NCBI GenBank assembly: GCA_017464475.1
Contig: JAFTZQ010000025.1
Coordinates: 1 to 44,403 of the forward strand
DNA length: 44,403 bases
Origin: Paludibacteraceae bacterium
GTDB lineage: Bacteria > Bacteroidota > Bacteroidia > Bacteroidales > Paludibacteraceae
Direction: 5' to 3'
Each line of letters starts with the position of its first letter. Position 1 is the first letter of the stretch. The notes beneath the pieces are model-generated. The model was not told the DNA's origin and did not search any database. It worked only from the letters and a program-made list of their open reading frames with translations. Of the stretch, positions 1-44,403 are shown in pieces. Position numbers and translations under genes: made by a program.

Positions 1-3
1 AGC

Positions 4-11
4 TATCTTTG
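4..11 (+). promoter_or_regulatory. Promoter -7 element for first phage gene
   Basis: TATCTTTG followed by GCACC matches the Bacteroidota -7 consensus TAnnTTTG. It lies 26 nt before the start codon at 38. The -33 element would lie outside the window. Confidence 0.6.
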
Positions 12-37
12 CACCAAAATTGAAAATCCTATAGTTT

Positions 38-637
38 ATGTCACAGCAAAACCTCACAGCACTCATTACGAATTTGCGCTCCCAAACGGAAGCCAATTCC
101 ATCACGCCGGAAATCCTCGGCAATGTCCTTCAGCAGATGGTCAATGAAATAGGGGAAGTGGAAGCCGCCCAAACGGCAGCACGCGAAGGCGAGTTCCTGT
201 TTGCCTCGCTGCAAGGGGTACGTGTACCCGGCGCAACCGAAACGGAACTCTATATCAATGCTTCCAAAGTCGATTACAACACGCTTCGCGCCCTTATAAC
301 CATAGGCACATCTGACGGTGTGCCAATAGTGCGCGCCTTGCGTGATTGCGTCGTCCAAATCACGGGACAGGTGAACCTCCAACCGGCAGGTTCTTACACG
401 TCCGACCGTGTCCTGCGGTGGTTCAAACTCGATGGGGAGGGCGAACGCTATGCCGATTGCGTAATGGCTACGCACTTCACCGGCACAACGCAGATCTTCA
501 ACGTGCCCATAAATTACTCCTGCTATATGTCTGCAGGAGAAGTGCTGCACCTCACCGCTTTTGCTTCGGGCAGCAACGAGTCCATTGTTTCCGAAAACTC
601 GCGCATCAATATCCACGCTTATCTCAAATCCTCATAG
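38..637 (+). CDS. Phage protein of unknown function, possibly structural
   Basis: A 199-residue soluble protein without signal peptide or membrane segment. I do not recognise a named family. The N-terminal 45 residues look helical (LTALITNLRSQTEANSITPE), and the remainder is rich in Thr, Val and Asn with probable beta strands, a style common among small phage tail or appendage proteins. It lies directly upstream of the lysis genes, with 2 nt to the next start codon, and has its own promoter at 4-11. Function is not assigned; a structural or adsorption role is only a guess from position and composition. Confidence 0.6.
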   Translation: MSQQNLTALITNLRSQTEANSITPEILGNVLQQMVNEIGEVEAAQTAAREGEFLFASLQGVRVPGATETELYINASKVDYNTLRALITIGTSDGVPIVRALRDCVVQITGQVNLQPAGSYTSDRVLRWFKLDGEGERYADCVMATHFTGTTQIFNVPINYSCYMSAGEVLHLTAFASGSNESIVSENSRINIHAYLKSS

Positions 638-639
638 TT

Positions 640-882
640 ATGACAAAGTCCACCAAAACCAAAGAGGAGCGTCGTCTTACGCTCCAGTTAATCCTCGCCG
701 TGAGTATGGCCATCTTCGGGTGCATACTCATCATAGTCGCCTTCGTCGTGCCGCCCACAGGCGAAATTCACCCCTCGGTACTCACCGCCTTTGGCGAAAT
801 CCTCACCTTTGCCGGTGCAGTACTTGGAATAGATTACAATTACAAATTCAAAATCCACAGCAAAGATGAGAAAGATCAATGA
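640..882 (+). CDS. Holin-like small membrane protein
   Basis: 80 residues with a charged N-terminus (KTKEERR), a strong transmembrane segment at about 15-37, a second moderately hydrophobic segment at about 45-63, and a charged Lys/Asp-rich C-terminus. Size, two membrane segments and the position immediately before an endolysin gene fit a holin, which would open the inner membrane at the end of infection. The ATG at 640 follows the upstream stop by 2 nt, and the 3' end overlaps the endolysin start by 17 nt. No holin family can be named from sequence alone; it could be another small phage membrane protein. Confidence 0.6.
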   Translation: MTKSTKTKEERRLTLQLILAVSMAIFGCILIIVAFVVPPTGEIHPSVLTAFGEILTFAGAVLGIDYNYKFKIHSKDEKDQ

Positions 883-1273
883 AATCATTGTGCATTGCAC
901 AGCCACGTTTCCCGAGCAGGTGGTCACCGTGGCGGACATCAACCGCTGGCATCGCCAACGCGGTTTCAATGAAATCGGTTATCATTTCCTTGTGAATCAG
1001 CAGGGGCAGGTCGCCGCAGGGCGAGCCATAGAAAAGGCAGGTGCTCATTGTCAAGGGCACAACGCCAATTCCATAGGTGTGTGCTATGTCGGCGGCCTCG
1101 ACCTGAACGGCAAGCCTGCCGACACCCGGACAGATGAGCAGAAAACCGCCCTGCGCGAACTTCTGCGCTCTCTCAAAGAACAGTTCCCCAATGCCACAAT
1201 TCACGGACACAATGAATTTGCGGCAAAGGCATGTCCTTGTTTTGATGCCACATCTGAATACGCGTCGCTATGA
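866..1273 (+). CDS. Phage endolysin, N-acetylmuramoyl-L-alanine amidase
   Basis: 135 residues, a single Amidase_2 (T7 lysozyme-like) domain that cuts the bond between muramic acid and the stem peptide of peptidoglycan. The zinc ligands fit His10 (IIVHCTAT), His115 (IHGHNE) and Cys123 (AKACP), with Tyr39 and Lys121 in the places of the T7 catalytic Tyr and Lys; the 8-residue spacing between the last His and Cys matches T7 lysozyme. There is no signal peptide, so release would need the holin encoded upstream. It overlaps the holin-like gene by 17 nt and the next gene by 4 nt (ATGA), which points to translational coupling. Confidence 0.88.
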   Translation: MRKINEIIVHCTATFPEQVVTVADINRWHRQRGFNEIGYHFLVNQQGQVAAGRAIEKAGAHCQGHNANSIGVCYVGGLDLNGKPADTRTDEQKTALRELLRSLKEQFPNATIHGHNEFAAKACPCFDATSEYASL

Positions 1274-1830
1274 AAACTGTCTGCAGAACCTATCGCGCTT
1301 TTGTGCTTCTTGGCGCAATAGTACTTTGTGCCTGCCACACAACCCGGCACACGGTGACAGAAGCAACGGTGCAGCAGGATACACAGTCTTCGCACCAGGA
1401 ACATACCACAACGCACCGCTTGGATAGTCTTATATCCACGCTCTCCGCTTCTGCGGATAGTATAACGATTGAACTGTATGATAATGCGCCTGCTCCGGTC
1501 GCTGACTCGCTCAATGCCAAAGATACGAAGGCACAGGCTTTGCCGCCGACGGCAAGGCCTGCACCCAAAAGCCGCATTACCATACATGCGCCGCGAATTA
1601 ACAAGGAAGAAAGGCATGGCTCTGATGTGCTTCAGCAGACCAACGTGGCCGACAGCACACGGAGCAATACCCAGTCCCATACATCCACCGATGACTCTAA
1701 AGAGGTCATTGGTGGAGCTGAACCTCCCGACCTCACGGCGGTGTTCATTGTATTGGGATTGGGTATTACGCTCCTCTTGATAGGTGCTGTTTTCGGCTAC
1801 TTATGGCTGCATAAGAAGCATATCATATAG
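1270..1830 (+). CDS. Lipoprotein with C-terminal membrane anchor, candidate unimolecular spanin
   Basis: 186 residues. The N-terminus is a lipoprotein signal peptide with lipobox LCAC and acylation site Cys22. The middle (about 25-150) is hydrophilic, Thr/Ser/Gln-rich and without clear fold. The C-terminus has one strong transmembrane segment (about 154-178) followed by a basic tail (LHKKH). An outer-membrane lipid anchor plus an inner-membrane helix in one protein is the defining layout of u-spanins such as T1 gp11, which disrupt or fuse the envelope in the last lysis step. Its position directly after the endolysin, overlapping by 4 nt, supports this. It could instead be an unrelated phage lipoprotein. 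Confidence 0.65.
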   Translation: MKTVCRTYRAFVLLGAIVLCACHTTRHTVTEATVQQDTQSSHQEHTTTHRLDSLISTLSASADSITIELYDNAPAPVADSLNAKDTKAQALPPTARPAPKSRITIHAPRINKEERHGSDVLQQTNVADSTRSNTQSHTSTDDSKEVIGGAEPPDLTAVFIVLGLGITLLLIGAVFGYLWLHKKHII

Positions 1831-1952
1831 CCATACCTTAAAACAAGGCTCGCACGCATGTGTATAGGTGCAAGCACTTATGCACGTGCGTATTGCTCAC
1901 TACCGCCCGTCTCGGCTTTGCCGCAGGTGGGCGGTTCTCTATGTGCCGTAGC

Positions 1953-2352
1953 AGACCCTTTGGCTCGTGGGCGCAAAGGGAGACTTGCAAAGGGGGCGCG
2001 TCCGTAGGTGACTTTTAGGTGTCCGCGCGTCATGCAGACCTTTTGGGTTCGACCCACAAGGCAGACCCTTGCGGTCAGCAGAGCAGTAGCAGACTTTTCA
2101 TGTATGGGCGCAATATCGACCATTCAAGGCAGACTTCGCGCGTAGTCTCGTAGGCGCATTATGCGCGCGTGAGACTATAGGACTTTGATAATAGAGAGAC
2201 TTTCGGTCATCGTGCGCAGAGTGAGACCATAGACGGCAGACCTCAATATGCAGACTTGCGAGGTATGCGCGGCAATAGGAGACTTTGCCCCCTTTGATTA
2301 TAGCAGACTTTTGAGGTCGGCATTTTGAAATCGGTGGCAGGTGGCAGACTTG
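1953..2352 (+). repeat. Array of 14 AGAC(T/C)(T/C)T-headed units in a gene-free stretch
   Basis: Copies of AGACTT, AGACCTT or close variants start at 1953, 1981, 2009 (TGAC), 2036, 2063, 2091, 2131, 2172, 2197, 2224, 2252, 2280, 2305 and 2346. Spacings are 25-28 nt nine or ten times and 40-41 nt three times. Most copies are preceded by GC or GG. The sequence between heads differs from unit to unit; some units hold hairpins, such as the one at 2040-2062 and the CCCTTTG/CAAAGGG pair at 1956-1980. The unequal spacing breaks any reading frame. The gap 1831-2660 holds no gene I can support. No known repeat class fits. Confidence 0.75.
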
Positions 2353-2438
2353 GGCACGCCCCGACTGCATATTCCGCTCCCGACTGCCGAGCGCGAAATG
2401 CGCATAAGCGCAGGGCGGTTGGGGGGGCTTCCGACAGA

Positions 2439-2471
2439 ATAAGGGGGCAAAAATTCATTTTGCCCCCTTAT
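2439..2471. terminator. Perfect 14-bp inverted repeat, terminator-like hairpin
   Basis: Arms ATAAGGGGGCAAAA and TTTTGCCCCCTTAT enclose the loop ATTCA. The stem is G/C-rich and perfect, and it lies between the repeat array and the tape measure gene. It lacks a long T run after the stem, so it could be a terminator, an RNA processing site or a protein-binding palindrome. Confidence 0.55.
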
Positions 2472-2635
2472 AAACCCCTGTAAATAAAGCATTTGCAACG
2501 CTTTGAAAATTTTTAGAGCAGACAAACGGAGATTTCTGGAGTAAATCAGCACCAAAATCAGCCGCTCCGTCCGTGTAAAATCAGGCTTCGCCGCCACTTT
2601 CCGGGCGTGTCTTTTCTAATAGAGGGAAAAGGCTG

Positions 2636-2643
2636 TATTTTTG
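2636..2643 (+). promoter_or_regulatory. Promoter -7 element for tape measure gene
   Basis: TATTTTTG followed by CGC matches TAnnTTTG. It lies 17 nt before the ATG at 2661, giving a leader of about 10 nt. This argues that translation starts at 2661 rather than at the in-frame ATG at 2607, which lies upstream of the promoter. The -33 element is weak. Confidence 0.55.
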
Positions 2644-2660
2644 CGCAAAATTTACAAATC

Positions 2661-5600
2661 ATGTCTGACTATTCAACCAACGCGTCCGTCAATCTTCAGA
2701 TAAACGGACAACAAGCACAAGAGACGCTTGCCAACCTCAAAAAGGCAGCACTCAATCTGACCGAGCAGATTGCCAAAGCGGCTGCTGCCGGTGATAAGGT
2801 CACACTCAAAAAACTCCGCAAAGAGTTTTCCGATGTGAAGCGGCAAATCAAGGAAATGGAGTCCACCACTATGCAGGTGGAGTCCGTCCTTAAACGGCTC
2901 GACCATGCTTCGCCGCGTGATTTGCAGCGGACGCTTGCCACTTTGAACAAGCAGCTGGAGTACATGGAAAGAGGGTCGGAAGCATGGAATGCGCACACGC
3001 GGAAGATAAGAGCGGTCAAGGACGAGATTGCCAAGGTCAACGGGGAACTGGCGAAGTCGCAAACGCTGATTGAACGCTTCAACGCGATGTGGCAGACGTG
3101 GCAGACTGTCGCCGCAAGCGGCGTCCTCGGTCTGACCGGTGCAGTCATGGCAGGCAAGAAAGCCGTGCAGATGTATGCCGAGATGGAGCAGGAAATGGCG
3201 TCGGTGCGCAAGTACACCGGCATGACCGCCGAGCAAGTCGAACATCTTAACGAAGCGTTTAAGAAGATCGACACACGTTCATCGCGCGAAGAACTCAATC
3301 GCCTTGCCCAAGAAGCAGGCCGCCTCGGCAAAACTTCCGAGGAGGACGTTCTTGGTTTCGTTAAAGCGGCAGACCAAATCAATGTGGCGTTGGATGAGCT
3401 CGGAGAGGGGGCGACATTGCAACTTTCCAAGCTTACGTCCATATTTGGGGATGAAGAACGGCTTGGCACGGAACGGTCGCTCCTCGCTGTTGGTTCCGTC
3501 ATAAACGAGTTATCCCAGAACTGCACGGCAGGAGCTTCATATCTGGCACAATTCGGTCAACGACTTGCAGGCGTTGGCGCTCAAGCAGGCATGACCGTTC
3601 CGCAGGTCATGGCATTTGGCGCTGTTCTTGATTCCCAAGGACAGAAAGTTGAAATGTCAGCCACGGCTCTCTCCAAACTTATCATGAATCTTTTCAAGAA
3701 CACCGAGAAGATTGCCAACGCAACTGGTATGGACCTTGAAAAGTTTAACGCCGCCCTCAAAAGTTCTACGAACGAGGGTCTATTGATGTTGCTCAACCGC
3801 TTAAACGAGTTGGGCGATATGTCCGTCCTTGCCCCGGTCTTTGCAGACATGGGCGAGAACGGCGCTCGCGCTTCGGCGGTCATTTCGGCACTTGCCGGAA
3901 ACATCGACATGCTCATTTGGGAACAGGAAGAAGCCGCAAAAGCCTTTGAGGAAGGCACCTCAGTCACAAAGGAGTTTGAGGTGCAGAACAATACGGTGCA
4001 AGCCGGATTGGACAAAGCACGCAAAGGCTTTCAGGAAATGGCAATAGCACTTGGTCAAGAGCTAATGCCTGTAATGCGGCACTTCATATCGTCCACGTCT
4101 GCCACAATGCGTTTGATGCTTAAACTGGTGCAGTTTATCAAGGAACACAAGGCGGCAATTGCTTCCATTACTGCAGCAGTTGCCGCATATACTATTGCCG
4201 TCAATCTCGCCTTGATAAAGGAGAAACTCCATGCAGCACTCATTGCCGTCAAGACGGCTGCGCTGCATGTGCATAAAGTGGCTGTTCTCGCGGCTTCGGT
4301 GGCATATAACAAAATGACCGGCAACGTCGTCCGGGCAAACGCAGCTATGAAACTGCTTAACGCCACAATGATGTCTAATCCTTGGGGCTTGCTCGCTGCC
4401 GCCGTTGTCGGGGCTGGTGTGGCATTGTATGCTTTCATCAAGCGGCAGAAGGAAGCAAACAAGGAGCAGAACAATCTCACAGAGGCACAGAAGCGGCAAA
4501 TGCGCGTGCAGCAGCAGATAAACGAGCACAACAAAGCCATTGATGAGGAGTATGCCAAACAAGCCGGAACAGTCCAAAGTCTGACTAAGATTGTCAATAA
4601 CGACAACCTCTCTTTGGAGAAACGCCGTGAAGTCCTCAAACGCTTGCAGGAGATTGTCCCGGATTATCATGCTTCGCTTACGGATGAGGGCAAATTGATC
4701 AATGACAACAAGGACGCGCTCGACAAGTACCTTGTTTCGCTCAAGCAGTCCATCCGCATGAAGATGAACCAAGAGAAATTGGAGGATATTGCAACAAAAC
4801 AAATCCCTCTTGAAGATGAGATGAAGCGGCTTCAAGCGCAGGTTGATGAATGGGAGGAAGCAAACCGCATCTATAAAGAAATGCTGCAAACCGGTGAGGG
4901 CTATAAGAGCGAAGAAAATGTGAAGAAAGCCATTCGGGAAAACAACCACATGATCAGCCAATATACCCACCATATACGCTCGCTCAAAAAGGAGTGGCAG
5001 GAGTTGGAGGATGTGGCAAACGGCATCAGTCTTGACATGCCCGAACCTACGGGCAGCCCCAAACCCAATGCAGCGGCTCCTCCTGCCGGTGGAGATGATA
5101 AGAAGGGCAAAACAAACAAATTCCAAGCAGAGGATGATTGGAAGGAGCGTGAGCAAGCCCTCAATCGCATTGCGTACGCCAAGGGTGAAGCCGATTACGA
5201 CGCATACACCAAGCGTATGCTCGAAATCGAAGTCCAGTATAACAAGAAGAAACTTGCTCACACCGACCTTGCAGGGAATGAGCAGGTCACCATCGAGGCG
5301 GCGTACTATGAGGCTTTGAAAAAGCAGAAGAACAATGCCATTGAGGGAACAGTACAGCAAGAGGAAGCCGCTTACAAAGAGATCATGGCTGTCCTTCAGC
5401 AAAGGTATATGGACGGGGAACTATCGGCTCGGCAGTATCAAAACGCCATAGAACTTGCAGAACTGGAACACTTGCGCAAGGTTGCCGGTCTCTATGAAGA
5501 AGGGTCAAAAGAGCGTTTGAAAGCCGAGAAGAACTATCATGATACTTCCCTCAAGTACCAACAGAAACATTTGCAGGAGGACAAACGCCTGCAAGAGAAG

Positions 5601-6710
5601 TTCAGACAGGAGTTATTCACCAAGGCATACCAAACCACAGACACCGAAAGCTATGAGCGCGACCTTCACGCGCTGGAACTTGTGCAGGCGCAAATGCTCA
5701 AAGCAGTCGGTGACAACGCCAAGGACAGGCTCAAATTAGAGCGTGCCTTCCAAGAAGCGAAATACCGTCTCGGTCGCAAGTACAATGTCAAGAACGCCAA
5801 GGAGATGAAGAAATCCTACCGGTCGGCAATAGACGACATCGCCGATTGGCTCAAGTCTGACGGAGGTCAGGCTTTCACCGGTGCGCTCGAAACCATTTTG
5901 AGCGGTATGTCGTCTATCTTCTCGGGCATCTCCGATATGATACAGGCTGAACTTGACATTGAAACGGCCAAAATTCAATCGTCATACGACGCACAGATTT
6001 CAGCCGCAGAGGGCAATAAGTACCAAGAAGTACAGTTAGAGCAGCAAAAGCAAAAGGAGATGTCAAAGGCTAAAGCCGAAGCAAACAAGAAGATGTTTGC
6101 CATGCAGGTCATCCAAGCCGTTGCGCAGACTGCCATGTCTGCCATTTCTGCTTACTCCTCGGCTGCTGCAATCCCGGTTGTCGGTTTTATCCTGGCACCT
6201 ATTGCTGCTGCAATGGCCGTTGCTGCCGGAGCAATACAGATTGCATCCATTAAAAAGCAGCAACAAGCGTCTGAATCACAGGGCTATGCCGAAGGTGGAT
6301 TTACTCCTGCCGGACCGAAATACAAGGAAGTTGGCGTAGTCCATGCCGGTGAGTGGGTCGCTTCACAGCAACTGCTTGCAAACCCGCAAGCGAGGGCGAT
6401 GGTGAACACGCTCGACTATGCGCAGCGCACAAACCAAATGGGAGTGCTTTCTGCAGCTGATGTTTCGCGACAAATAACAGCACCAACGGTCGTTGCACAA
6501 GCCTCGCAAGACGGTCGGCTTGAGCGGTCGCTTGCAGCTACTGCGTCGGCCATAGCAGCATATAGTTCTACTATGGACGACCTCTCCAAGCGTCTCAACG
6601 AACCTTTTGTAACGGTGAATACTGTCACCGGCGATAAAGGCATTATGAAGGCACAGGAAGAGTATGATCAACTTATGAAGAATAAAACCCCTAAATCACG
6701 TAGGCAATGA
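2661..6710 (+). CDS. Phage tail tape measure protein
   Basis: 1349 residues from the ATG at 2661. The N-terminal 150 residues are coiled-coil-like (LKKAALNLTEQIAKAAAAGDK and after). A TP901-type tape measure core follows at about 160-420 (MEQEMASVRKYTGMTAEQVE). Hydrophobic stretches lie near 500-560 and 575-600 (NPWGLLAAAVVGAGVALYAF), then long charged coiled coils, and near 1150-1190 an Ala/Ile-rich membrane-like segment before a conserved-looking EGGFTPAGP tail. Tape measure proteins set tail length; at roughly 0.15 nm per residue this would mean a tail near 200 nm (inference). It overlaps the next gene by 4 nt (ATGA). Confidence 0.93.
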   Translation: MSDYSTNASVNLQINGQQAQETLANLKKAALNLTEQIAKAAAAGDKVTLKKLRKEFSDVKRQIKEMESTTMQVESVLKRLDHASPRDLQRTLATLNKQLEYMERGSEAWNAHTRKIRAVKDEIAKVNGELAKSQTLIERFNAMWQTWQTVAASGVLGLTGAVMAGKKAVQMYAEMEQEMASVRKYTGMTAEQVEHLNEAFKKIDTRSSREELNRLAQEAGRLGKTSEEDVLGFVKAADQINVALDELGEGATLQLSKLTSIFGDEERLGTERSLLAVGSVINELSQNCTAGASYLAQFGQRLAGVGAQAGMTVPQVMAFGAVLDSQGQKVEMSATALSKLIMNLFKNTEKIANATGMDLEKFNAALKSSTNEGLLMLLNRLNELGDMSVLAPVFADMGENGARASAVISALAGNIDMLIWEQEEAAKAFEEGTSVTKEFEVQNNTVQAGLDKARKGFQEMAIALGQELMPVMRHFISSTSATMRLMLKLVQFIKEHKAAIASITAAVAAYTIAVNLALIKEKLHAALIAVKTAALHVHKVAVLAASVAYNKMTGNVVRANAAMKLLNATMMSNPWGLLAAAVVGAGVALYAFIKRQKEANKEQNNLTEAQKRQMRVQQQINEHNKAIDEEYAKQAGTVQSLTKIVNNDNLSLEKRREVLKRLQEIVPDYHASLTDEGKLINDNKDALDKYLVSLKQSIRMKMNQEKLEDIATKQIPLEDEMKRLQAQVDEWEEANRIYKEMLQTGEGYKSEENVKKAIRENNHMISQYTHHIRSLKKEWQELEDVANGISLDMPEPTGSPKPNAAAPPAGGDDKKGKTNKFQAEDDWKEREQALNRIAYAKGEADYDAYTKRMLEIEVQYNKKKLAHTDLAGNEQVTIEAAYYEALKKQKNNAIEGTVQQEEAAYKEIMAVLQQRYMDGELSARQYQNAIELAELEHLRKVAGLYEEGSKERLKAEKNYHDTSLKYQQKHLQEDKRLQEKFRQELFTKAYQTTDTESYERDLHALELVQAQMLKAVGDNAKDRLKLERAFQEAKYRLGRKYNVKNAKEMKKSYRSAIDDIADWLKSDGGQAFTGALETILSGMSSIFSGISDMIQAELDIETAKIQSSYDAQISAAEGNKYQEVQLEQQKQKEMSKAKAEANKKMFAMQVIQAVAQTAMSAISAYSSAAAIPVVGFILAPIAAAMAVAAGAIQIASIKKQQQASESQGYAEGGFTPAGPKYKEVGVVHAGEWVASQQLLANPQARAMVNTLDYAQRTNQMGVLSAADVSRQITAPTVVAQASQDGRLERSLAATASAIAAYSSTMDDLSKRLNEPFVTVNTVTGDKGIMKAQEEYDQLMKNKTPKSRRQ

Positions 6711-8503
6711 TAATTCTTATAAACGGCATGGTGGCTGCCTTAAAGGAGAAATCCACCTTTGAATTTATCTCGGAGAACCGCTATTTTTCCGGTGCTGACA
6801 GTTACTCTTTAGCCATAACTTTTCCGCTCAAAGACTGCCCGCAAAATGTAGCTATTTTCGGGCATATTACTCGGAAGGACGTGGAAAAGGGAACGCTTCT
6901 CTTCGAGTGTGAATTGCGCGACAAATCCTTCTATAAGAAGGGTTCGATTACCGTCACAGAATTGGACGATGTGCAGGTCAGAACTCAATTCCTCGAAGGG
7001 CGTTCCGTAACTAATTTCGTGTCCTCGTTTGATGATGTTTATATCAATGAATTGGAGTTGGGTTATCCGGATACGACGCCCGCGAATAACCCTGTTAACA
7101 CCGTTAATCGACGGAGCGATTACGTTGCTTTGCCTTGGGTCAATAACTCCAGCGGCAACATCCAAAACAAGATGAACTTGTCTGCAAACGGAGCATCTTG
7201 GAACTGTAATAAATTGTCGTTCCAACCTTATATGATTTACCTTGTAAAACGTATGTGTGATGTGCTCGGTTTTACGTACGATTTTACGGCATGGGAGAAT
7301 AGCAATTATCGCTATTTATTGGTGTGCAACACCTTGCCTGCGGCTTGGAATATAGCCAATTTTGCACGTGCATTGCCCCATTGGACAATGACTGATTTCT
7401 TGGAGGAATTGGAGCTGCTGATGAACTGTGAATTTGATATTGACCGCTTGCAGCGGAAAGTTACATTCCGGTTCAGCCGTCATGTGATAGAGAGTTGTGG
7501 TGTGACACAACTCCAACATGTTTTGAATGATTACGAGATGGTAACGCAGGATGCCGGAGATTGTAAGTATAAAGGTTGTGTCAACCTCAAATATGCCGAC
7601 AGCAGCCATCGTATGTGGAAATACTACCACAATCCGGAGTTTATTCGTTTTTGGAGGAATAGTGGTGGCTCATTGTATGAAGAATGTGAGACGGCAGCGG
7701 AGCTGTCTCAAAAGGGCATAAGTAGGAACTATAAAGTACGTGATAGTACAGACGTTTTCGTTGGGTCTATAAGCCGCCTTTGGTACTGCCGCGACATTAA
7801 CCGGTACGTTATAGGTCGTGTGACCAATACGGAGAAGTTATATGACACTTCGGTTGGTGATGAGCCTTCTGCTGTGTTTAGATACTACGTTGCGCCTCAG
7901 ATAGTGAACTCCTTTGAGCCTCGTATCGTAAGTGAGGAAGGAGAGACAAAGGAACTGAAGATTGTGCCGGCATGGTTAGATGATACAGGACCATTGCAGG
8001 GGCAGGTCATTTTCATGGAAATGCCGGATCTGAAGAACGAGAAATCAAGTCAGCCGTATAATGGCTATTCTGATTGGGTGGAAGCTATGGCGCACCTCGC
8101 TCCGGAAACCGACTATTGCATAAAGGGAATGGACTTCGCTTCGGAAGATGAGGAATTCCTTGATAAGATATACGTGGGATTTTGGTCAGGAGAGAGCATT
8201 TATAGCATGTATAAGCATCCGCATATAGATGTTGTGACGTTCTATCCGGACTGGTCGTGTACGCAGGGCGGATGGTCGCTTTCGCTCGTTTCCAATACAT
8301 TCAACGACTATCAGGAGCCGGACAAGATAGACCCTACCAAGAAATACATCTTCAAGTTTTTAGCGGACGATATTCCCAATGTGCGCTCCGTATTCATTAT
8401 CTTCGGTAAGAGATACGTGTGCGAGAAGATAACGGCCACTTTCACCGAGAACGGGATGTCCCAACTGCTGAAGGGGGTATTTTACCCCGTCCTCGATGAA
8501 TGA
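6707..8503 (+). CDS. Phage tail protein, probable distal tail or hub component
   Basis: 598 residues, soluble, directly after the tape measure gene with a 4-nt overlap, the place where tailed phages encode distal tail and hub/baseplate proteins. The N-terminus reads as beta-rich (IILINGMVAALKEKSTFEF, then FISENRYFSGADSYSLAITF), and aromatic residues are frequent throughout. I recognise no enzymatic motif. The role rests on gene order and overall style; it might carry adhesion functions too. It ends 6 nt before the convergent integrase; a 13-bp palindrome (AATGACAGTCATT, 8499-8511) spans the junction of the two stop codons. Confidence 0.72.
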   Translation: MIILINGMVAALKEKSTFEFISENRYFSGADSYSLAITFPLKDCPQNVAIFGHITRKDVEKGTLLFECELRDKSFYKKGSITVTELDDVQVRTQFLEGRSVTNFVSSFDDVYINELELGYPDTTPANNPVNTVNRRSDYVALPWVNNSSGNIQNKMNLSANGASWNCNKLSFQPYMIYLVKRMCDVLGFTYDFTAWENSNYRYLLVCNTLPAAWNIANFARALPHWTMTDFLEELELLMNCEFDIDRLQRKVTFRFSRHVIESCGVTQLQHVLNDYEMVTQDAGDCKYKGCVNLKYADSSHRMWKYYHNPEFIRFWRNSGGSLYEECETAAELSQKGISRNYKVRDSTDVFVGSISRLWYCRDINRYVIGRVTNTEKLYDTSVGDEPSAVFRYYVAPQIVNSFEPRIVSEEGETKELKIVPAWLDDTGPLQGQVIFMEMPDLKNEKSSQPYNGYSDWVEAMAHLAPETDYCIKGMDFASEDEEFLDKIYVGFWSGESIYSMYKHPHIDVVTFYPDWSCTQGGWSLSLVSNTFNDYQEPDKIDPTKKYIFKFLADDIPNVRSVFIIFGKRYVCEKITATFTENGMSQLLKGVFYPVLDE

Positions 8504-8509
8504 CAGTCA

Positions 8510-9904
8510 TTAGCCCACCGCGAACTTTGGCGCCTTCTGGTTGAGGTTGTCAATCAGTTTGTCGTCGTGGTGGTTCGCATAGATGGTGGTCATACTCAAG
8601 TCCTTGTGTCCTGCTGCCTGCATGACGGATAGATCATCCACACCAGCCTTGAGCATGCTGTTAATAGCCGTATCTTTGAGGGAATATAGCTGATATTCTG
8701 CAGGGAGTTTCAATGCCGTTCGCATTCTGTCCCATGCCTTGCCATAGGTGCCATTGCCCATAGGTCGTTTACCACAGCGCCAGAGGCTGTCTGCAAAGAG
8801 GTAATCATCCGGCTTGGCACCTTGCACGTGTTTGCGGAGCATTTCTTCTAATTCTGCATCCATACGACCTTCGCGAGACTCCCACGTTTTGGTCTTTTCC
8901 TTAGGCATGACGATGCAATGTTTCACAAAGTCAATCTGCTTTACCTGTATGCGCGTGATCTCGATAGGTCTGAGTAGAGAGGTATATATCAGGCGGCTTA
9001 TGATGCGCATCTCCGGCTGATTCTCCTCAAACCATTTATCGATACGCACTTGGTCTTCCGGCTTAATGATGGTACGCGTTTTCTCCAACACACGTTTGCG
9101 TTTCTGACCCTCAAACGGGTTCTCGCGTGCATAGCACTTCGTCTTGCACCAGAGGAAGAATACGCTACCCAGACGGATCATGTTGTTATAGGTGCTCGGC
9201 CCAAGGTTCTTGGCAGCCATAGCGTCAAGGAACTCAACGGCATGTGGTTTGCCGAACTGACTGCACTTGATGCCGGGGTAATTTTCATTAGCCCATTCAC
9301 GCAGCATCTTACAGAAGCTTTTATAGCTACGCATGGTTTGTGGGCGTAGTTCCTTGGCGCGCTCTGTAACGTAGATTTTTGTTACCTCATCAAGGCTCTT
9401 ATAGTAACGCACGCTCTCGCCCGTATTGGGTAGATTCTGCATTGCTTGCTGCACCGCCTTTGGCTGTTCCACTTCCGAAGTGCTTGTAGCCGCTGCTTGC
9501 TGGATAGGCGCGCCTTGCTGATAGACGGTAGGGAATCCGGCCTGCATTACGACTACAGGCTGTCCGGTCTGCTGCATAACTGTCATAGGCTGCATAGCGG
9601 GTTGGAACACCTCCATGGGCTGCATCATCGGCTGCTTGGTAGTTGCCAAGAACTGCTCCGTAATTTGGGATTGTGCTTGTAGATGACTGTCAATCGTGTG
9701 CATAATGTCACTAACTTGCATCTTGAACTCAATGACATTACGACAGCGTCGGCGCAGGAGATTTAGTTTAAGTCTCTTACGCTCTAACTTGTTGACGAGC
9801 GTGTTGAAAGCGTAGTACGTGATGTACCACCCATTACTGTCATGCCTTAAAGAGGCTGGAACGAAATTAGCAGAGGTCTGCTGAAAAGTTAGACTTGATT
9901 GCAT
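8510..9904 (-). CDS. Phage tyrosine recombinase (integrase)
   Basis: 464 residues. An N-terminal part (about 1-75) may be an arm-type DNA-binding region; residues 88-150 form a low-complexity Gln/Met/Pro linker; a core-binding SAM-like domain follows at about 165-260 and the catalytic domain at about 280-455. Catalytic residues visible are Arg312 (LLRPIEI), Lys335 or Lys337, His433 (AGHKDLS) and the nucleophile Tyr442 (TTIYA). The usual HxLR box reads Tyr407-Ser-Leu-Lys410, a replacement I recall from other Bacteroidota integrases, so it need not mean inactivity. It would catalyse integration at and excision from the adjacent tRNA-Ser. Confidence 0.92.
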   Translation of the reverse strand: MQSSLTFQQTSANFVPASLRHDSNGWYITYYAFNTLVNKLERKRLKLNLLRRRCRNVIEFKMQVSDIMHTIDSHLQAQSQITEQFLATTKQPMMQPMEVFQPAMQPMTVMQQTGQPVVVMQAGFPTVYQQGAPIQQAAATSTSEVEQPKAVQQAMQNLPNTGESVRYYKSLDEVTKIYVTERAKELRPQTMRSYKSFCKMLREWANENYPGIKCSQFGKPHAVEFLDAMAAKNLGPSTYNNMIRLGSVFFLWCKTKCYARENPFEGQKRKRVLEKTRTIIKPEDQVRIDKWFEENQPEMRIISRLIYTSLLRPIEITRIQVKQIDFVKHCIVMPKEKTKTWESREGRMDAELEEMLRKHVQGAKPDDYLFADSLWRCGKRPMGNGTYGKAWDRMRTALKLPAEYQLYSLKDTAINSMLKAGVDDLSVMQAAGHKDLSMTTIYANHHDDKLIDNLNQKAPKFAVG

Positions 9905-9908
9905 TTTT

Positions 9909-9942
9909 TTTCTTCTGTTAGCGTCTCCACCAACAGAAGAAA
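9909..9942. promoter_or_regulatory. 11-bp perfect inverted repeat upstream of integrase
   Basis: TTTCTTCTGTT and AACAGAAGAAA flank a 12-nt centre, starting 5 nt upstream of the integrase start codon. The position suits an operator for integrase control or a recombinase arm site. Confidence 0.5.
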
Positions 9943-9978
9943 TGTGAATGCTTTTTTTTTATAAATCGGTAAAATCAG

Positions 9979-10011
9979 TTTGACCCGATTTTGACCCGAT
10001 TTTGACCCGAT
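9979..10011. repeat. Three tandem copies of TTTGACCCGAT
   Basis: Exact 11-bp copies start at 9979, 9990 and 10001, between the integrase gene and the tRNA-Ser end, where arm-type integrase sites or excisionase sites usually lie. One copy per helical turn would place identical sites on one DNA face. Confidence 0.7.
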
Positions 10012-10053
10012 TTTTTTCGGAGTTTGCCGTAACTTATTGATTTACAGCGTCTG

Positions 10054-10142
10054 CGGAGAGTGAGGGATTCGAACCCCCGGAACCACTAGCTGGGTTCACT
10101 GCATTTCGAGTGCAGCTCTTTCGACCACTCAGACAACTTTCC
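10054..10142 (-). tRNA. tRNA-Ser(CGA), prophage-proximal copy
   Basis: 89 nt, class II tRNA with a long variable arm. The anticodon loop CTCGAAA gives CGA, which reads UCG. The acceptor stem is GGAAAGT against ACTCTCC and contains one A-C mismatch (position 4 with 69). The T arm reads GGGGGTTCGAATCCC. It follows the second tRNA-Ser on the same strand and is followed by the prophage, so its 3' part may have been supplied by phage DNA. Confidence 0.93.
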
Positions 10143-10205
10143 TTTTGATCGCTATGTAAATCAACGTTTTACCTGCTGCACCCCTTGTAAATCAAGGCTT
10201 TAAAG

Positions 10206-10294
10206 CGGAGAGTGAGGGATTCGAACCCCCGATACGACGTAATGCGTATACCGCATTTCGAGTGCGGCTCTTTCGACCACTCAGACAACTCTCC
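10206..10294 (-). tRNA. tRNA-Ser(CGA), promoter-proximal copy
   Basis: 89 nt, same anticodon CGA as its neighbour, with a fully paired acceptor stem GGAGAGT/ACTCTCC. It shares a 27-bp block at its 3' end (from 10205) with the other copy, but its variable arm differs. The two genes are 63 nt apart and appear to be transcribed together from the promoter at 10344-10374. Confidence 0.93.
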
Positions 10295-10343
10295 TCATGT
10301 ACCATTTAGTCATTTACCATGTACCATTTGGTAAAAGCGGGTG

Positions 10344-10374
10344 CAAAGGTACTGCTTTTTTTTTATATACGCAA
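10344..10374 (-). promoter_or_regulatory. Promoter of tRNA-Ser pair
   Basis: On the minus strand TACCTTTG (10344-10351) has a TTG (10372-10374) 20 nt upstream. The start region GCACCCGCTTTT resembles those of the rRNA and tRNA-Glu promoters. The gap 10295-10437 otherwise holds only a short repeated stretch, CATGTACCATTT and variants. Confidence 0.75.
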
Positions 10375-10437
10375 ATTTTTTTTGCGAAATAGTGCATTTT
10401 TAGGTCAAAAAGTAGCACAAAATGCAATTCGGAAGTG

Positions 10438-11226
10438 TCATTTGCGCAGGAATAGATCGGTTGTTTTGATCTGCGGATGGCGGTACTGACGCTCTTTGAG
10501 GGTGGGGTTGTTTCCCGTTTCGATCGCTTGCTGCGGACAAGCATGCAAACACGCCAGACAGGCAGTACAATGCGGACCGATGGCAGCAACCTCCGCAGAC
10601 CGATCGTTGGGCGTCTCGCGGTCGGTTAGCGCGATATTGCGCATCGGACAGACGCGGGTGCAAATACCGCAACCGATACATTTCTCTGCGTTGACCGAGG
10701 GACGGAAGGTGCGGATCATCCATTGTTGCATCCGCTCGGTGCCCATGATCCATGCCAGCGGACTCCACCAGCTATAGTGATGCGCGCGGCGCTCCGCGCG
10801 GATGTCCGAGAGAATGGTCTCCAAGCGTTTGGAGAAGCGTTCGAACTTCCATTTCTGGTCATTGGGATTGCGCCCGAAGACGATCGCGCTGTTATCCGGC
10901 ACGCGGATCTTATGGATATATGCGACTTCTATCCCTTTCTGCTGCAGGAGTTTCCGTACTGTCCACGAGGAGTTGCCCGCCTGCGCGCCGCAAGGGATAA
11001 TAATGAACACGTACGCCTGCGGATTGAGTTTCAGACGCGGAACGAGGTTGCGCACCGCCGGAGGCGCGTTGAAATCATAAGAAGGATAGACCAGACCGAT
11101 GCGTTTTTCCTTACTCAGATCCTGCCGCACGGCTTCCACCAAGGGCAGAACCTGGTCTTTCGTCGCCTCTGCAATCGCCCGTGCGATAGCAAGACTGTTT
11201 CCTGTGCCGGAGAAATAAATGACCAT
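10438..11226 (-). CDS. EFR1 family flavodoxin-ferredoxin protein
   Basis: 262 residues from the ATG at 11226. The N-terminus is flavodoxin-like with the FMN phosphate loop FSGTGNS at residues 5-11. The C-terminus has two 4Fe-4S motifs, CIGCGICTRVCP (Cys183, 186, 189, 193) and CTACLACLHACP (Cys220, 223, 226, 230). This is the EFR1 layout, a cytoplasmic electron carrier that can pass electrons between FMN and iron-sulfur clusters; the physiological partner is unknown. An in-frame ATG at 11253 lies inside the -7 promoter element and so cannot be the start. The gene stands alone. Confidence 0.9.
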   Translation of the reverse strand: MVIYFSGTGNSLAIARAIAEATKDQVLPLVEAVRQDLSKEKRIGLVYPSYDFNAPPAVRNLVPRLKLNPQAYVFIIIPCGAQAGNSSWTVRKLLQQKGIEVAYIHKIRVPDNSAIVFGRNPNDQKWKFERFSKRLETILSDIRAERRAHHYSWWSPLAWIMGTERMQQWMIRTFRPSVNAEKCIGCGICTRVCPMRNIALTDRETPNDRSAEVAAIGPHCTACLACLHACPQQAIETGNNPTLKERQYRHPQIKTTDLFLRK

Positions 11227-11250
11227 AGTAGATTTGCTGAATTTCCGGCG

Positions 11251-11281
11251 CAAAGGTACTGCTTTTTGGCGAGATATGCAA
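11251..11281 (-). promoter_or_regulatory. Promoter of EFR1 gene
   Basis: Minus strand TACCTTTG at 11251-11258 with TTG at 11279-11281, 20 nt apart. The leader is about 20 nt. Confidence 0.75.
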
Positions 11282-11364
11282 GAAAATATACAAAAAAATC
11301 ATGACGGAAGGCGCAGACGGAGGGGACGGAAGGTACTAATTACCAGGCACCTACCCCGAAAATG

Positions 11365-11419
11365 ACGCACTTATCACGCACTTATCTCGCACTTATCACG
11401 CACTTATCACGCACTAATT
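11365..11419. repeat. Five tandem 11-bp copies, ACGCACTTATC type
   Basis: Copies start at 11365, 11376, 11387 (first base T), 11398 and 11409 (last copy degenerate, ACGCACTAATT). The array lies between the divergent EFR1 and ffh genes. Confidence 0.8.
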
Positions 11420-11456
11420 TCAGGAAAAATGAAGGATTTTTCTTGTACTTTATATG

Positions 11457-11481
11457 GTATTATATACATAGTATATAATAC
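11457..11481. other. Perfect 25-bp palindrome with 11-bp arms
   Basis: GTATTATATAC and GTATATAATAC flank ATA. It is A/T-rich, not followed by a T run, and lies about 150 bp upstream of the ffh promoter. An operator or cruciform is possible; no regulator is known. Confidence 0.55.
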
Positions 11482-11494
11482 TGGAGAGTGTGGG

Positions 11495-11580
11495 GTGTTC
11501 GGGCAAAAAGAGAGAGGTGTTTGGTCAAAAAGAGAGAGGAGTGTTCGGACAAAAGGAGAGAGGTGTATGGACAAAAAAAC
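11495..11580. repeat. Four purine-rich tandem copies of 22-24 bp
   Basis: Units headed GTGT(T/A)(C/T)GG start at 11495, 11517, 11541 and 11563, each followed by CAAAAAGAGAGAG or a variant. The last copy is cut short. Together with the 11-bp array and the palindrome, they fill most of the 400-bp gap before ffh. I see no gene there. Confidence 0.7.
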
Positions 11581-11608
11581 AAATATTTCAGTATAAAATA
11601 TGCAAATA

Positions 11609-11640
11609 TTTGCATATGTAAAAAATTTTTAGTACCTTTG
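11609..11640 (+). promoter_or_regulatory. ffh promoter
   Basis: TTTG (11609-11612), 20 nt, TACCTTTG (11633-11640), then GCACCC. The ATG follows at 11667. Confidence 0.8.
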
Positions 11641-11666
11641 CACCCAAATTGTAAATTAGGAGTAAA

Positions 11667-12971
11667 ATGTTTGATAATTTAAGCGAACGATTAGAGAGAA
11701 GTTTCAAGATTCTCAAAGGTGAGGGTCGTATTACCGAGATCAATATTGCGGAGACAGTAAAAGACATCCGCAAGGCGCTGCTGGAGGCGGATGTGAACTA
11801 CAAGACCGCGAAGCAGTTTACCGACCGCGTGAAGGAAAAAGCGATCGGTCAGAACGTGATCAACGCTGTGCGTCCGGGTCAGTTGATGATCAAGATCACC
11901 CATGACGAGCTGGCAGAGCTGATGGGCGGCGAAGCGCAGGAAGTGAACCTGAAAGGCAATCCGGCAGTCATTCTGATGTCCGGTTTGCAGGGTAGCGGTA
12001 AGACGACATTTGCCGCCAAGCTGGCGAACTACCTTCAGACGAAAAAGAACAAGCGTGTGATGCTCGTCGCCTGCGACGTGTACAGGCCTGCGGCTATTGA
12101 GCAGTTGCGCGTGTTGGGCGAGCAGATCAAAGCGAATGTGTATCTTGGTCTGGACGAAGCCAATCCCGTGAAAAAAGCGCAGGCAGCTATCGCTGAGGCG
12201 AAACGGATGGGGTATGACGTAGTGATCGTCGATACAGCCGGACGTCTGGCGGTAGATGAGCAGATGATGCAGGAGATCGCTGCGATCAAAGAAGCGATCA
12301 CACCGAGCGAGACGCTGTTCGTGGTTGATGCCATGACCGGACAGGATGCCGTCAACACCGCGAAAGAGTTCAACGACCGGATTGATTTCGACGGTGTGGT
12401 ACTGACCAAACTGGACGGCGACGCACGAGGTGGTGCGGCTCTCTCGATCCGTTCGGTAGTTGATAAACCGATCAAGTTCATCGGAACGGGCGAGAAAATG
12501 GAGGCGCTCGACGTCTTCCACCCTGCGCGTATGGCGGACCGAATACTCGGTATGGGTGATGTCGTTTCGCTCGTCGAGCGTGCGCAGGAGCAATACGACG
12601 AAGCCGAGGCACGACGGATCAGCAAGAAAATAGCTAAAAACCAATTCGACTTCAACGATTTCCTGGGTCAGCTGGCGCAGATCAAGAAGATGGGTTCGAT
12701 GAAGGAGTTGATGGGTATGATCCCCGGCATGGACAAAGCCCTCAAAGGCGTGGAGATCAGCGATGATGCCTTCAAACCCATCGAGGCAATGATCAACTCC
12801 ATGACGCCGGAAGAGCGTGCTAACCCTGCAATCCTGAACGGCAGCCGCAAAGCGCGTATCGCCCGCGGCGCAGGAGTGGATATAGTAGCCCTTAACCGTT
12901 TCCTGAAGCAGTTTGACCAGACCGCCAAAATGATGCGCAAAGTGCAGCAGATGGGAGGGAAGAGACGGTAA
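11667..12971 (+). CDS. ffh: Signal recognition particle protein Ffh
   Basis: 434 residues, SRP54-type GTPase that binds signal sequences of nascent membrane proteins together with SRP RNA and docks with FtsY. An N-terminal helical bundle (1-90) is followed by the G domain with P-loop GLQGSGKTT near residue 105-113, the DVYRPAAIEQL block, VDTAGR and the TKLDGDARGG motif. The C-terminal M domain (about 320-434) contains the glycine/methionine-rich segment FLGQLAQIKKMGSMKELMGMIPG and ends MRKVQQMGGKRR. The length fits the family. The gene has its own promoter, and a small membrane protein gene follows after 21 nt. Confidence 0.97.
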   Translation: MFDNLSERLERSFKILKGEGRITEINIAETVKDIRKALLEADVNYKTAKQFTDRVKEKAIGQNVINAVRPGQLMIKITHDELAELMGGEAQEVNLKGNPAVILMSGLQGSGKTTFAAKLANYLQTKKNKRVMLVACDVYRPAAIEQLRVLGEQIKANVYLGLDEANPVKKAQAAIAEAKRMGYDVVIVDTAGRLAVDEQMMQEIAAIKEAITPSETLFVVDAMTGQDAVNTAKEFNDRIDFDGVVLTKLDGDARGGAALSIRSVVDKPIKFIGTGEKMEALDVFHPARMADRILGMGDVVSLVERAQEQYDEAEARRISKKIAKNQFDFNDFLGQLAQIKKMGSMKELMGMIPGMDKALKGVEISDDAFKPIEAMINSMTPEERANPAILNGSRKARIARGAGVDIVALNRFLKQFDQTAKMMRKVQQMGGKRR

Positions 12972-12992
12972 TTGAGAATTGAGAATTGAGAG

Positions 12993-13499
12993 TTGAAAGA
13001 GGAGAAGACATATCAGCCGGGATGGGGCGAGAAGAAAGAGAAACATCATCGCCACCACATCCACCGATCGACCAATAACGGTATCGGCGGAGCTGTGCGG
13101 ATGAAGGACAAACAGGCGTATTACGGACTGATTGTGATCTTGGTAGCGGTACTTGGATTCGGAGCGTACAAAGTGGTGCGGATGTTCGCCGCCGAGCTGC
13201 GCGCCATGCCGAACGACGACCCGGCAACGGAGATGAAAGTGGACGAACTGCGGATTCACAAAGCCGACGAACAGGACGCGATCTTATTAGGCGACAGCCT
13301 CGCGCAGGCATACAACGTGGATTCACTCAAACGCAATGTGCAGATCGAGACACGACCGGTGTATCGTCCGCCCAAACGCGAAGACAAATGGTACATCACC
13401 CAACGCGAATGGAAGAAGATATGGGAGGAGTTCAAAGTGATGCGATGGGAGAAAAAGCACGAGAAGGAACATGAAAGGTTGAAGGAGGAAGGCAAATGA
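12993..13499 (+). CDS. Single-pass membrane protein of unknown function
   Basis: 168 residues if started at the TTG at 12993. The N-terminal 40 residues are basic and His-rich (KKEKHHRHHIHR); one transmembrane segment lies at about 42-62, followed by a charged C-terminal domain with Glu/Lys-rich end (WEEFKVMRWEKKHEKEHER). No family is recognised. A start at the ATG at 13101 (MKDKQAYYG) is the alternative. The TTG lies at the end of a tandem AATTGAG repeat. The 3' end overlaps folD by 4 nt (ATGA), so the two are probably coupled. Confidence 0.65.
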   Translation: MKEEKTYQPGWGEKKEKHHRHHIHRSTNNGIGGAVRMKDKQAYYGLIVILVAVLGFGAYKVVRMFAAELRAMPNDDPATEMKVDELRIHKADEQDAILLGDSLAQAYNVDSLKRNVQIETRPVYRPPKREDKWYITQREWKKIWEEFKVMRWEKKHEKEHERLKEEGK

Positions 13500-14407
13500 T
13501 TTTAGACGGCAAGAAAATAGCAGCAGAGATCCGCGGCGAGTTGCGGGAGCAGATAGAGGCGCTCCGCGTGGCAGGCAAGCGTGCGCCGAAACTGGCGATC
13601 GTGATCGTAGGACATAACCCCGCGAGTGAAACCTATGTGGCAAACAAGATCAAGGCTTGCGCCGAAGTGGGTATTGAGGCGGAGAAAATCGCGTTCGAAA
13701 GCGAGGTGACGGAGGCGGAACTGCTTGCCGAAGTGCAACGGCTCAACAACGACCCAGCAATAGACGGTTTCATTGTGCAACTGCCTCTGCCGGAACATGT
13801 ATGCGAGACGAAAATCCTTTCCGCCATCGACTACCGCAAGGATGTGGACGGTTTGACGCCGGAGAATGTGGGCAGGACCGTTCAGGGACTGCCGTCTATC
13901 ATCAGCGCCACGCCCCGCGGCATCCGCGAACTACTCGCGCGATATAACATCCCCACGGAGGGCAAGCATGTGGTGGTGATCGGACGTTCCAATATCGTCG
14001 GAAAACCCGTTGCTTTGCTGCTGATGCAGCGTCCGTATCTGAGTCTGCCTGGCATGAGCGCATCTTCTTTAGGCGACGCCACGGTCACCATCTGCCATTC
14101 CAAGACCCAAGATCTGGCTTCTATTTGTCGCACGGCGGATATCATCATTGTAGCCGCAGGCAGTCCCAAACTACTGACTGCCGACATGGTCAAACCCGGC
14201 GCGACCATCATTGATGTGGGAATTAACCGAGTGGACGATCCCGCTTCGCCGAAGGGTTACCGGCTCGTCGGCGATGTCGATTTCGAACACGTGGAGCCTA
14301 TTGCCGGAGCGATCACTCCTGTACCCGGAGGAGTAGGTCCGATGACTATAGTCAGCCTGCTGCAAAACACCTTGCAGGCGTATGATTTGAGATTTGACAT
14401 TTATTAA
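13496..14407 (+). CDS. folD: Bifunctional methylenetetrahydrofolate dehydrogenase/cyclohydrolase
   Basis: 303 residues. FolD oxidises 5,10-methylene-THF with NADP+ and hydrolyses the methenyl product to 10-formyl-THF, feeding purine and formyl-Met synthesis in the cytoplasm. The catalytic Tyr47 and Lys51 are in SETYVANKIKAC; the folate-site QLPLPEH segment lies near 100; the Rossmann signature GRSNIVGKPVALLL lies at about 163-176; the terminal PVPGGVGPMTI block is intact. The coding end (from about 14384) is built of the TTTGAGATTTGACATTT type of short repeat seen between genes elsewhere, and so encodes a nonconserved tail. Confidence 0.97.
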   Translation: MILDGKKIAAEIRGELREQIEALRVAGKRAPKLAIVIVGHNPASETYVANKIKACAEVGIEAEKIAFESEVTEAELLAEVQRLNNDPAIDGFIVQLPLPEHVCETKILSAIDYRKDVDGLTPENVGRTVQGLPSIISATPRGIRELLARYNIPTEGKHVVVIGRSNIVGKPVALLLMQRPYLSLPGMSASSLGDATVTICHSKTQDLASICRTADIIIVAAGSPKLLTADMVKPGATIIDVGINRVDDPASPKGYRLVGDVDFEHVEPIAGAITPVPGGVGPMTIVSLLQNTLQAYDLRFDIY

Positions 14408-14418
14408 TTTGTAAAACA

Positions 14419-15519
14419 TTGGATATTTTATCAAAAATAGAAGGACTGGAGGCGAAGTTTCACGAGGTGTCTCTCTTGATTACAGACCCCTCTGTGATAG
14501 CCGATCAGGCGCGCTATGTGCGTCTCAACCGCGAATACCATGATCTGGAGCGGGTGCTGGAGTGTGCACGGCGGTACAAGAAAGCAGTGACCGACTTGCA
14601 GGCAGCCAAAGACCTCTTTTTCAATGAGTCGGATCCCGAACTGAAAGAGATGGCGAAAGCGGAGATCGATGAACTGGAGCCGCAGATACCCAAACTGGAA
14701 GAAGAGTTGAGGTTGCAACTCCTGCCGCAAGATCCCGAAGACGGCAAGAATGTGGTGATGGAGATTCGCGGCGGTACAGGAGGAGACGAAGCGGCGATCT
14801 TTGCCGGAGACCTCTTCCGCATGTACACTAAGTATTTCGAAATCAAGGGATTCAAATACACCGTTTCGTCATTCACCGAAGGCGCTTCCGGCGGATACAA
14901 GGAGATCATCTTCAATGTGACGGGTGTGAATGTGTATGGCACGCTCAAATATGAATCCGGTGTTCATCGCGTGCAGCGTGTGCCGGTGACGGAGACCCAG
15001 GGACGCGTGCATACCTCGGCTGCCACTGTAGCTGTGCTGCCCGAAGCGGACGAGTTCGAAGTGCATATCAACGAAGGCGAGATCAAATGGGAGACTTTCC
15101 GTTCCGGCGGTGCCGGAGGACAGAACGTCAACAAGGTGGAGTCCGGCGTGCGGCTGCGGTATAACTGGCGGAACCCCAACACGGGCGAAGTGCAGGAGAT
15201 CCTGATCGAGTGTACCGAGACACGCGACCAGCCGAAGAATAAGGAACGCGCGCTTTCGCGCCTGCGCACGCAGATATATGATAAGGAGCACCAGAAATAT
15301 ATTGACGACATCGCTGCGCGGCGCAAGACCATGGTCTCCACGGGTGACCGCTCTGCCAAGATCCGCACGTACAACTACCCGCAAGGACGTATTACCGACC
15401 ATCGTATCGGATATACGGTTTATAACCTCGCGGCGTTCATGGACGGCGATATACAAGGTGTGATCGACGCCCTGCAAGTAGCCGAAAACGCCGAGCGACT
15501 CAAGGAATCGGAATTGTAA
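14419..15519 (+). CDS. prfA: Peptide chain release factor 1
   Basis: 366 residues from a TTG start at 14419. RF1 reads UAA and UAG and triggers peptide release. The GGQ motif is at 233-235 (GGAGGQNVNK) and the stop codon recognition tripeptide is PVT at 189-191, the PxT form of RF1 rather than the SPF of RF2. The N-terminal coiled-coil domain and the HTSAATVAVLPE segment are typical. It follows folD after 11 nt and precedes rsmE by 19 nt in an apparent translation/modification operon. Confidence 0.97.
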   Translation: MDILSKIEGLEAKFHEVSLLITDPSVIADQARYVRLNREYHDLERVLECARRYKKAVTDLQAAKDLFFNESDPELKEMAKAEIDELEPQIPKLEEELRLQLLPQDPEDGKNVVMEIRGGTGGDEAAIFAGDLFRMYTKYFEIKGFKYTVSSFTEGASGGYKEIIFNVTGVNVYGTLKYESGVHRVQRVPVTETQGRVHTSAATVAVLPEADEFEVHINEGEIKWETFRSGGAGGQNVNKVESGVRLRYNWRNPNTGEVQEILIECTETRDQPKNKERALSRLRTQIYDKEHQKYIDDIAARRKTMVSTGDRSAKIRTYNYPQGRITDHRIGYTVYNLAAFMDGDIQGVIDALQVAENAERLKESEL

Positions 15520-15538
15520 ACTACAAACTACAAATACG

Positions 15539-16246
15539 ATGTATTTGTTTTATTGTCCGGACATAGAGACCAAGCAGACGCTCTCGGAGGAAGAGAGCGG
15601 GCATTGCGTGCGGGTGCTGCGATACAGCGTCGGCGATGAGATTCTGATCACCGATGGTAAGGGCACAACGTACACCGCGCGGATCACGAACCCGCATCCC
15701 AAGCATTGCGATTTTGAGATCCTCTCTCGCGAAAAACAGGAGCCGCACCATCATTTTCATCTGCATATAGCCGTGGCGCCGACTAAGAATATCGAGCGTC
15801 TGGAGTGGGCGGTCGAGAAATGTGTGGAGATCGGTGTGGACGAGATCACACCGCTCCTGTGCCGTTTCTCGGAGCGCAAACAGCTGCGTACCGACCGCTT
15901 AGAGAAAATCATCCTCTCTGCTGCCAAACAGAGTCTCACGCCGTACCTGCCGGTGCTGCATGAGCTGACATCATACGATGAGTTTATAAGCCGTCAGAAA
16001 GAGGACATTAGCACGCAGAAATTTATCGCCCATTGCTACAAAGAGGACAAGCGGGTACTGAAGAACGAGATAGAGCGGGGTAGGGACGTGCTGGTACTCA
16101 TCGGACCGGAGGGCGATTTCAGCGAACAAGAGATCGCAGAGGCGCTTGCGGCTGGTTTTATCCCTGTCAGTCTGGGCAATTCTCGGCTGCGTACCGAAAC
16201 AGCAGCGGTCGTGGCTTGCCATACTGCGGTATTAGTCAATGAATAA
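15539..16246 (+). CDS. rsmE: 16S rRNA (uracil-1498-N3)-methyltransferase
   Basis: 235 residues. RsmE methylates U1498 of 16S rRNA in the decoding region, using SAM. The N-terminal PUA-like domain (1-70) is followed by the SPOUT domain with the SAM-binding knot LIGPEGDFSEQE near 182-193 and LGNSRLRTETAAV near 211-223. It is co-directional with prfA and 6 nt upstream of a PAP2 phosphatase gene. Confidence 0.96.
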   Translation: MYLFYCPDIETKQTLSEEESGHCVRVLRYSVGDEILITDGKGTTYTARITNPHPKHCDFEILSREKQEPHHHFHLHIAVAPTKNIERLEWAVEKCVEIGVDEITPLLCRFSERKQLRTDRLEKIILSAAKQSLTPYLPVLHELTSYDEFISRQKEDISTQKFIAHCYKEDKRVLKNEIERGRDVLVLIGPEGDFSEQEIAEALAAGFIPVSLGNSRLRTETAAVVACHTAVLVNE

Positions 16247-16252
16247 AGAATA

Positions 16253-16825
16253 TTGAATATTGACGCAGACATATTACTATGGATCAACGGTCATTCGGCA
16301 CCGTGGCTGGATAGCGCGATGTGGACGATCAGCCGCGCGAAGACTTGGATTCCGCTCTATGTACTGCTGGCGGGGTTGATCGCATGGAGATACCGCTCTT
16401 GGAGAACGGTCCTCTTGATCTTGATCGGTTTTGGTATAGCGGTGGGGCTTAGCGACTGGCTTTGCAGCGGGCTGATAAAACCGCTTGTGTGCCGCTTGCG
16501 TCCGACCCACGAACCGGCGCTCGATCCGTTGCATTTGGTGAACGGATACACGGGCGGAAGATACGGTTTTTGCTCCTCGCATGCGGCGAACACGATGGCG
16601 TGCGGATTGCTATTCAGCTTGCTGTACAGAAACAAAACAGCCACCGCAAGTCTGATGACCTGGGTGGCTCTGAATTGCTATAGCCGAATGTATCTCGGGG
16701 TGCATTACCCCTCGGATATCATTGTTGGTCTGCTGATTGGGGCGCTGTGGGCGGTGCTTGTCTTTGCCGCATTAAGGTATTGGCTCCGCGTGGACGTCGA
16801 GGCTGCTCCGCCGGGTGGTTCATAA
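16253..16825 (+). CDS. PAP2 family phosphatase, membrane bound
   Basis: 190 residues from a TTG start at 16253. Five to six transmembrane segments carry the PAP2 catalytic motifs: KPLVCRLRP (Lys76, Arg83), SSH (108-110) and SRMYLGVHYPSD (Arg145, His151, Asp155). Such enzymes remove phosphate from lipid phosphates at the outer face of the inner membrane, often undecaprenyl diphosphate, or phosphatidylglycerol phosphate; the substrate cannot be fixed here. The last 107 nt overlap the end of the convergent gene, but all catalytic motifs lie before the overlap. Confidence 0.88.
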   Translation: MNIDADILLWINGHSAPWLDSAMWTISRAKTWIPLYVLLAGLIAWRYRSWRTVLLILIGFGIAVGLSDWLCSGLIKPLVCRLRPTHEPALDPLHLVNGYTGGRYGFCSSHAANTMACGLLFSLLYRNKTATASLMTWVALNCYSRMYLGVHYPSDIIVGLLIGALWAVLVFAALRYWLRVDVEAAPPGGS

Positions 16826-17126
16826 ACCGCTCAAACTCCTCTTTCGTCAGGAGTCGTTTCAACTCGTCGTAGATGGCTTGCATGCGTTCCATGTTCTCCG
16901 CGCGGCTCAAACCCTTCTGGCGATACTTGGCATACTTCAGGTGCATACGATAAATCGTGTCAATGCGCACTGAGTCGTGAATACCCAACTCGCGCACCAA
17001 CCGTGTGGTCTGCGTCAAAGCCTCCTCCTCGGGCGTACGTTGAGGACGTTCACCGGCAGGCTCTTGTGCCCATAAACCGCCCGACATGAGGGCGATAAAT
17101 AGAATAAAAGATAGTTTTTTGAACAT
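16719..17126 (-). CDS. Small secreted protein of unknown function
   Basis: 135 residues from the ATG at 17126. A Sec signal peptide (MFKKLSFILFIALMSGGLWA) is followed by a mature part of about 115 residues with two probable helices (LTQTTRLVRELGIHDS and RAENMERMQAIYDELKRLL) and a Pro/Arg/Gln-rich tail. Predicted periplasmic. It resembles the small secreted helical proteins of Bacteroidota (DUF4890-like), but I cannot confirm the family. Its 3' end overlaps the PAP2 gene by 107 nt tail-to-tail. Confidence 0.7.
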   Translation of the reverse strand: MFKKLSFILFIALMSGGLWAQEPAGERPQRTPEEEALTQTTRLVRELGIHDSVRIDTIYRMHLKYAKYRQKGLSRAENMERMQAIYDELKRLLTKEEFERFMNHPAEQPRRPRGANTLMRQRQAPPTAPQSADQQ

Positions 17127-17139
17127 AATTATAGGTTGT

Positions 17140-17155
17140 CCTAGGTACACCTAGG
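17140..17155. promoter_or_regulatory. 16-bp perfect palindrome between divergent genes
   Basis: CCTAGGT-AC-ACCTAGG lies in the 55-bp gap between the secreted protein gene (minus) and the LolC/E-like gene (plus). A dimeric regulator site for both genes is plausible. No TAnnTTTG element is clear on either strand here. Confidence 0.5.
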
Positions 17156-17181
17156 TATTCGTAAAATTCGCTACAAAAATC

Positions 17182-18432
17182 ATGCCGAAGATACCCGAAA
17201 TAGCGCTGGCAATGCGACTTTATTTTTCTGCCGAAGAAGAGGGACGTCATTCGCGTCCTGCTATTCGCGTTGCGTTAGCCGGAATGGTGGTCGGCGTGAT
17301 GGTCATGATTTTGACAATCTGTATCGTTGTGGGATTCAAGCAGACGGTGACCCAAAAGGTAGCGGGATTCGGTGCGCATATACAGGTAGTCTCGTTCGAC
17401 AATAACAACACGTACGACCTTCAACCGATCCCTGTGTCGGACTCGCTGTTGACGAAACTGGGGCAGTATCCCCATGTCGTAGCGGCGGCGCCGTTTGTGA
17501 CCAAACCGGGCATGCTCAAGACCGACAGCGCGTTTCACGGCATGGTGTTGAAGGGCACGGACTATTGGGCTTTCTTTGCGCATAATTTAGTAGCAGGCGA
17601 GTTACCCGTCGAACCCAATCAGGTGCTGCTCTCCCGTGCGGTGGCGAGTGAACTGCAATTGGAGGTGGGGGATCCGGTCTTTGCTTATTTCGTGGATGAG
17701 AATGATGTGCGTGCGCGGCGGTTTAGTATATCGGGAATATACGAGACCGGTTTTTCGCAGTTTGATGACCTGTTCGTCGCAGCGCCTCTTGAAACTGCGC
17801 AGCGACTTTTGATGGTCTCTCTTCCTGCCGAAGGCGAGGAATCTTATTACTCCGGCGTGGAGATTCTGGTGGACGACACGCGCTATCTGGACGAAACGGC
17901 GGATCGCATCTATTTTGCTACGGTCAACCATCTGGACGAGGACGGATATAATGTATATTATGTGCAGACATTGCAGGAGCAGAACCCTGCTGTCTTCGCT
18001 TGGCTGGATCTGCTGGATATGAACGTAGTGGTCATTATTATCTTAATGCTTCTTGTAGCAGGATTCAATATCGTCTCGGGACTGATCATTTTGATCTTGG
18101 ACGGTGTGCAACTGATCGGCACCCTCAAAGCTCTCGGCGCTACGAATCGTTTCATCCGTCGTATTTTCCTCACCCAGGCTGCACTCTTGATCGGCAAGGG
18201 TGTGCTCTATGGCAATCTCATCGGATTCGCGCTGGCGGCAATTCAATATTATACCCATATCATTCCCCTTGATGCCGCTACGTATTATGTCTCGTATGTG
18301 CCGATTGCGTTCCCTTGGGGATGGCTGTTGGCGCTCAATATAATGACTATTATACTGTCTCTGCTGATTCTTCTTTTGCCCTCTATGATCATTGCGAAAA
18401 TCAGCCCTGCGAAAGTAATGCACTACGAATGA
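17182..18432 (+). CDS. LolC/E-type ABC transporter permease
   Basis: 416 residues. The layout is that of FtsX/MacB-like lipoprotein-releasing permeases: one transmembrane segment at about 27-50, a large periplasmic domain (about 55-275), then three more segments at about 278-308, 330-352 and 374-402, ending KISPAKVMHYE. The N-terminal amphipathic stretch (IPEIALAMRLYFSAEE) is typical. Proteins of this family extract lipoproteins from the inner membrane for transfer to the outer membrane; the ATPase partner is not encoded here. It overlaps the next start by 4 nt. Confidence 0.9.
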   Translation: MPKIPEIALAMRLYFSAEEEGRHSRPAIRVALAGMVVGVMVMILTICIVVGFKQTVTQKVAGFGAHIQVVSFDNNNTYDLQPIPVSDSLLTKLGQYPHVVAAAPFVTKPGMLKTDSAFHGMVLKGTDYWAFFAHNLVAGELPVEPNQVLLSRAVASELQLEVGDPVFAYFVDENDVRARRFSISGIYETGFSQFDDLFVAAPLETAQRLLMVSLPAEGEESYYSGVEILVDDTRYLDETADRIYFATVNHLDEDGYNVYYVQTLQEQNPAVFAWLDLLDMNVVVIIILMLLVAGFNIVSGLIILILDGVQLIGTLKALGATNRFIRRIFLTQAALLIGKGVLYGNLIGFALAAIQYYTHIIPLDAATYYVSYVPIAFPWGWLLALNIMTIILSLLILLLPSMIIAKISPAKVMHYE

Positions 18433-19274
18433 AACTGCAAACAATAGTAGATATCAAGCCATCGGAATGGCAGATCGGGTATGAGGACCGGATCCTCATG
18501 CTGGGTTCGTGTTTCGCGGACGAGATGGGGGAGCAGATGCGCCGTCGCGGTCTGCATGTCACTTCGAATCCTTTCGGCACGCTCTATAACCCGCTCTCTA
18601 TCGCGCAAGCGATCAATCTTCAAATATCTGAATCTTCAAATCTTCCAATGATTAATCACGACGGGCTTTGGCATTCCATGGCGCATCACGGCGCTTTCTC
18701 CCGTCCGAATAAAGAGGACGCAGAGCAAGCCGTGCGCGGCTCTATAGAAACGATGCAAAATGCCCTCGCAGAGGCAACGGTCGTGATCGTCACTTTCGGT
18801 TCCGCGTGGGTGTATGAGATGGAGGGACACATCGTGGCTAACTGCCATAAAATGCCGGAGAGTTGTTTCTCCCGCCGTCGGCTTTCGGTCGATGAGATCG
18901 TCGAAGCCTGGCGTCCGATAGTGGACCGCTATCCCGACATACATTGGCTCTTCACCGTCTCGCCCATCCGCCATATACGCGACGGGCTGCACGAGAACCA
19001 ACTCTCCAAAGCTACGCTTCTGATGGCGGTAGAGCAACTCGCCTCCCTTGGGGGGAGGTCGAGTGGGGTTTCCTATTTCCCCTCGTACGAGATTGTGCTG
19101 GACGAACTGCGGGACTATAGGTTTTACGCTGACGATCTCGTCCATCCCTCTGCCCTTGCGGTCAATTATATATGGGAGCGTTTTACGGAGGTGTACTGCA
19201 CGCCGCAGACCAGAAACCAAATGCAAATAGAGTTCAAACGATGGAAGCAAGATCGGCATATTCCGTTGCATTAA
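18429..19274 (+). CDS. GSCFA domain protein
   Basis: 281 residues from the ATG at 18429, which overlaps the upstream stop (ATGA). The name-giving GSCFA motif is at about residues 26-30 (MLGSCFADEMGEQM); a DLVHPS motif near the C-terminus resembles block V of SGNH hydrolases. The family is common in Bacteroidota and proteobacteria, and its substrate is not established. The gene contains two inserted-looking segments: an A/T-rich stretch of ATCTTCAAATCTTC type (18614-18650) and a CCTCCC/GGGAGG palindrome (19042-19058), both like intergenic repeats. Confidence 0.9.
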   Translation: MKLQTIVDIKPSEWQIGYEDRILMLGSCFADEMGEQMRRRGLHVTSNPFGTLYNPLSIAQAINLQISESSNLPMINHDGLWHSMAHHGAFSRPNKEDAEQAVRGSIETMQNALAEATVVIVTFGSAWVYEMEGHIVANCHKMPESCFSRRRLSVDEIVEAWRPIVDRYPDIHWLFTVSPIRHIRDGLHENQLSKATLLMAVEQLASLGGRSSGVSYFPSYEIVLDELRDYRFYADDLVHPSALAVNYIWERFTEVYCTPQTRNQMQIEFKRWKQDRHIPLH

Positions 19275-19288
19275 ACCCTAAAAAAATC

Positions 19289-19318
19289 AATCTGCATGAA
19301 AAAATGCAGATTTTTTTT
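19289..19318 (+). terminator. Intrinsic terminator after GSCFA gene
   Basis: AATCTGCAT and ATGCAGATT flank a 6-nt loop and run into eight T. The end of the T run also supplies the TTG of the next promoter. Confidence 0.85.
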
Positions 19319-19347
19319 GCATATATCAAAAATTATTTGTACTTTTG
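19317..19347 (+). promoter_or_regulatory. Promoter of the five-gene envelope operon
   Basis: TTG (19317-19319), 20 nt, TACTTTTG (19340-19347), then CGCGG. The first gene starts at 19387. Confidence 0.8.
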
Positions 19348-19386
19348 CGCGGAAAAATAGTTTATTACTTTTAATGGAAAAAACCT

Positions 19387-20034
19387 ATGAGCGAATTTAA
19401 TGACATTAACAGCAATGCTTTCGGTAATTTCGAGGGTACTGCAGCAGAGGAAGCCAGCCCTGCCGATATCTTCGGTAGAGCCGAACAAGCACCTGTTACC
19501 CCAACACCTCCGGTGGAGCCTGTAGAACCAGTTATGGGACCGAAAGGGTCCTTTGAGCCGAAAGACCCTGCGGAGTTTAAGGGCGAACCGGATAAGAAGG
19601 ACAATAAGAAGTTCCTTTGGATCGGTATAGGAGTGGCGATAGTGGCGATTGTCGTTTGTGCCCTTCTGTTCATGCCGGGAAGCAAAGAGGAGCACTCTCC
19701 GGAACCTGCGGTAGAGGCAGTAGTGCCTGTGGAAGAGCCGGCAGCCAAAGTGCAAGCCGCCCAGCCTGCGGAGCAACCCGCTTCAAAGCCTGCGCAGACG
19801 AGCAATAAGTTAGACTATGGTCAGTGGTCCGGTGCGTGGAAGGGCGGAAAACCGAATGGAGTGGGCACGATGCGCTATACCAAATCGCATCTGATCGACT
19901 CCCGCGATCCGCAACATCGCACCGCCGAGAAAGGCGACTATATCATCGGTGAGTTTGTGGACGGCAAGTTGGTACAGGGCGTGTGGTACGACTCCGCCAA
20001 TAATGTGAAGGGCAGTATTATTATCGGAATGTGA
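19387..20034 (+). CDS. Single-pass membrane protein with C-terminal MORN-like region
   Basis: 215 residues. A long acidic, Pro-rich N-terminal part (1-72) would lie in the cytoplasm, followed by one transmembrane segment at about 76-96, an Ala/Pro/Glu-rich linker (98-140) and a C-terminal MORN-like region (YGQWSGAWKGGKPNGVGTM ... GEFVDGKLVQGVWY), usually a short beta-hairpin repeat that binds lipid or protein. The role is unknown. It is the first gene of an operon with four secreted proteins, so the MORN part may contact them in the periplasm. The stop codon overlaps the next ATG (TGATG). Confidence 0.75.
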   Translation: MSEFNDINSNAFGNFEGTAAEEASPADIFGRAEQAPVTPTPPVEPVEPVMGPKGSFEPKDPAEFKGEPDKKDNKKFLWIGIGVAIVAIVVCALLFMPGSKEEHSPEPAVEAVVPVEEPAAKVQAAQPAEQPASKPAQTSNKLDYGQWSGAWKGGKPNGVGTMRYTKSHLIDSRDPQHRTAEKGDYIIGEFVDGKLVQGVWYDSANNVKGSIIIGM

Positions 20035-20834
20035 TGCGCTGGAGCAGTAGCATATCGGCTCTCTTGCTGTTGCTCGGGCTGAGCGTCCGAGCGGCAGGAA
20101 TGCCTTGCGCTACTGACCATCCGCAGATATGCGATTTCCTGGACCGGTATATCGCTTCCTTGCGTGCTTGGAACGAACCGAACGTCTCCGTTTATCAGAA
20201 GATGTACGACGATAAGTTCGTCGTTCTGTCCGGCTCTATCGAAGCGCTGGATGCTGCTACGGATACCACGGCTTTTTCCCTCCGGCGGTATGATGACAAG
20301 GCGTACGAAGTCACATGGGCGAATGGCGCTGATACCCTCCTGCGTGCCACTTTCCCCATCTCATACGAACTGATCTTGGGACTTTCCCTGCCGGAGATAG
20401 AGAAGCAAATGCCTTCCCGCATTGCGGCGGCGCCTGCACGCAGCCGAAGCATCGACACCGTTCATTTCCCGGAGATCAACCTGCCTTCGCCTTCCGCGCT
20501 CGATACTACTATCCTTCGCCTCTTCTGCGGAGAGGAGAGAAAGAACTATCTGCTCCAAATCACCCAGTCCCTCTATGGATTCAAGCAGACGCGCTATACC
20601 GTCTCTTTGGAGCAGTGGCTCAATTATCTGGCGGCAGAGCAGATGAGCTGTTTCGCCGCCATCGAGGAGGAGTCTGCCGAGAGCCTGCGAGTGCTCGTCA
20701 TTGCGCAAAACAACGATTTGGCATACCGGCATGTCCTCTCTGTTTGGATTCCGATGAAGTACCTTTCTATGGACGAAGGAATACTGGAAGCAAACCTTAC
20801 GGCATTTGTACCGACCCATAATATCAAACAATAA
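20034..20834 (+). CDS. Secreted protein of unknown function
   Basis: 266 residues from the ATG at 20034 (a GTG at 20031 is directly upstream). It has a signal peptide (SSISALLLLLGLSVRAAG) and a mature region of about 240 residues. The N-terminal part FLDRYIASLRAWNEPNVS...KMYDDKFVVLSGS resembles an NTF2-like fold start, but I cannot confirm it. Predicted periplasmic or outer membrane associated. The gene is translationally coupled to the MORN-like protein gene by a 1-nt overlap. Confidence 0.7.
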   Translation: MRWSSSISALLLLLGLSVRAAGMPCATDHPQICDFLDRYIASLRAWNEPNVSVYQKMYDDKFVVLSGSIEALDAATDTTAFSLRRYDDKAYEVTWANGADTLLRATFPISYELILGLSLPEIEKQMPSRIAAAPARSRSIDTVHFPEINLPSPSALDTTILRLFCGEERKNYLLQITQSLYGFKQTRYTVSLEQWLNYLAAEQMSCFAAIEEESAESLRVLVIAQNNDLAYRHVLSVWIPMKYLSMDEGILEANLTAFVPTHNIKQ

Positions 20835-20846
20835 AACCCTGTTACT

Positions 20847-21803
20847 ATGCGAAAATATCTCTTTTCTATTTTGATTTTTCTGCCCGTCCTTGCGATGGCG
20901 AATGTGCAACTCACTATCTCCGACGGCTTGGACGACGAAGCCGTGCGTGCGAAGATAGAGCGCGATCTGTCTGCGCTGCTGACCGAGATCAACGATGCCC
21001 AGAACAATGGACGCGCACTCAATTTAGCTGCTTTCCGGCTCACGCCCTCGATCCAGCTCTCCCTTTCTATGCTTTGGGAGAATGCGCCGTTCGTATGTAC
21101 TGAGGAGACTATTTCGGAGCGCTGTATCACGACCGGAACCGGATACCAGATCCGTAATATCCCGCTGATGATGAAACCCCGCGAGGACCGCTCTTTCAAC
21201 GAGCAGGAGTACCAGGAGGCTGTCGTCAGTTTCGACACCCGCGGAAACATGGAGTCTTTCTATCTCTCTCTCAGCAATAATCTCTACCAGGCGGTCATTA
21301 AATCCAATAAACAGATCACCGACCTGCGCCGCCGTCAATTGATCCTTGACTATGTGGAGCAGTTCCGTACGTCCTATAACACCAAGGATATCAATTTCCT
21401 GGAGCAGGTCTTTTCGGACGATGCGCTTATTATCACCGGCAGAGTCATCTCCCGCAAGAAGGACAATATCGCCCTGCCCGATAAGATCGTCTATAAGAAG
21501 CAGTCCAAGCAGGAGTATCTGACTAATCTCCGTCGGACGTTTGCCAACAATGCTTATATCCGCGTCACGTTTGACGATATCAAGGTGCTCCGCCATCCCG
21601 TGAATCCGCATTTCTACGGCGTTACGCTCCACCAGGGCTATACATCGTCCCGCTATCACGATGAGGGATACCTCTTCCTCCTCTGGGATTTCACCAACGA
21701 GAACCAGCCTCAGATCCACGTCCGTACGTGGCAGCCCGACCAACTCAACGGTTCGCGCATTCCGGACGACGAGATTTTCTCGCTTAATGATTTTGATATT
21801 TAA
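20847..21803 (+). CDS. Secreted protein, probable NTF2-like domain
   Basis: 318 residues with signal peptide (MRKYLFSILIFLPVLAMA). Residues about 165-310 look like an NTF2/SnoaL-like domain: a first helix RRQLILDYVEQFRTSYNTKD, then INFLEQVFSDDALIITGRV, and strands ending in a Trp-rich segment (YLFLLWDF, IHVRTWQPD). NTF2-like folds bind small ligands or proteins; no catalytic function is inferred. It is the third gene of the operon, 12 nt after the previous stop. Confidence 0.72.
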   Translation: MRKYLFSILIFLPVLAMANVQLTISDGLDDEAVRAKIERDLSALLTEINDAQNNGRALNLAAFRLTPSIQLSLSMLWENAPFVCTEETISERCITTGTGYQIRNIPLMMKPREDRSFNEQEYQEAVVSFDTRGNMESFYLSLSNNLYQAVIKSNKQITDLRRRQLILDYVEQFRTSYNTKDINFLEQVFSDDALIITGRVISRKKDNIALPDKIVYKKQSKQEYLTNLRRTFANNAYIRVTFDDIKVLRHPVNPHFYGVTLHQGYTSSRYHDEGYLFLLWDFTNENQPQIHVRTWQPDQLNGSRIPDDEIFSLNDFDI

Positions 21804-21820
21804 TCGTTTCTATAAAGCCT

Positions 21821-22906
21821 ATGAAAAAAATAACTCTCTTATTCTTCGCCTTGTGTTCCCTCGCGCTATACGCGCAGGAGGAGACCATGGCTGTGGTTTC
21901 GTTTAAACAGGATCTGCAGGACCTCGCTGCCCGTACTGCGCCGCGGTTTGACATGGACAGCGACCTCTGTGCGCTGGTTAAGATCCAAGTCCTCTGCGAG
22001 GATCCGATCACCTTTCAGGGCAGTTATATCTTAGGACCCGCAGAAAAGCACCAGAATGAATATTGGGTATATATGGCGAAGGGAGCGAAGAAGGTTTCGG
22101 TTTCTCATCCCCGTTATGAGGTGTTGCCGGTGCTCTTTGCCGAAGCGTCTTCCGGTGAGATCAAATCGCTGGAGATAGGTTCGACATACCGGCTCGTCAT
22201 TTCTGTGCCGGAGAAGGAGGTGGACACCGTGCTGGTAGCCGAGTCTTTTGAGGCAAAGCTGGAAGAGGCAAGACGCCTGTATAAGGACCGCTTTGAGCAT
22301 TCCGACTCGGAGTATTTCCGCAAGGCGGCAGGCATGTACGACGCGGCGATGAAGCATACCGACTGCCCGTCCGAGATGTTGCAGCCTCTGCAGGAGGAGT
22401 ATGACAATATGCGGTATATGCGTAAATTCACCTTCCTCCATGAGAAAGCGAACCGCATCGCCTCGGAACAAGCTGCCACGTATGGCTATAACTCGGATTC
22501 GACTTATCACTACCTCCAGTTGGCGTATAAGGCTGCGCTCAAACTTTCCCAGAAATACCCGCAGTCCAAGCCTTTCAAACAGATGGCCTCTGCCGCGCAG
22601 GAGAAACTCACTTCCCATCCGCTCGGTCAGACCACAAAGAAAGTGACCGTTACCAAGTCCCGTCCTTCCGCTCATGGCATGGTGCGGCTCTATAAATCGT
22701 CTATGGCGCTCAATACCATCTCCATCTATGCTTGTAAGGAGGCTAAACCCAAATCCAAATCGCCGAAGAAACTCATTGGCTCTGTGCGCGCCGACGGGTC
22801 TTATTCTGTGATCCTGCCGGACGGATATGACTATATCATCTTTGACGGCGAGAAGACGGCACATCTTGTCCCCGCTGCTGACTCCGAAATCAACATTACT
22901 TTATAA
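21821..22906 (+). CDS. Secreted protein with helical repeat-like centre
   Basis: 361 residues with signal peptide (MKKITLLFFALCSLALYAQ). The first 120 mature residues look beta-rich (LCALVKIQVLCEDPITFQG, YWVYMAKGAKKVSVSHPRY), recalling PEGA-like modules; the centre (about 145-270) is helical with TPR-like pairs (YFRKAAGMYDAAMKH, YHYLQLAYKAALKLSQKYPQ); the end is a beta-rich domain (FYSVILPDGYDYIIF region, PEGA/carboxypeptidase-like). Probably a periplasmic scaffold. Same operon as its neighbours, 17 nt after the previous stop. Confidence 0.7.
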   Translation: MKKITLLFFALCSLALYAQEETMAVVSFKQDLQDLAARTAPRFDMDSDLCALVKIQVLCEDPITFQGSYILGPAEKHQNEYWVYMAKGAKKVSVSHPRYEVLPVLFAEASSGEIKSLEIGSTYRLVISVPEKEVDTVLVAESFEAKLEEARRLYKDRFEHSDSEYFRKAAGMYDAAMKHTDCPSEMLQPLQEEYDNMRYMRKFTFLHEKANRIASEQAATYGYNSDSTYHYLQLAYKAALKLSQKYPQSKPFKQMASAAQEKLTSHPLGQTTKKVTVTKSRPSAHGMVRLYKSSMALNTISIYACKEAKPKSKSPKKLIGSVRADGSYSVILPDGYDYIIFDGEKTAHLVPAADSEINITL

Positions 22907-22929
22907 ATCCTTATAATTAATAAAATCCT

Positions 22930-23748
22930 ATGAAAAAGATTTTTTCTTACCTTCTTTTGGCTACTGTAGCCATGTTCTCCATTCAAGTGTCGGCTGCGAA
23001 GCCTAAAAAAGAGAAAGCTCCCTATGTATGGGATTGGGATGGTACCCGAACCGGAAATCAGACGTTTGACACCTATCTGGACGATGTGACGAAGATTTGG
23101 AATGAGATCGAGGTGTACGAGAAGACGTTCGCCAAATTTACGTACCATGTAGATACGATGGCTTACAATAACAAGTATTATCTGCTGGCGTACATGACCG
23201 ACTCGGCGGGCAATATCGTTACTCGTTCGCAGGTAAACTGGCAGGTCTATCACTCTGTCCTTTCGGCTACGAACATTGTGCTGGATGCCACTACGGCTTC
23301 TCTCTCTACTGCTACCGCTACGTTGGAGTTGCCGAACCTCGGACTCAATGCATTTACTTATGCCAAATATATCAAAGGCGGTCCGATGGTCATTGCCAAA
23401 GGTATGAAAGAGATCGGCGCGATTGCGAAAGTCAATAAAGCCAATGCCAGGTCGTGGAAGGCGATGAAGACCGCAGCCGTTGATCCGGCTACTTTCGGTT
23501 GCTTCGATGAGGAGACGGTGAAAGCGATGAACAAATGCTGTTTCTTCAAAGAGGTGGTAGAGACCGATCCCGAATATACGGCGATCGAGTCTGTGCAGGC
23601 GACCAAGACGCCGGAGGAGCTGAAGGCAGAAGCCGATCGTATCGGTAACACCTTTGCTGAGGCTACTATCCTGCCGGAGGACAAGAATCAGAGTCTTGAC
23701 GACGAGTCCTTTGACGAGTTGGATACAGAGGAGACCGAAGCAGCATAA
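22930..23748 (+). CDS. Secreted protein of unknown function
   Basis: 272 residues with signal peptide (MKKIFSYLLLATVAMFSIQVSA). The mature part starts with a basic stretch and WDWDGTRTGNQTFDTYLDDV, has a Thr/Ala-rich segment (ASLSTATATLEL) and ends in a very acidic tail (DDESFDELDTEETEAA). No family recognised. It is the last gene of the operon and is followed by a bidirectional terminator. Confidence 0.7.
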   Translation: MKKIFSYLLLATVAMFSIQVSAAKPKKEKAPYVWDWDGTRTGNQTFDTYLDDVTKIWNEIEVYEKTFAKFTYHVDTMAYNNKYYLLAYMTDSAGNIVTRSQVNWQVYHSVLSATNIVLDATTASLSTATATLELPNLGLNAFTYAKYIKGGPMVIAKGMKEIGAIAKVNKANARSWKAMKTAAVDPATFGCFDEETVKAMNKCCFFKEVVETDPEYTAIESVQATKTPEELKAEADRIGNTFAEATILPEDKNQSLDDESFDELDTEETEAA

Positions 23749-23750
23749 AA

Positions 23751-23776
23751 AATGGAGCCGTGTGGCTCCATTTTTT
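23751..23776. terminator. Bidirectional terminator between envelope operon and valS
   Basis: ATGGAGCC and GGCTCCAT enclose GTGT, with A run before and T run after, so the hairpin can serve both convergent transcripts. valS ends at 23777. Confidence 0.9.
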
Positions 23777-26428
23777 TTATCCTTTCAGCGCTTTGATCGC
23801 TTCTTCTAGGGAAGCGATGCGGGCTTCTGCGTCCGCTTTTTTCTTGCGTTCGAGTTCCACGATCTCGGGTTTCGCGTTGGCAACGAACCGCTCGTTGGAG
23901 AGTTTCGCCATTACGCCGCGGAGGAATCCCTGCTGGTGTGCGAGGTCTGCCTCCAGTTTTTTCAGCTCTTCCTCTACGTTGATAAACGCGTCCATCGGAA
24001 TGGCATATTCGACAGTTCCTACAAGGAACGTCGATTTGTTATTTGACATTTGAGATTTGTCATTGGCGATTGCTACGTTGGCGAGTTTCCGGAGCAGATC
24101 GGCGTATTCGTACGAGTCGGCTCCATCGAAATAGAGCGTCAAAGCTTCTTTCTGCGGGATGTTCTTCGACGCGCGGATATTACGTACACCGGATACTATT
24201 TCTTTCAGGGTATTCATCCGATTCAGTACCGTCTCGTTTACGTCTCGTTTACGTCTCGTTTCCGTCTCGTTTACGTCTTTGACGGCAACCATAATACTTT
24301 CTCCATCTTTTCTGGTGTAGAGCTCGTGCCAGAGTTCCTCGGTAATGAACGGCATGAAGGGGTGGAGCAGACGGAGCAGACGGTCGAAGAAAGCGAGGGT
24401 TGCTTCGTAGGTCGCGCGGTCGATCGGCTGCTGGTAAGCGGGTTTGATCATCTCCAGATACCAGCCGCTGAACTCGTCCGTATAGAGTTTGTAGATCGCC
24501 ATGAGCGCTTCGGAGAGACGGTATTTGCTGAACAGATCCGCCACTTCCGCTTCGGTCTCACCCAGTTTGGCATCGAACCAAGCGATCGCATCTTTTGCTG
24601 TTTTGGGCTGATCTATGTCTGCTACTTCAAACCCTTTGACGAGGCGGAAGCAGTTCCATATCTTGTTGCAGAAGTTACGTCCCTGCTCGCAGAGCGAATC
24701 ATCGTAGAGGATGTCGTTTCCAGCCGGAGCAGAGAGGAGGATTCCCATTCGTACGCCGTCTGCGCCGAAGCGCTCGATGAGGTCCAGCGGATCGGGACTG
24801 TTACCGAGCGATTTGGACATCTTGCGACCTAATTTGTCGCGCACGATACCCGTGAAATAGACGTGCTTGAACGGCATCTTGCCCACGTATTCGTAGCCCG
24901 CCATGATCATTCGTGCCACCCAGAAGAAGATAATATCCGGTCCGGTTACAAGATCGGCGGTGGGGTAGTAATACTGTATCTCTTTGTTGCCCGGATTCTC
25001 GATTCCGTCGAAGAGCGAGATCGGCCAGAGCCACGAACTGAACCATGTGTCCAAAGCGCCTTCGTCCTGCACGTAGTTGCCTTCGGGTTTGGTCTCCGAA
25101 ACGATGATCTTGTCGTCCGGGTAGTTCTCCAAGCCCGTCTGCGCCAGCAGATCGGCGTCGTAGTACGCCGGAATGCGGTGCCCCCACCAGAGCTGGCGGC
25201 TAATACACCAGTCTTTGATGTTTTCCAGCCAGTTGCGGTACGTGTTCTTGTATTTGGCGGGATAGAAGACGATGTCGTCGTTCATTACCGGCGGCAGCGC
25301 GATGTTTGCAAAATGCTGCATCTTCACGAACCACTGGAGACTTAACCGCGGCTCGATAGGCACGTTCGTACGCTCGGAATAACCGACCTTGTTGTCGTAG
25401 TCTTCGATCTTCTCCACGAGTCCGAGCGCCTGCAGGTCTTCCACAATCTGCTTGCGGCAGTCGAAACGGTCCATGCCGTGGTATTTGCGTACGTTGGGCT
25501 GCAACTTGTCCTCTACCGTGTCCATGTTGAGATGAGCGTCCGGCGTGAAGATGTCAATGGTCTTCAGGTTGTATTTCTGCCCCAGGGCGTAGTCGTTCAC
25601 ATCGTGTGCCGGAGTCACTTTGAGGCAGCCGGTTCCGAAACCGATCTCCACGTAACGGTCCTCGATAATGGGAATCACACGTCCTACACCCGGCACTATG
25701 ACATGTTTGCCTTTGAGCCACTGGTTTTTCTCTTCCTTGGGGTTGATGCAGACCGCAATATCGCCGAAGATGGTCTCCGGACGGGTGGTAGCTACGATGG
25801 CGTACTTGCCCGGTTCCTCCGCTACGGCATAGCGCAGGTAGTAGAACTTAGAGTGCTCCTCGTGGTAGATGACTTCCTCATCGGAGAGCGCAGTCTGGCG
25901 CTCCGGATCCCAGTTCACCATACGCAGACCGCGGTAGATCAGACCTTTCTTATAGAGGTCGCAGAAGACGCGGATGACCGCCTTGCTGCGCGTCTCGTCC
26001 ATGGTGAAAGCGGTGCGGTCCCAGTCGCAGGAGCAACCGAGTTTGCGTAGCTGCTTCAGAATGATGCCTCCGTGCTCGTCCGTCCAGTCCCAGGCGTGTT
26101 TGAGGAACTGTTCGCGGGTCAGATCCGACTTGTTGATACCTTGCTCTTTCAGCCGCTTGATCACTTTCGCCTCGGTGGCAATGGAAGCATGGTCCGTACC
26201 CGGCACCCAGCAGGCATTCTTGCCCTCCAGACGCGCGCGGCGGACGAGAATATCCTGAATCGTCTCGTTCAGCACATGCCCCATGTGGAGCACGCCCGTC
26301 ACGTTGGGCGGCGGAATGACGATCGTATAAGGTGCGCGCCCATCCGGCTCGCTGTGAAATAACTTGTTGTCCAGCCAGTATTGATACCAGCGGGCTTCAA
26401 TTTCTGTAGGATTGTACTTTGAGTCCAT
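23777..26428 (-). CDS. valS: Valine--tRNA ligase
   Basis: 883 residues, class I aminoacyl-tRNA synthetase with editing domain. The HIGH motif reads HMGH at 48-51 ([10 protein letters not shown]) and KMSKS is at 536-540. The C-terminal part contains the anticodon-binding domain and a coiled-coil arm ([19 protein letters not shown] to the end). Two segments look like expansions of short repeats: residues about 717-733 ([15 protein letters not shown]), encoded by 11-bp tandem copies, and [13 protein letters not shown] near 790-802, encoded by ATTTGACATTTGAGATTTG-like DNA. Both lie outside the catalytic core. Confidence 0.97.
24230..24280. repeat. 11-bp tandem repeat inside valS
   Basis: CGTCTCGTTT plus A or C is repeated four times from 24230, with a partial fifth copy. 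Since 11 is not a multiple of 3, three copies (33 bp) give an 11-residue protein period, seen as [11 protein letters not shown] followed by VNET. Confidence 0.85.
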
Positions 26429-26489
26429 AAAAGTATTTACAATTTGACAATTTACAATTTAGCGATTTACAATTTGCACAAAATGCTTG

Positions 26490-26520
26490 CAAAATTACTG
26501 CTTTTTTCTGATATATGCAA
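26490..26520 (-). promoter_or_regulatory. valS promoter
   Basis: Minus strand TAATTTTG (26490-26497) with TTG (26518-26520) 20 nt upstream. The leader of about 60 nt is made of TTTACAATTTG-type repeats. Confidence 0.7.
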
Positions 26521-26709
26521 GCCCGCGCGCATTTTTTTCATAAAAAACCTTGTTTTTATGTAGAAAAATTGACACATGGCAATTATTCCACAAGATTGTT
26601 GCAAAATGATAAAAAAATCAAGAATAATAGACGGACCGTAGTCGAACGTTACGTAGTGGTAACGAAGTGGTAAGGAAGGCGACAGGGAAAAGACTGCATT
26701 TTTGGCAGT

Positions 26710-26783
26710 GGAAGCCCACTCCTTAGTAGGTCTATCCCTATTATATAGGGAATAGACTACTCTACTAAGGGGTACCGGGCTTC
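26710..26783. other. 74-nt imperfect palindrome in intergenic region
   Basis: Outer arms GGAAGCCC/GGGCTTCC-like, middle arms CTTAGTAG (26722-26729) and CTACTAAG (26762-26769), inner arms TCTATCCCTAT and ATAGGGAATAGA, with a small A/T loop. It lies in the 466-bp gap between divergent valS and the amidase gene (26429-26894), where I see no gene. It could be a structured RNA, a small MITE-like or REP-like element, or an operator. Confidence 0.55.
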
Positions 26784-26835
26784 CCGCTAAGGGTGGAGCG
26801 GAAAGAAGCCCCCAAAAACTTTTTTTACTTTTTTC

Positions 26836-26866
26836 TTGCATATTTGGCAAAGTTTTTGTACCTTTG
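26836..26866 (+). promoter_or_regulatory. Promoter of amidase-mlaD operon
   Basis: TTG (26836-26838), 20 nt, TACCTTTG (26859-26866), then CAGCG. Confidence 0.75.
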
Positions 26867-26894
26867 CAGCGAATTTCATTTATATTGGCTAAAA

Positions 26895-28016
26895 ATGCGT
26901 ATATATTTGCAGAAAATGCGTAAAGGACTCTATATATTGATTCTTCTGTTGGGCGGCATGTTGGCAGCTATGCCCATGCATGCCGAGGAGACCAACTATA
27001 CCGTGGTGCTCGATGCCGGACATGGTGGCAAAGATCCCGGAGCGGTCGGACGGTTCTCCAAGGAGAAAGATCTGAACCTCGCCCTCGTTCTTAAGATCGG
27101 CGAGCTGCTGAACGAACAATACCCGGATGTGAAAGTGGTTTATACGCGTTCGACAGATGTGTTTATTCCTCTTCAGACGCGCGCAGACATAGCGAATAAG
27201 AACAACGCGGACCTCTTTATTTCCATTCATGCCAACGCTTCGCCCAGCAAGGAAGCGAAAGGCGTGGAGACTTTTATTCTCGGAACTGAGAAGATGGATA
27301 AGAACCTCGATGTGGCGATGCGTGAGAATGCGGTCATGAAGCTGGAGGCGGATTACAAGACCACTTACCAGGGCTTTGACCCGAACTCGATTGATTCCTA
27401 TATCATGTTCGAATTGATGCAGAACAGTTTTATGGATCAGTCGCTTCAGTTCGCGGAGCAGGTGCAGAAACGGTTTGTGGGACATTTGAACCGATCCGAC
27501 CGGGGCGTGCAACAGGCTTCGTTCTGGGTGCTGCTGAAGACCGCTTGCCCGTCGATCCTTTTTGAGATGGGCTTTATCTCGAACCCAGAGGAGGAACGCT
27601 ATCTGAACAAAGAGACTTCGATCGCGCAGATGGCCAACGCGCTGGTGAACGCCTTTGGAGCCTATACGCACAAGCAGGCGGTAAAAAAAGAGAAGCTGGC
27701 AATCGATACGGCGGCAGTCGCTGCTCCGACGCCGGATAGCCAAACCAGTCAAACTAGTCAATCTAGTCAATCTAGTGGAACTAGTAAGAAAAATGCAGAG
27801 CCGACGACCTATTATGCTTTGCAGGTATGCGCATCGCGGACTGAACTGGCGCCGGATGATCCGAAACTGAAAGGCTTGGTTTGCGAACATCGCAAAGTGG
27901 GCGATTGGTATAAGTATTATGCCATCATAGACACCGACCGCAACAAGGTCGTTGAGAAACAGAAAGAGATCAAGAAACTCTTCCCCGATTGCTGGATTAC
28001 TAAATTTGAAAAATAA
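26895..28016 (+). CDS. N-acetylmuramoyl-L-alanine amidase with SPOR-like C-terminus
   Basis: 373 residues from the ATG at 26895; the ATG at 26916 is an equally good start and gives a neater signal peptide. After the signal peptide comes an Amidase_3 domain (about 36-260) with zinc ligands His43 (DAGHGGKDPG), Glu57 (SKEKDLN) and the His of SIHANAS, and the catalytic Glu of ILFEMGFISNPEEE. It would split daughter-cell peptidoglycan in the periplasm. A Ser/Gln/Thr linker encoded by 9-bp repeats (27741-27785) leads to a SPOR-like domain (YYALQVCASRTEL to the end), which in this family binds denuded septal glycan. mlaD-like gene follows. Confidence 0.92.
   Translation: MRIYLQKMRKGLYILILLLGGMLAAMPMHAEETNYTVVLDAGHGGKDPGAVGRFSKEKDLNLALVLKIGELLNEQYPDVKVVYTRSTDVFIPLQTRADIANKNNADLFISIHANASPSKEAKGVETFILGTEKMDKNLDVAMRENAVMKLEADYKTTYQGFDPNSIDSYIMFELMQNSFMDQSLQFAEQVQKRFVGHLNRSDRGVQQASFWVLLKTACPSILFEMGFISNPEEERYLNKETSIAQMANALVNAFGAYTHKQAVKKEKLAIDTAAVAAPTPDSQTSQTSQSSQSSGTSKKNAEPTTYYALQVCASRTELAPDDPKLKGLVCEHRKVGDWYKYYAIIDTDRNKVVEKQKEIKKLFPDCWITKFEK
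27741..27785. repeat. Five 9-bp copies coding the amidase linker
   Basis: CAAACCAGT, CAAACTAGT, CAATCTAGT twice and GGAACTAGT in a row encode SQTSQTSQSSQSSGTS. The unit resembles the 9-bp repeats of the groES and dnaK leaders. Confidence 0.8.
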
Positions 28017-28033
28017 TAACTGATTGAAAAATA

Positions 28034-28930
28034 ATGAAATACGCACGTGAAATCAAAGTAGGCGCACTCGCCACAATCTGTCTTTTTTTGTTGTTCTTTG
28101 GATTTAATTTCCTCAAAGGCGTGAATATCTTCTCGCCGACCAATTCCTTCCATGGCACGTACTATAACCTGCATGGCTTGGAGGAGCAGGCGGCAGTCAA
28201 GATTCGCGGACACAAGGTGGGACAGGTGGACCGGATAAGTTATGATTTCACGCGCGACAGCGCTTTCACCGTAGATATTTCCATCAAAAAAGATATTGTT
28301 CTGCCGCAAGGTACGCAGATGGCGCTCGTAGCGGACGGACTGCTCGGCGGCATGGCGATTGAGTTGCAACTGCCGGAGGAGACAGCGGAGCCGATCGCAA
28401 AGGGTTCTTTCCTGCCGACCACATACGTGCCGGGACTGATGGAGAGCGTGCAGGGCGAACTGCTGGCTCATGTGGATGAAGCGATCCAAGACGTGGATTC
28501 GCTTGTGGCACAGCTACGCGGACAAGTGGAAGGCGACCACCTCAAAAACACGCTTCATAATGTGGACCGTATCTCCGGCGACCTCACAGGCGTTTCTGCG
28601 GATCTCAAGCGGATGATGAACAAACAGGTGCCGACGATCGTTAACAATGCGGACACGGCGATTGCGAATCTCAATGTGATCGTCTCGGATCTGAAGAAAG
28701 CGGACTTGGCAGCTACTGTGGCGCGCGTAGATACGGCAGTGGACGGCGTGAACGGGCTGATTGCCGACGTACGGTCCAAAGATGGCACGCTCGGCCAGCT
28801 GATTTACAACAAATCGCTGTATGATCATATCGACGCTACGGTCATTTCTGCGGACTCGCTTCTCGTCGATCTGAAGGCTCACCCGAAACGCTATGTTCAT
28901 TTCTCTGTTTTCGGGAGAAAAGATAAATAA
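28034..28930 (+). CDS. MlaD/MCE domain lipid transport protein
   Basis: 298 residues. One N-terminal transmembrane anchor (about 9-26), an MCE/MlaD domain (about 36-115, with KIRGHKVGQVDRI and the LVADGLLGGMAIEL segment), then a long helical C-terminal region in the periplasm (VDSLVAQLRGQVEGDHLKN and after). MCE proteins form hexameric rings that carry phospholipids between membranes with an ABC transporter (MlaEF), which is not encoded here. It lies 17 nt after the amidase gene, so the two envelope genes form an operon. Confidence 0.9.
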   Translation: MKYAREIKVGALATICLFLLFFGFNFLKGVNIFSPTNSFHGTYYNLHGLEEQAAVKIRGHKVGQVDRISYDFTRDSAFTVDISIKKDIVLPQGTQMALVADGLLGGMAIELQLPEETAEPIAKGSFLPTTYVPGLMESVQGELLAHVDEAIQDVDSLVAQLRGQVEGDHLKNTLHNVDRISGDLTGVSADLKRMMNKQVPTIVNNADTAIANLNVIVSDLKKADLAATVARVDTAVDGVNGLIADVRSKDGTLGQLIYNKSLYDHIDATVISADSLLVDLKAHPKRYVHFSVFGRKDK

Positions 28931-29200
28931 ATCTTCCAAAAATGTCGCAAAAAAGAACTTGTGCTTGTTTGTGTGTTTTCTAAATAGCAAAAATTTTAAA
29001 CACATTCTTTTCTGCTGAAAATCAAAGTGTTGTAAAACTTATCAACAGCCTGCTTTTGTGGAACAATTTTTGTAACAATACTAAAATCAGTAGTTTACGA
29101 GTTCCACGATTTTGTAAATGCTTGTCTTTTCAAATATTACTATCTAACTTGCTATAAATGCGATAGTTAGAGCAAGACGCATTTTGCTCATCGCAGTTGC
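28931..29200. other. A/T-rich region upstream of dnaA, weak origin candidate
   Basis: This gap holds no gene. It is A/T-rich and contains one near-consensus DnaA box, TTATCAACA (29039-29047), and a poor one in opposite orientation, TGTGGAACA (29057-29065). An origin next to dnaA is common in bacteria but not assured in Bacteroidota. Two boxes are too few for confidence; they may instead serve dnaA autoregulation. Confidence 0.3.
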
Positions 29201-29202
29201 GA

Positions 29203-29234
29203 TTTGGTCATGTCAAAAAAAAGCAGTACCTTTG
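29203..29234 (+). promoter_or_regulatory. dnaA promoter
   Basis: TTTG (29203-29206), 20 nt, TACCTTTG (29227-29234), then GCACTCGATTTCG. The start region is nearly that of the rRNA promoter at 43939. The ATG is about 97 nt downstream. Confidence 0.8.
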
Positions 29235-29260
29235 CACTCGATTTCGTACCAGAGGCACGT

Positions 29261-29288
29261 CACCCAGGCACAGTCCGGGTGTTTTTTT
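29261..29288 (+). terminator. Terminator-like hairpin in dnaA leader, possible attenuator
   Basis: CACCC-A-GG pairs with CC-GGGTG around CACAGT and is followed by seven T, between promoter and start codon. TCGATTT (29238-29244) and AAATCGA (29296-29302) can pair around it. Conditional termination would control DnaA supply. Confidence 0.6.
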
Positions 29289-29330
29289 AGCCCCCAAATC
29301 GAAACACTCCTTATATAATATATATAATAA

Positions 29331-30698
29331 ATGCAAACGATTCAACAACAATGGGCTCAATGCCAGACTATTCTGGCGGACAATCTGACGAGCAGCGCAT
29401 ACCGCACCTGGTTCGCGCCGATCGTGCCGTTGCAGTTTGCAGAAGGAGTGCTCGTTTTGCAGGTTAAATCGCAGTTTGTGGCGGAGTACATCGAGCAGAA
29501 CTATCTGCCTCTTCTCTCCGCTGCCATTATTCGTGTTTTCGGGCAGGGGACGAAATTGGAGTACCGCGTTCTGATTGATTCGACTTCCGGCGCCGGTACG
29601 AGTCTTCCTTCCGCCGGAGCTCCCGTAAATTCCCAGCCAATGCCGGTTGCTCAATCGGCGCAGGCGGGGGCGTTTGACTCGCAGCTCAACGCGCTCTATA
29701 CCTTTGATTCGTTCGTTGCCGGAGAGCCGAACAAGCTGGCGCGTACGGCGGGACTCGCGATTGCCAAACAACCCGGTTACACCGCTTTCAACCCTCTTTT
29801 TGTGTATGGAGGGAGCGGAGTGGGCAAGACCCACCTTGTCAACGCGATCGGAAACCAGGTGCGGGTCCTCAACCCGCAGGCGCGTGTGATCTATGTCAGC
29901 GCCAACACGTTCAAGCTGCAATACCAGGACGCGACGAAGAACAACAAGATACCTGATTTCCTGAATTTCTACCAGTCGGTGGATGTTCTGATCATGGACG
30001 ATATCCAGTATTTTGCGGGACTCAAAGGAACGCAGGATACGTTCTTTCATATCTTCAATTATCTCCAGCAGAGCCGTAAACAGCTGATCCTGACGTCCGA
30101 CCGTCCGCCGGTAGAACTGAAGGATATTGAGGAGCGTCTGCTGACCCGTTTCAAATGGGGTCTCTCGGCGGAGATCAAGGAACCGGATTATGTTTTGCGC
30201 AAGAATATCCTGCTCTCCAAAATGCGTCGTGACGGTATTTCTCTCAGCGACGAGGTGGTAGATTTTATTGCCCAGAACGTCCGCAATTCGGTGCGGGATC
30301 TGGAGGGTATTCTGGCTTCGCTTCTGGCGCACTCCACGCTTACGGACCGCGAGATAGACTTGGCTCTGGCGGAGCAGGTGGTAAGCCATATTGTTGCTAT
30401 CCAGCCCCGCGCTATCACGATAGGCGATGTGATCGGCGCAGTGTCGGAACACTATGGTATTTCCGAGAAAGCGATCCTCTCTGCCAACCGGTCGAAGGAG
30501 ATCGTCCAAGTGCGCCATATCGCCGCTTATCTATGCAAGGAACTGACCAATAGTTCGCTGACCGAGATAGGCTTCAAAATGGGCAAACGTACCCACGCCA
30601 CGATGCTTCATTCGATGGCGATTGTCAAGAACCAATTGGAGTTTGACCCCTCGTTGCGGCAACAGATTGCCCAGCTGGAGTCCGCTCTTAGGAGTTAA
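29331..30698 (+). CDS. dnaA: Chromosomal replication initiator DnaA
   Basis: 455 residues. DnaA binds origin boxes, melts the origin and recruits the helicase. Domain I (1-85) is followed by a Ser/Ala/Pro/Gln linker (85-118), the AAA+ domain with Walker A GGSGVGKTHL (160-169) and Walker B VLIMDDIQYF (about 221-230), and the C-terminal DNA-binding helix-turn-helix with the family signature (VQVRHIAAYLCKELT and GFKMGKRTHATMLHS). The gene has its own promoter and structured leader, and converges on groEL. Confidence 0.97.
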   Translation: MQTIQQQWAQCQTILADNLTSSAYRTWFAPIVPLQFAEGVLVLQVKSQFVAEYIEQNYLPLLSAAIIRVFGQGTKLEYRVLIDSTSGAGTSLPSAGAPVNSQPMPVAQSAQAGAFDSQLNALYTFDSFVAGEPNKLARTAGLAIAKQPGYTAFNPLFVYGGSGVGKTHLVNAIGNQVRVLNPQARVIYVSANTFKLQYQDATKNNKIPDFLNFYQSVDVLIMDDIQYFAGLKGTQDTFFHIFNYLQQSRKQLILTSDRPPVELKDIEERLLTRFKWGLSAEIKEPDYVLRKNILLSKMRRDGISLSDEVVDFIAQNVRNSVRDLEGILASLLAHSTLTDREIDLALAEQVVSHIVAIQPRAITIGDVIGAVSEHYGISEKAILSANRSKEIVQVRHIAAYLCKELTNSSLTEIGFKMGKRTHATMLHSMAIVKNQLEFDPSLRQQIAQLESALRS

Positions 30699-30710
30699 TA
30701 ATGTGAATAA

Positions 30711-30738
30711 AAAAAAGCACCCGGATGGGTGCTTTTTT
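30711..30738. terminator. Bidirectional terminator between dnaA and groEL
   Basis: AGCACCC and GGGTGCT around GGAT, flanked by A6 and T6 runs. Confidence 0.92.
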
Positions 30739-30756
30739 GATGGATTCAGGCCGGTA

Positions 30757-32388
<1,632 letters not shown>

Positions 32389-32664
32389 TTATTGAATTTT
32401 TGCTAAGATTTCACTTTGTTTCATGATCTGGAATTTATCTCCGTCCAGTTCGAACTCGGTGCCGGCCCATTTGCCAAACAGCACTTCATCGCCTACTTTG
32501 AGAACCATAGGCTCGTCTTTCGTTCCTTCGCCTACTGCGATCACTTCGCCGCGCATGGGCTTCTCTTTTGGGTCGTCAGGAATAATAATTCCTCCTACTG
32601 TCTTTTCCGGTGCAGCCGCTGCCTTGATCAGCACGCGGTCTGCTAATGGTTGAATTTTGCTCAT
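32389..32664 (-). CDS. groES: Co-chaperonin GroES
   Basis: 91 residues, the heptameric lid of GroEL. The start [19 protein letters not shown], the mobile loop [16 protein letters not shown] and [14 protein letters not shown] are typical. First gene of the groES-groEL operon; the leader upstream is homologous to that of dnaK. Confidence 0.97.
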
Positions 32665-32763
32665 TGTTGTATGTGTTTTTTAGTTATTAATCCAGTTTAT
32701 CTAGTTTAACTAGTTTATCTAGTAGAACTAGGCTCGCTATGAATATGACAAACGGCATGCCAA
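32665..32763 (-). promoter_or_regulatory. groES leader and upstream element shared with dnaK
   Basis: Read on the minus strand: TTGGCA (32758-32763), then TTTGTC starting 11 nt later (32747-32752), 5 nt, CATAGCGA (32734-32741), then four 9-bp units of NNNNACTAG or ACTGG type (32692-32727), then AACTAAAAAA and ACATACAAC before the start codon. Every block recurs in order and with the same spacing upstream of dnaK, apart from 18 nt (two extra 9-bp units) there. Confidence 0.85.
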
Positions 32764-32798
32764 GACCTGCAAATATGCCATTTTGGCAGATTTGTCTG

Positions 32799-32828
32799 CA
32801 AAGATACAACTTTTTTTGCATATATCAA
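32799..32828 (-). promoter_or_regulatory. Housekeeping-type promoter of groES
   Basis: Minus strand TATCTTTG (32799-32806) with TTG (32826-32828) 19 nt upstream. It overlaps the divergent menG promoter. It would give a leader of about 125 nt that includes the shared TTGGCA/TTTGTC element. Confidence 0.65.
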
Positions 32829-32846
32829 AAAAAAAGTGTACCTTTG
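32816..32846 (+). promoter_or_regulatory. menG promoter
   Basis: TTG (32816-32818), 20 nt, TACCTTTG (32839-32846). The ATG follows 8 nt after the -7 element, so the transcript is predicted to be leaderless or nearly so. Confidence 0.78.
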
Positions 32847-32854
32847 CACCGCAA

Positions 32855-33550
32855 ATGGAGCAAGAGAAACAACATATAGGTCAACTCTTCGATCGTATCG
32901 CGCGAACCTACGATGGTCTGAATCATGGTCTGTCGCTGAATATCGACCGTTCTTGGCGTTGCCGGGCTGTGCGCCGGATGAAGCCGTCCCGGCATGTGCT
33001 GGATGTAGCGATCGGAACGGCTGATCTGGCGATCGAGATGCTGCGCAAAGGCAAAGCCGAGCTGGTCACAGGGCTGGATCTGTCACGCGAAATGATGGCG
33101 ATAGGGGAGCAGAAAGCGGCTTCGCGCCAACTCTCCTCCCGTGTGACGTTTGTCTATGGGAATGCCCAGCAGATGCCCTTTGCCGACGCCTCGTTTGACG
33201 CGGTCACTTGCGCTTTCGGTTGCCGCAATTTTAGCGACCTTGACGCCGGATTAAAAGAGATGTACCGTGTCCTGAAACCCGGCGGGCAAGTGACGATTCT
33301 GGAGTTCTCCTATCCCTCCAACCGCCTCGTGCGCGCGCTATACGATATTTATTTCACGCGCGTGTTGCCCTGGGTCGGACGGCTGGTGAGCCGTGATAAA
33401 ACGGCGTACACCTATCTTAACAAGAGCGTCAAGTCATTCTGCTGGGGAGAGACGTTTGTGCAACATCTGCGCGACGCGGGCTTCGGGAAAGCGCATTTCG
33501 AAACGCTCACTTTTGGTATTGCAACGATTTATACAGCGATAAAATGGTAA
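32855..33550 (+). CDS. menG: Demethylmenaquinone methyltransferase
   Basis: 231 residues from the ATG at 32855. UbiE/MenG family SAM-dependent methyltransferase, last step of menaquinone synthesis. The family signatures are YDGLNHGLSLNIDRSWR near 19-35, motif I VLDVAIGTADLAIEM near 48-62 (Ile and Ala in place of the common Cys and Gly) and the FGCRNFSDLDAGLKEMYRVLKPGG block near 127-150. The start fits the promoter; upstream in-frame codons lie before it. It overlaps the Dabb gene by 7 nt. Confidence 0.93.
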   Translation: MEQEKQHIGQLFDRIARTYDGLNHGLSLNIDRSWRCRAVRRMKPSRHVLDVAIGTADLAIEMLRKGKAELVTGLDLSREMMAIGEQKAASRQLSSRVTFVYGNAQQMPFADASFDAVTCAFGCRNFSDLDAGLKEMYRVLKPGGQVTILEFSYPSNRLVRALYDIYFTRVLPWVGRLVSRDKTAYTYLNKSVKSFCWGETFVQHLRDAGFGKAHFETLTFGIATIYTAIKW

Positions 33551-33849
33551 AACACATTATTCTTTGGAAACTGCGTTCTGAACTGAGCGCAGAGGAGAAA
33601 CGCGCAGCCGCGCAAGCAATCAAACAGGGTCTGGAGGCGCTCAAAGGACAAGTGCCCGGGTTGCTGGATATACATGTCCAGATAGACGGACGCCTCGAAA
33701 CCAGCAATGCGGATATTATGCTGGACTCGACCTTGGAGTCTTTTGAGGCACTCAAAGGCTATGCCGTCCATCCTGCCCATGTGGCGGTGGCGGATGGTGT
33801 CGTCCGTCCGAATACCGAATTGCGTACTTGTCTGGATTTTGAATGTTAA
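33544..33849 (+). CDS. Dabb (stress-responsive A/B barrel) domain protein
   Basis: 101 residues, a single dimeric alpha-beta barrel of the Dabb family: MVKHIILWKL at the start, the helix AEEKRAAAQAIKQGLEAL, and the HPAHVAVADGVV segment near the end. Function in bacteria is mostly unknown. It overlaps menG by 7 nt and is translationally coupled; a link to quinone metabolism is only suggested by position. Confidence 0.88.
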   Translation: MVKHIILWKLRSELSAEEKRAAAQAIKQGLEALKGQVPGLLDIHVQIDGRLETSNADIMLDSTLESFEALKGYAVHPAHVAVADGVVRPNTELRTCLDFEC

Positions 33850-33853
33850 TACT

Positions 33854-34504
33854 ATGAGGTTTCGAATCACGCTTCTTCTGCTCATGGCTTCGGCCGTGGC
33901 TTTTGGTCGTCCCCAGCGGCGCGGCGTCGTAGTGGATACTATTTGCAATGCCTCGCTCCCGGCGATGCTGGAAGCGGCATCCAAATACTGCCGCCAGTTC
34001 CAGATGCAGTCCGATTCATTGTATCAATGGGCGTACGTGGGGATCGATAAACGGGAGAAAGAGGACACCCTGAAAAAACAGACCAAAGAGAGCCGCAATG
34101 CGATTCTCCTAAACTATAAGGAACGCGTTTATGACCCGGTGCTCAAGACCGGAGACATTACGATTGATATCTATGTCCTGGGTGTGCGCTGGTGGAAGGA
34201 CCAGCATCTGGGCACCAAATATACCCTCACGCGCCCTGCTTCCAGCCAATATCCCCTTACGGCAAGGATGGTTGCTACGTATAGCGGCTCGATCTTGGAG
34301 GGTGGGGAGGTTCTCTTCCGCTTGGACCCGATCGATCCTACCCACACGCGCGTACACTATGAATTCAACCTCACTTTCGGCAGAGTGCTCTCTGCTTTTA
34401 TCTCGGACAAGACATGGAAAAACGCCATCGAGTGGCGCTTCCAAATAATCATTAAAAATCTCGTGGAGTATGCCGAAACCGGCACGGTGGAGCGGAAAAA
34501 TTAA
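33854..34504 (+). CDS. Secreted protein of unknown function
   Basis: 216 residues from the ATG at 33854, with signal peptide (MRFRITLLLLMASAVAFG). The mature part has a helix (LPAMLEAASKYCRQFQ), beta-rich stretches (DITIDIYVLGVRWWKD, HTRVHYEFNLTFGRVL) and a C-terminal helix (WRFQIIIKNLVEYAET). Predicted periplasmic. No family recognised. It follows the Dabb gene by 4 nt. Its stop codon overlaps the stop of the convergent barrel gene by 4 nt (TTAA). Confidence 0.72.
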   Translation: MRFRITLLLLMASAVAFGRPQRRGVVVDTICNASLPAMLEAASKYCRQFQMQSDSLYQWAYVGIDKREKEDTLKKQTKESRNAILLNYKERVYDPVLKTGDITIDIYVLGVRWWKDQHLGTKYTLTRPASSQYPLTARMVATYSGSILEGGEVLFRLDPIDPTHTRVHYEFNLTFGRVLSAFISDKTWKNAIEWRFQIIIKNLVEYAETGTVERKN

Positions 34505-35409
34505 CGTCTCCGGCCTTTGATACCCGAGTAGTTGTTCAGTATCCGGCAGTTCTCGCAGTTACGCCACTGGTACGTCACAGTAATACCCACTTGGAACCAA
34601 CCGTCGTTCCAGTGGATATGCTCGTTGCCGTAGCGGTCTGTCCATTTGCCGAAACTGTTGCCTAATTGCTGACCGTCGCTGCTCTGCGAAGGAGCCAACG
34701 GGAACGCATCCAGGTTCATGTAATGGGTATCAATCAATCCTTCCTGCACCATGATCTCTGCACTCATCGACCACGATGGAGCTAACCGCCAACTATATCC
34801 GATACCCAACTGTACCATAGGCAGGATACCGAATGTCTTGCCCTCCAGTTTCGTGCGCACACGCTCTGCGCTGCCCAGCTGCTTGCGATAGGCGTAGAAT
34901 TCATAATTGGTGATAATGCTGGCTGCTACAGCCACGCCGCCGTATAGATAGAACCCGGCGTTGGCGAAAGGATAGTATTGTACGCCGAAAGAAGGATGAA
35001 TCAGAACCGATTGAAATTTACGGTAATCGTCGCGAGGCTCGGGCAGATTATCGAATTTTTCCTTGTTATTGCCCCGCAGCGTTCCTGCCATCAGTCCTAC
35101 GCGCAGATTGCAATGATTACCTGCAGGAATATTGTATCCGAAATTCAAACCGCCGCCGTAACTCAAGTTCTCTTTGTTGAATCCGCCATGAAAAGCCAAG
35201 CCCTCATTGTCCACATCGCCGAAATAGTACATGGCGTTTACGCCGATGGATATACCTTGCGAAACGAAGAAATTCTTGGTCGTGTATAGACCCGTACGCG
35301 AATTGGCTTTCGACGCCCAAACCACGCGCTCTCCTCTCTCTTTCGCCTGTATAAAGACAGGGAGGAAAAGGAGACACAATGCTACAAGTACACTATTTCG
35401 GACTTTCAT
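34501..35409 (-). CDS. Outer membrane beta-barrel protein
   Basis: 302 residues from the ATG at 35409, with signal peptide (MKVRNSVLVALCLLFLPVFIQA). The mature protein is a series of aromatic-ended beta strands (ISIGVNAMYYFGDV, LSYGGGLNFGYNI, GFYLYGGVAVAAS, MVQLGIGYSWRLAPSWSM, GWFQVGITVTYQWRNC), the look of a small barrel similar to PorT/PorG-like or OmpA-like barrels of Bacteroidota. After the last strand comes a short tail with Cys-x2-Cys (CENC) and a basic end. The exact family and any secretion role are open. An in-frame ATG at 35517 lies upstream of the promoter. Confidence 0.82.
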   Translation of the reverse strand: MKVRNSVLVALCLLFLPVFIQAKERGERVVWASKANSRTGLYTTKNFFVSQGISIGVNAMYYFGDVDNEGLAFHGGFNKENLSYGGGLNFGYNIPAGNHCNLRVGLMAGTLRGNNKEKFDNLPEPRDDYRKFQSVLIHPSFGVQYYPFANAGFYLYGGVAVAASIITNYEFYAYRKQLGSAERVRTKLEGKTFGILPMVQLGIGYSWRLAPSWSMSAEIMVQEGLIDTHYMNLDAFPLAPSQSSDGQQLGNSFGKWTDRYGNEHIHWNDGWFQVGITVTYQWRNCENCRILNNYSGIKGRRR

Positions 35410-35433
35410 GTGCTTAGATTTCAAAATCGGGTA

Positions 35434-35464
35434 CAAAATTACAACAAAAATGTTGAATATGCAA
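35434..35464 (-). promoter_or_regulatory. Promoter of outer membrane barrel gene
   Basis: Minus strand TAATTTTG (35434-35441) with TTG (35462-35464) 20 nt upstream. Confidence 0.72.
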
Positions 35465-35515
35465 ATATTTATAAAAAAAAATAATTTTTTAATAAAAAAG
35501 GAACCCCGGCAACAC

Positions 35516-35544
35516 AAAAAAAGGAGCGCTCTTGCGTTCCTTTT
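35516..35544 (-). terminator. Terminator of tRNA-Glu
   Basis: Stem GGAACGC/GCGCTCC (one wobble pair, 4-nt loop) followed on the minus strand by seven T. It directly follows the tRNA 3' end. Confidence 0.82.
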
Positions 35545-35546
35545 AG

Positions 35547-35619
35547 TAGTGCTACCCGGACTCGAACCGGGGTTTACGGCGTGAGAGGCCGTTGTCCTAG
35601 GCCACTAGACGATAGCACC
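35547..35619 (-). tRNA. tRNA-Glu(CTC)
   Basis: 73 nt. The anticodon loop CTCTCAC gives CTC. The T arm is CCCGGTTCGAGTCCGGG and the D arm TCGTCTAGTGGCCTAGGA is typical of tRNA-Glu. The acceptor pairs GGTGCTA with TAGCACT, with a G-U at the first pair. CCA is not encoded. Confidence 0.93.
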
Positions 35620-35646
35620 CAGCGCGTTCTTTTTCGAAAGCGGGTG

Positions 35647-35676
35647 CAAAAGTACTGCTTTTTTTTGAATTGACAA
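35647..35676 (-). promoter_or_regulatory. tRNA-Glu promoter
   Basis: Minus strand TACTTTTG (35647-35654) with TTG (35674-35676) 19 nt upstream. The start region GCACCCGCTTTCG is shared with other stable RNA promoters. Confidence 0.75.
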
Positions 35677-35715
35677 AATAATTTTGAAAAAAAATGCATT
35701 TTACCCCTCATTTTT

Positions 35716-35746
35716 TTGCATATTTGACGAAAAAGTAGTAATTTTG
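35716..35746 (+). promoter_or_regulatory. Promoter of signalling cluster
   Basis: TTG (35716-35718), 20 nt, TAATTTTG (35739-35746), then CGCCG. A short reading frame (35756-35788, MKIMTPNGRE) begins just after the expected start site and overlaps the first gene. Confidence 0.78.
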
Positions 35747-35774
35747 CGCCGTAAAATGAAAATAATGACCCCAA

Positions 35775-37820
35775 ATGGACGAGAATAAAAAGAAATTAGC
35801 GAGAGCGGGAGGATTCTGGATTTTATTGGTAGCCGGACTGGTTCTAGAGGCAACGGCTTGTCTTCAATATTTCTACAGCCGCACAGCGATCCAGCATGAG
35901 GCGGAGAATAGGGCGCGTGCTGAACTGCGTGCTGCCGAGTTGGAGATCAATGCCGCGACTGCGGAACTGGAGGCGGCGGCGAAGATGCTGACCAACATGG
36001 TGGAGCTTAGCCTGGATAACCCGGAGGGCATGTACACCTGCACGCGTACCTTGGTTGAGACATTGGATAATGTGGAGAGCGCCGGAGTGGCGTTCATCGC
36101 GGATTATTATCCCTCCAAAGGCCGCTGGTATGAGATATGCAGCAGCCGGATCTCTTCCGGCGATAGCGCGCGCATATACACGCGTCAAATAGGTAATAAG
36201 GACCACGACTATTTCCAAGCCGAGTGGTTCAATAATGGACTCACGATTGACAGCACTTGGTGGTCCGAGCCCTATCTGGACGATGCGGGCGCGCAGGCGA
36301 TGGTCGTCAGCTGCTCTTACCCTGTCCATGACAAGGAGGGCAAAGTGGTTGCGGTAGTTTGCGTCGATCTGTCCATCAGCCGTCTCCACCGCGTCTCGGA
36401 GTACCTCCAGGTCTATAAGGACAGCTATTATTCGATCGCTTCGGCTACGGGAGTGGACATCGTTGCCCGTCCGGACACCATGCCGGGGCGCAAGTATATG
36501 ATCTTCGAGGAGGAGATTGATGCGACGGGGTGGCATATTTCAATCATTATTCCGGAGGACATCTTGTACGCCGACCTGCGCCATGTGGGACTTATCGTGA
36601 CGATTCTGATGATTTTAGGCCTCGCGCTGCTGATTTTTATCATGTATCATAGCGGGCGTAATATCCAGAATCTGATCTCCGCGAACTCCCAGAAGGAGCG
36701 AATGATGAACGAACTGGAGATCGCTCAAACAATCCAGCGCGCGATGTTGCCGAAGGTCTTTCCGCCTTTTGCCGACCGTCTTGATCTGAATATCTATGGT
36801 ATGGTCGATCCGGCGAAGGAGATAGGCGGCGATTTGTATGATTTCTATGTGCGCCACGACAAACTCTTCTTCTGCGTCGGCGATGTCAGCGGAAAAGGTG
36901 TTCCGGCTTCGCTTGTCATGGCGACGATCCGGTCCCTCTTCCGTAGCGTCACGGCGCACGAAGAGCACGCGCATCTGATCGCAACCCAGATTAACGACAC
37001 CCTCGCTGAGCAGAACGACCAGAACATGTTCGTCACACTCTTTATCGGCGTCTTGGACCTCACGAACGGACATCTCCATTATTGCAACGCCGGGCATAAC
37101 GCGCCTCTGCTCAACGGCGAGATGTTGACTGTCTTGCCGAATCTGCCGATCGGTGTCCTCACCGGCTTTGAGTATCAGTCGCAGGAGATTGACCTGCATC
37201 CGTCCGACCTCCTCTTCCTTTATACGGATGGACTGACCGAGGCGGAGAACACACGCCATGAATTGTTTGGCGAGTCGCGTATGTTGGAGGAGGTGAAAAA
37301 AATGCTTGCTCTCCGGCCGCGCCAAATCGTGGACGCCATGCGTGCTACAGTGGCTGCTTTCGCAGGAGACGCCCAGCAGAGCGACGACCTCACCATGCTC
37401 GCGATCCGTTTCCAACTCCCTGCGATCGTCATGCGAAATGATATCCAGCAGATTCCAACCCTCGCCGAATGGGTGGATGGGCTGAACGTGCCGGCGGAGT
37501 TCAATATGCCGATCAACTTGGCGCTCGAAGAAGCGGTCAGCAATGTGATGCTGTATGCTTATCCCGATCGCACGGACGGTAAAGTCTTCGTCGAGTATCT
37601 GGAGGTGCCGACCGAGCAAGGACGGCAAATGATCTTCACGATCTCCGACTCGGGAATTCCGTTCGATCCGACCCAAAAATCGGAAGCGGACATCACCCTC
37701 TCGGCGGAAGAGCGCGCTATCGGCGGACTCGGAATACATCTCGTGCGCCAGCTCATGGACCAAATCATCTACGAACGCATAGATGACAAGAACATCCTTA
37801 CCCTCATCAAAAAATTGTAA
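35775..37820 (+). CDS. Sensor / SpoIIE-type PP2C phosphatase / HATPase kinase fusion
   Basis: 681 residues. Membrane segments at about 14-33 and 271-290 flank a periplasmic Cache-like sensor (35-265). In the cytoplasm a coiled linker leads to a PP2C domain of SpoIIE/RsbU type (about 315-547) with metal-binding Asp353 (IGGDLYDFY), Asp370 (VGDVSGKG), Asp485 (YTDGLTEA) and Asp537/538 (QSDDLT). The end (about 555-681) is a GHKL ATPase of RsbW/SpoIIAB type with N box LALEEAVSN (Glu585, Asn590), DSGIPFDP and GGLGIHLV. One protein thus carries both phosphatase and anti-sigma-type kinase. The expected partner, a STAS protein, is next. Confidence 0.93.
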   Translation: MDENKKKLARAGGFWILLVAGLVLEATACLQYFYSRTAIQHEAENRARAELRAAELEINAATAELEAAAKMLTNMVELSLDNPEGMYTCTRTLVETLDNVESAGVAFIADYYPSKGRWYEICSSRISSGDSARIYTRQIGNKDHDYFQAEWFNNGLTIDSTWWSEPYLDDAGAQAMVVSCSYPVHDKEGKVVAVVCVDLSISRLHRVSEYLQVYKDSYYSIASATGVDIVARPDTMPGRKYMIFEEEIDATGWHISIIIPEDILYADLRHVGLIVTILMILGLALLIFIMYHSGRNIQNLISANSQKERMMNELEIAQTIQRAMLPKVFPPFADRLDLNIYGMVDPAKEIGGDLYDFYVRHDKLFFCVGDVSGKGVPASLVMATIRSLFRSVTAHEEHAHLIATQINDTLAEQNDQNMFVTLFIGVLDLTNGHLHYCNAGHNAPLLNGEMLTVLPNLPIGVLTGFEYQSQEIDLHPSDLLFLYTDGLTEAENTRHELFGESRMLEEVKKMLALRPRQIVDAMRATVAAFAGDAQQSDDLTMLAIRFQLPAIVMRNDIQQIPTLAEWVDGLNVPAEFNMPINLALEEAVSNVMLYAYPDRTDGKVFVEYLEVPTEQGRQMIFTISDSGIPFDPTQKSEADITLSAEERAIGGLGIHLVRQLMDQIIYERIDDKNILTLIKKL

Positions 37821-37848
37821 ATTGTAATCGTAAATTGTAAATAAAATT

Positions 37849-38151
37849 ATGTCAACTCAAATTCAAGAATCCGGTGATCAAATTATTGCCTATTTCGACG
37901 GACGGCTGGACACAGCGGCAGCTGTTGCTACGGCGGAGCAAGTGAAACCTCTTCAGGAGGCTTCACACAAAGAGATCATCCTCGATTGTACCAAGCTGGA
38001 GTACATCTCTTCGTCCGGTCTGCGTATTTTCCTTTCTATCCGCAAGGATGCTGCCACGCACGGTTCCAAAGTGATTGTTCGCAACATCAACGCCGATATT
38101 CGCCAGGTCTTTATCATGACCGGATTTATCAGCCTTTTTGAGATACAATGA
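37849..38151 (+). CDS. STAS domain anti-sigma factor antagonist
   Basis: 100 residues, RsbV/SpoIIAA-like. The phosphorylation site loop reads LEYISSSGLRIFL; Ser55 or Ser56 would be phosphorylated by an RsbW-type kinase and dephosphorylated by a PP2C enzyme, both activities being present in the preceding protein. The usual Asp before the serine is Ser54 here. The 28-nt gap upstream consists of ATTGTAA-type repeats. The stop overlaps the next start (ATGATG). No sigma factor gene is nearby, so the final target of the switch is unknown. Confidence 0.93.
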   Translation: MSTQIQESGDQIIAYFDGRLDTAAAVATAEQVKPLQEASHKEIILDCTKLEYISSSGLRIFLSIRKDAATHGSKVIVRNINADIRQVFIMTGFISLFEIQ

Positions 38152-39206
38152 TGGATTCGCTTGATCTACATTGCCAACTCATCTTGGACGAGTACCGTGA
38201 CTCGCTGCCGCTCTTGGAGCAGATGAAAGAGGAGGTGCTTGCGAAGCTTCGCGAAGCCTTGGACCGCAACGGACTTTATGTCACGGCGATCGAAGCGCGT
38301 ATCAAAACCGAAGAGAGTTTGGCGGGCAAGTTGGCGCTCAAGGGCGCTAAATACGCGACGCTCGCGGATATAACGGATGTCCTCGGCGCGCGAATTATCA
38401 CGTTCTACACCGACGATGTGGACCGGGTTGCCGCGATGGCGGAGCAGATGTTTGATATCGACTGGGACAACTCGGTGGACAAACGCCGCCTCCACCAGCT
38501 TGATAGTTTTGGCTATAACTCGCTCCATTATATCTGTCGCTTGCCGAATTATCCGCTGCGTTTCGAGCTCCAGCTCCGCACGACCCTCCAGCACGCGTGG
38601 GCGTCGATCAACCATGACACGGGATATAAGTCCGGCATTGAGATTCCGCGCGAGTATCTGCGTCGTATGAACCGACTTGCCGGGATGTTAGAGATGGTGG
38701 ACGATGAGTTCAGCCGTATCCGTACGGAGATCAACGACTACCGCCGCCGTGTCCAGCAACTGGTCAGCACAGGACGGCTGGACGAAGTGCTGCTCGATGG
38801 CGACACTTTCCAGTCCTACCTACAGGCGCGACCCTTTGACGCTCTCAATAAGCGGATCGCGGCGATTAACCAGGCGGAGATCCAAGATGCACCCCTTATT
38901 CGCTACCTGCGCGTCCTCAAGGAACTCCAATGCAACACCTTGGGAGATGTCAGCCGTCTTATCACGCGCTATGAAGAGGACGCTTATCGCTTGGCGAGAC
39001 ACCAGCTTGGTAACACCGACTTGGATATTATCTCTTCCGCGGTCGGGCTGCAAAATATCTGTATCGTTTGTGTCCTCAGCACGGGAGGAGGCAAGATCGG
39101 CTTGGAGCGGCTTTTCGACATCCTCAACGGGCATAACAGCCATAATGCCGAGCTGGCGGAACTGACGTACACCCAAGCTCTCAACCTCCCCTTCATGCAA
39201 AAATAA
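38148..39206 (+). CDS. RelA/SpoT-type (p)ppGpp synthetase
   Basis: 352 residues. The nucleotidyltransferase domain of RelA/SpoT enzymes occupies about 25-200: IEARIKTEESLAGKL (ATP site), DITDVLGARI with Asp77, SFGYNSLHY with Tyr123 and the catalytic FELQLRTTLQHAWA with Glu140, followed by INHDTGYKS. No HD hydrolase domain, TGS or ACT is present, so it is a small alarmone synthetase with an extra helical C-terminal domain (about 205-352) not recognised. It would transfer pyrophosphate from ATP to GDP or GTP. Starts at 38148 or the next codon at 38151, overlapping the STAS gene. Confidence 0.92.
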   Translation: MMDSLDLHCQLILDEYRDSLPLLEQMKEEVLAKLREALDRNGLYVTAIEARIKTEESLAGKLALKGAKYATLADITDVLGARIITFYTDDVDRVAAMAEQMFDIDWDNSVDKRRLHQLDSFGYNSLHYICRLPNYPLRFELQLRTTLQHAWASINHDTGYKSGIEIPREYLRRMNRLAGMLEMVDDEFSRIRTEINDYRRRVQQLVSTGRLDEVLLDGDTFQSYLQARPFDALNKRIAAINQAEIQDAPLIRYLRVLKELQCNTLGDVSRLITRYEEDAYRLARHQLGNTDLDIISSAVGLQNICIVCVLSTGGGKIGLERLFDILNGHNSHNAELAELTYTQALNLPFMQK

Positions 39207-39239
39207 TTTTTAATTTTTAATATTTAATTTCACATTCCC

Positions 39240-40136
39240 ATGACCCAGATTGATCTCAACGACTACATCCGCACGGGCGAAGGAGCCAACGGTGCCAGTT
39301 ATAACCACAAGTCGGACCCCAATATCATGCTCAAACTCTATTTCCGCAATTTTGATGCAGCTGCGTTGGAGTTGGAGCTGGCGCAAAAAGTGTACGCCTT
39401 GGGCATCCCTTCGCCGGAACCCGGAGACTTGGTGACGGACGGTAAGCAGGTCGGAATACGTTTCCGTCGTCTGGAAGGCAAACGCTCTTACTCGCGCGCT
39501 TGCGGAGACGAACCGGAACGCACGGAGGAGTACGCACGCGAGTTCGCGCGCCTCTGTATCAAACTGCACTCCATCCATGTTCCCACGGACCGGTTTGAGT
39601 CGGTCAAAGACCGTCTATACCACATGCTGGACACGAATCCCGACTTTACTCCCGACCAGAAACAGAAGATCCACGATTTCATTGCTGCTGCGCCGGAAGC
39701 TGATACGGCTATTCATGGCGACCTCCAGTTCTCGAACGGTATCTTCACCGAGAAAGACGGTGTGCGTACGCCGTATTTCATCGACCTCGGCGATTTCTGC
39801 TACGGCTATCCCATGTTCGACCTCGGTATGGTCTATCTCTGCTGCTGCCTCAATAACGAAGCGTGGACCATGGAGCAATACCACATGTCCAATGCCACCG
39901 CGCGACGTTTCTGGGACGCCTTTGCCGCAGAGTATTTCCTCTCGCCCGAATGTCCGCTCATTCCGTACGGATGGAAGGATAAGAACGGCAAACCGCTCTT
40001 CGGACCCGGAGCTGATCTCAACGAAGTGGAGCGCCAAATCAAGATCTATGCAGGGCTCAAAACACTCATCGTTGAGCGTGACACCCATTGCCCGATGCCC
40101 GAGTTCCGAGCTATGCTGGAGGGTACTATTTACTAA
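39240..40136 (+). CDS. Aminoglycoside phosphotransferase-like kinase
   Basis: 298 residues, APH/choline kinase fold. GEGANGAS (13-20) is the nucleotide loop, Lys32 (IMLKLYF) the likely ATP lysine, HGDLQFSN (159-166) the catalytic Brenner motif with Asp161 and Asn166, and IDLGD (181-185) the metal-binding segment. It resembles the TIGR02172-type paralogue family known from Fibrobacter. The substrate is unknown: small molecule or protein are both possible. Resistance is unlikely given the signalling context. It lies 33 nt after the alarmone synthetase gene. Confidence 0.88.
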   Translation: MTQIDLNDYIRTGEGANGASYNHKSDPNIMLKLYFRNFDAAALELELAQKVYALGIPSPEPGDLVTDGKQVGIRFRRLEGKRSYSRACGDEPERTEEYAREFARLCIKLHSIHVPTDRFESVKDRLYHMLDTNPDFTPDQKQKIHDFIAAAPEADTAIHGDLQFSNGIFTEKDGVRTPYFIDLGDFCYGYPMFDLGMVYLCCCLNNEAWTMEQYHMSNATARRFWDAFAAEYFLSPECPLIPYGWKDKNGKPLFGPGADLNEVERQIKIYAGLKTLIVERDTHCPMPEFRAMLEGTIY

Positions 40137-40150
40137 TCATTCTTGCATCT

Positions 40151-40735
40151 ATGGCGAATAAATATATAGATACCGACCTCTTGGACCGTGCAATCATCTT
40201 TGCGGTCAACGCCCATCATAACACGGAGCGCAGAGGCAAAGGTTTTCCGTACATCGTCCATCCTCTCGAAGCGGTGGAGATAGTAGCCACCATCACCTCC
40301 GACCAGGAACTTCTGGCGGCGGCGGCACTCCACGATACGATTGAAGACACAGACGTCACGATCGACCAACTCCGCTCCCTCTTTGGCGACAGAGTAGCGC
40401 AACTCGTTCAGGACGAAAGCGATGTCTTCATCGACGGCGTCTCCGAAGCGGATAGTTGGCATGCACGCAAAGAGGCGGCAATCAACCGTCTCGCGGCGGC
40501 GCCTTTTGACGCAAAAGTCGTAGCGATGGGCGATAAACTAAGTAACATGCGCGCGATATGGCGCGACTATCAAATCAAAGGCGACGACCTTTGGTCGATC
40601 TTCCATGTCACGGACAAGTTCTCTCACGAGTGGCATTACCGCGGACTCGCAGATGCTCTCTCGCCCCTCGCCGACACTTTTGCCTACCAAGAGTTCCTCC
40701 GCCTCATCAACGATGTCTTCTATCCGCATCTCTAA
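40151..40735 (+). CDS. Mesh1-like HD hydrolase, probable (p)ppGpp hydrolase
   Basis: 194 residues from the ATG at 40151. A single HD domain of the SpoT/Mesh1 type: His37 (YIVHPLEA), His61-Asp62 (ALHDTIEDT), Glu65-Asp66, and Asp128 with Asn132 (AMGDKLSNMR). The spacing of His61, Asp62, Glu65 and Asp66, and of the later Asp/Asn pair, matches human MESH1. Such enzymes remove the 3' pyrophosphate of (p)ppGpp in a Mn-dependent way; related ones act on NADPH or nucleotides. Together with the synthetase two genes upstream it would form a make-and-break pair. Confidence 0.86.
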   Translation: MANKYIDTDLLDRAIIFAVNAHHNTERRGKGFPYIVHPLEAVEIVATITSDQELLAAAALHDTIEDTDVTIDQLRSLFGDRVAQLVQDESDVFIDGVSEADSWHARKEAAINRLAAAPFDAKVVAMGDKLSNMRAIWRDYQIKGDDLWSIFHVTDKFSHEWHYRGLADALSPLADTFAYQEFLRLINDVFYPHL

Positions 40736-40749
40736 ACACTAAACATTAA

Positions 40750-41553
40750 TTGGAAGTCTCTTTTGACAACATAGTAAACGCCCGCGACTTGGGCGGCATG
40801 ATCGGCGCCGGAGGGCACGCCGTACGACCGCATCGTATCTTGCGTACAGCGCACCTCCATGACGCTTCGCCTGCCGACTTAAAACGTCTCCATGACGAAT
40901 TCAACCTCGTCCGCATCTTCGATTTCCGCTCTTTCGGAGAAGCGGAAGCCTTGCCGGATCAGCCTGTGGAGGGTGCAACCCATCATCTCCTGCCGACCAT
41001 CGACCTTAGCGCCGAGAGACTGACAGAGCAGCCGATTCCCCAAGAAGCTTTCCTCGACCTCGAAAGCCATATCGTCAACTATTCCTTCTATCCCGAGGTG
41101 CAAGCCATGGCGGCAAACATGTACCCCTCGCTCATCCGTAGCGAATATTCCCAACTCCAGTACGCCACCTTCCTTCGCCTGATCGTGGAGAGCCCCGAGG
41201 ACGGCGGAATACTCTGGCATTGTTTCCAAGGCAAGGACCGGACAGGGTGGGGAGCTGCGTATCTGCTCTTTGCCCTCGGGGTGGACAGGGAAGCGATCAT
41301 AGCGGACTTTGACCTCTCCAACGCTGCGTACCGCACACTCGTGGATCGCCTCAATGCAGAGATCATCCGTCGTGGCGGAGGCGAACCCGAGATGGAAGTT
41401 ATCCGCGCCTTCATGGGCGTTTCCACCAATAATTTCATCCGCACTCTCAACCTCATCGACCGTGAGTTTGGCGGCATGTCCTCCTATCTGGAGAACCAGC
41501 TCCTCCTCACCTCCGCCGACCTCCACCTCCTCCGCCGCCGATTCCTCCTCTAA
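40750..41553 (+). CDS. Tyrosine/dual-specificity protein phosphatase
   Basis: 267 residues from a TTG at 40750. The N-terminal NARDLGG motif and the CX5R loop HCFQGKDRTGWG (Cys158, Arg164) define the Y_phosphatase3 family, soluble Cys-based phosphatases that act on phosphotyrosine, phosphoinositides or other phosphate esters. Cytoplasmic, no signal peptide. As the last gene of the cluster it might reverse a phosphorylation made by the APH-type kinase, but this is only inference. 14 nt separate it from the hydrolase gene. Confidence 0.9.
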   Translation: MEVSFDNIVNARDLGGMIGAGGHAVRPHRILRTAHLHDASPADLKRLHDEFNLVRIFDFRSFGEAEALPDQPVEGATHHLLPTIDLSAERLTEQPIPQEAFLDLESHIVNYSFYPEVQAMAANMYPSLIRSEYSQLQYATFLRLIVESPEDGGILWHCFQGKDRTGWGAAYLLFALGVDREAIIADFDLSNAAYRTLVDRLNAEIIRRGGGEPEMEVIRAFMGVSTNNFIRTLNLIDREFGGMSSYLENQLLLTSADLHLLRRRFLL

Positions 41554-41589
41554 TCTGCCATTTTGTCAGCCTTATTCTGCCAAAAACCC

Positions 41590-41706
41590 TTTGGCACAAA
41601 CTTTGTCTTACTCATAGCGAACCTGGTTCGACTAGATCAACTGGATCCCCTGGTTCGACTGGTTAAACTGGATAAACTGGATTATTAACTAAAAAAACAT
41701 ACAACT
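41590..41706 (+). promoter_or_regulatory. dnaK upstream element and leader shared with groES
   Basis: TTGGCA (41591-41596), TTTGTC starting 11 nt later (41602-41607), 5 nt, CATAGCGA (41613-41620), then six 9-bp units ending in ACTAG or CTGG (41627-41680), AACTAAAAAA and ACATACAAC before the ATG. GG-N10-GT at 41593-41606 recalls a sigma-54 site with a changed last base. TGCCAAA/TTTGGCA (41578-41596) forms an inverted repeat over the element. No TAnnTTTG promoter is obvious. Confidence 0.82.
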
Positions 41707-43632
41707 ATGAGCAAGATTATTGGAATTGACCTCGGTACCACGAACTCGTGTGTAGCCGTAATGGAGGGTAACGAACCTATCGTTATTGCCAACTCGGAAG
41801 GTAAACGTACTACTCCTTCTGTTGTCGGATTTATTGATGGTGGTGAGCGCAAAGTGGGAGACCCTGCTAAACGTCAAGCCATTACCAACCCGACCAAAAC
41901 TGTTTATTCGATCAAGCGTTTCATGGGCGAGACCTACGACCGCTTGCAGTCTGAGATCGCACGCGTTCCTTATAAAGTATCTAAGGGCGACAACAACACC
42001 CCGCGTGTGGACATCGACGGACGTCTCTATACCCCGCAGGAGATATCGGCGATCATCCTCCAGAAGATGAAAAAGACCGCAGAGGAGTACCTCGGACAGG
42101 AGGTTACCGACGCAGTCATCACCGTTCCTGCGTACTTCAACGACTCGCAGCGTCAGGCTACCAAGGAAGCCGGTGAGATCGCAGGACTCAATGTCCGCCG
42201 TATTGTCAACGAGCCGACCGCAGCGGCACTCGCGTACGGTCTTGATAAGTCCAACAAGGATATGAAGATTGTGGTCTTCGACTGCGGTGGCGGTACCCAC
42301 GATGTTTCGGTCCTCGAACTCGGTGACGGTGTCTTTGAGGTAAAAGCAACCGATGGTGATACCCACCTCGGTGGTGACGATTTCGACCACCGTATTATCG
42401 AATGGCTCGTTTCGGAGTTCAAGGCGGAGAACGGCGGAGCCGATCTCTCTAAGGACCCGATGGCTATGCAGCGACTCAAAGAGGCGGCTGAGAAAGCGAA
42501 GATCGAACTTTCTTCCTCGACCTCTACGGAAATCAACCTGCCGTATATCATGCCGGTCAACGGAGTTCCTGCGCACCTCGTTAAGACCCTGACCCGTGCT
42601 AAATTCGAGCAGCTCATCGACGATCTGATCCAGCGTACGATCGCTCCGTGTCGTACTGCTCTTGAACACGCGGGACTCAAAACATCCGATATTGACGAGA
42701 TTATCCTTGTGGGTGGTTCGACCCGTATCCCGGCTATCCAACAGGCTGTTGAGAAATTCTTCGGCAAAGCGCCGTCCAAGGGCGTTAACCCGGACGAAGT
42801 AGTAGCTGTCGGAGCTGCCATCCAAGGCGGTGTCCTCACCGGTGAAGTAAAGGATGTACTCCTCCTTGATGTCACCCCGCTGTCCCTCGGTATCGAGACC
42901 ATGGGAGGTGTCATGACCAAGATGATTGAGGCGAACACCACCATCCCGACCAAGAAAACAGAGACTTTCACCACAGCGGTGGATAACCAGCCTTCTGTAG
43001 AGATCGTCATCTACCAGGGCGAGCGGCCTATGGCGGCGCAAAATAAACTCCTCGGACGCTTCCACCTCGATGGTATCATGCCGGCGCGTCGTGGTGAACC
43101 GCAGATCGAAGTAACCTTCGATATCGATGCCAACGGTATCTTGAATGTAACTGCAAAGGATAAAGCAACCGGCAAGGATGCGAAGATCCGTATCGAAGCT
43201 TCGTCCGGACTTTCCGATGAGGAGATCAAGCGGATGAAAGCCGAAGCCGAAGCCAATGCCGAAGCCGATAAGAAGGCGAAAGAGCAAGCCGAGAAACTCA
43301 ACCGTGCTGACGCTACGATCTTCCAAACCGAGAAACAACTCGCGGAGATCGGCGATAAGATCCCGGCGGACAAGAAAGCTCCGATTGAGGAAGCACTCAA
43401 GAAACTGAAAGAGGCGTACGAAAAACGCGACGCAGATGCCTGCGAAGCGGCTAACAACGAACTCATGACCGCTTTCCAAGCCGCTTCCGCTGAGATGTAC
43501 GCTGCCCAGCAGCAGGCTCAGCAGAATGCCGGTCAACCCGGTAATGCCGGAACCTCCGGCAACTCCGGAAACAACGGCAATAACGGCGACAACCCTTCCG
43601 CCGAAGACGTTGACTTCGAAGAAGTAAAATAA
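41707..43632 (+). CDS. dnaK: Chaperone DnaK
   Basis: 641 residues, Hsp70. The ATPase domain (1-385) opens with [18 protein letters not shown] and holds [15 protein letters not shown] (Cys and His in place of the common Leu and Phe) and [11 protein letters not shown]; the substrate-binding domain carries [13 protein letters not shown]. The C-terminal lid is Ala/Glu/Lys-rich, followed by a Gly/Asn linker and the end VDFEEVK. It works with DnaJ and GrpE, not encoded here. It stands alone, between the signalling cluster and the rRNA operon. Confidence 0.98.
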
Positions 43633-43698
43633 TAACCCTCCCGCTTTCCCGAATAGGTTTCGATATATCGAAATCTCGAAATCTCGGAAAATCGGTCT

Positions 43699-43728
43699 AT
43701 CGCCCCGCTCTTCATAGAGTGGGGCGAT
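43699..43728 (+). terminator. Terminator-like hairpin after dnaK
   Basis: ATCGCCCCGCTC pairs with GAGTGGGGCGAT (one wobble) around TTCATA; the trailing sequence TTCGTTCTCTTT is T-rich but interrupted. Confidence 0.7.
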
Positions 43729-43749
43729 TTCGTTCTCTTTCCATCTCTT

Positions 43750-43800
43750 TACATATGCGCGCACGCGCGTTCCTTATATACGCGTATAGGCACGCGTGCC
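43750..43800. other. Alternating purine-pyrimidine tract and two 12-bp palindromes
   Basis: 21 nt of strict purine-pyrimidine alternation (43750-43770) are followed by the perfect palindromes TATACGCGTATA (43777-43788) and GGCACGCGTGCC (43789-43800). Such DNA can adopt Z form or cruciforms. The remaining stretch to the rRNA promoter (43801-43938) is A/T-rich with no gene visible. Confidence 0.6.
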
Positions 43801-43938
43801 CAACACCATCATACCCCCAAATCTCCTTTTCTCACTCTTATCCCCCAAAAACACCCAAAAAATCTTAAAATTGCTATTATTGATTTTCAATCAGTTACAA
43901 AGAAAATGCATTTTTTATGCAATTTTTTTGCTAAAATA

Positions 43939-43970
43939 TTTGGTCAGTTCAAAAATTTGTAGTACCTTTG
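43939..43970 (+). promoter_or_regulatory. rRNA operon promoter
   Basis: TTTG (43939-43942), 20 nt, TACCTTTG (43963-43970), then GCACTCGCTTTCG. The 16S gene begins about 230 nt downstream. The leader contains A/T-rich TTTGAATTT/CTTCAAATTT repeats (44090-44135). Confidence 0.85.
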
Positions 43971-44020
43971 CACTCGCTTTCGCCCAAAAAACGGGGCTAA
44001 CCCAAAAGGACGCAAGCAAC

Positions 44021-44030
44021 GATCTTTGAA
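44021..44030 (+). promoter_or_regulatory. boxA-like antitermination element in rRNA leader
   Basis: GATCTTTGAA resembles the boxA of rRNA leaders (CTTT core), which binds NusB/S10 to keep polymerase processive. Assigned by similarity and position only. Confidence 0.5.
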
Positions 44031-44203
44031 AGAATGTCTATTCATAACAAGATGTAGTACAAGAACTGAATAAATGAGGTTTTGTTTTTGTGATTTGAAT
44101 TTTTAAATCTTCAAATTTCAAATCTTTAAATTAATTTAGGTTCCCGAAAAAAATTCTACACTTGATAAATTCGATTATTCTGAGCTATCTTATAATTTCT
44201 TTT

Positions 44204-44403
44204 ACAACGAAGAGTTTGATCCTGGCTCAGGATGAACGCTAGCGACAGGCCTAACACATGCCAGTCGAGGGGCAGCGCGGGAGAAGCTTGCTTTTCCTGG
44301 CGGCGACCGGCGCACGGGTGCGTAACAGGTGTGCAATCTGTCCATAGTCGGGGAATAGCCCAGCGAAAGTTGGATTAAAGCTCCATGTGAGCGAGTGCCG
44401 CAT
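44204..44403 (+). rRNA. 16S ribosomal RNA, 5' end (runs off window)
   Basis: AGAGTTTGATCCTGGCTCAG (44211-44230) is the universal 5' region, followed by GATGAACGCTAGCGACAGGC and CACATGCCAGTCGAG, a pattern of Bacteroidota. The exact mature 5' end is estimated. Only about 200 nt are inside the window. Confidence 0.97.

What the first reader, a model, noticed from the sequence alone, without database searches (positions are those of the whole stretch)
35775..41553. Signalling cluster joining a partner-switch module to an alarmone synthetase/hydrolase pair, a kinase and a phosphatase
Six co-directional, closely spaced or overlapping genes encode, in order: a Cache sensor-PP2C-HATPase fusion, its likely STAS partner, a RelA/SpoT synthetase, an APH-fold kinase, a Mesh1-like hydrolase and a Cys-based phosphatase. 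Three opposed activity pairs sit in one transcription unit: kinase/phosphatase on STAS, making/breaking (p)ppGpp, and APH kinase/CX5R phosphatase. This suggests an envelope-sensed switch that sets alarmone level locally. The STAS-synthetase overlap (ATGATG) hints that unphosphorylated STAS may bind the synthetase, whose C-terminal domain is unexplained. Motifs are seen directly; the circuit is inference.
Basis: partly seen in the sequence, partly recalled or inferred. Interest (0 to 1): 0.82.

Follow-up and report, generated by a model that had tools for sequence, protein, structure and literature searches.

The report
Partner-switch operon for alarmone turnover
A recurring gene cluster in gut Bacteroidales, with relatives in Lachnospiraceae, puts enzymes that look like makers and breakers of the starvation signal (p)ppGpp together with an envelope sensor and a phosphorylation switch; such switches are known to drive another signal, c-di-GMP, but I found no report of one wired to this signal.

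Summary
In detail: six co-directional genes (35775-41553) encode PDC/Cache-PP2C-HATPase, STAS, a RelA/SpoT-type synthetase, an APH-fold kinase, a Mesh1-like HD hydrolase and a CX5R phosphatase, with gaps of 28, -4, 33, 14 and 14 bases. Among 81 related loci (80 plus the window), STAS lies within 5 kb of the synthetase in 73, a SpoIIE-type protein in 68, HD in 64, APH in 58, the phosphatase in 40. Gene order is scrambled (19 labelled orders, at least 21 changes on the synthetase tree), and clusters also occur in Bacillota. Catalytic residues and the STAS serine are nearly invariant. Divergent synthetases lack these neighbours. The synthetase's C-terminal domain marks the lineage. Fusions join STAS-APH, HD-APH and, with a weak STAS part, HD-STAS-APH, so the best physical link of STAS is to the kinase; its link to the synthetase is neighbourhood only. 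Best reading: a partner switch like SiaABCD, acting on alarmone enzymes. The module is near certain; direct target, substrates and sign are untested. New variant of a known kind.

The parts
35715..35746 (+). Bacteroidetes-type promoter match TTTG-N20-TAATTTTG, 28 bases before the first gene
   Evidence: 11 matches in window, 0.43 expected; no other + strand match from 35747 to 43938. The consensus itself is recalled.
35775..37820 (+). PDC/Cache sensor, SpoIIE-type PP2C phosphatase (about 36858-37412) and RsbW-type HATPase kinase (about 37461-37811) in one protein
   Evidence: metal Asp and N/G1/G2 key residues kept in relatives
37849..38151 (+). STAS protein, presumed phospho-switch; Ser55 codon at 38011-38013
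   Evidence: Ser55 72 of 72 aligned STAS homologs; its role as phospho-acceptor is by likeness to SpoIIAA (recalled)
38148..38151 (+). ATGA overlap of the STAS stop and the synthetase start
38148..39206 (+). RelA/SpoT-type synthetase, SAS-like catalytic domain about residues 40-206
   Evidence: catalytic motif residues 80 of 80
38775..39203 (+). C-terminal domain of the synthetase (residues 210-352), specific to this lineage
39240..40136 (+). APH-fold kinase, TIGR02172-like (216.9 bits, below the 228.2 cut-off)
   Evidence: K32, HGD-x4-N and Asp182 61 of 61 in cluster homologs
40151..40735 (+). Mesh1/SAH-like HD hydrolase
   Evidence: HD-x2-ED 63 of 63
40750..41553 (+). Y_phosphatase3 (CX5R) phosphatase, TTG start; optional member
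   Evidence: Cys and Arg 41 of 41

Best explanation
A partner-switch signalling operon whose outputs are alarmone-turnover enzymes. The membrane protein senses an envelope or extracellular cue through its Cache domain; its HATPase domain phosphorylates STAS at Ser55 and its PP2C domain removes the phosphate (family knowledge plus intact motifs). Unphosphorylated STAS then docks on co-encoded effectors and changes their activity: the APH-fold kinase (direct link by natural STAS-APH fusions), the HD hydrolase that is itself fused to APH in other members, and, inferred from gene neighbourhood and the lineage-specific C-terminal domain, the synthetase. The result would be a cue-dependent shift of the (p)ppGpp (or related alarmone) level beside, not instead of, the long RSH enzymes. 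Shown: genes, motifs, recurrence, fusions. Inferred: phosphorylation, binding, substrates, sign.
For: 81 loci, within 5 kb of the synthetase on either strand: STAS 73, SpoIIE-labelled 68 (a few may be HATPase-only), separate HATPase 9, HD 64 (+1 fused), APH 58 (+2 fused), phosphatase 40, none in 3. Reordering: 19 labelled orders, at least 21 changes on the synthetase tree. Cross-phylum: L141 (Lachnospiraceae), L152 (Firmicutes) and L241 (family of L141's genome); the first two group with Bacteroidales rows. Fusions: HD-APH in L147, L193, L280, L286; HD-STAS-APH in L141; 13 STAS-APH ORFs, one with HATPase; Pfam confirms both domains over cut-off in the 4 STAS-APH and 4 HD-APH proteins scanned. 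Active-site residues kept in the clusters. Synthetase nearest GTP pyrophosphokinase/YjbM/YwaC structures; HD nearest guanosine polyphosphate pyrophosphohydrolase structures. Long RelA/SpoT frames also in the own genome (748 and 480 aa) and in 13 of 13 other genomes tested. Precedent: STAS or STAS-like partners control diguanylate cyclases (PMC8457831, introduction and passages).
Against: No enzyme or binding data. No STAS-synthetase fusion seen. Covariation could not separate the expected STAS-HATPase pair from the others. 3 of 81 synthetases stand alone, and 6 of 8 strong synthetase hits in 150 genomes of the L141 family have no cluster genes in the stretches fetched, two of them cut near a contig end. 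Of 20 TIGR02172 loci of that family 12 have no clear cluster-type gene beside the kinase, and an HGD-x4-N motif was not found by pattern in 4 of 21 APH ORFs, two of them STAS-APH fusions. The STAS part of the L141 fusion is weak (21 bits, under Pfam's cut-offs) and lacks the serine. Small alarmone hydrolases can also cut NADPH (PMC9765508, passages). Patchy spread: 4 of 198 genomes, own included, in an order-wide sample. The 81 loci are related, so counts are not independent.
Confidence: 0.6

Rival explanations
1. STAS directly activates the synthetase, as SiaC activates SiaD, and the other genes are auxiliary.
For: ATGA overlap of STAS and synthetase; STAS immediately before the synthetase in the commonest order (24 of 81 loci with the full six-gene order); C-terminal domain found in the cluster lineage but not in 22 viral-contig relatives, 23 divergent Bacteroidota ones or L245-L247 (three of the viral ORFs, L292, L301 and L311, are short or cut); SiaC-SiaD precedent (PMC8457831, introduction and passages).
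Against: In several orders STAS lies far from the synthetase (SYN-HD-APH-SpoIIE-STAS, 6 loci). Fusions tie STAS to APH, not to the synthetase. L242-L244 carry the C-terminal domain without neighbours.
Confidence: 0.35
2. Toxin-antitoxin or anti-phage system: the synthetase is a toxSAS and the HD enzyme neutralises its product, as aTfaRel does for FaRel.
For: Synthetase beside a small alarmone hydrolase; C-terminal domain of unknown role; viral contigs carry synthetases, mostly of the same length; PADLOC candidate PDC-S33 matches at 9e-14.
Against: Catalytic domain far nearer GTP pyrophosphokinase/YjbM structures (69.7 bits best) than 7ztb and 9erv (18.2 bits; that these are CapRel is recalled). 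A sensor-kinase-phosphatase-STAS set is unlike the TA operons described in PMC11782079 (passages). The viral-contig relatives show no cluster genes in the stretches held and no match to the C-terminal domain, 0 of 22 each.
Confidence: 0.08
3. STAS controls only the APH kinase; alarmone enzymes travel along for a shared physiological reason without direct contact.
For: 13 STAS-APH fusion ORFs, none with a synthetase found in the stretch fetched; some with PP2C, HATPase or STAS beside them (L275, L281, L284).
Against: HD is fused to APH in five ORFs. Several clusters hold synthetase and STAS without APH: L134, L139, L144, L194, L241.
Confidence: 0.25

Closest known systems
SiaABCD of Pseudomonas aeruginosa (with HsbA-HsbD and BgrV-BgrR)
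   Same: PP2C sensor, HATPase kinase and a STAS or STAS-like switch controlling a nucleotide second-messenger synthase; unphosphorylated SiaC activates SiaD (PMC8457831, introduction and passages).
   Different: Output here is a RelA/SpoT-type synthetase plus hydrolase instead of a GGDEF cyclase; PP2C and HATPase are fused; an APH kinase is added; binding not shown.
RsbU-RsbV-RsbW / SpoIIE-SpoIIAA-SpoIIAB partner switches
   Same: Domain set and phosphoserine logic (PMC11418112, passages).
   Different: No sigma factor among the window's six genes; RsbW-like domain fused behind PP2C.
Small alarmone synthetases (RelP/RelQ type)
   Same: Catalytic domain and motifs.
   Different: Extra C-terminal domain of about 140 residues and a partner-switch neighbourhood.
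FaRel-aTfaRel toxSAS module
   Same: Synthetase encoded with a small alarmone hydrolase (PMC11782079, passages).
   Different: No type II-like antitoxin recognised; sensor and switch genes present; catalytic domain closer to GTP pyrophosphokinase/YjbM structures.
TIGR02172 (Fibrobacter paralog family)
   Same: APH-fold kinase matching the whole model.
   Different: Score below the curated cut-off; fused to STAS or HD in relatives.

Membership tests
STAS partner-switch system | PP2C/SpoIIE phosphatase, RsbW-type HATPase and STAS encoded together with intact motifs | tested here: met
   STAS with a SpoIIE- or HATPase-labelled gene near the synthetase in 71 of 81 loci
STAS partner-switch system | kinase and phosphatase act on the STAS serine | not testable with these tools
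   needs purified proteins; Ser55 kept 72 of 72
SiaABCD-like second-messenger control | second-messenger synthase in the same cluster | tested here: met
   (RelA/SpoT-type, not GGDEF)
SiaABCD-like second-messenger control | STAS-like protein binds and activates the synthase | tested here: inconclusive
   (no power); no fusion found
Small alarmone synthetase | SYNTH domain with intact ATP and acceptor motifs | tested here: met
Small alarmone synthetase | in general a single-domain protein (wording of PMC3153485, passages, which names exceptions) | tested here: not met
   lineage-specific C-terminal domain
Small alarmone hydrolase (Mesh1-like) | HD_4 domain with HD-x2-ED and related motifs | tested here: met
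toxSAS toxin-antitoxin | catalytic domain closer to toxSAS than to RelP/RelQ | tested here: not met
   limited to solved structures; which entries are toxSAS is recalled
toxSAS toxin-antitoxin | toxicity neutralised by a cognate antitoxin | not testable with these tools
   needs expression
TIGR02172 | score above the NCBIfam cut-off of 228.2 bits | tested here: not met
   216.9 bits

The most novel reading that the evidence does not exclude
A STAS-organised alarmone complex: the phospho-switch holds a hydrolase, a synthetase and an APH-fold kinase in one assembly and flips net flow between making and breaking the alarmone, with the APH kinase acting as a new enzyme of alarmone or nucleotide metabolism, or as a kinase of the alarmone enzymes. 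The lineage-specific C-terminal domain of the synthetase would be its STAS docking part.
Probability: 0.25. Interest if true: 0.88.

Novelty: new variant of a known kind. Interest (0 to 1): 0.7.

Why it matters
Known inputs to (p)ppGpp enzymes are mostly cytoplasmic (ribosome, tRNA, metabolites, transcription; recalled). Here an envelope sensor and a reversible protein phosphorylation would set alarmone level, a link seen for c-di-GMP but not found for alarmones in my searches of open-licence papers (judged mostly from listings). It would connect two large bodies of work, give STAS/SpoIIE proteins of Bacteroidales an output, and suggest a role for TIGR02172-type kinases, whose substrate I do not know.

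Tried and rejected
Covariation between cluster proteins: 61 to 108 pairs, effective number 17 to 69; the positive control STAS-HATPase was not distinguishable, so nothing is read from it. Structure prediction of the synthetase: not accepted. C-terminal domain by Pfam: no family in 4 of 5 scanned, one NAC hit at E 0.17; PDB search of it gave TAL-effector repeats at 7e-8 with no single stretch passing on its own, treated as repeat artefact. L169 looked like a fusion (516 aa), but the extra N-terminal part (translated) looks like a spurious extension with no recognisable STAS sequence. toxSAS and defence reading: disfavoured. Plasmids: 28 of 72,556 records match the synthetase, none with one place over 80% of it. 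TIGR02172 across Bacteroidota: 14 of 395 genomes, all but the window weak. Paper searches with no hit or none that looked relevant: (held no paper; of the others I opened passages of five papers, and saw the rest as listings). Choices: one search used hand-made labels for 60 of 69 rows, with the commonest order lumped whether or not its last genes were present, and left out L242-L244; one search used 66 of 70 non-redundant relatives (L169, L171, L190, L197 left out) plus the window; searches took the 21 best matches after L141's own out of the longer list.
Full report
What is there. The six genes of the finding are present at the stated coordinates: a PDC/Cache-PP2C-HATPase protein (35775-37820), STAS (37849-38151), a RelA/SpoT-type synthetase (38148-39206), an APH-fold kinase (39240-40136), a Mesh1-like HD hydrolase (40151-40735) and a CX5R phosphatase of the Y_phosphatase3 family (40750-41553). 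Gaps are 28, -4, 33, 14 and 14 bases, then 153 to dnaK. A Bacteroidetes-type promoter match (consensus recalled) stands at 35715-35746; 11 such matches occur in the window against 0.43 expected, and the next on the + strand is at 43939. This fits one transcription unit.

Where it comes from. The genome G000 is 1.90 Mb in 36 contigs, 71% complete. The nearest synthetase in the tree (97%) is in L154, an uncultured Bacteroidales assembly RUG13776. 26 of 37 same-genus genomes (own included) carry the synthetase and 0 of 24 others of the order in that sample. In an evenly drawn family sample 53 of 250 have any match at E 1e-3; the close ones (E of 1e-100 or better) lie in this genus and three others of the family. 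In a phylum sample 23 of 395 have any match at 1e-3, the best apart from the own genome at 2e-41; in an order-wide sample 4 of 198, own included, at 1e-40. The spread is patchy.

Recurrence. In 20 same-genus loci SpoIIE-STAS-synthetase is found 20 of 20, APH 19, HD 18, phosphatase 15. In these 80 plus the window, within 5 kb of the synthetase on either strand and E under 1e-8 by best phmmer label: STAS 73, SpoIIE 68 (a few may be HATPase-only), separate HATPase 9, HD 64 plus one fusion, APH 58 plus two fusions, phosphatase 40, a cytidylate-kinase-like protein 14 (PF13189 by Pfam on two); nothing in 3 (L151, L153, L198). Flanking genes are mostly not shared: the largest unlabelled family near the synthetase occurs in 12 of 81 loci. 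The loci are related to one another, so these are not independent counts; on the synthetase tree, 60 hand-labelled rows with 19 orders need at least 21 changes. Examples: SpoIIE-STAS-SYN-APH-HD-PTP (24 of 81); SYN-HD-APH-SpoIIE-STAS (6); HD-SpoIIE-SYN-CMPK-HATPase-STAS; HATPase-STAS-PTP-SYN. Controls: 0 of 20 divergent Bacteroidota synthetase loci, 0 of 3 more (L114, L115, L129) and 0 of 22 viral contigs (6.5 to 12.8 kb held) have any of the other genes at the thresholds used.

Other phylum. L141 (titled Lachnospiraceae SIG281) and L152 (titled Firmicutes UBA1764) carry clusters. Their genomes show one long RSH frame each, G690 also a 249-residue frame; 10 of the 11 other genomes tested show two, G702 one. 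In a quick, unrooted tree L141 and L152 group with five Bacteroidales rows (7-row set, SH-aLRT 95) inside a larger Bacteroidales set, which suggests transfer. In 150 genomes drawn from the family of G690 (L141's genome), 8 have a synthetase hit at E under 1e-50: L141's own, one more cluster (L241, SYN-SpoIIE-STAS), and six without cluster genes in the stretches fetched (L242-L247; L242 and L243 are cut near a contig end).

Fusions. Single ORFs join HD and APH (L147, L193; L280, L286), HD, STAS and APH (L141; the STAS part is weak, 21.6 and 21.0 bits, under Pfam's cut-offs), and STAS and APH (13 ORFs in 12 of 20 stretches fetched around the 21 best TIGR02172 matches after L141's own in the same 150 genomes), one of them with HATPase (L281). 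Pfam finds both domains over cut-off in the 4 STAS-APH proteins scanned. In the 13 STAS-APH proteins the YISSAGLR site keeps the serine; in the L141 fusion that position is Phe. Neighbours: SpoIIE-type gene (L275, L281, L284; L282 about 4.4 kb away), separate STAS (L277, L280, L281), HD (L277, L284), phosphatase (L287), short synthetase plus phosphatase (L279); the other 12 of 20 stretches show no cluster-type gene beside the kinase, save a weak HATPase hit in L276. So the best physical link of STAS is to APH, and of APH to HD; the synthetase is linked by neighbourhood.

Active sites. In the cluster homologs aligned (beside the window): STAS Ser55 72 of 72; synthetase R51, K53, S57, K61, D77, R82, Y123, H127, E140, Q142, R144 80 of 80; HD residues H61, D62, E65, D66 63 of 63; APH K32, H159, D161, N166, D182 61 of 61; phosphatase Cys158 and Arg164 41 of 41; PP2C D353 63 of 64, D370 63 of 65, D485 63 of 63, D537 and D538 64 of 64; HATPase E585, N590, D625, G627 and the GGLG stretch 60 of 60. 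In the TIGR02172 set an HGD-x4-N motif was not found by pattern in 4 of 21 APH ORFs (two of them STAS-APH fusions), so some of those kinases may be changed or inactive. The cluster enzymes are expected to be active; which substrates they use is not shown.

The C-terminal domain. A profile of residues 210-352, built from the 67-row alignment, finds L241 (1e-23), L242 (2e-14), L244 (6e-16) and L243 (1e-7, partial), but 0 of 22 viral-contig relatives (L311 is cut before the domain, L292 and L301 are short), 0 of 23 divergent Bacteroidota synthetases (three from same-genus genomes) and none of L245-L247, although all of these match the catalytic domain. It has no convincing Pfam or PDB match. It marks the lineage to which clusters belong; L242-L244 show that it can also occur without neighbours. 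That it is a docking site is inference.

Mechanism and rivals. By family knowledge the HATPase phosphorylates and the PP2C dephosphorylates STAS. STAS or STAS-like partners controlling diguanylate cyclases are established: SiaC-SiaD, HsbA-HsbD, BgrV-BgrR (PMC8457831, introduction and passages), and co-occurrence has been used to propose the same in Campylobacterota (PMC9239204, passages). I therefore put 0.6 on a partner switch acting directly on at least one of the co-encoded enzymes to change alarmone level, 0.35 on direct synthetase control, 0.25 on APH alone being the target, and 0.08 on a toxin-antitoxin system (overlapping statements). Against alarmone certainty: small alarmone hydrolases may also cut NADPH (PMC9765508, passages).

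Known or new. A RelA/SpoT survey lists Bacteroidia mainly with Rel and RshB, 1-3 RSHs in 8 genomes (PMC3153485, passages), and a STAS review holds no mention of ppGpp or alarmone (PMC8256260, term search). Searches that could have met a STAS-alarmone link gave no hit or none that looked relevant; the library is open-licence PMC only and most hits were judged from listings. I rate it a new variant of a known kind.

Noticed in passing
L274-L278, L281-L284, L287, L288, L290: STAS-APH fusion proteins are frequent among TIGR02172-type kinases of the L141 family, one with HATPase in the same chain (L281); possibly a partner-switch-kinase family of its own.
   Followed up: partly
L292-L313: 22 viral contigs carry synthetases mostly of the same length as the window's but with no match to its C-terminal domain and no cluster genes in the stretches held.
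   Followed up: partly
L279:7330-10025: Short RelA/SpoT synthetase (239 aa), APH kinase and Y_phosphatase3 in a row on one strand.
   Followed up: partly
L147, L139, L184: NMT1/THI5-like periplasmic binding protein next to the SpoIIE gene (Pfam on L147 and L184; L139 by sequence likeness), a possible ligand-presenting partner of the sensor.
   Followed up: no
L184, L191, L206: A Na+/H+ exchanger-type gene sits between SpoIIE and STAS (Pfam on L184 only).
   Followed up: no
L150, L182, L198, L241: Genes that look like an amino-acid ABC transporter pair (by sequence start only) lie near the synthetase (in L241 about 8 kb away).
   Followed up: no
L150:3568-4479: A DAGK/YegS-type kinase gene between STAS and the synthetase; L181 and L199 have a gap of similar size there (not examined).
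   Followed up: no
L194:10892-11410: A gene that looks like an ECF sigma factor (by sequence start only) two genes behind the synthetase.
   Followed up: no
window 2607-6710: Phage minor tail protein (PF10145), so perhaps a prophage remnant or island, about 3.3 kb from two tandem tRNA-Ser(cga) genes at 10053-10294.
   Followed up: no
window 38772-39206: Short TAL-repeat-like match in the synthetase C-terminal domain; no single stretch passes on its own, probably chance.
   Followed up: partly
L123:13059-15370: A second SpoIIE-STAS pair behind the cluster.
   Followed up: no
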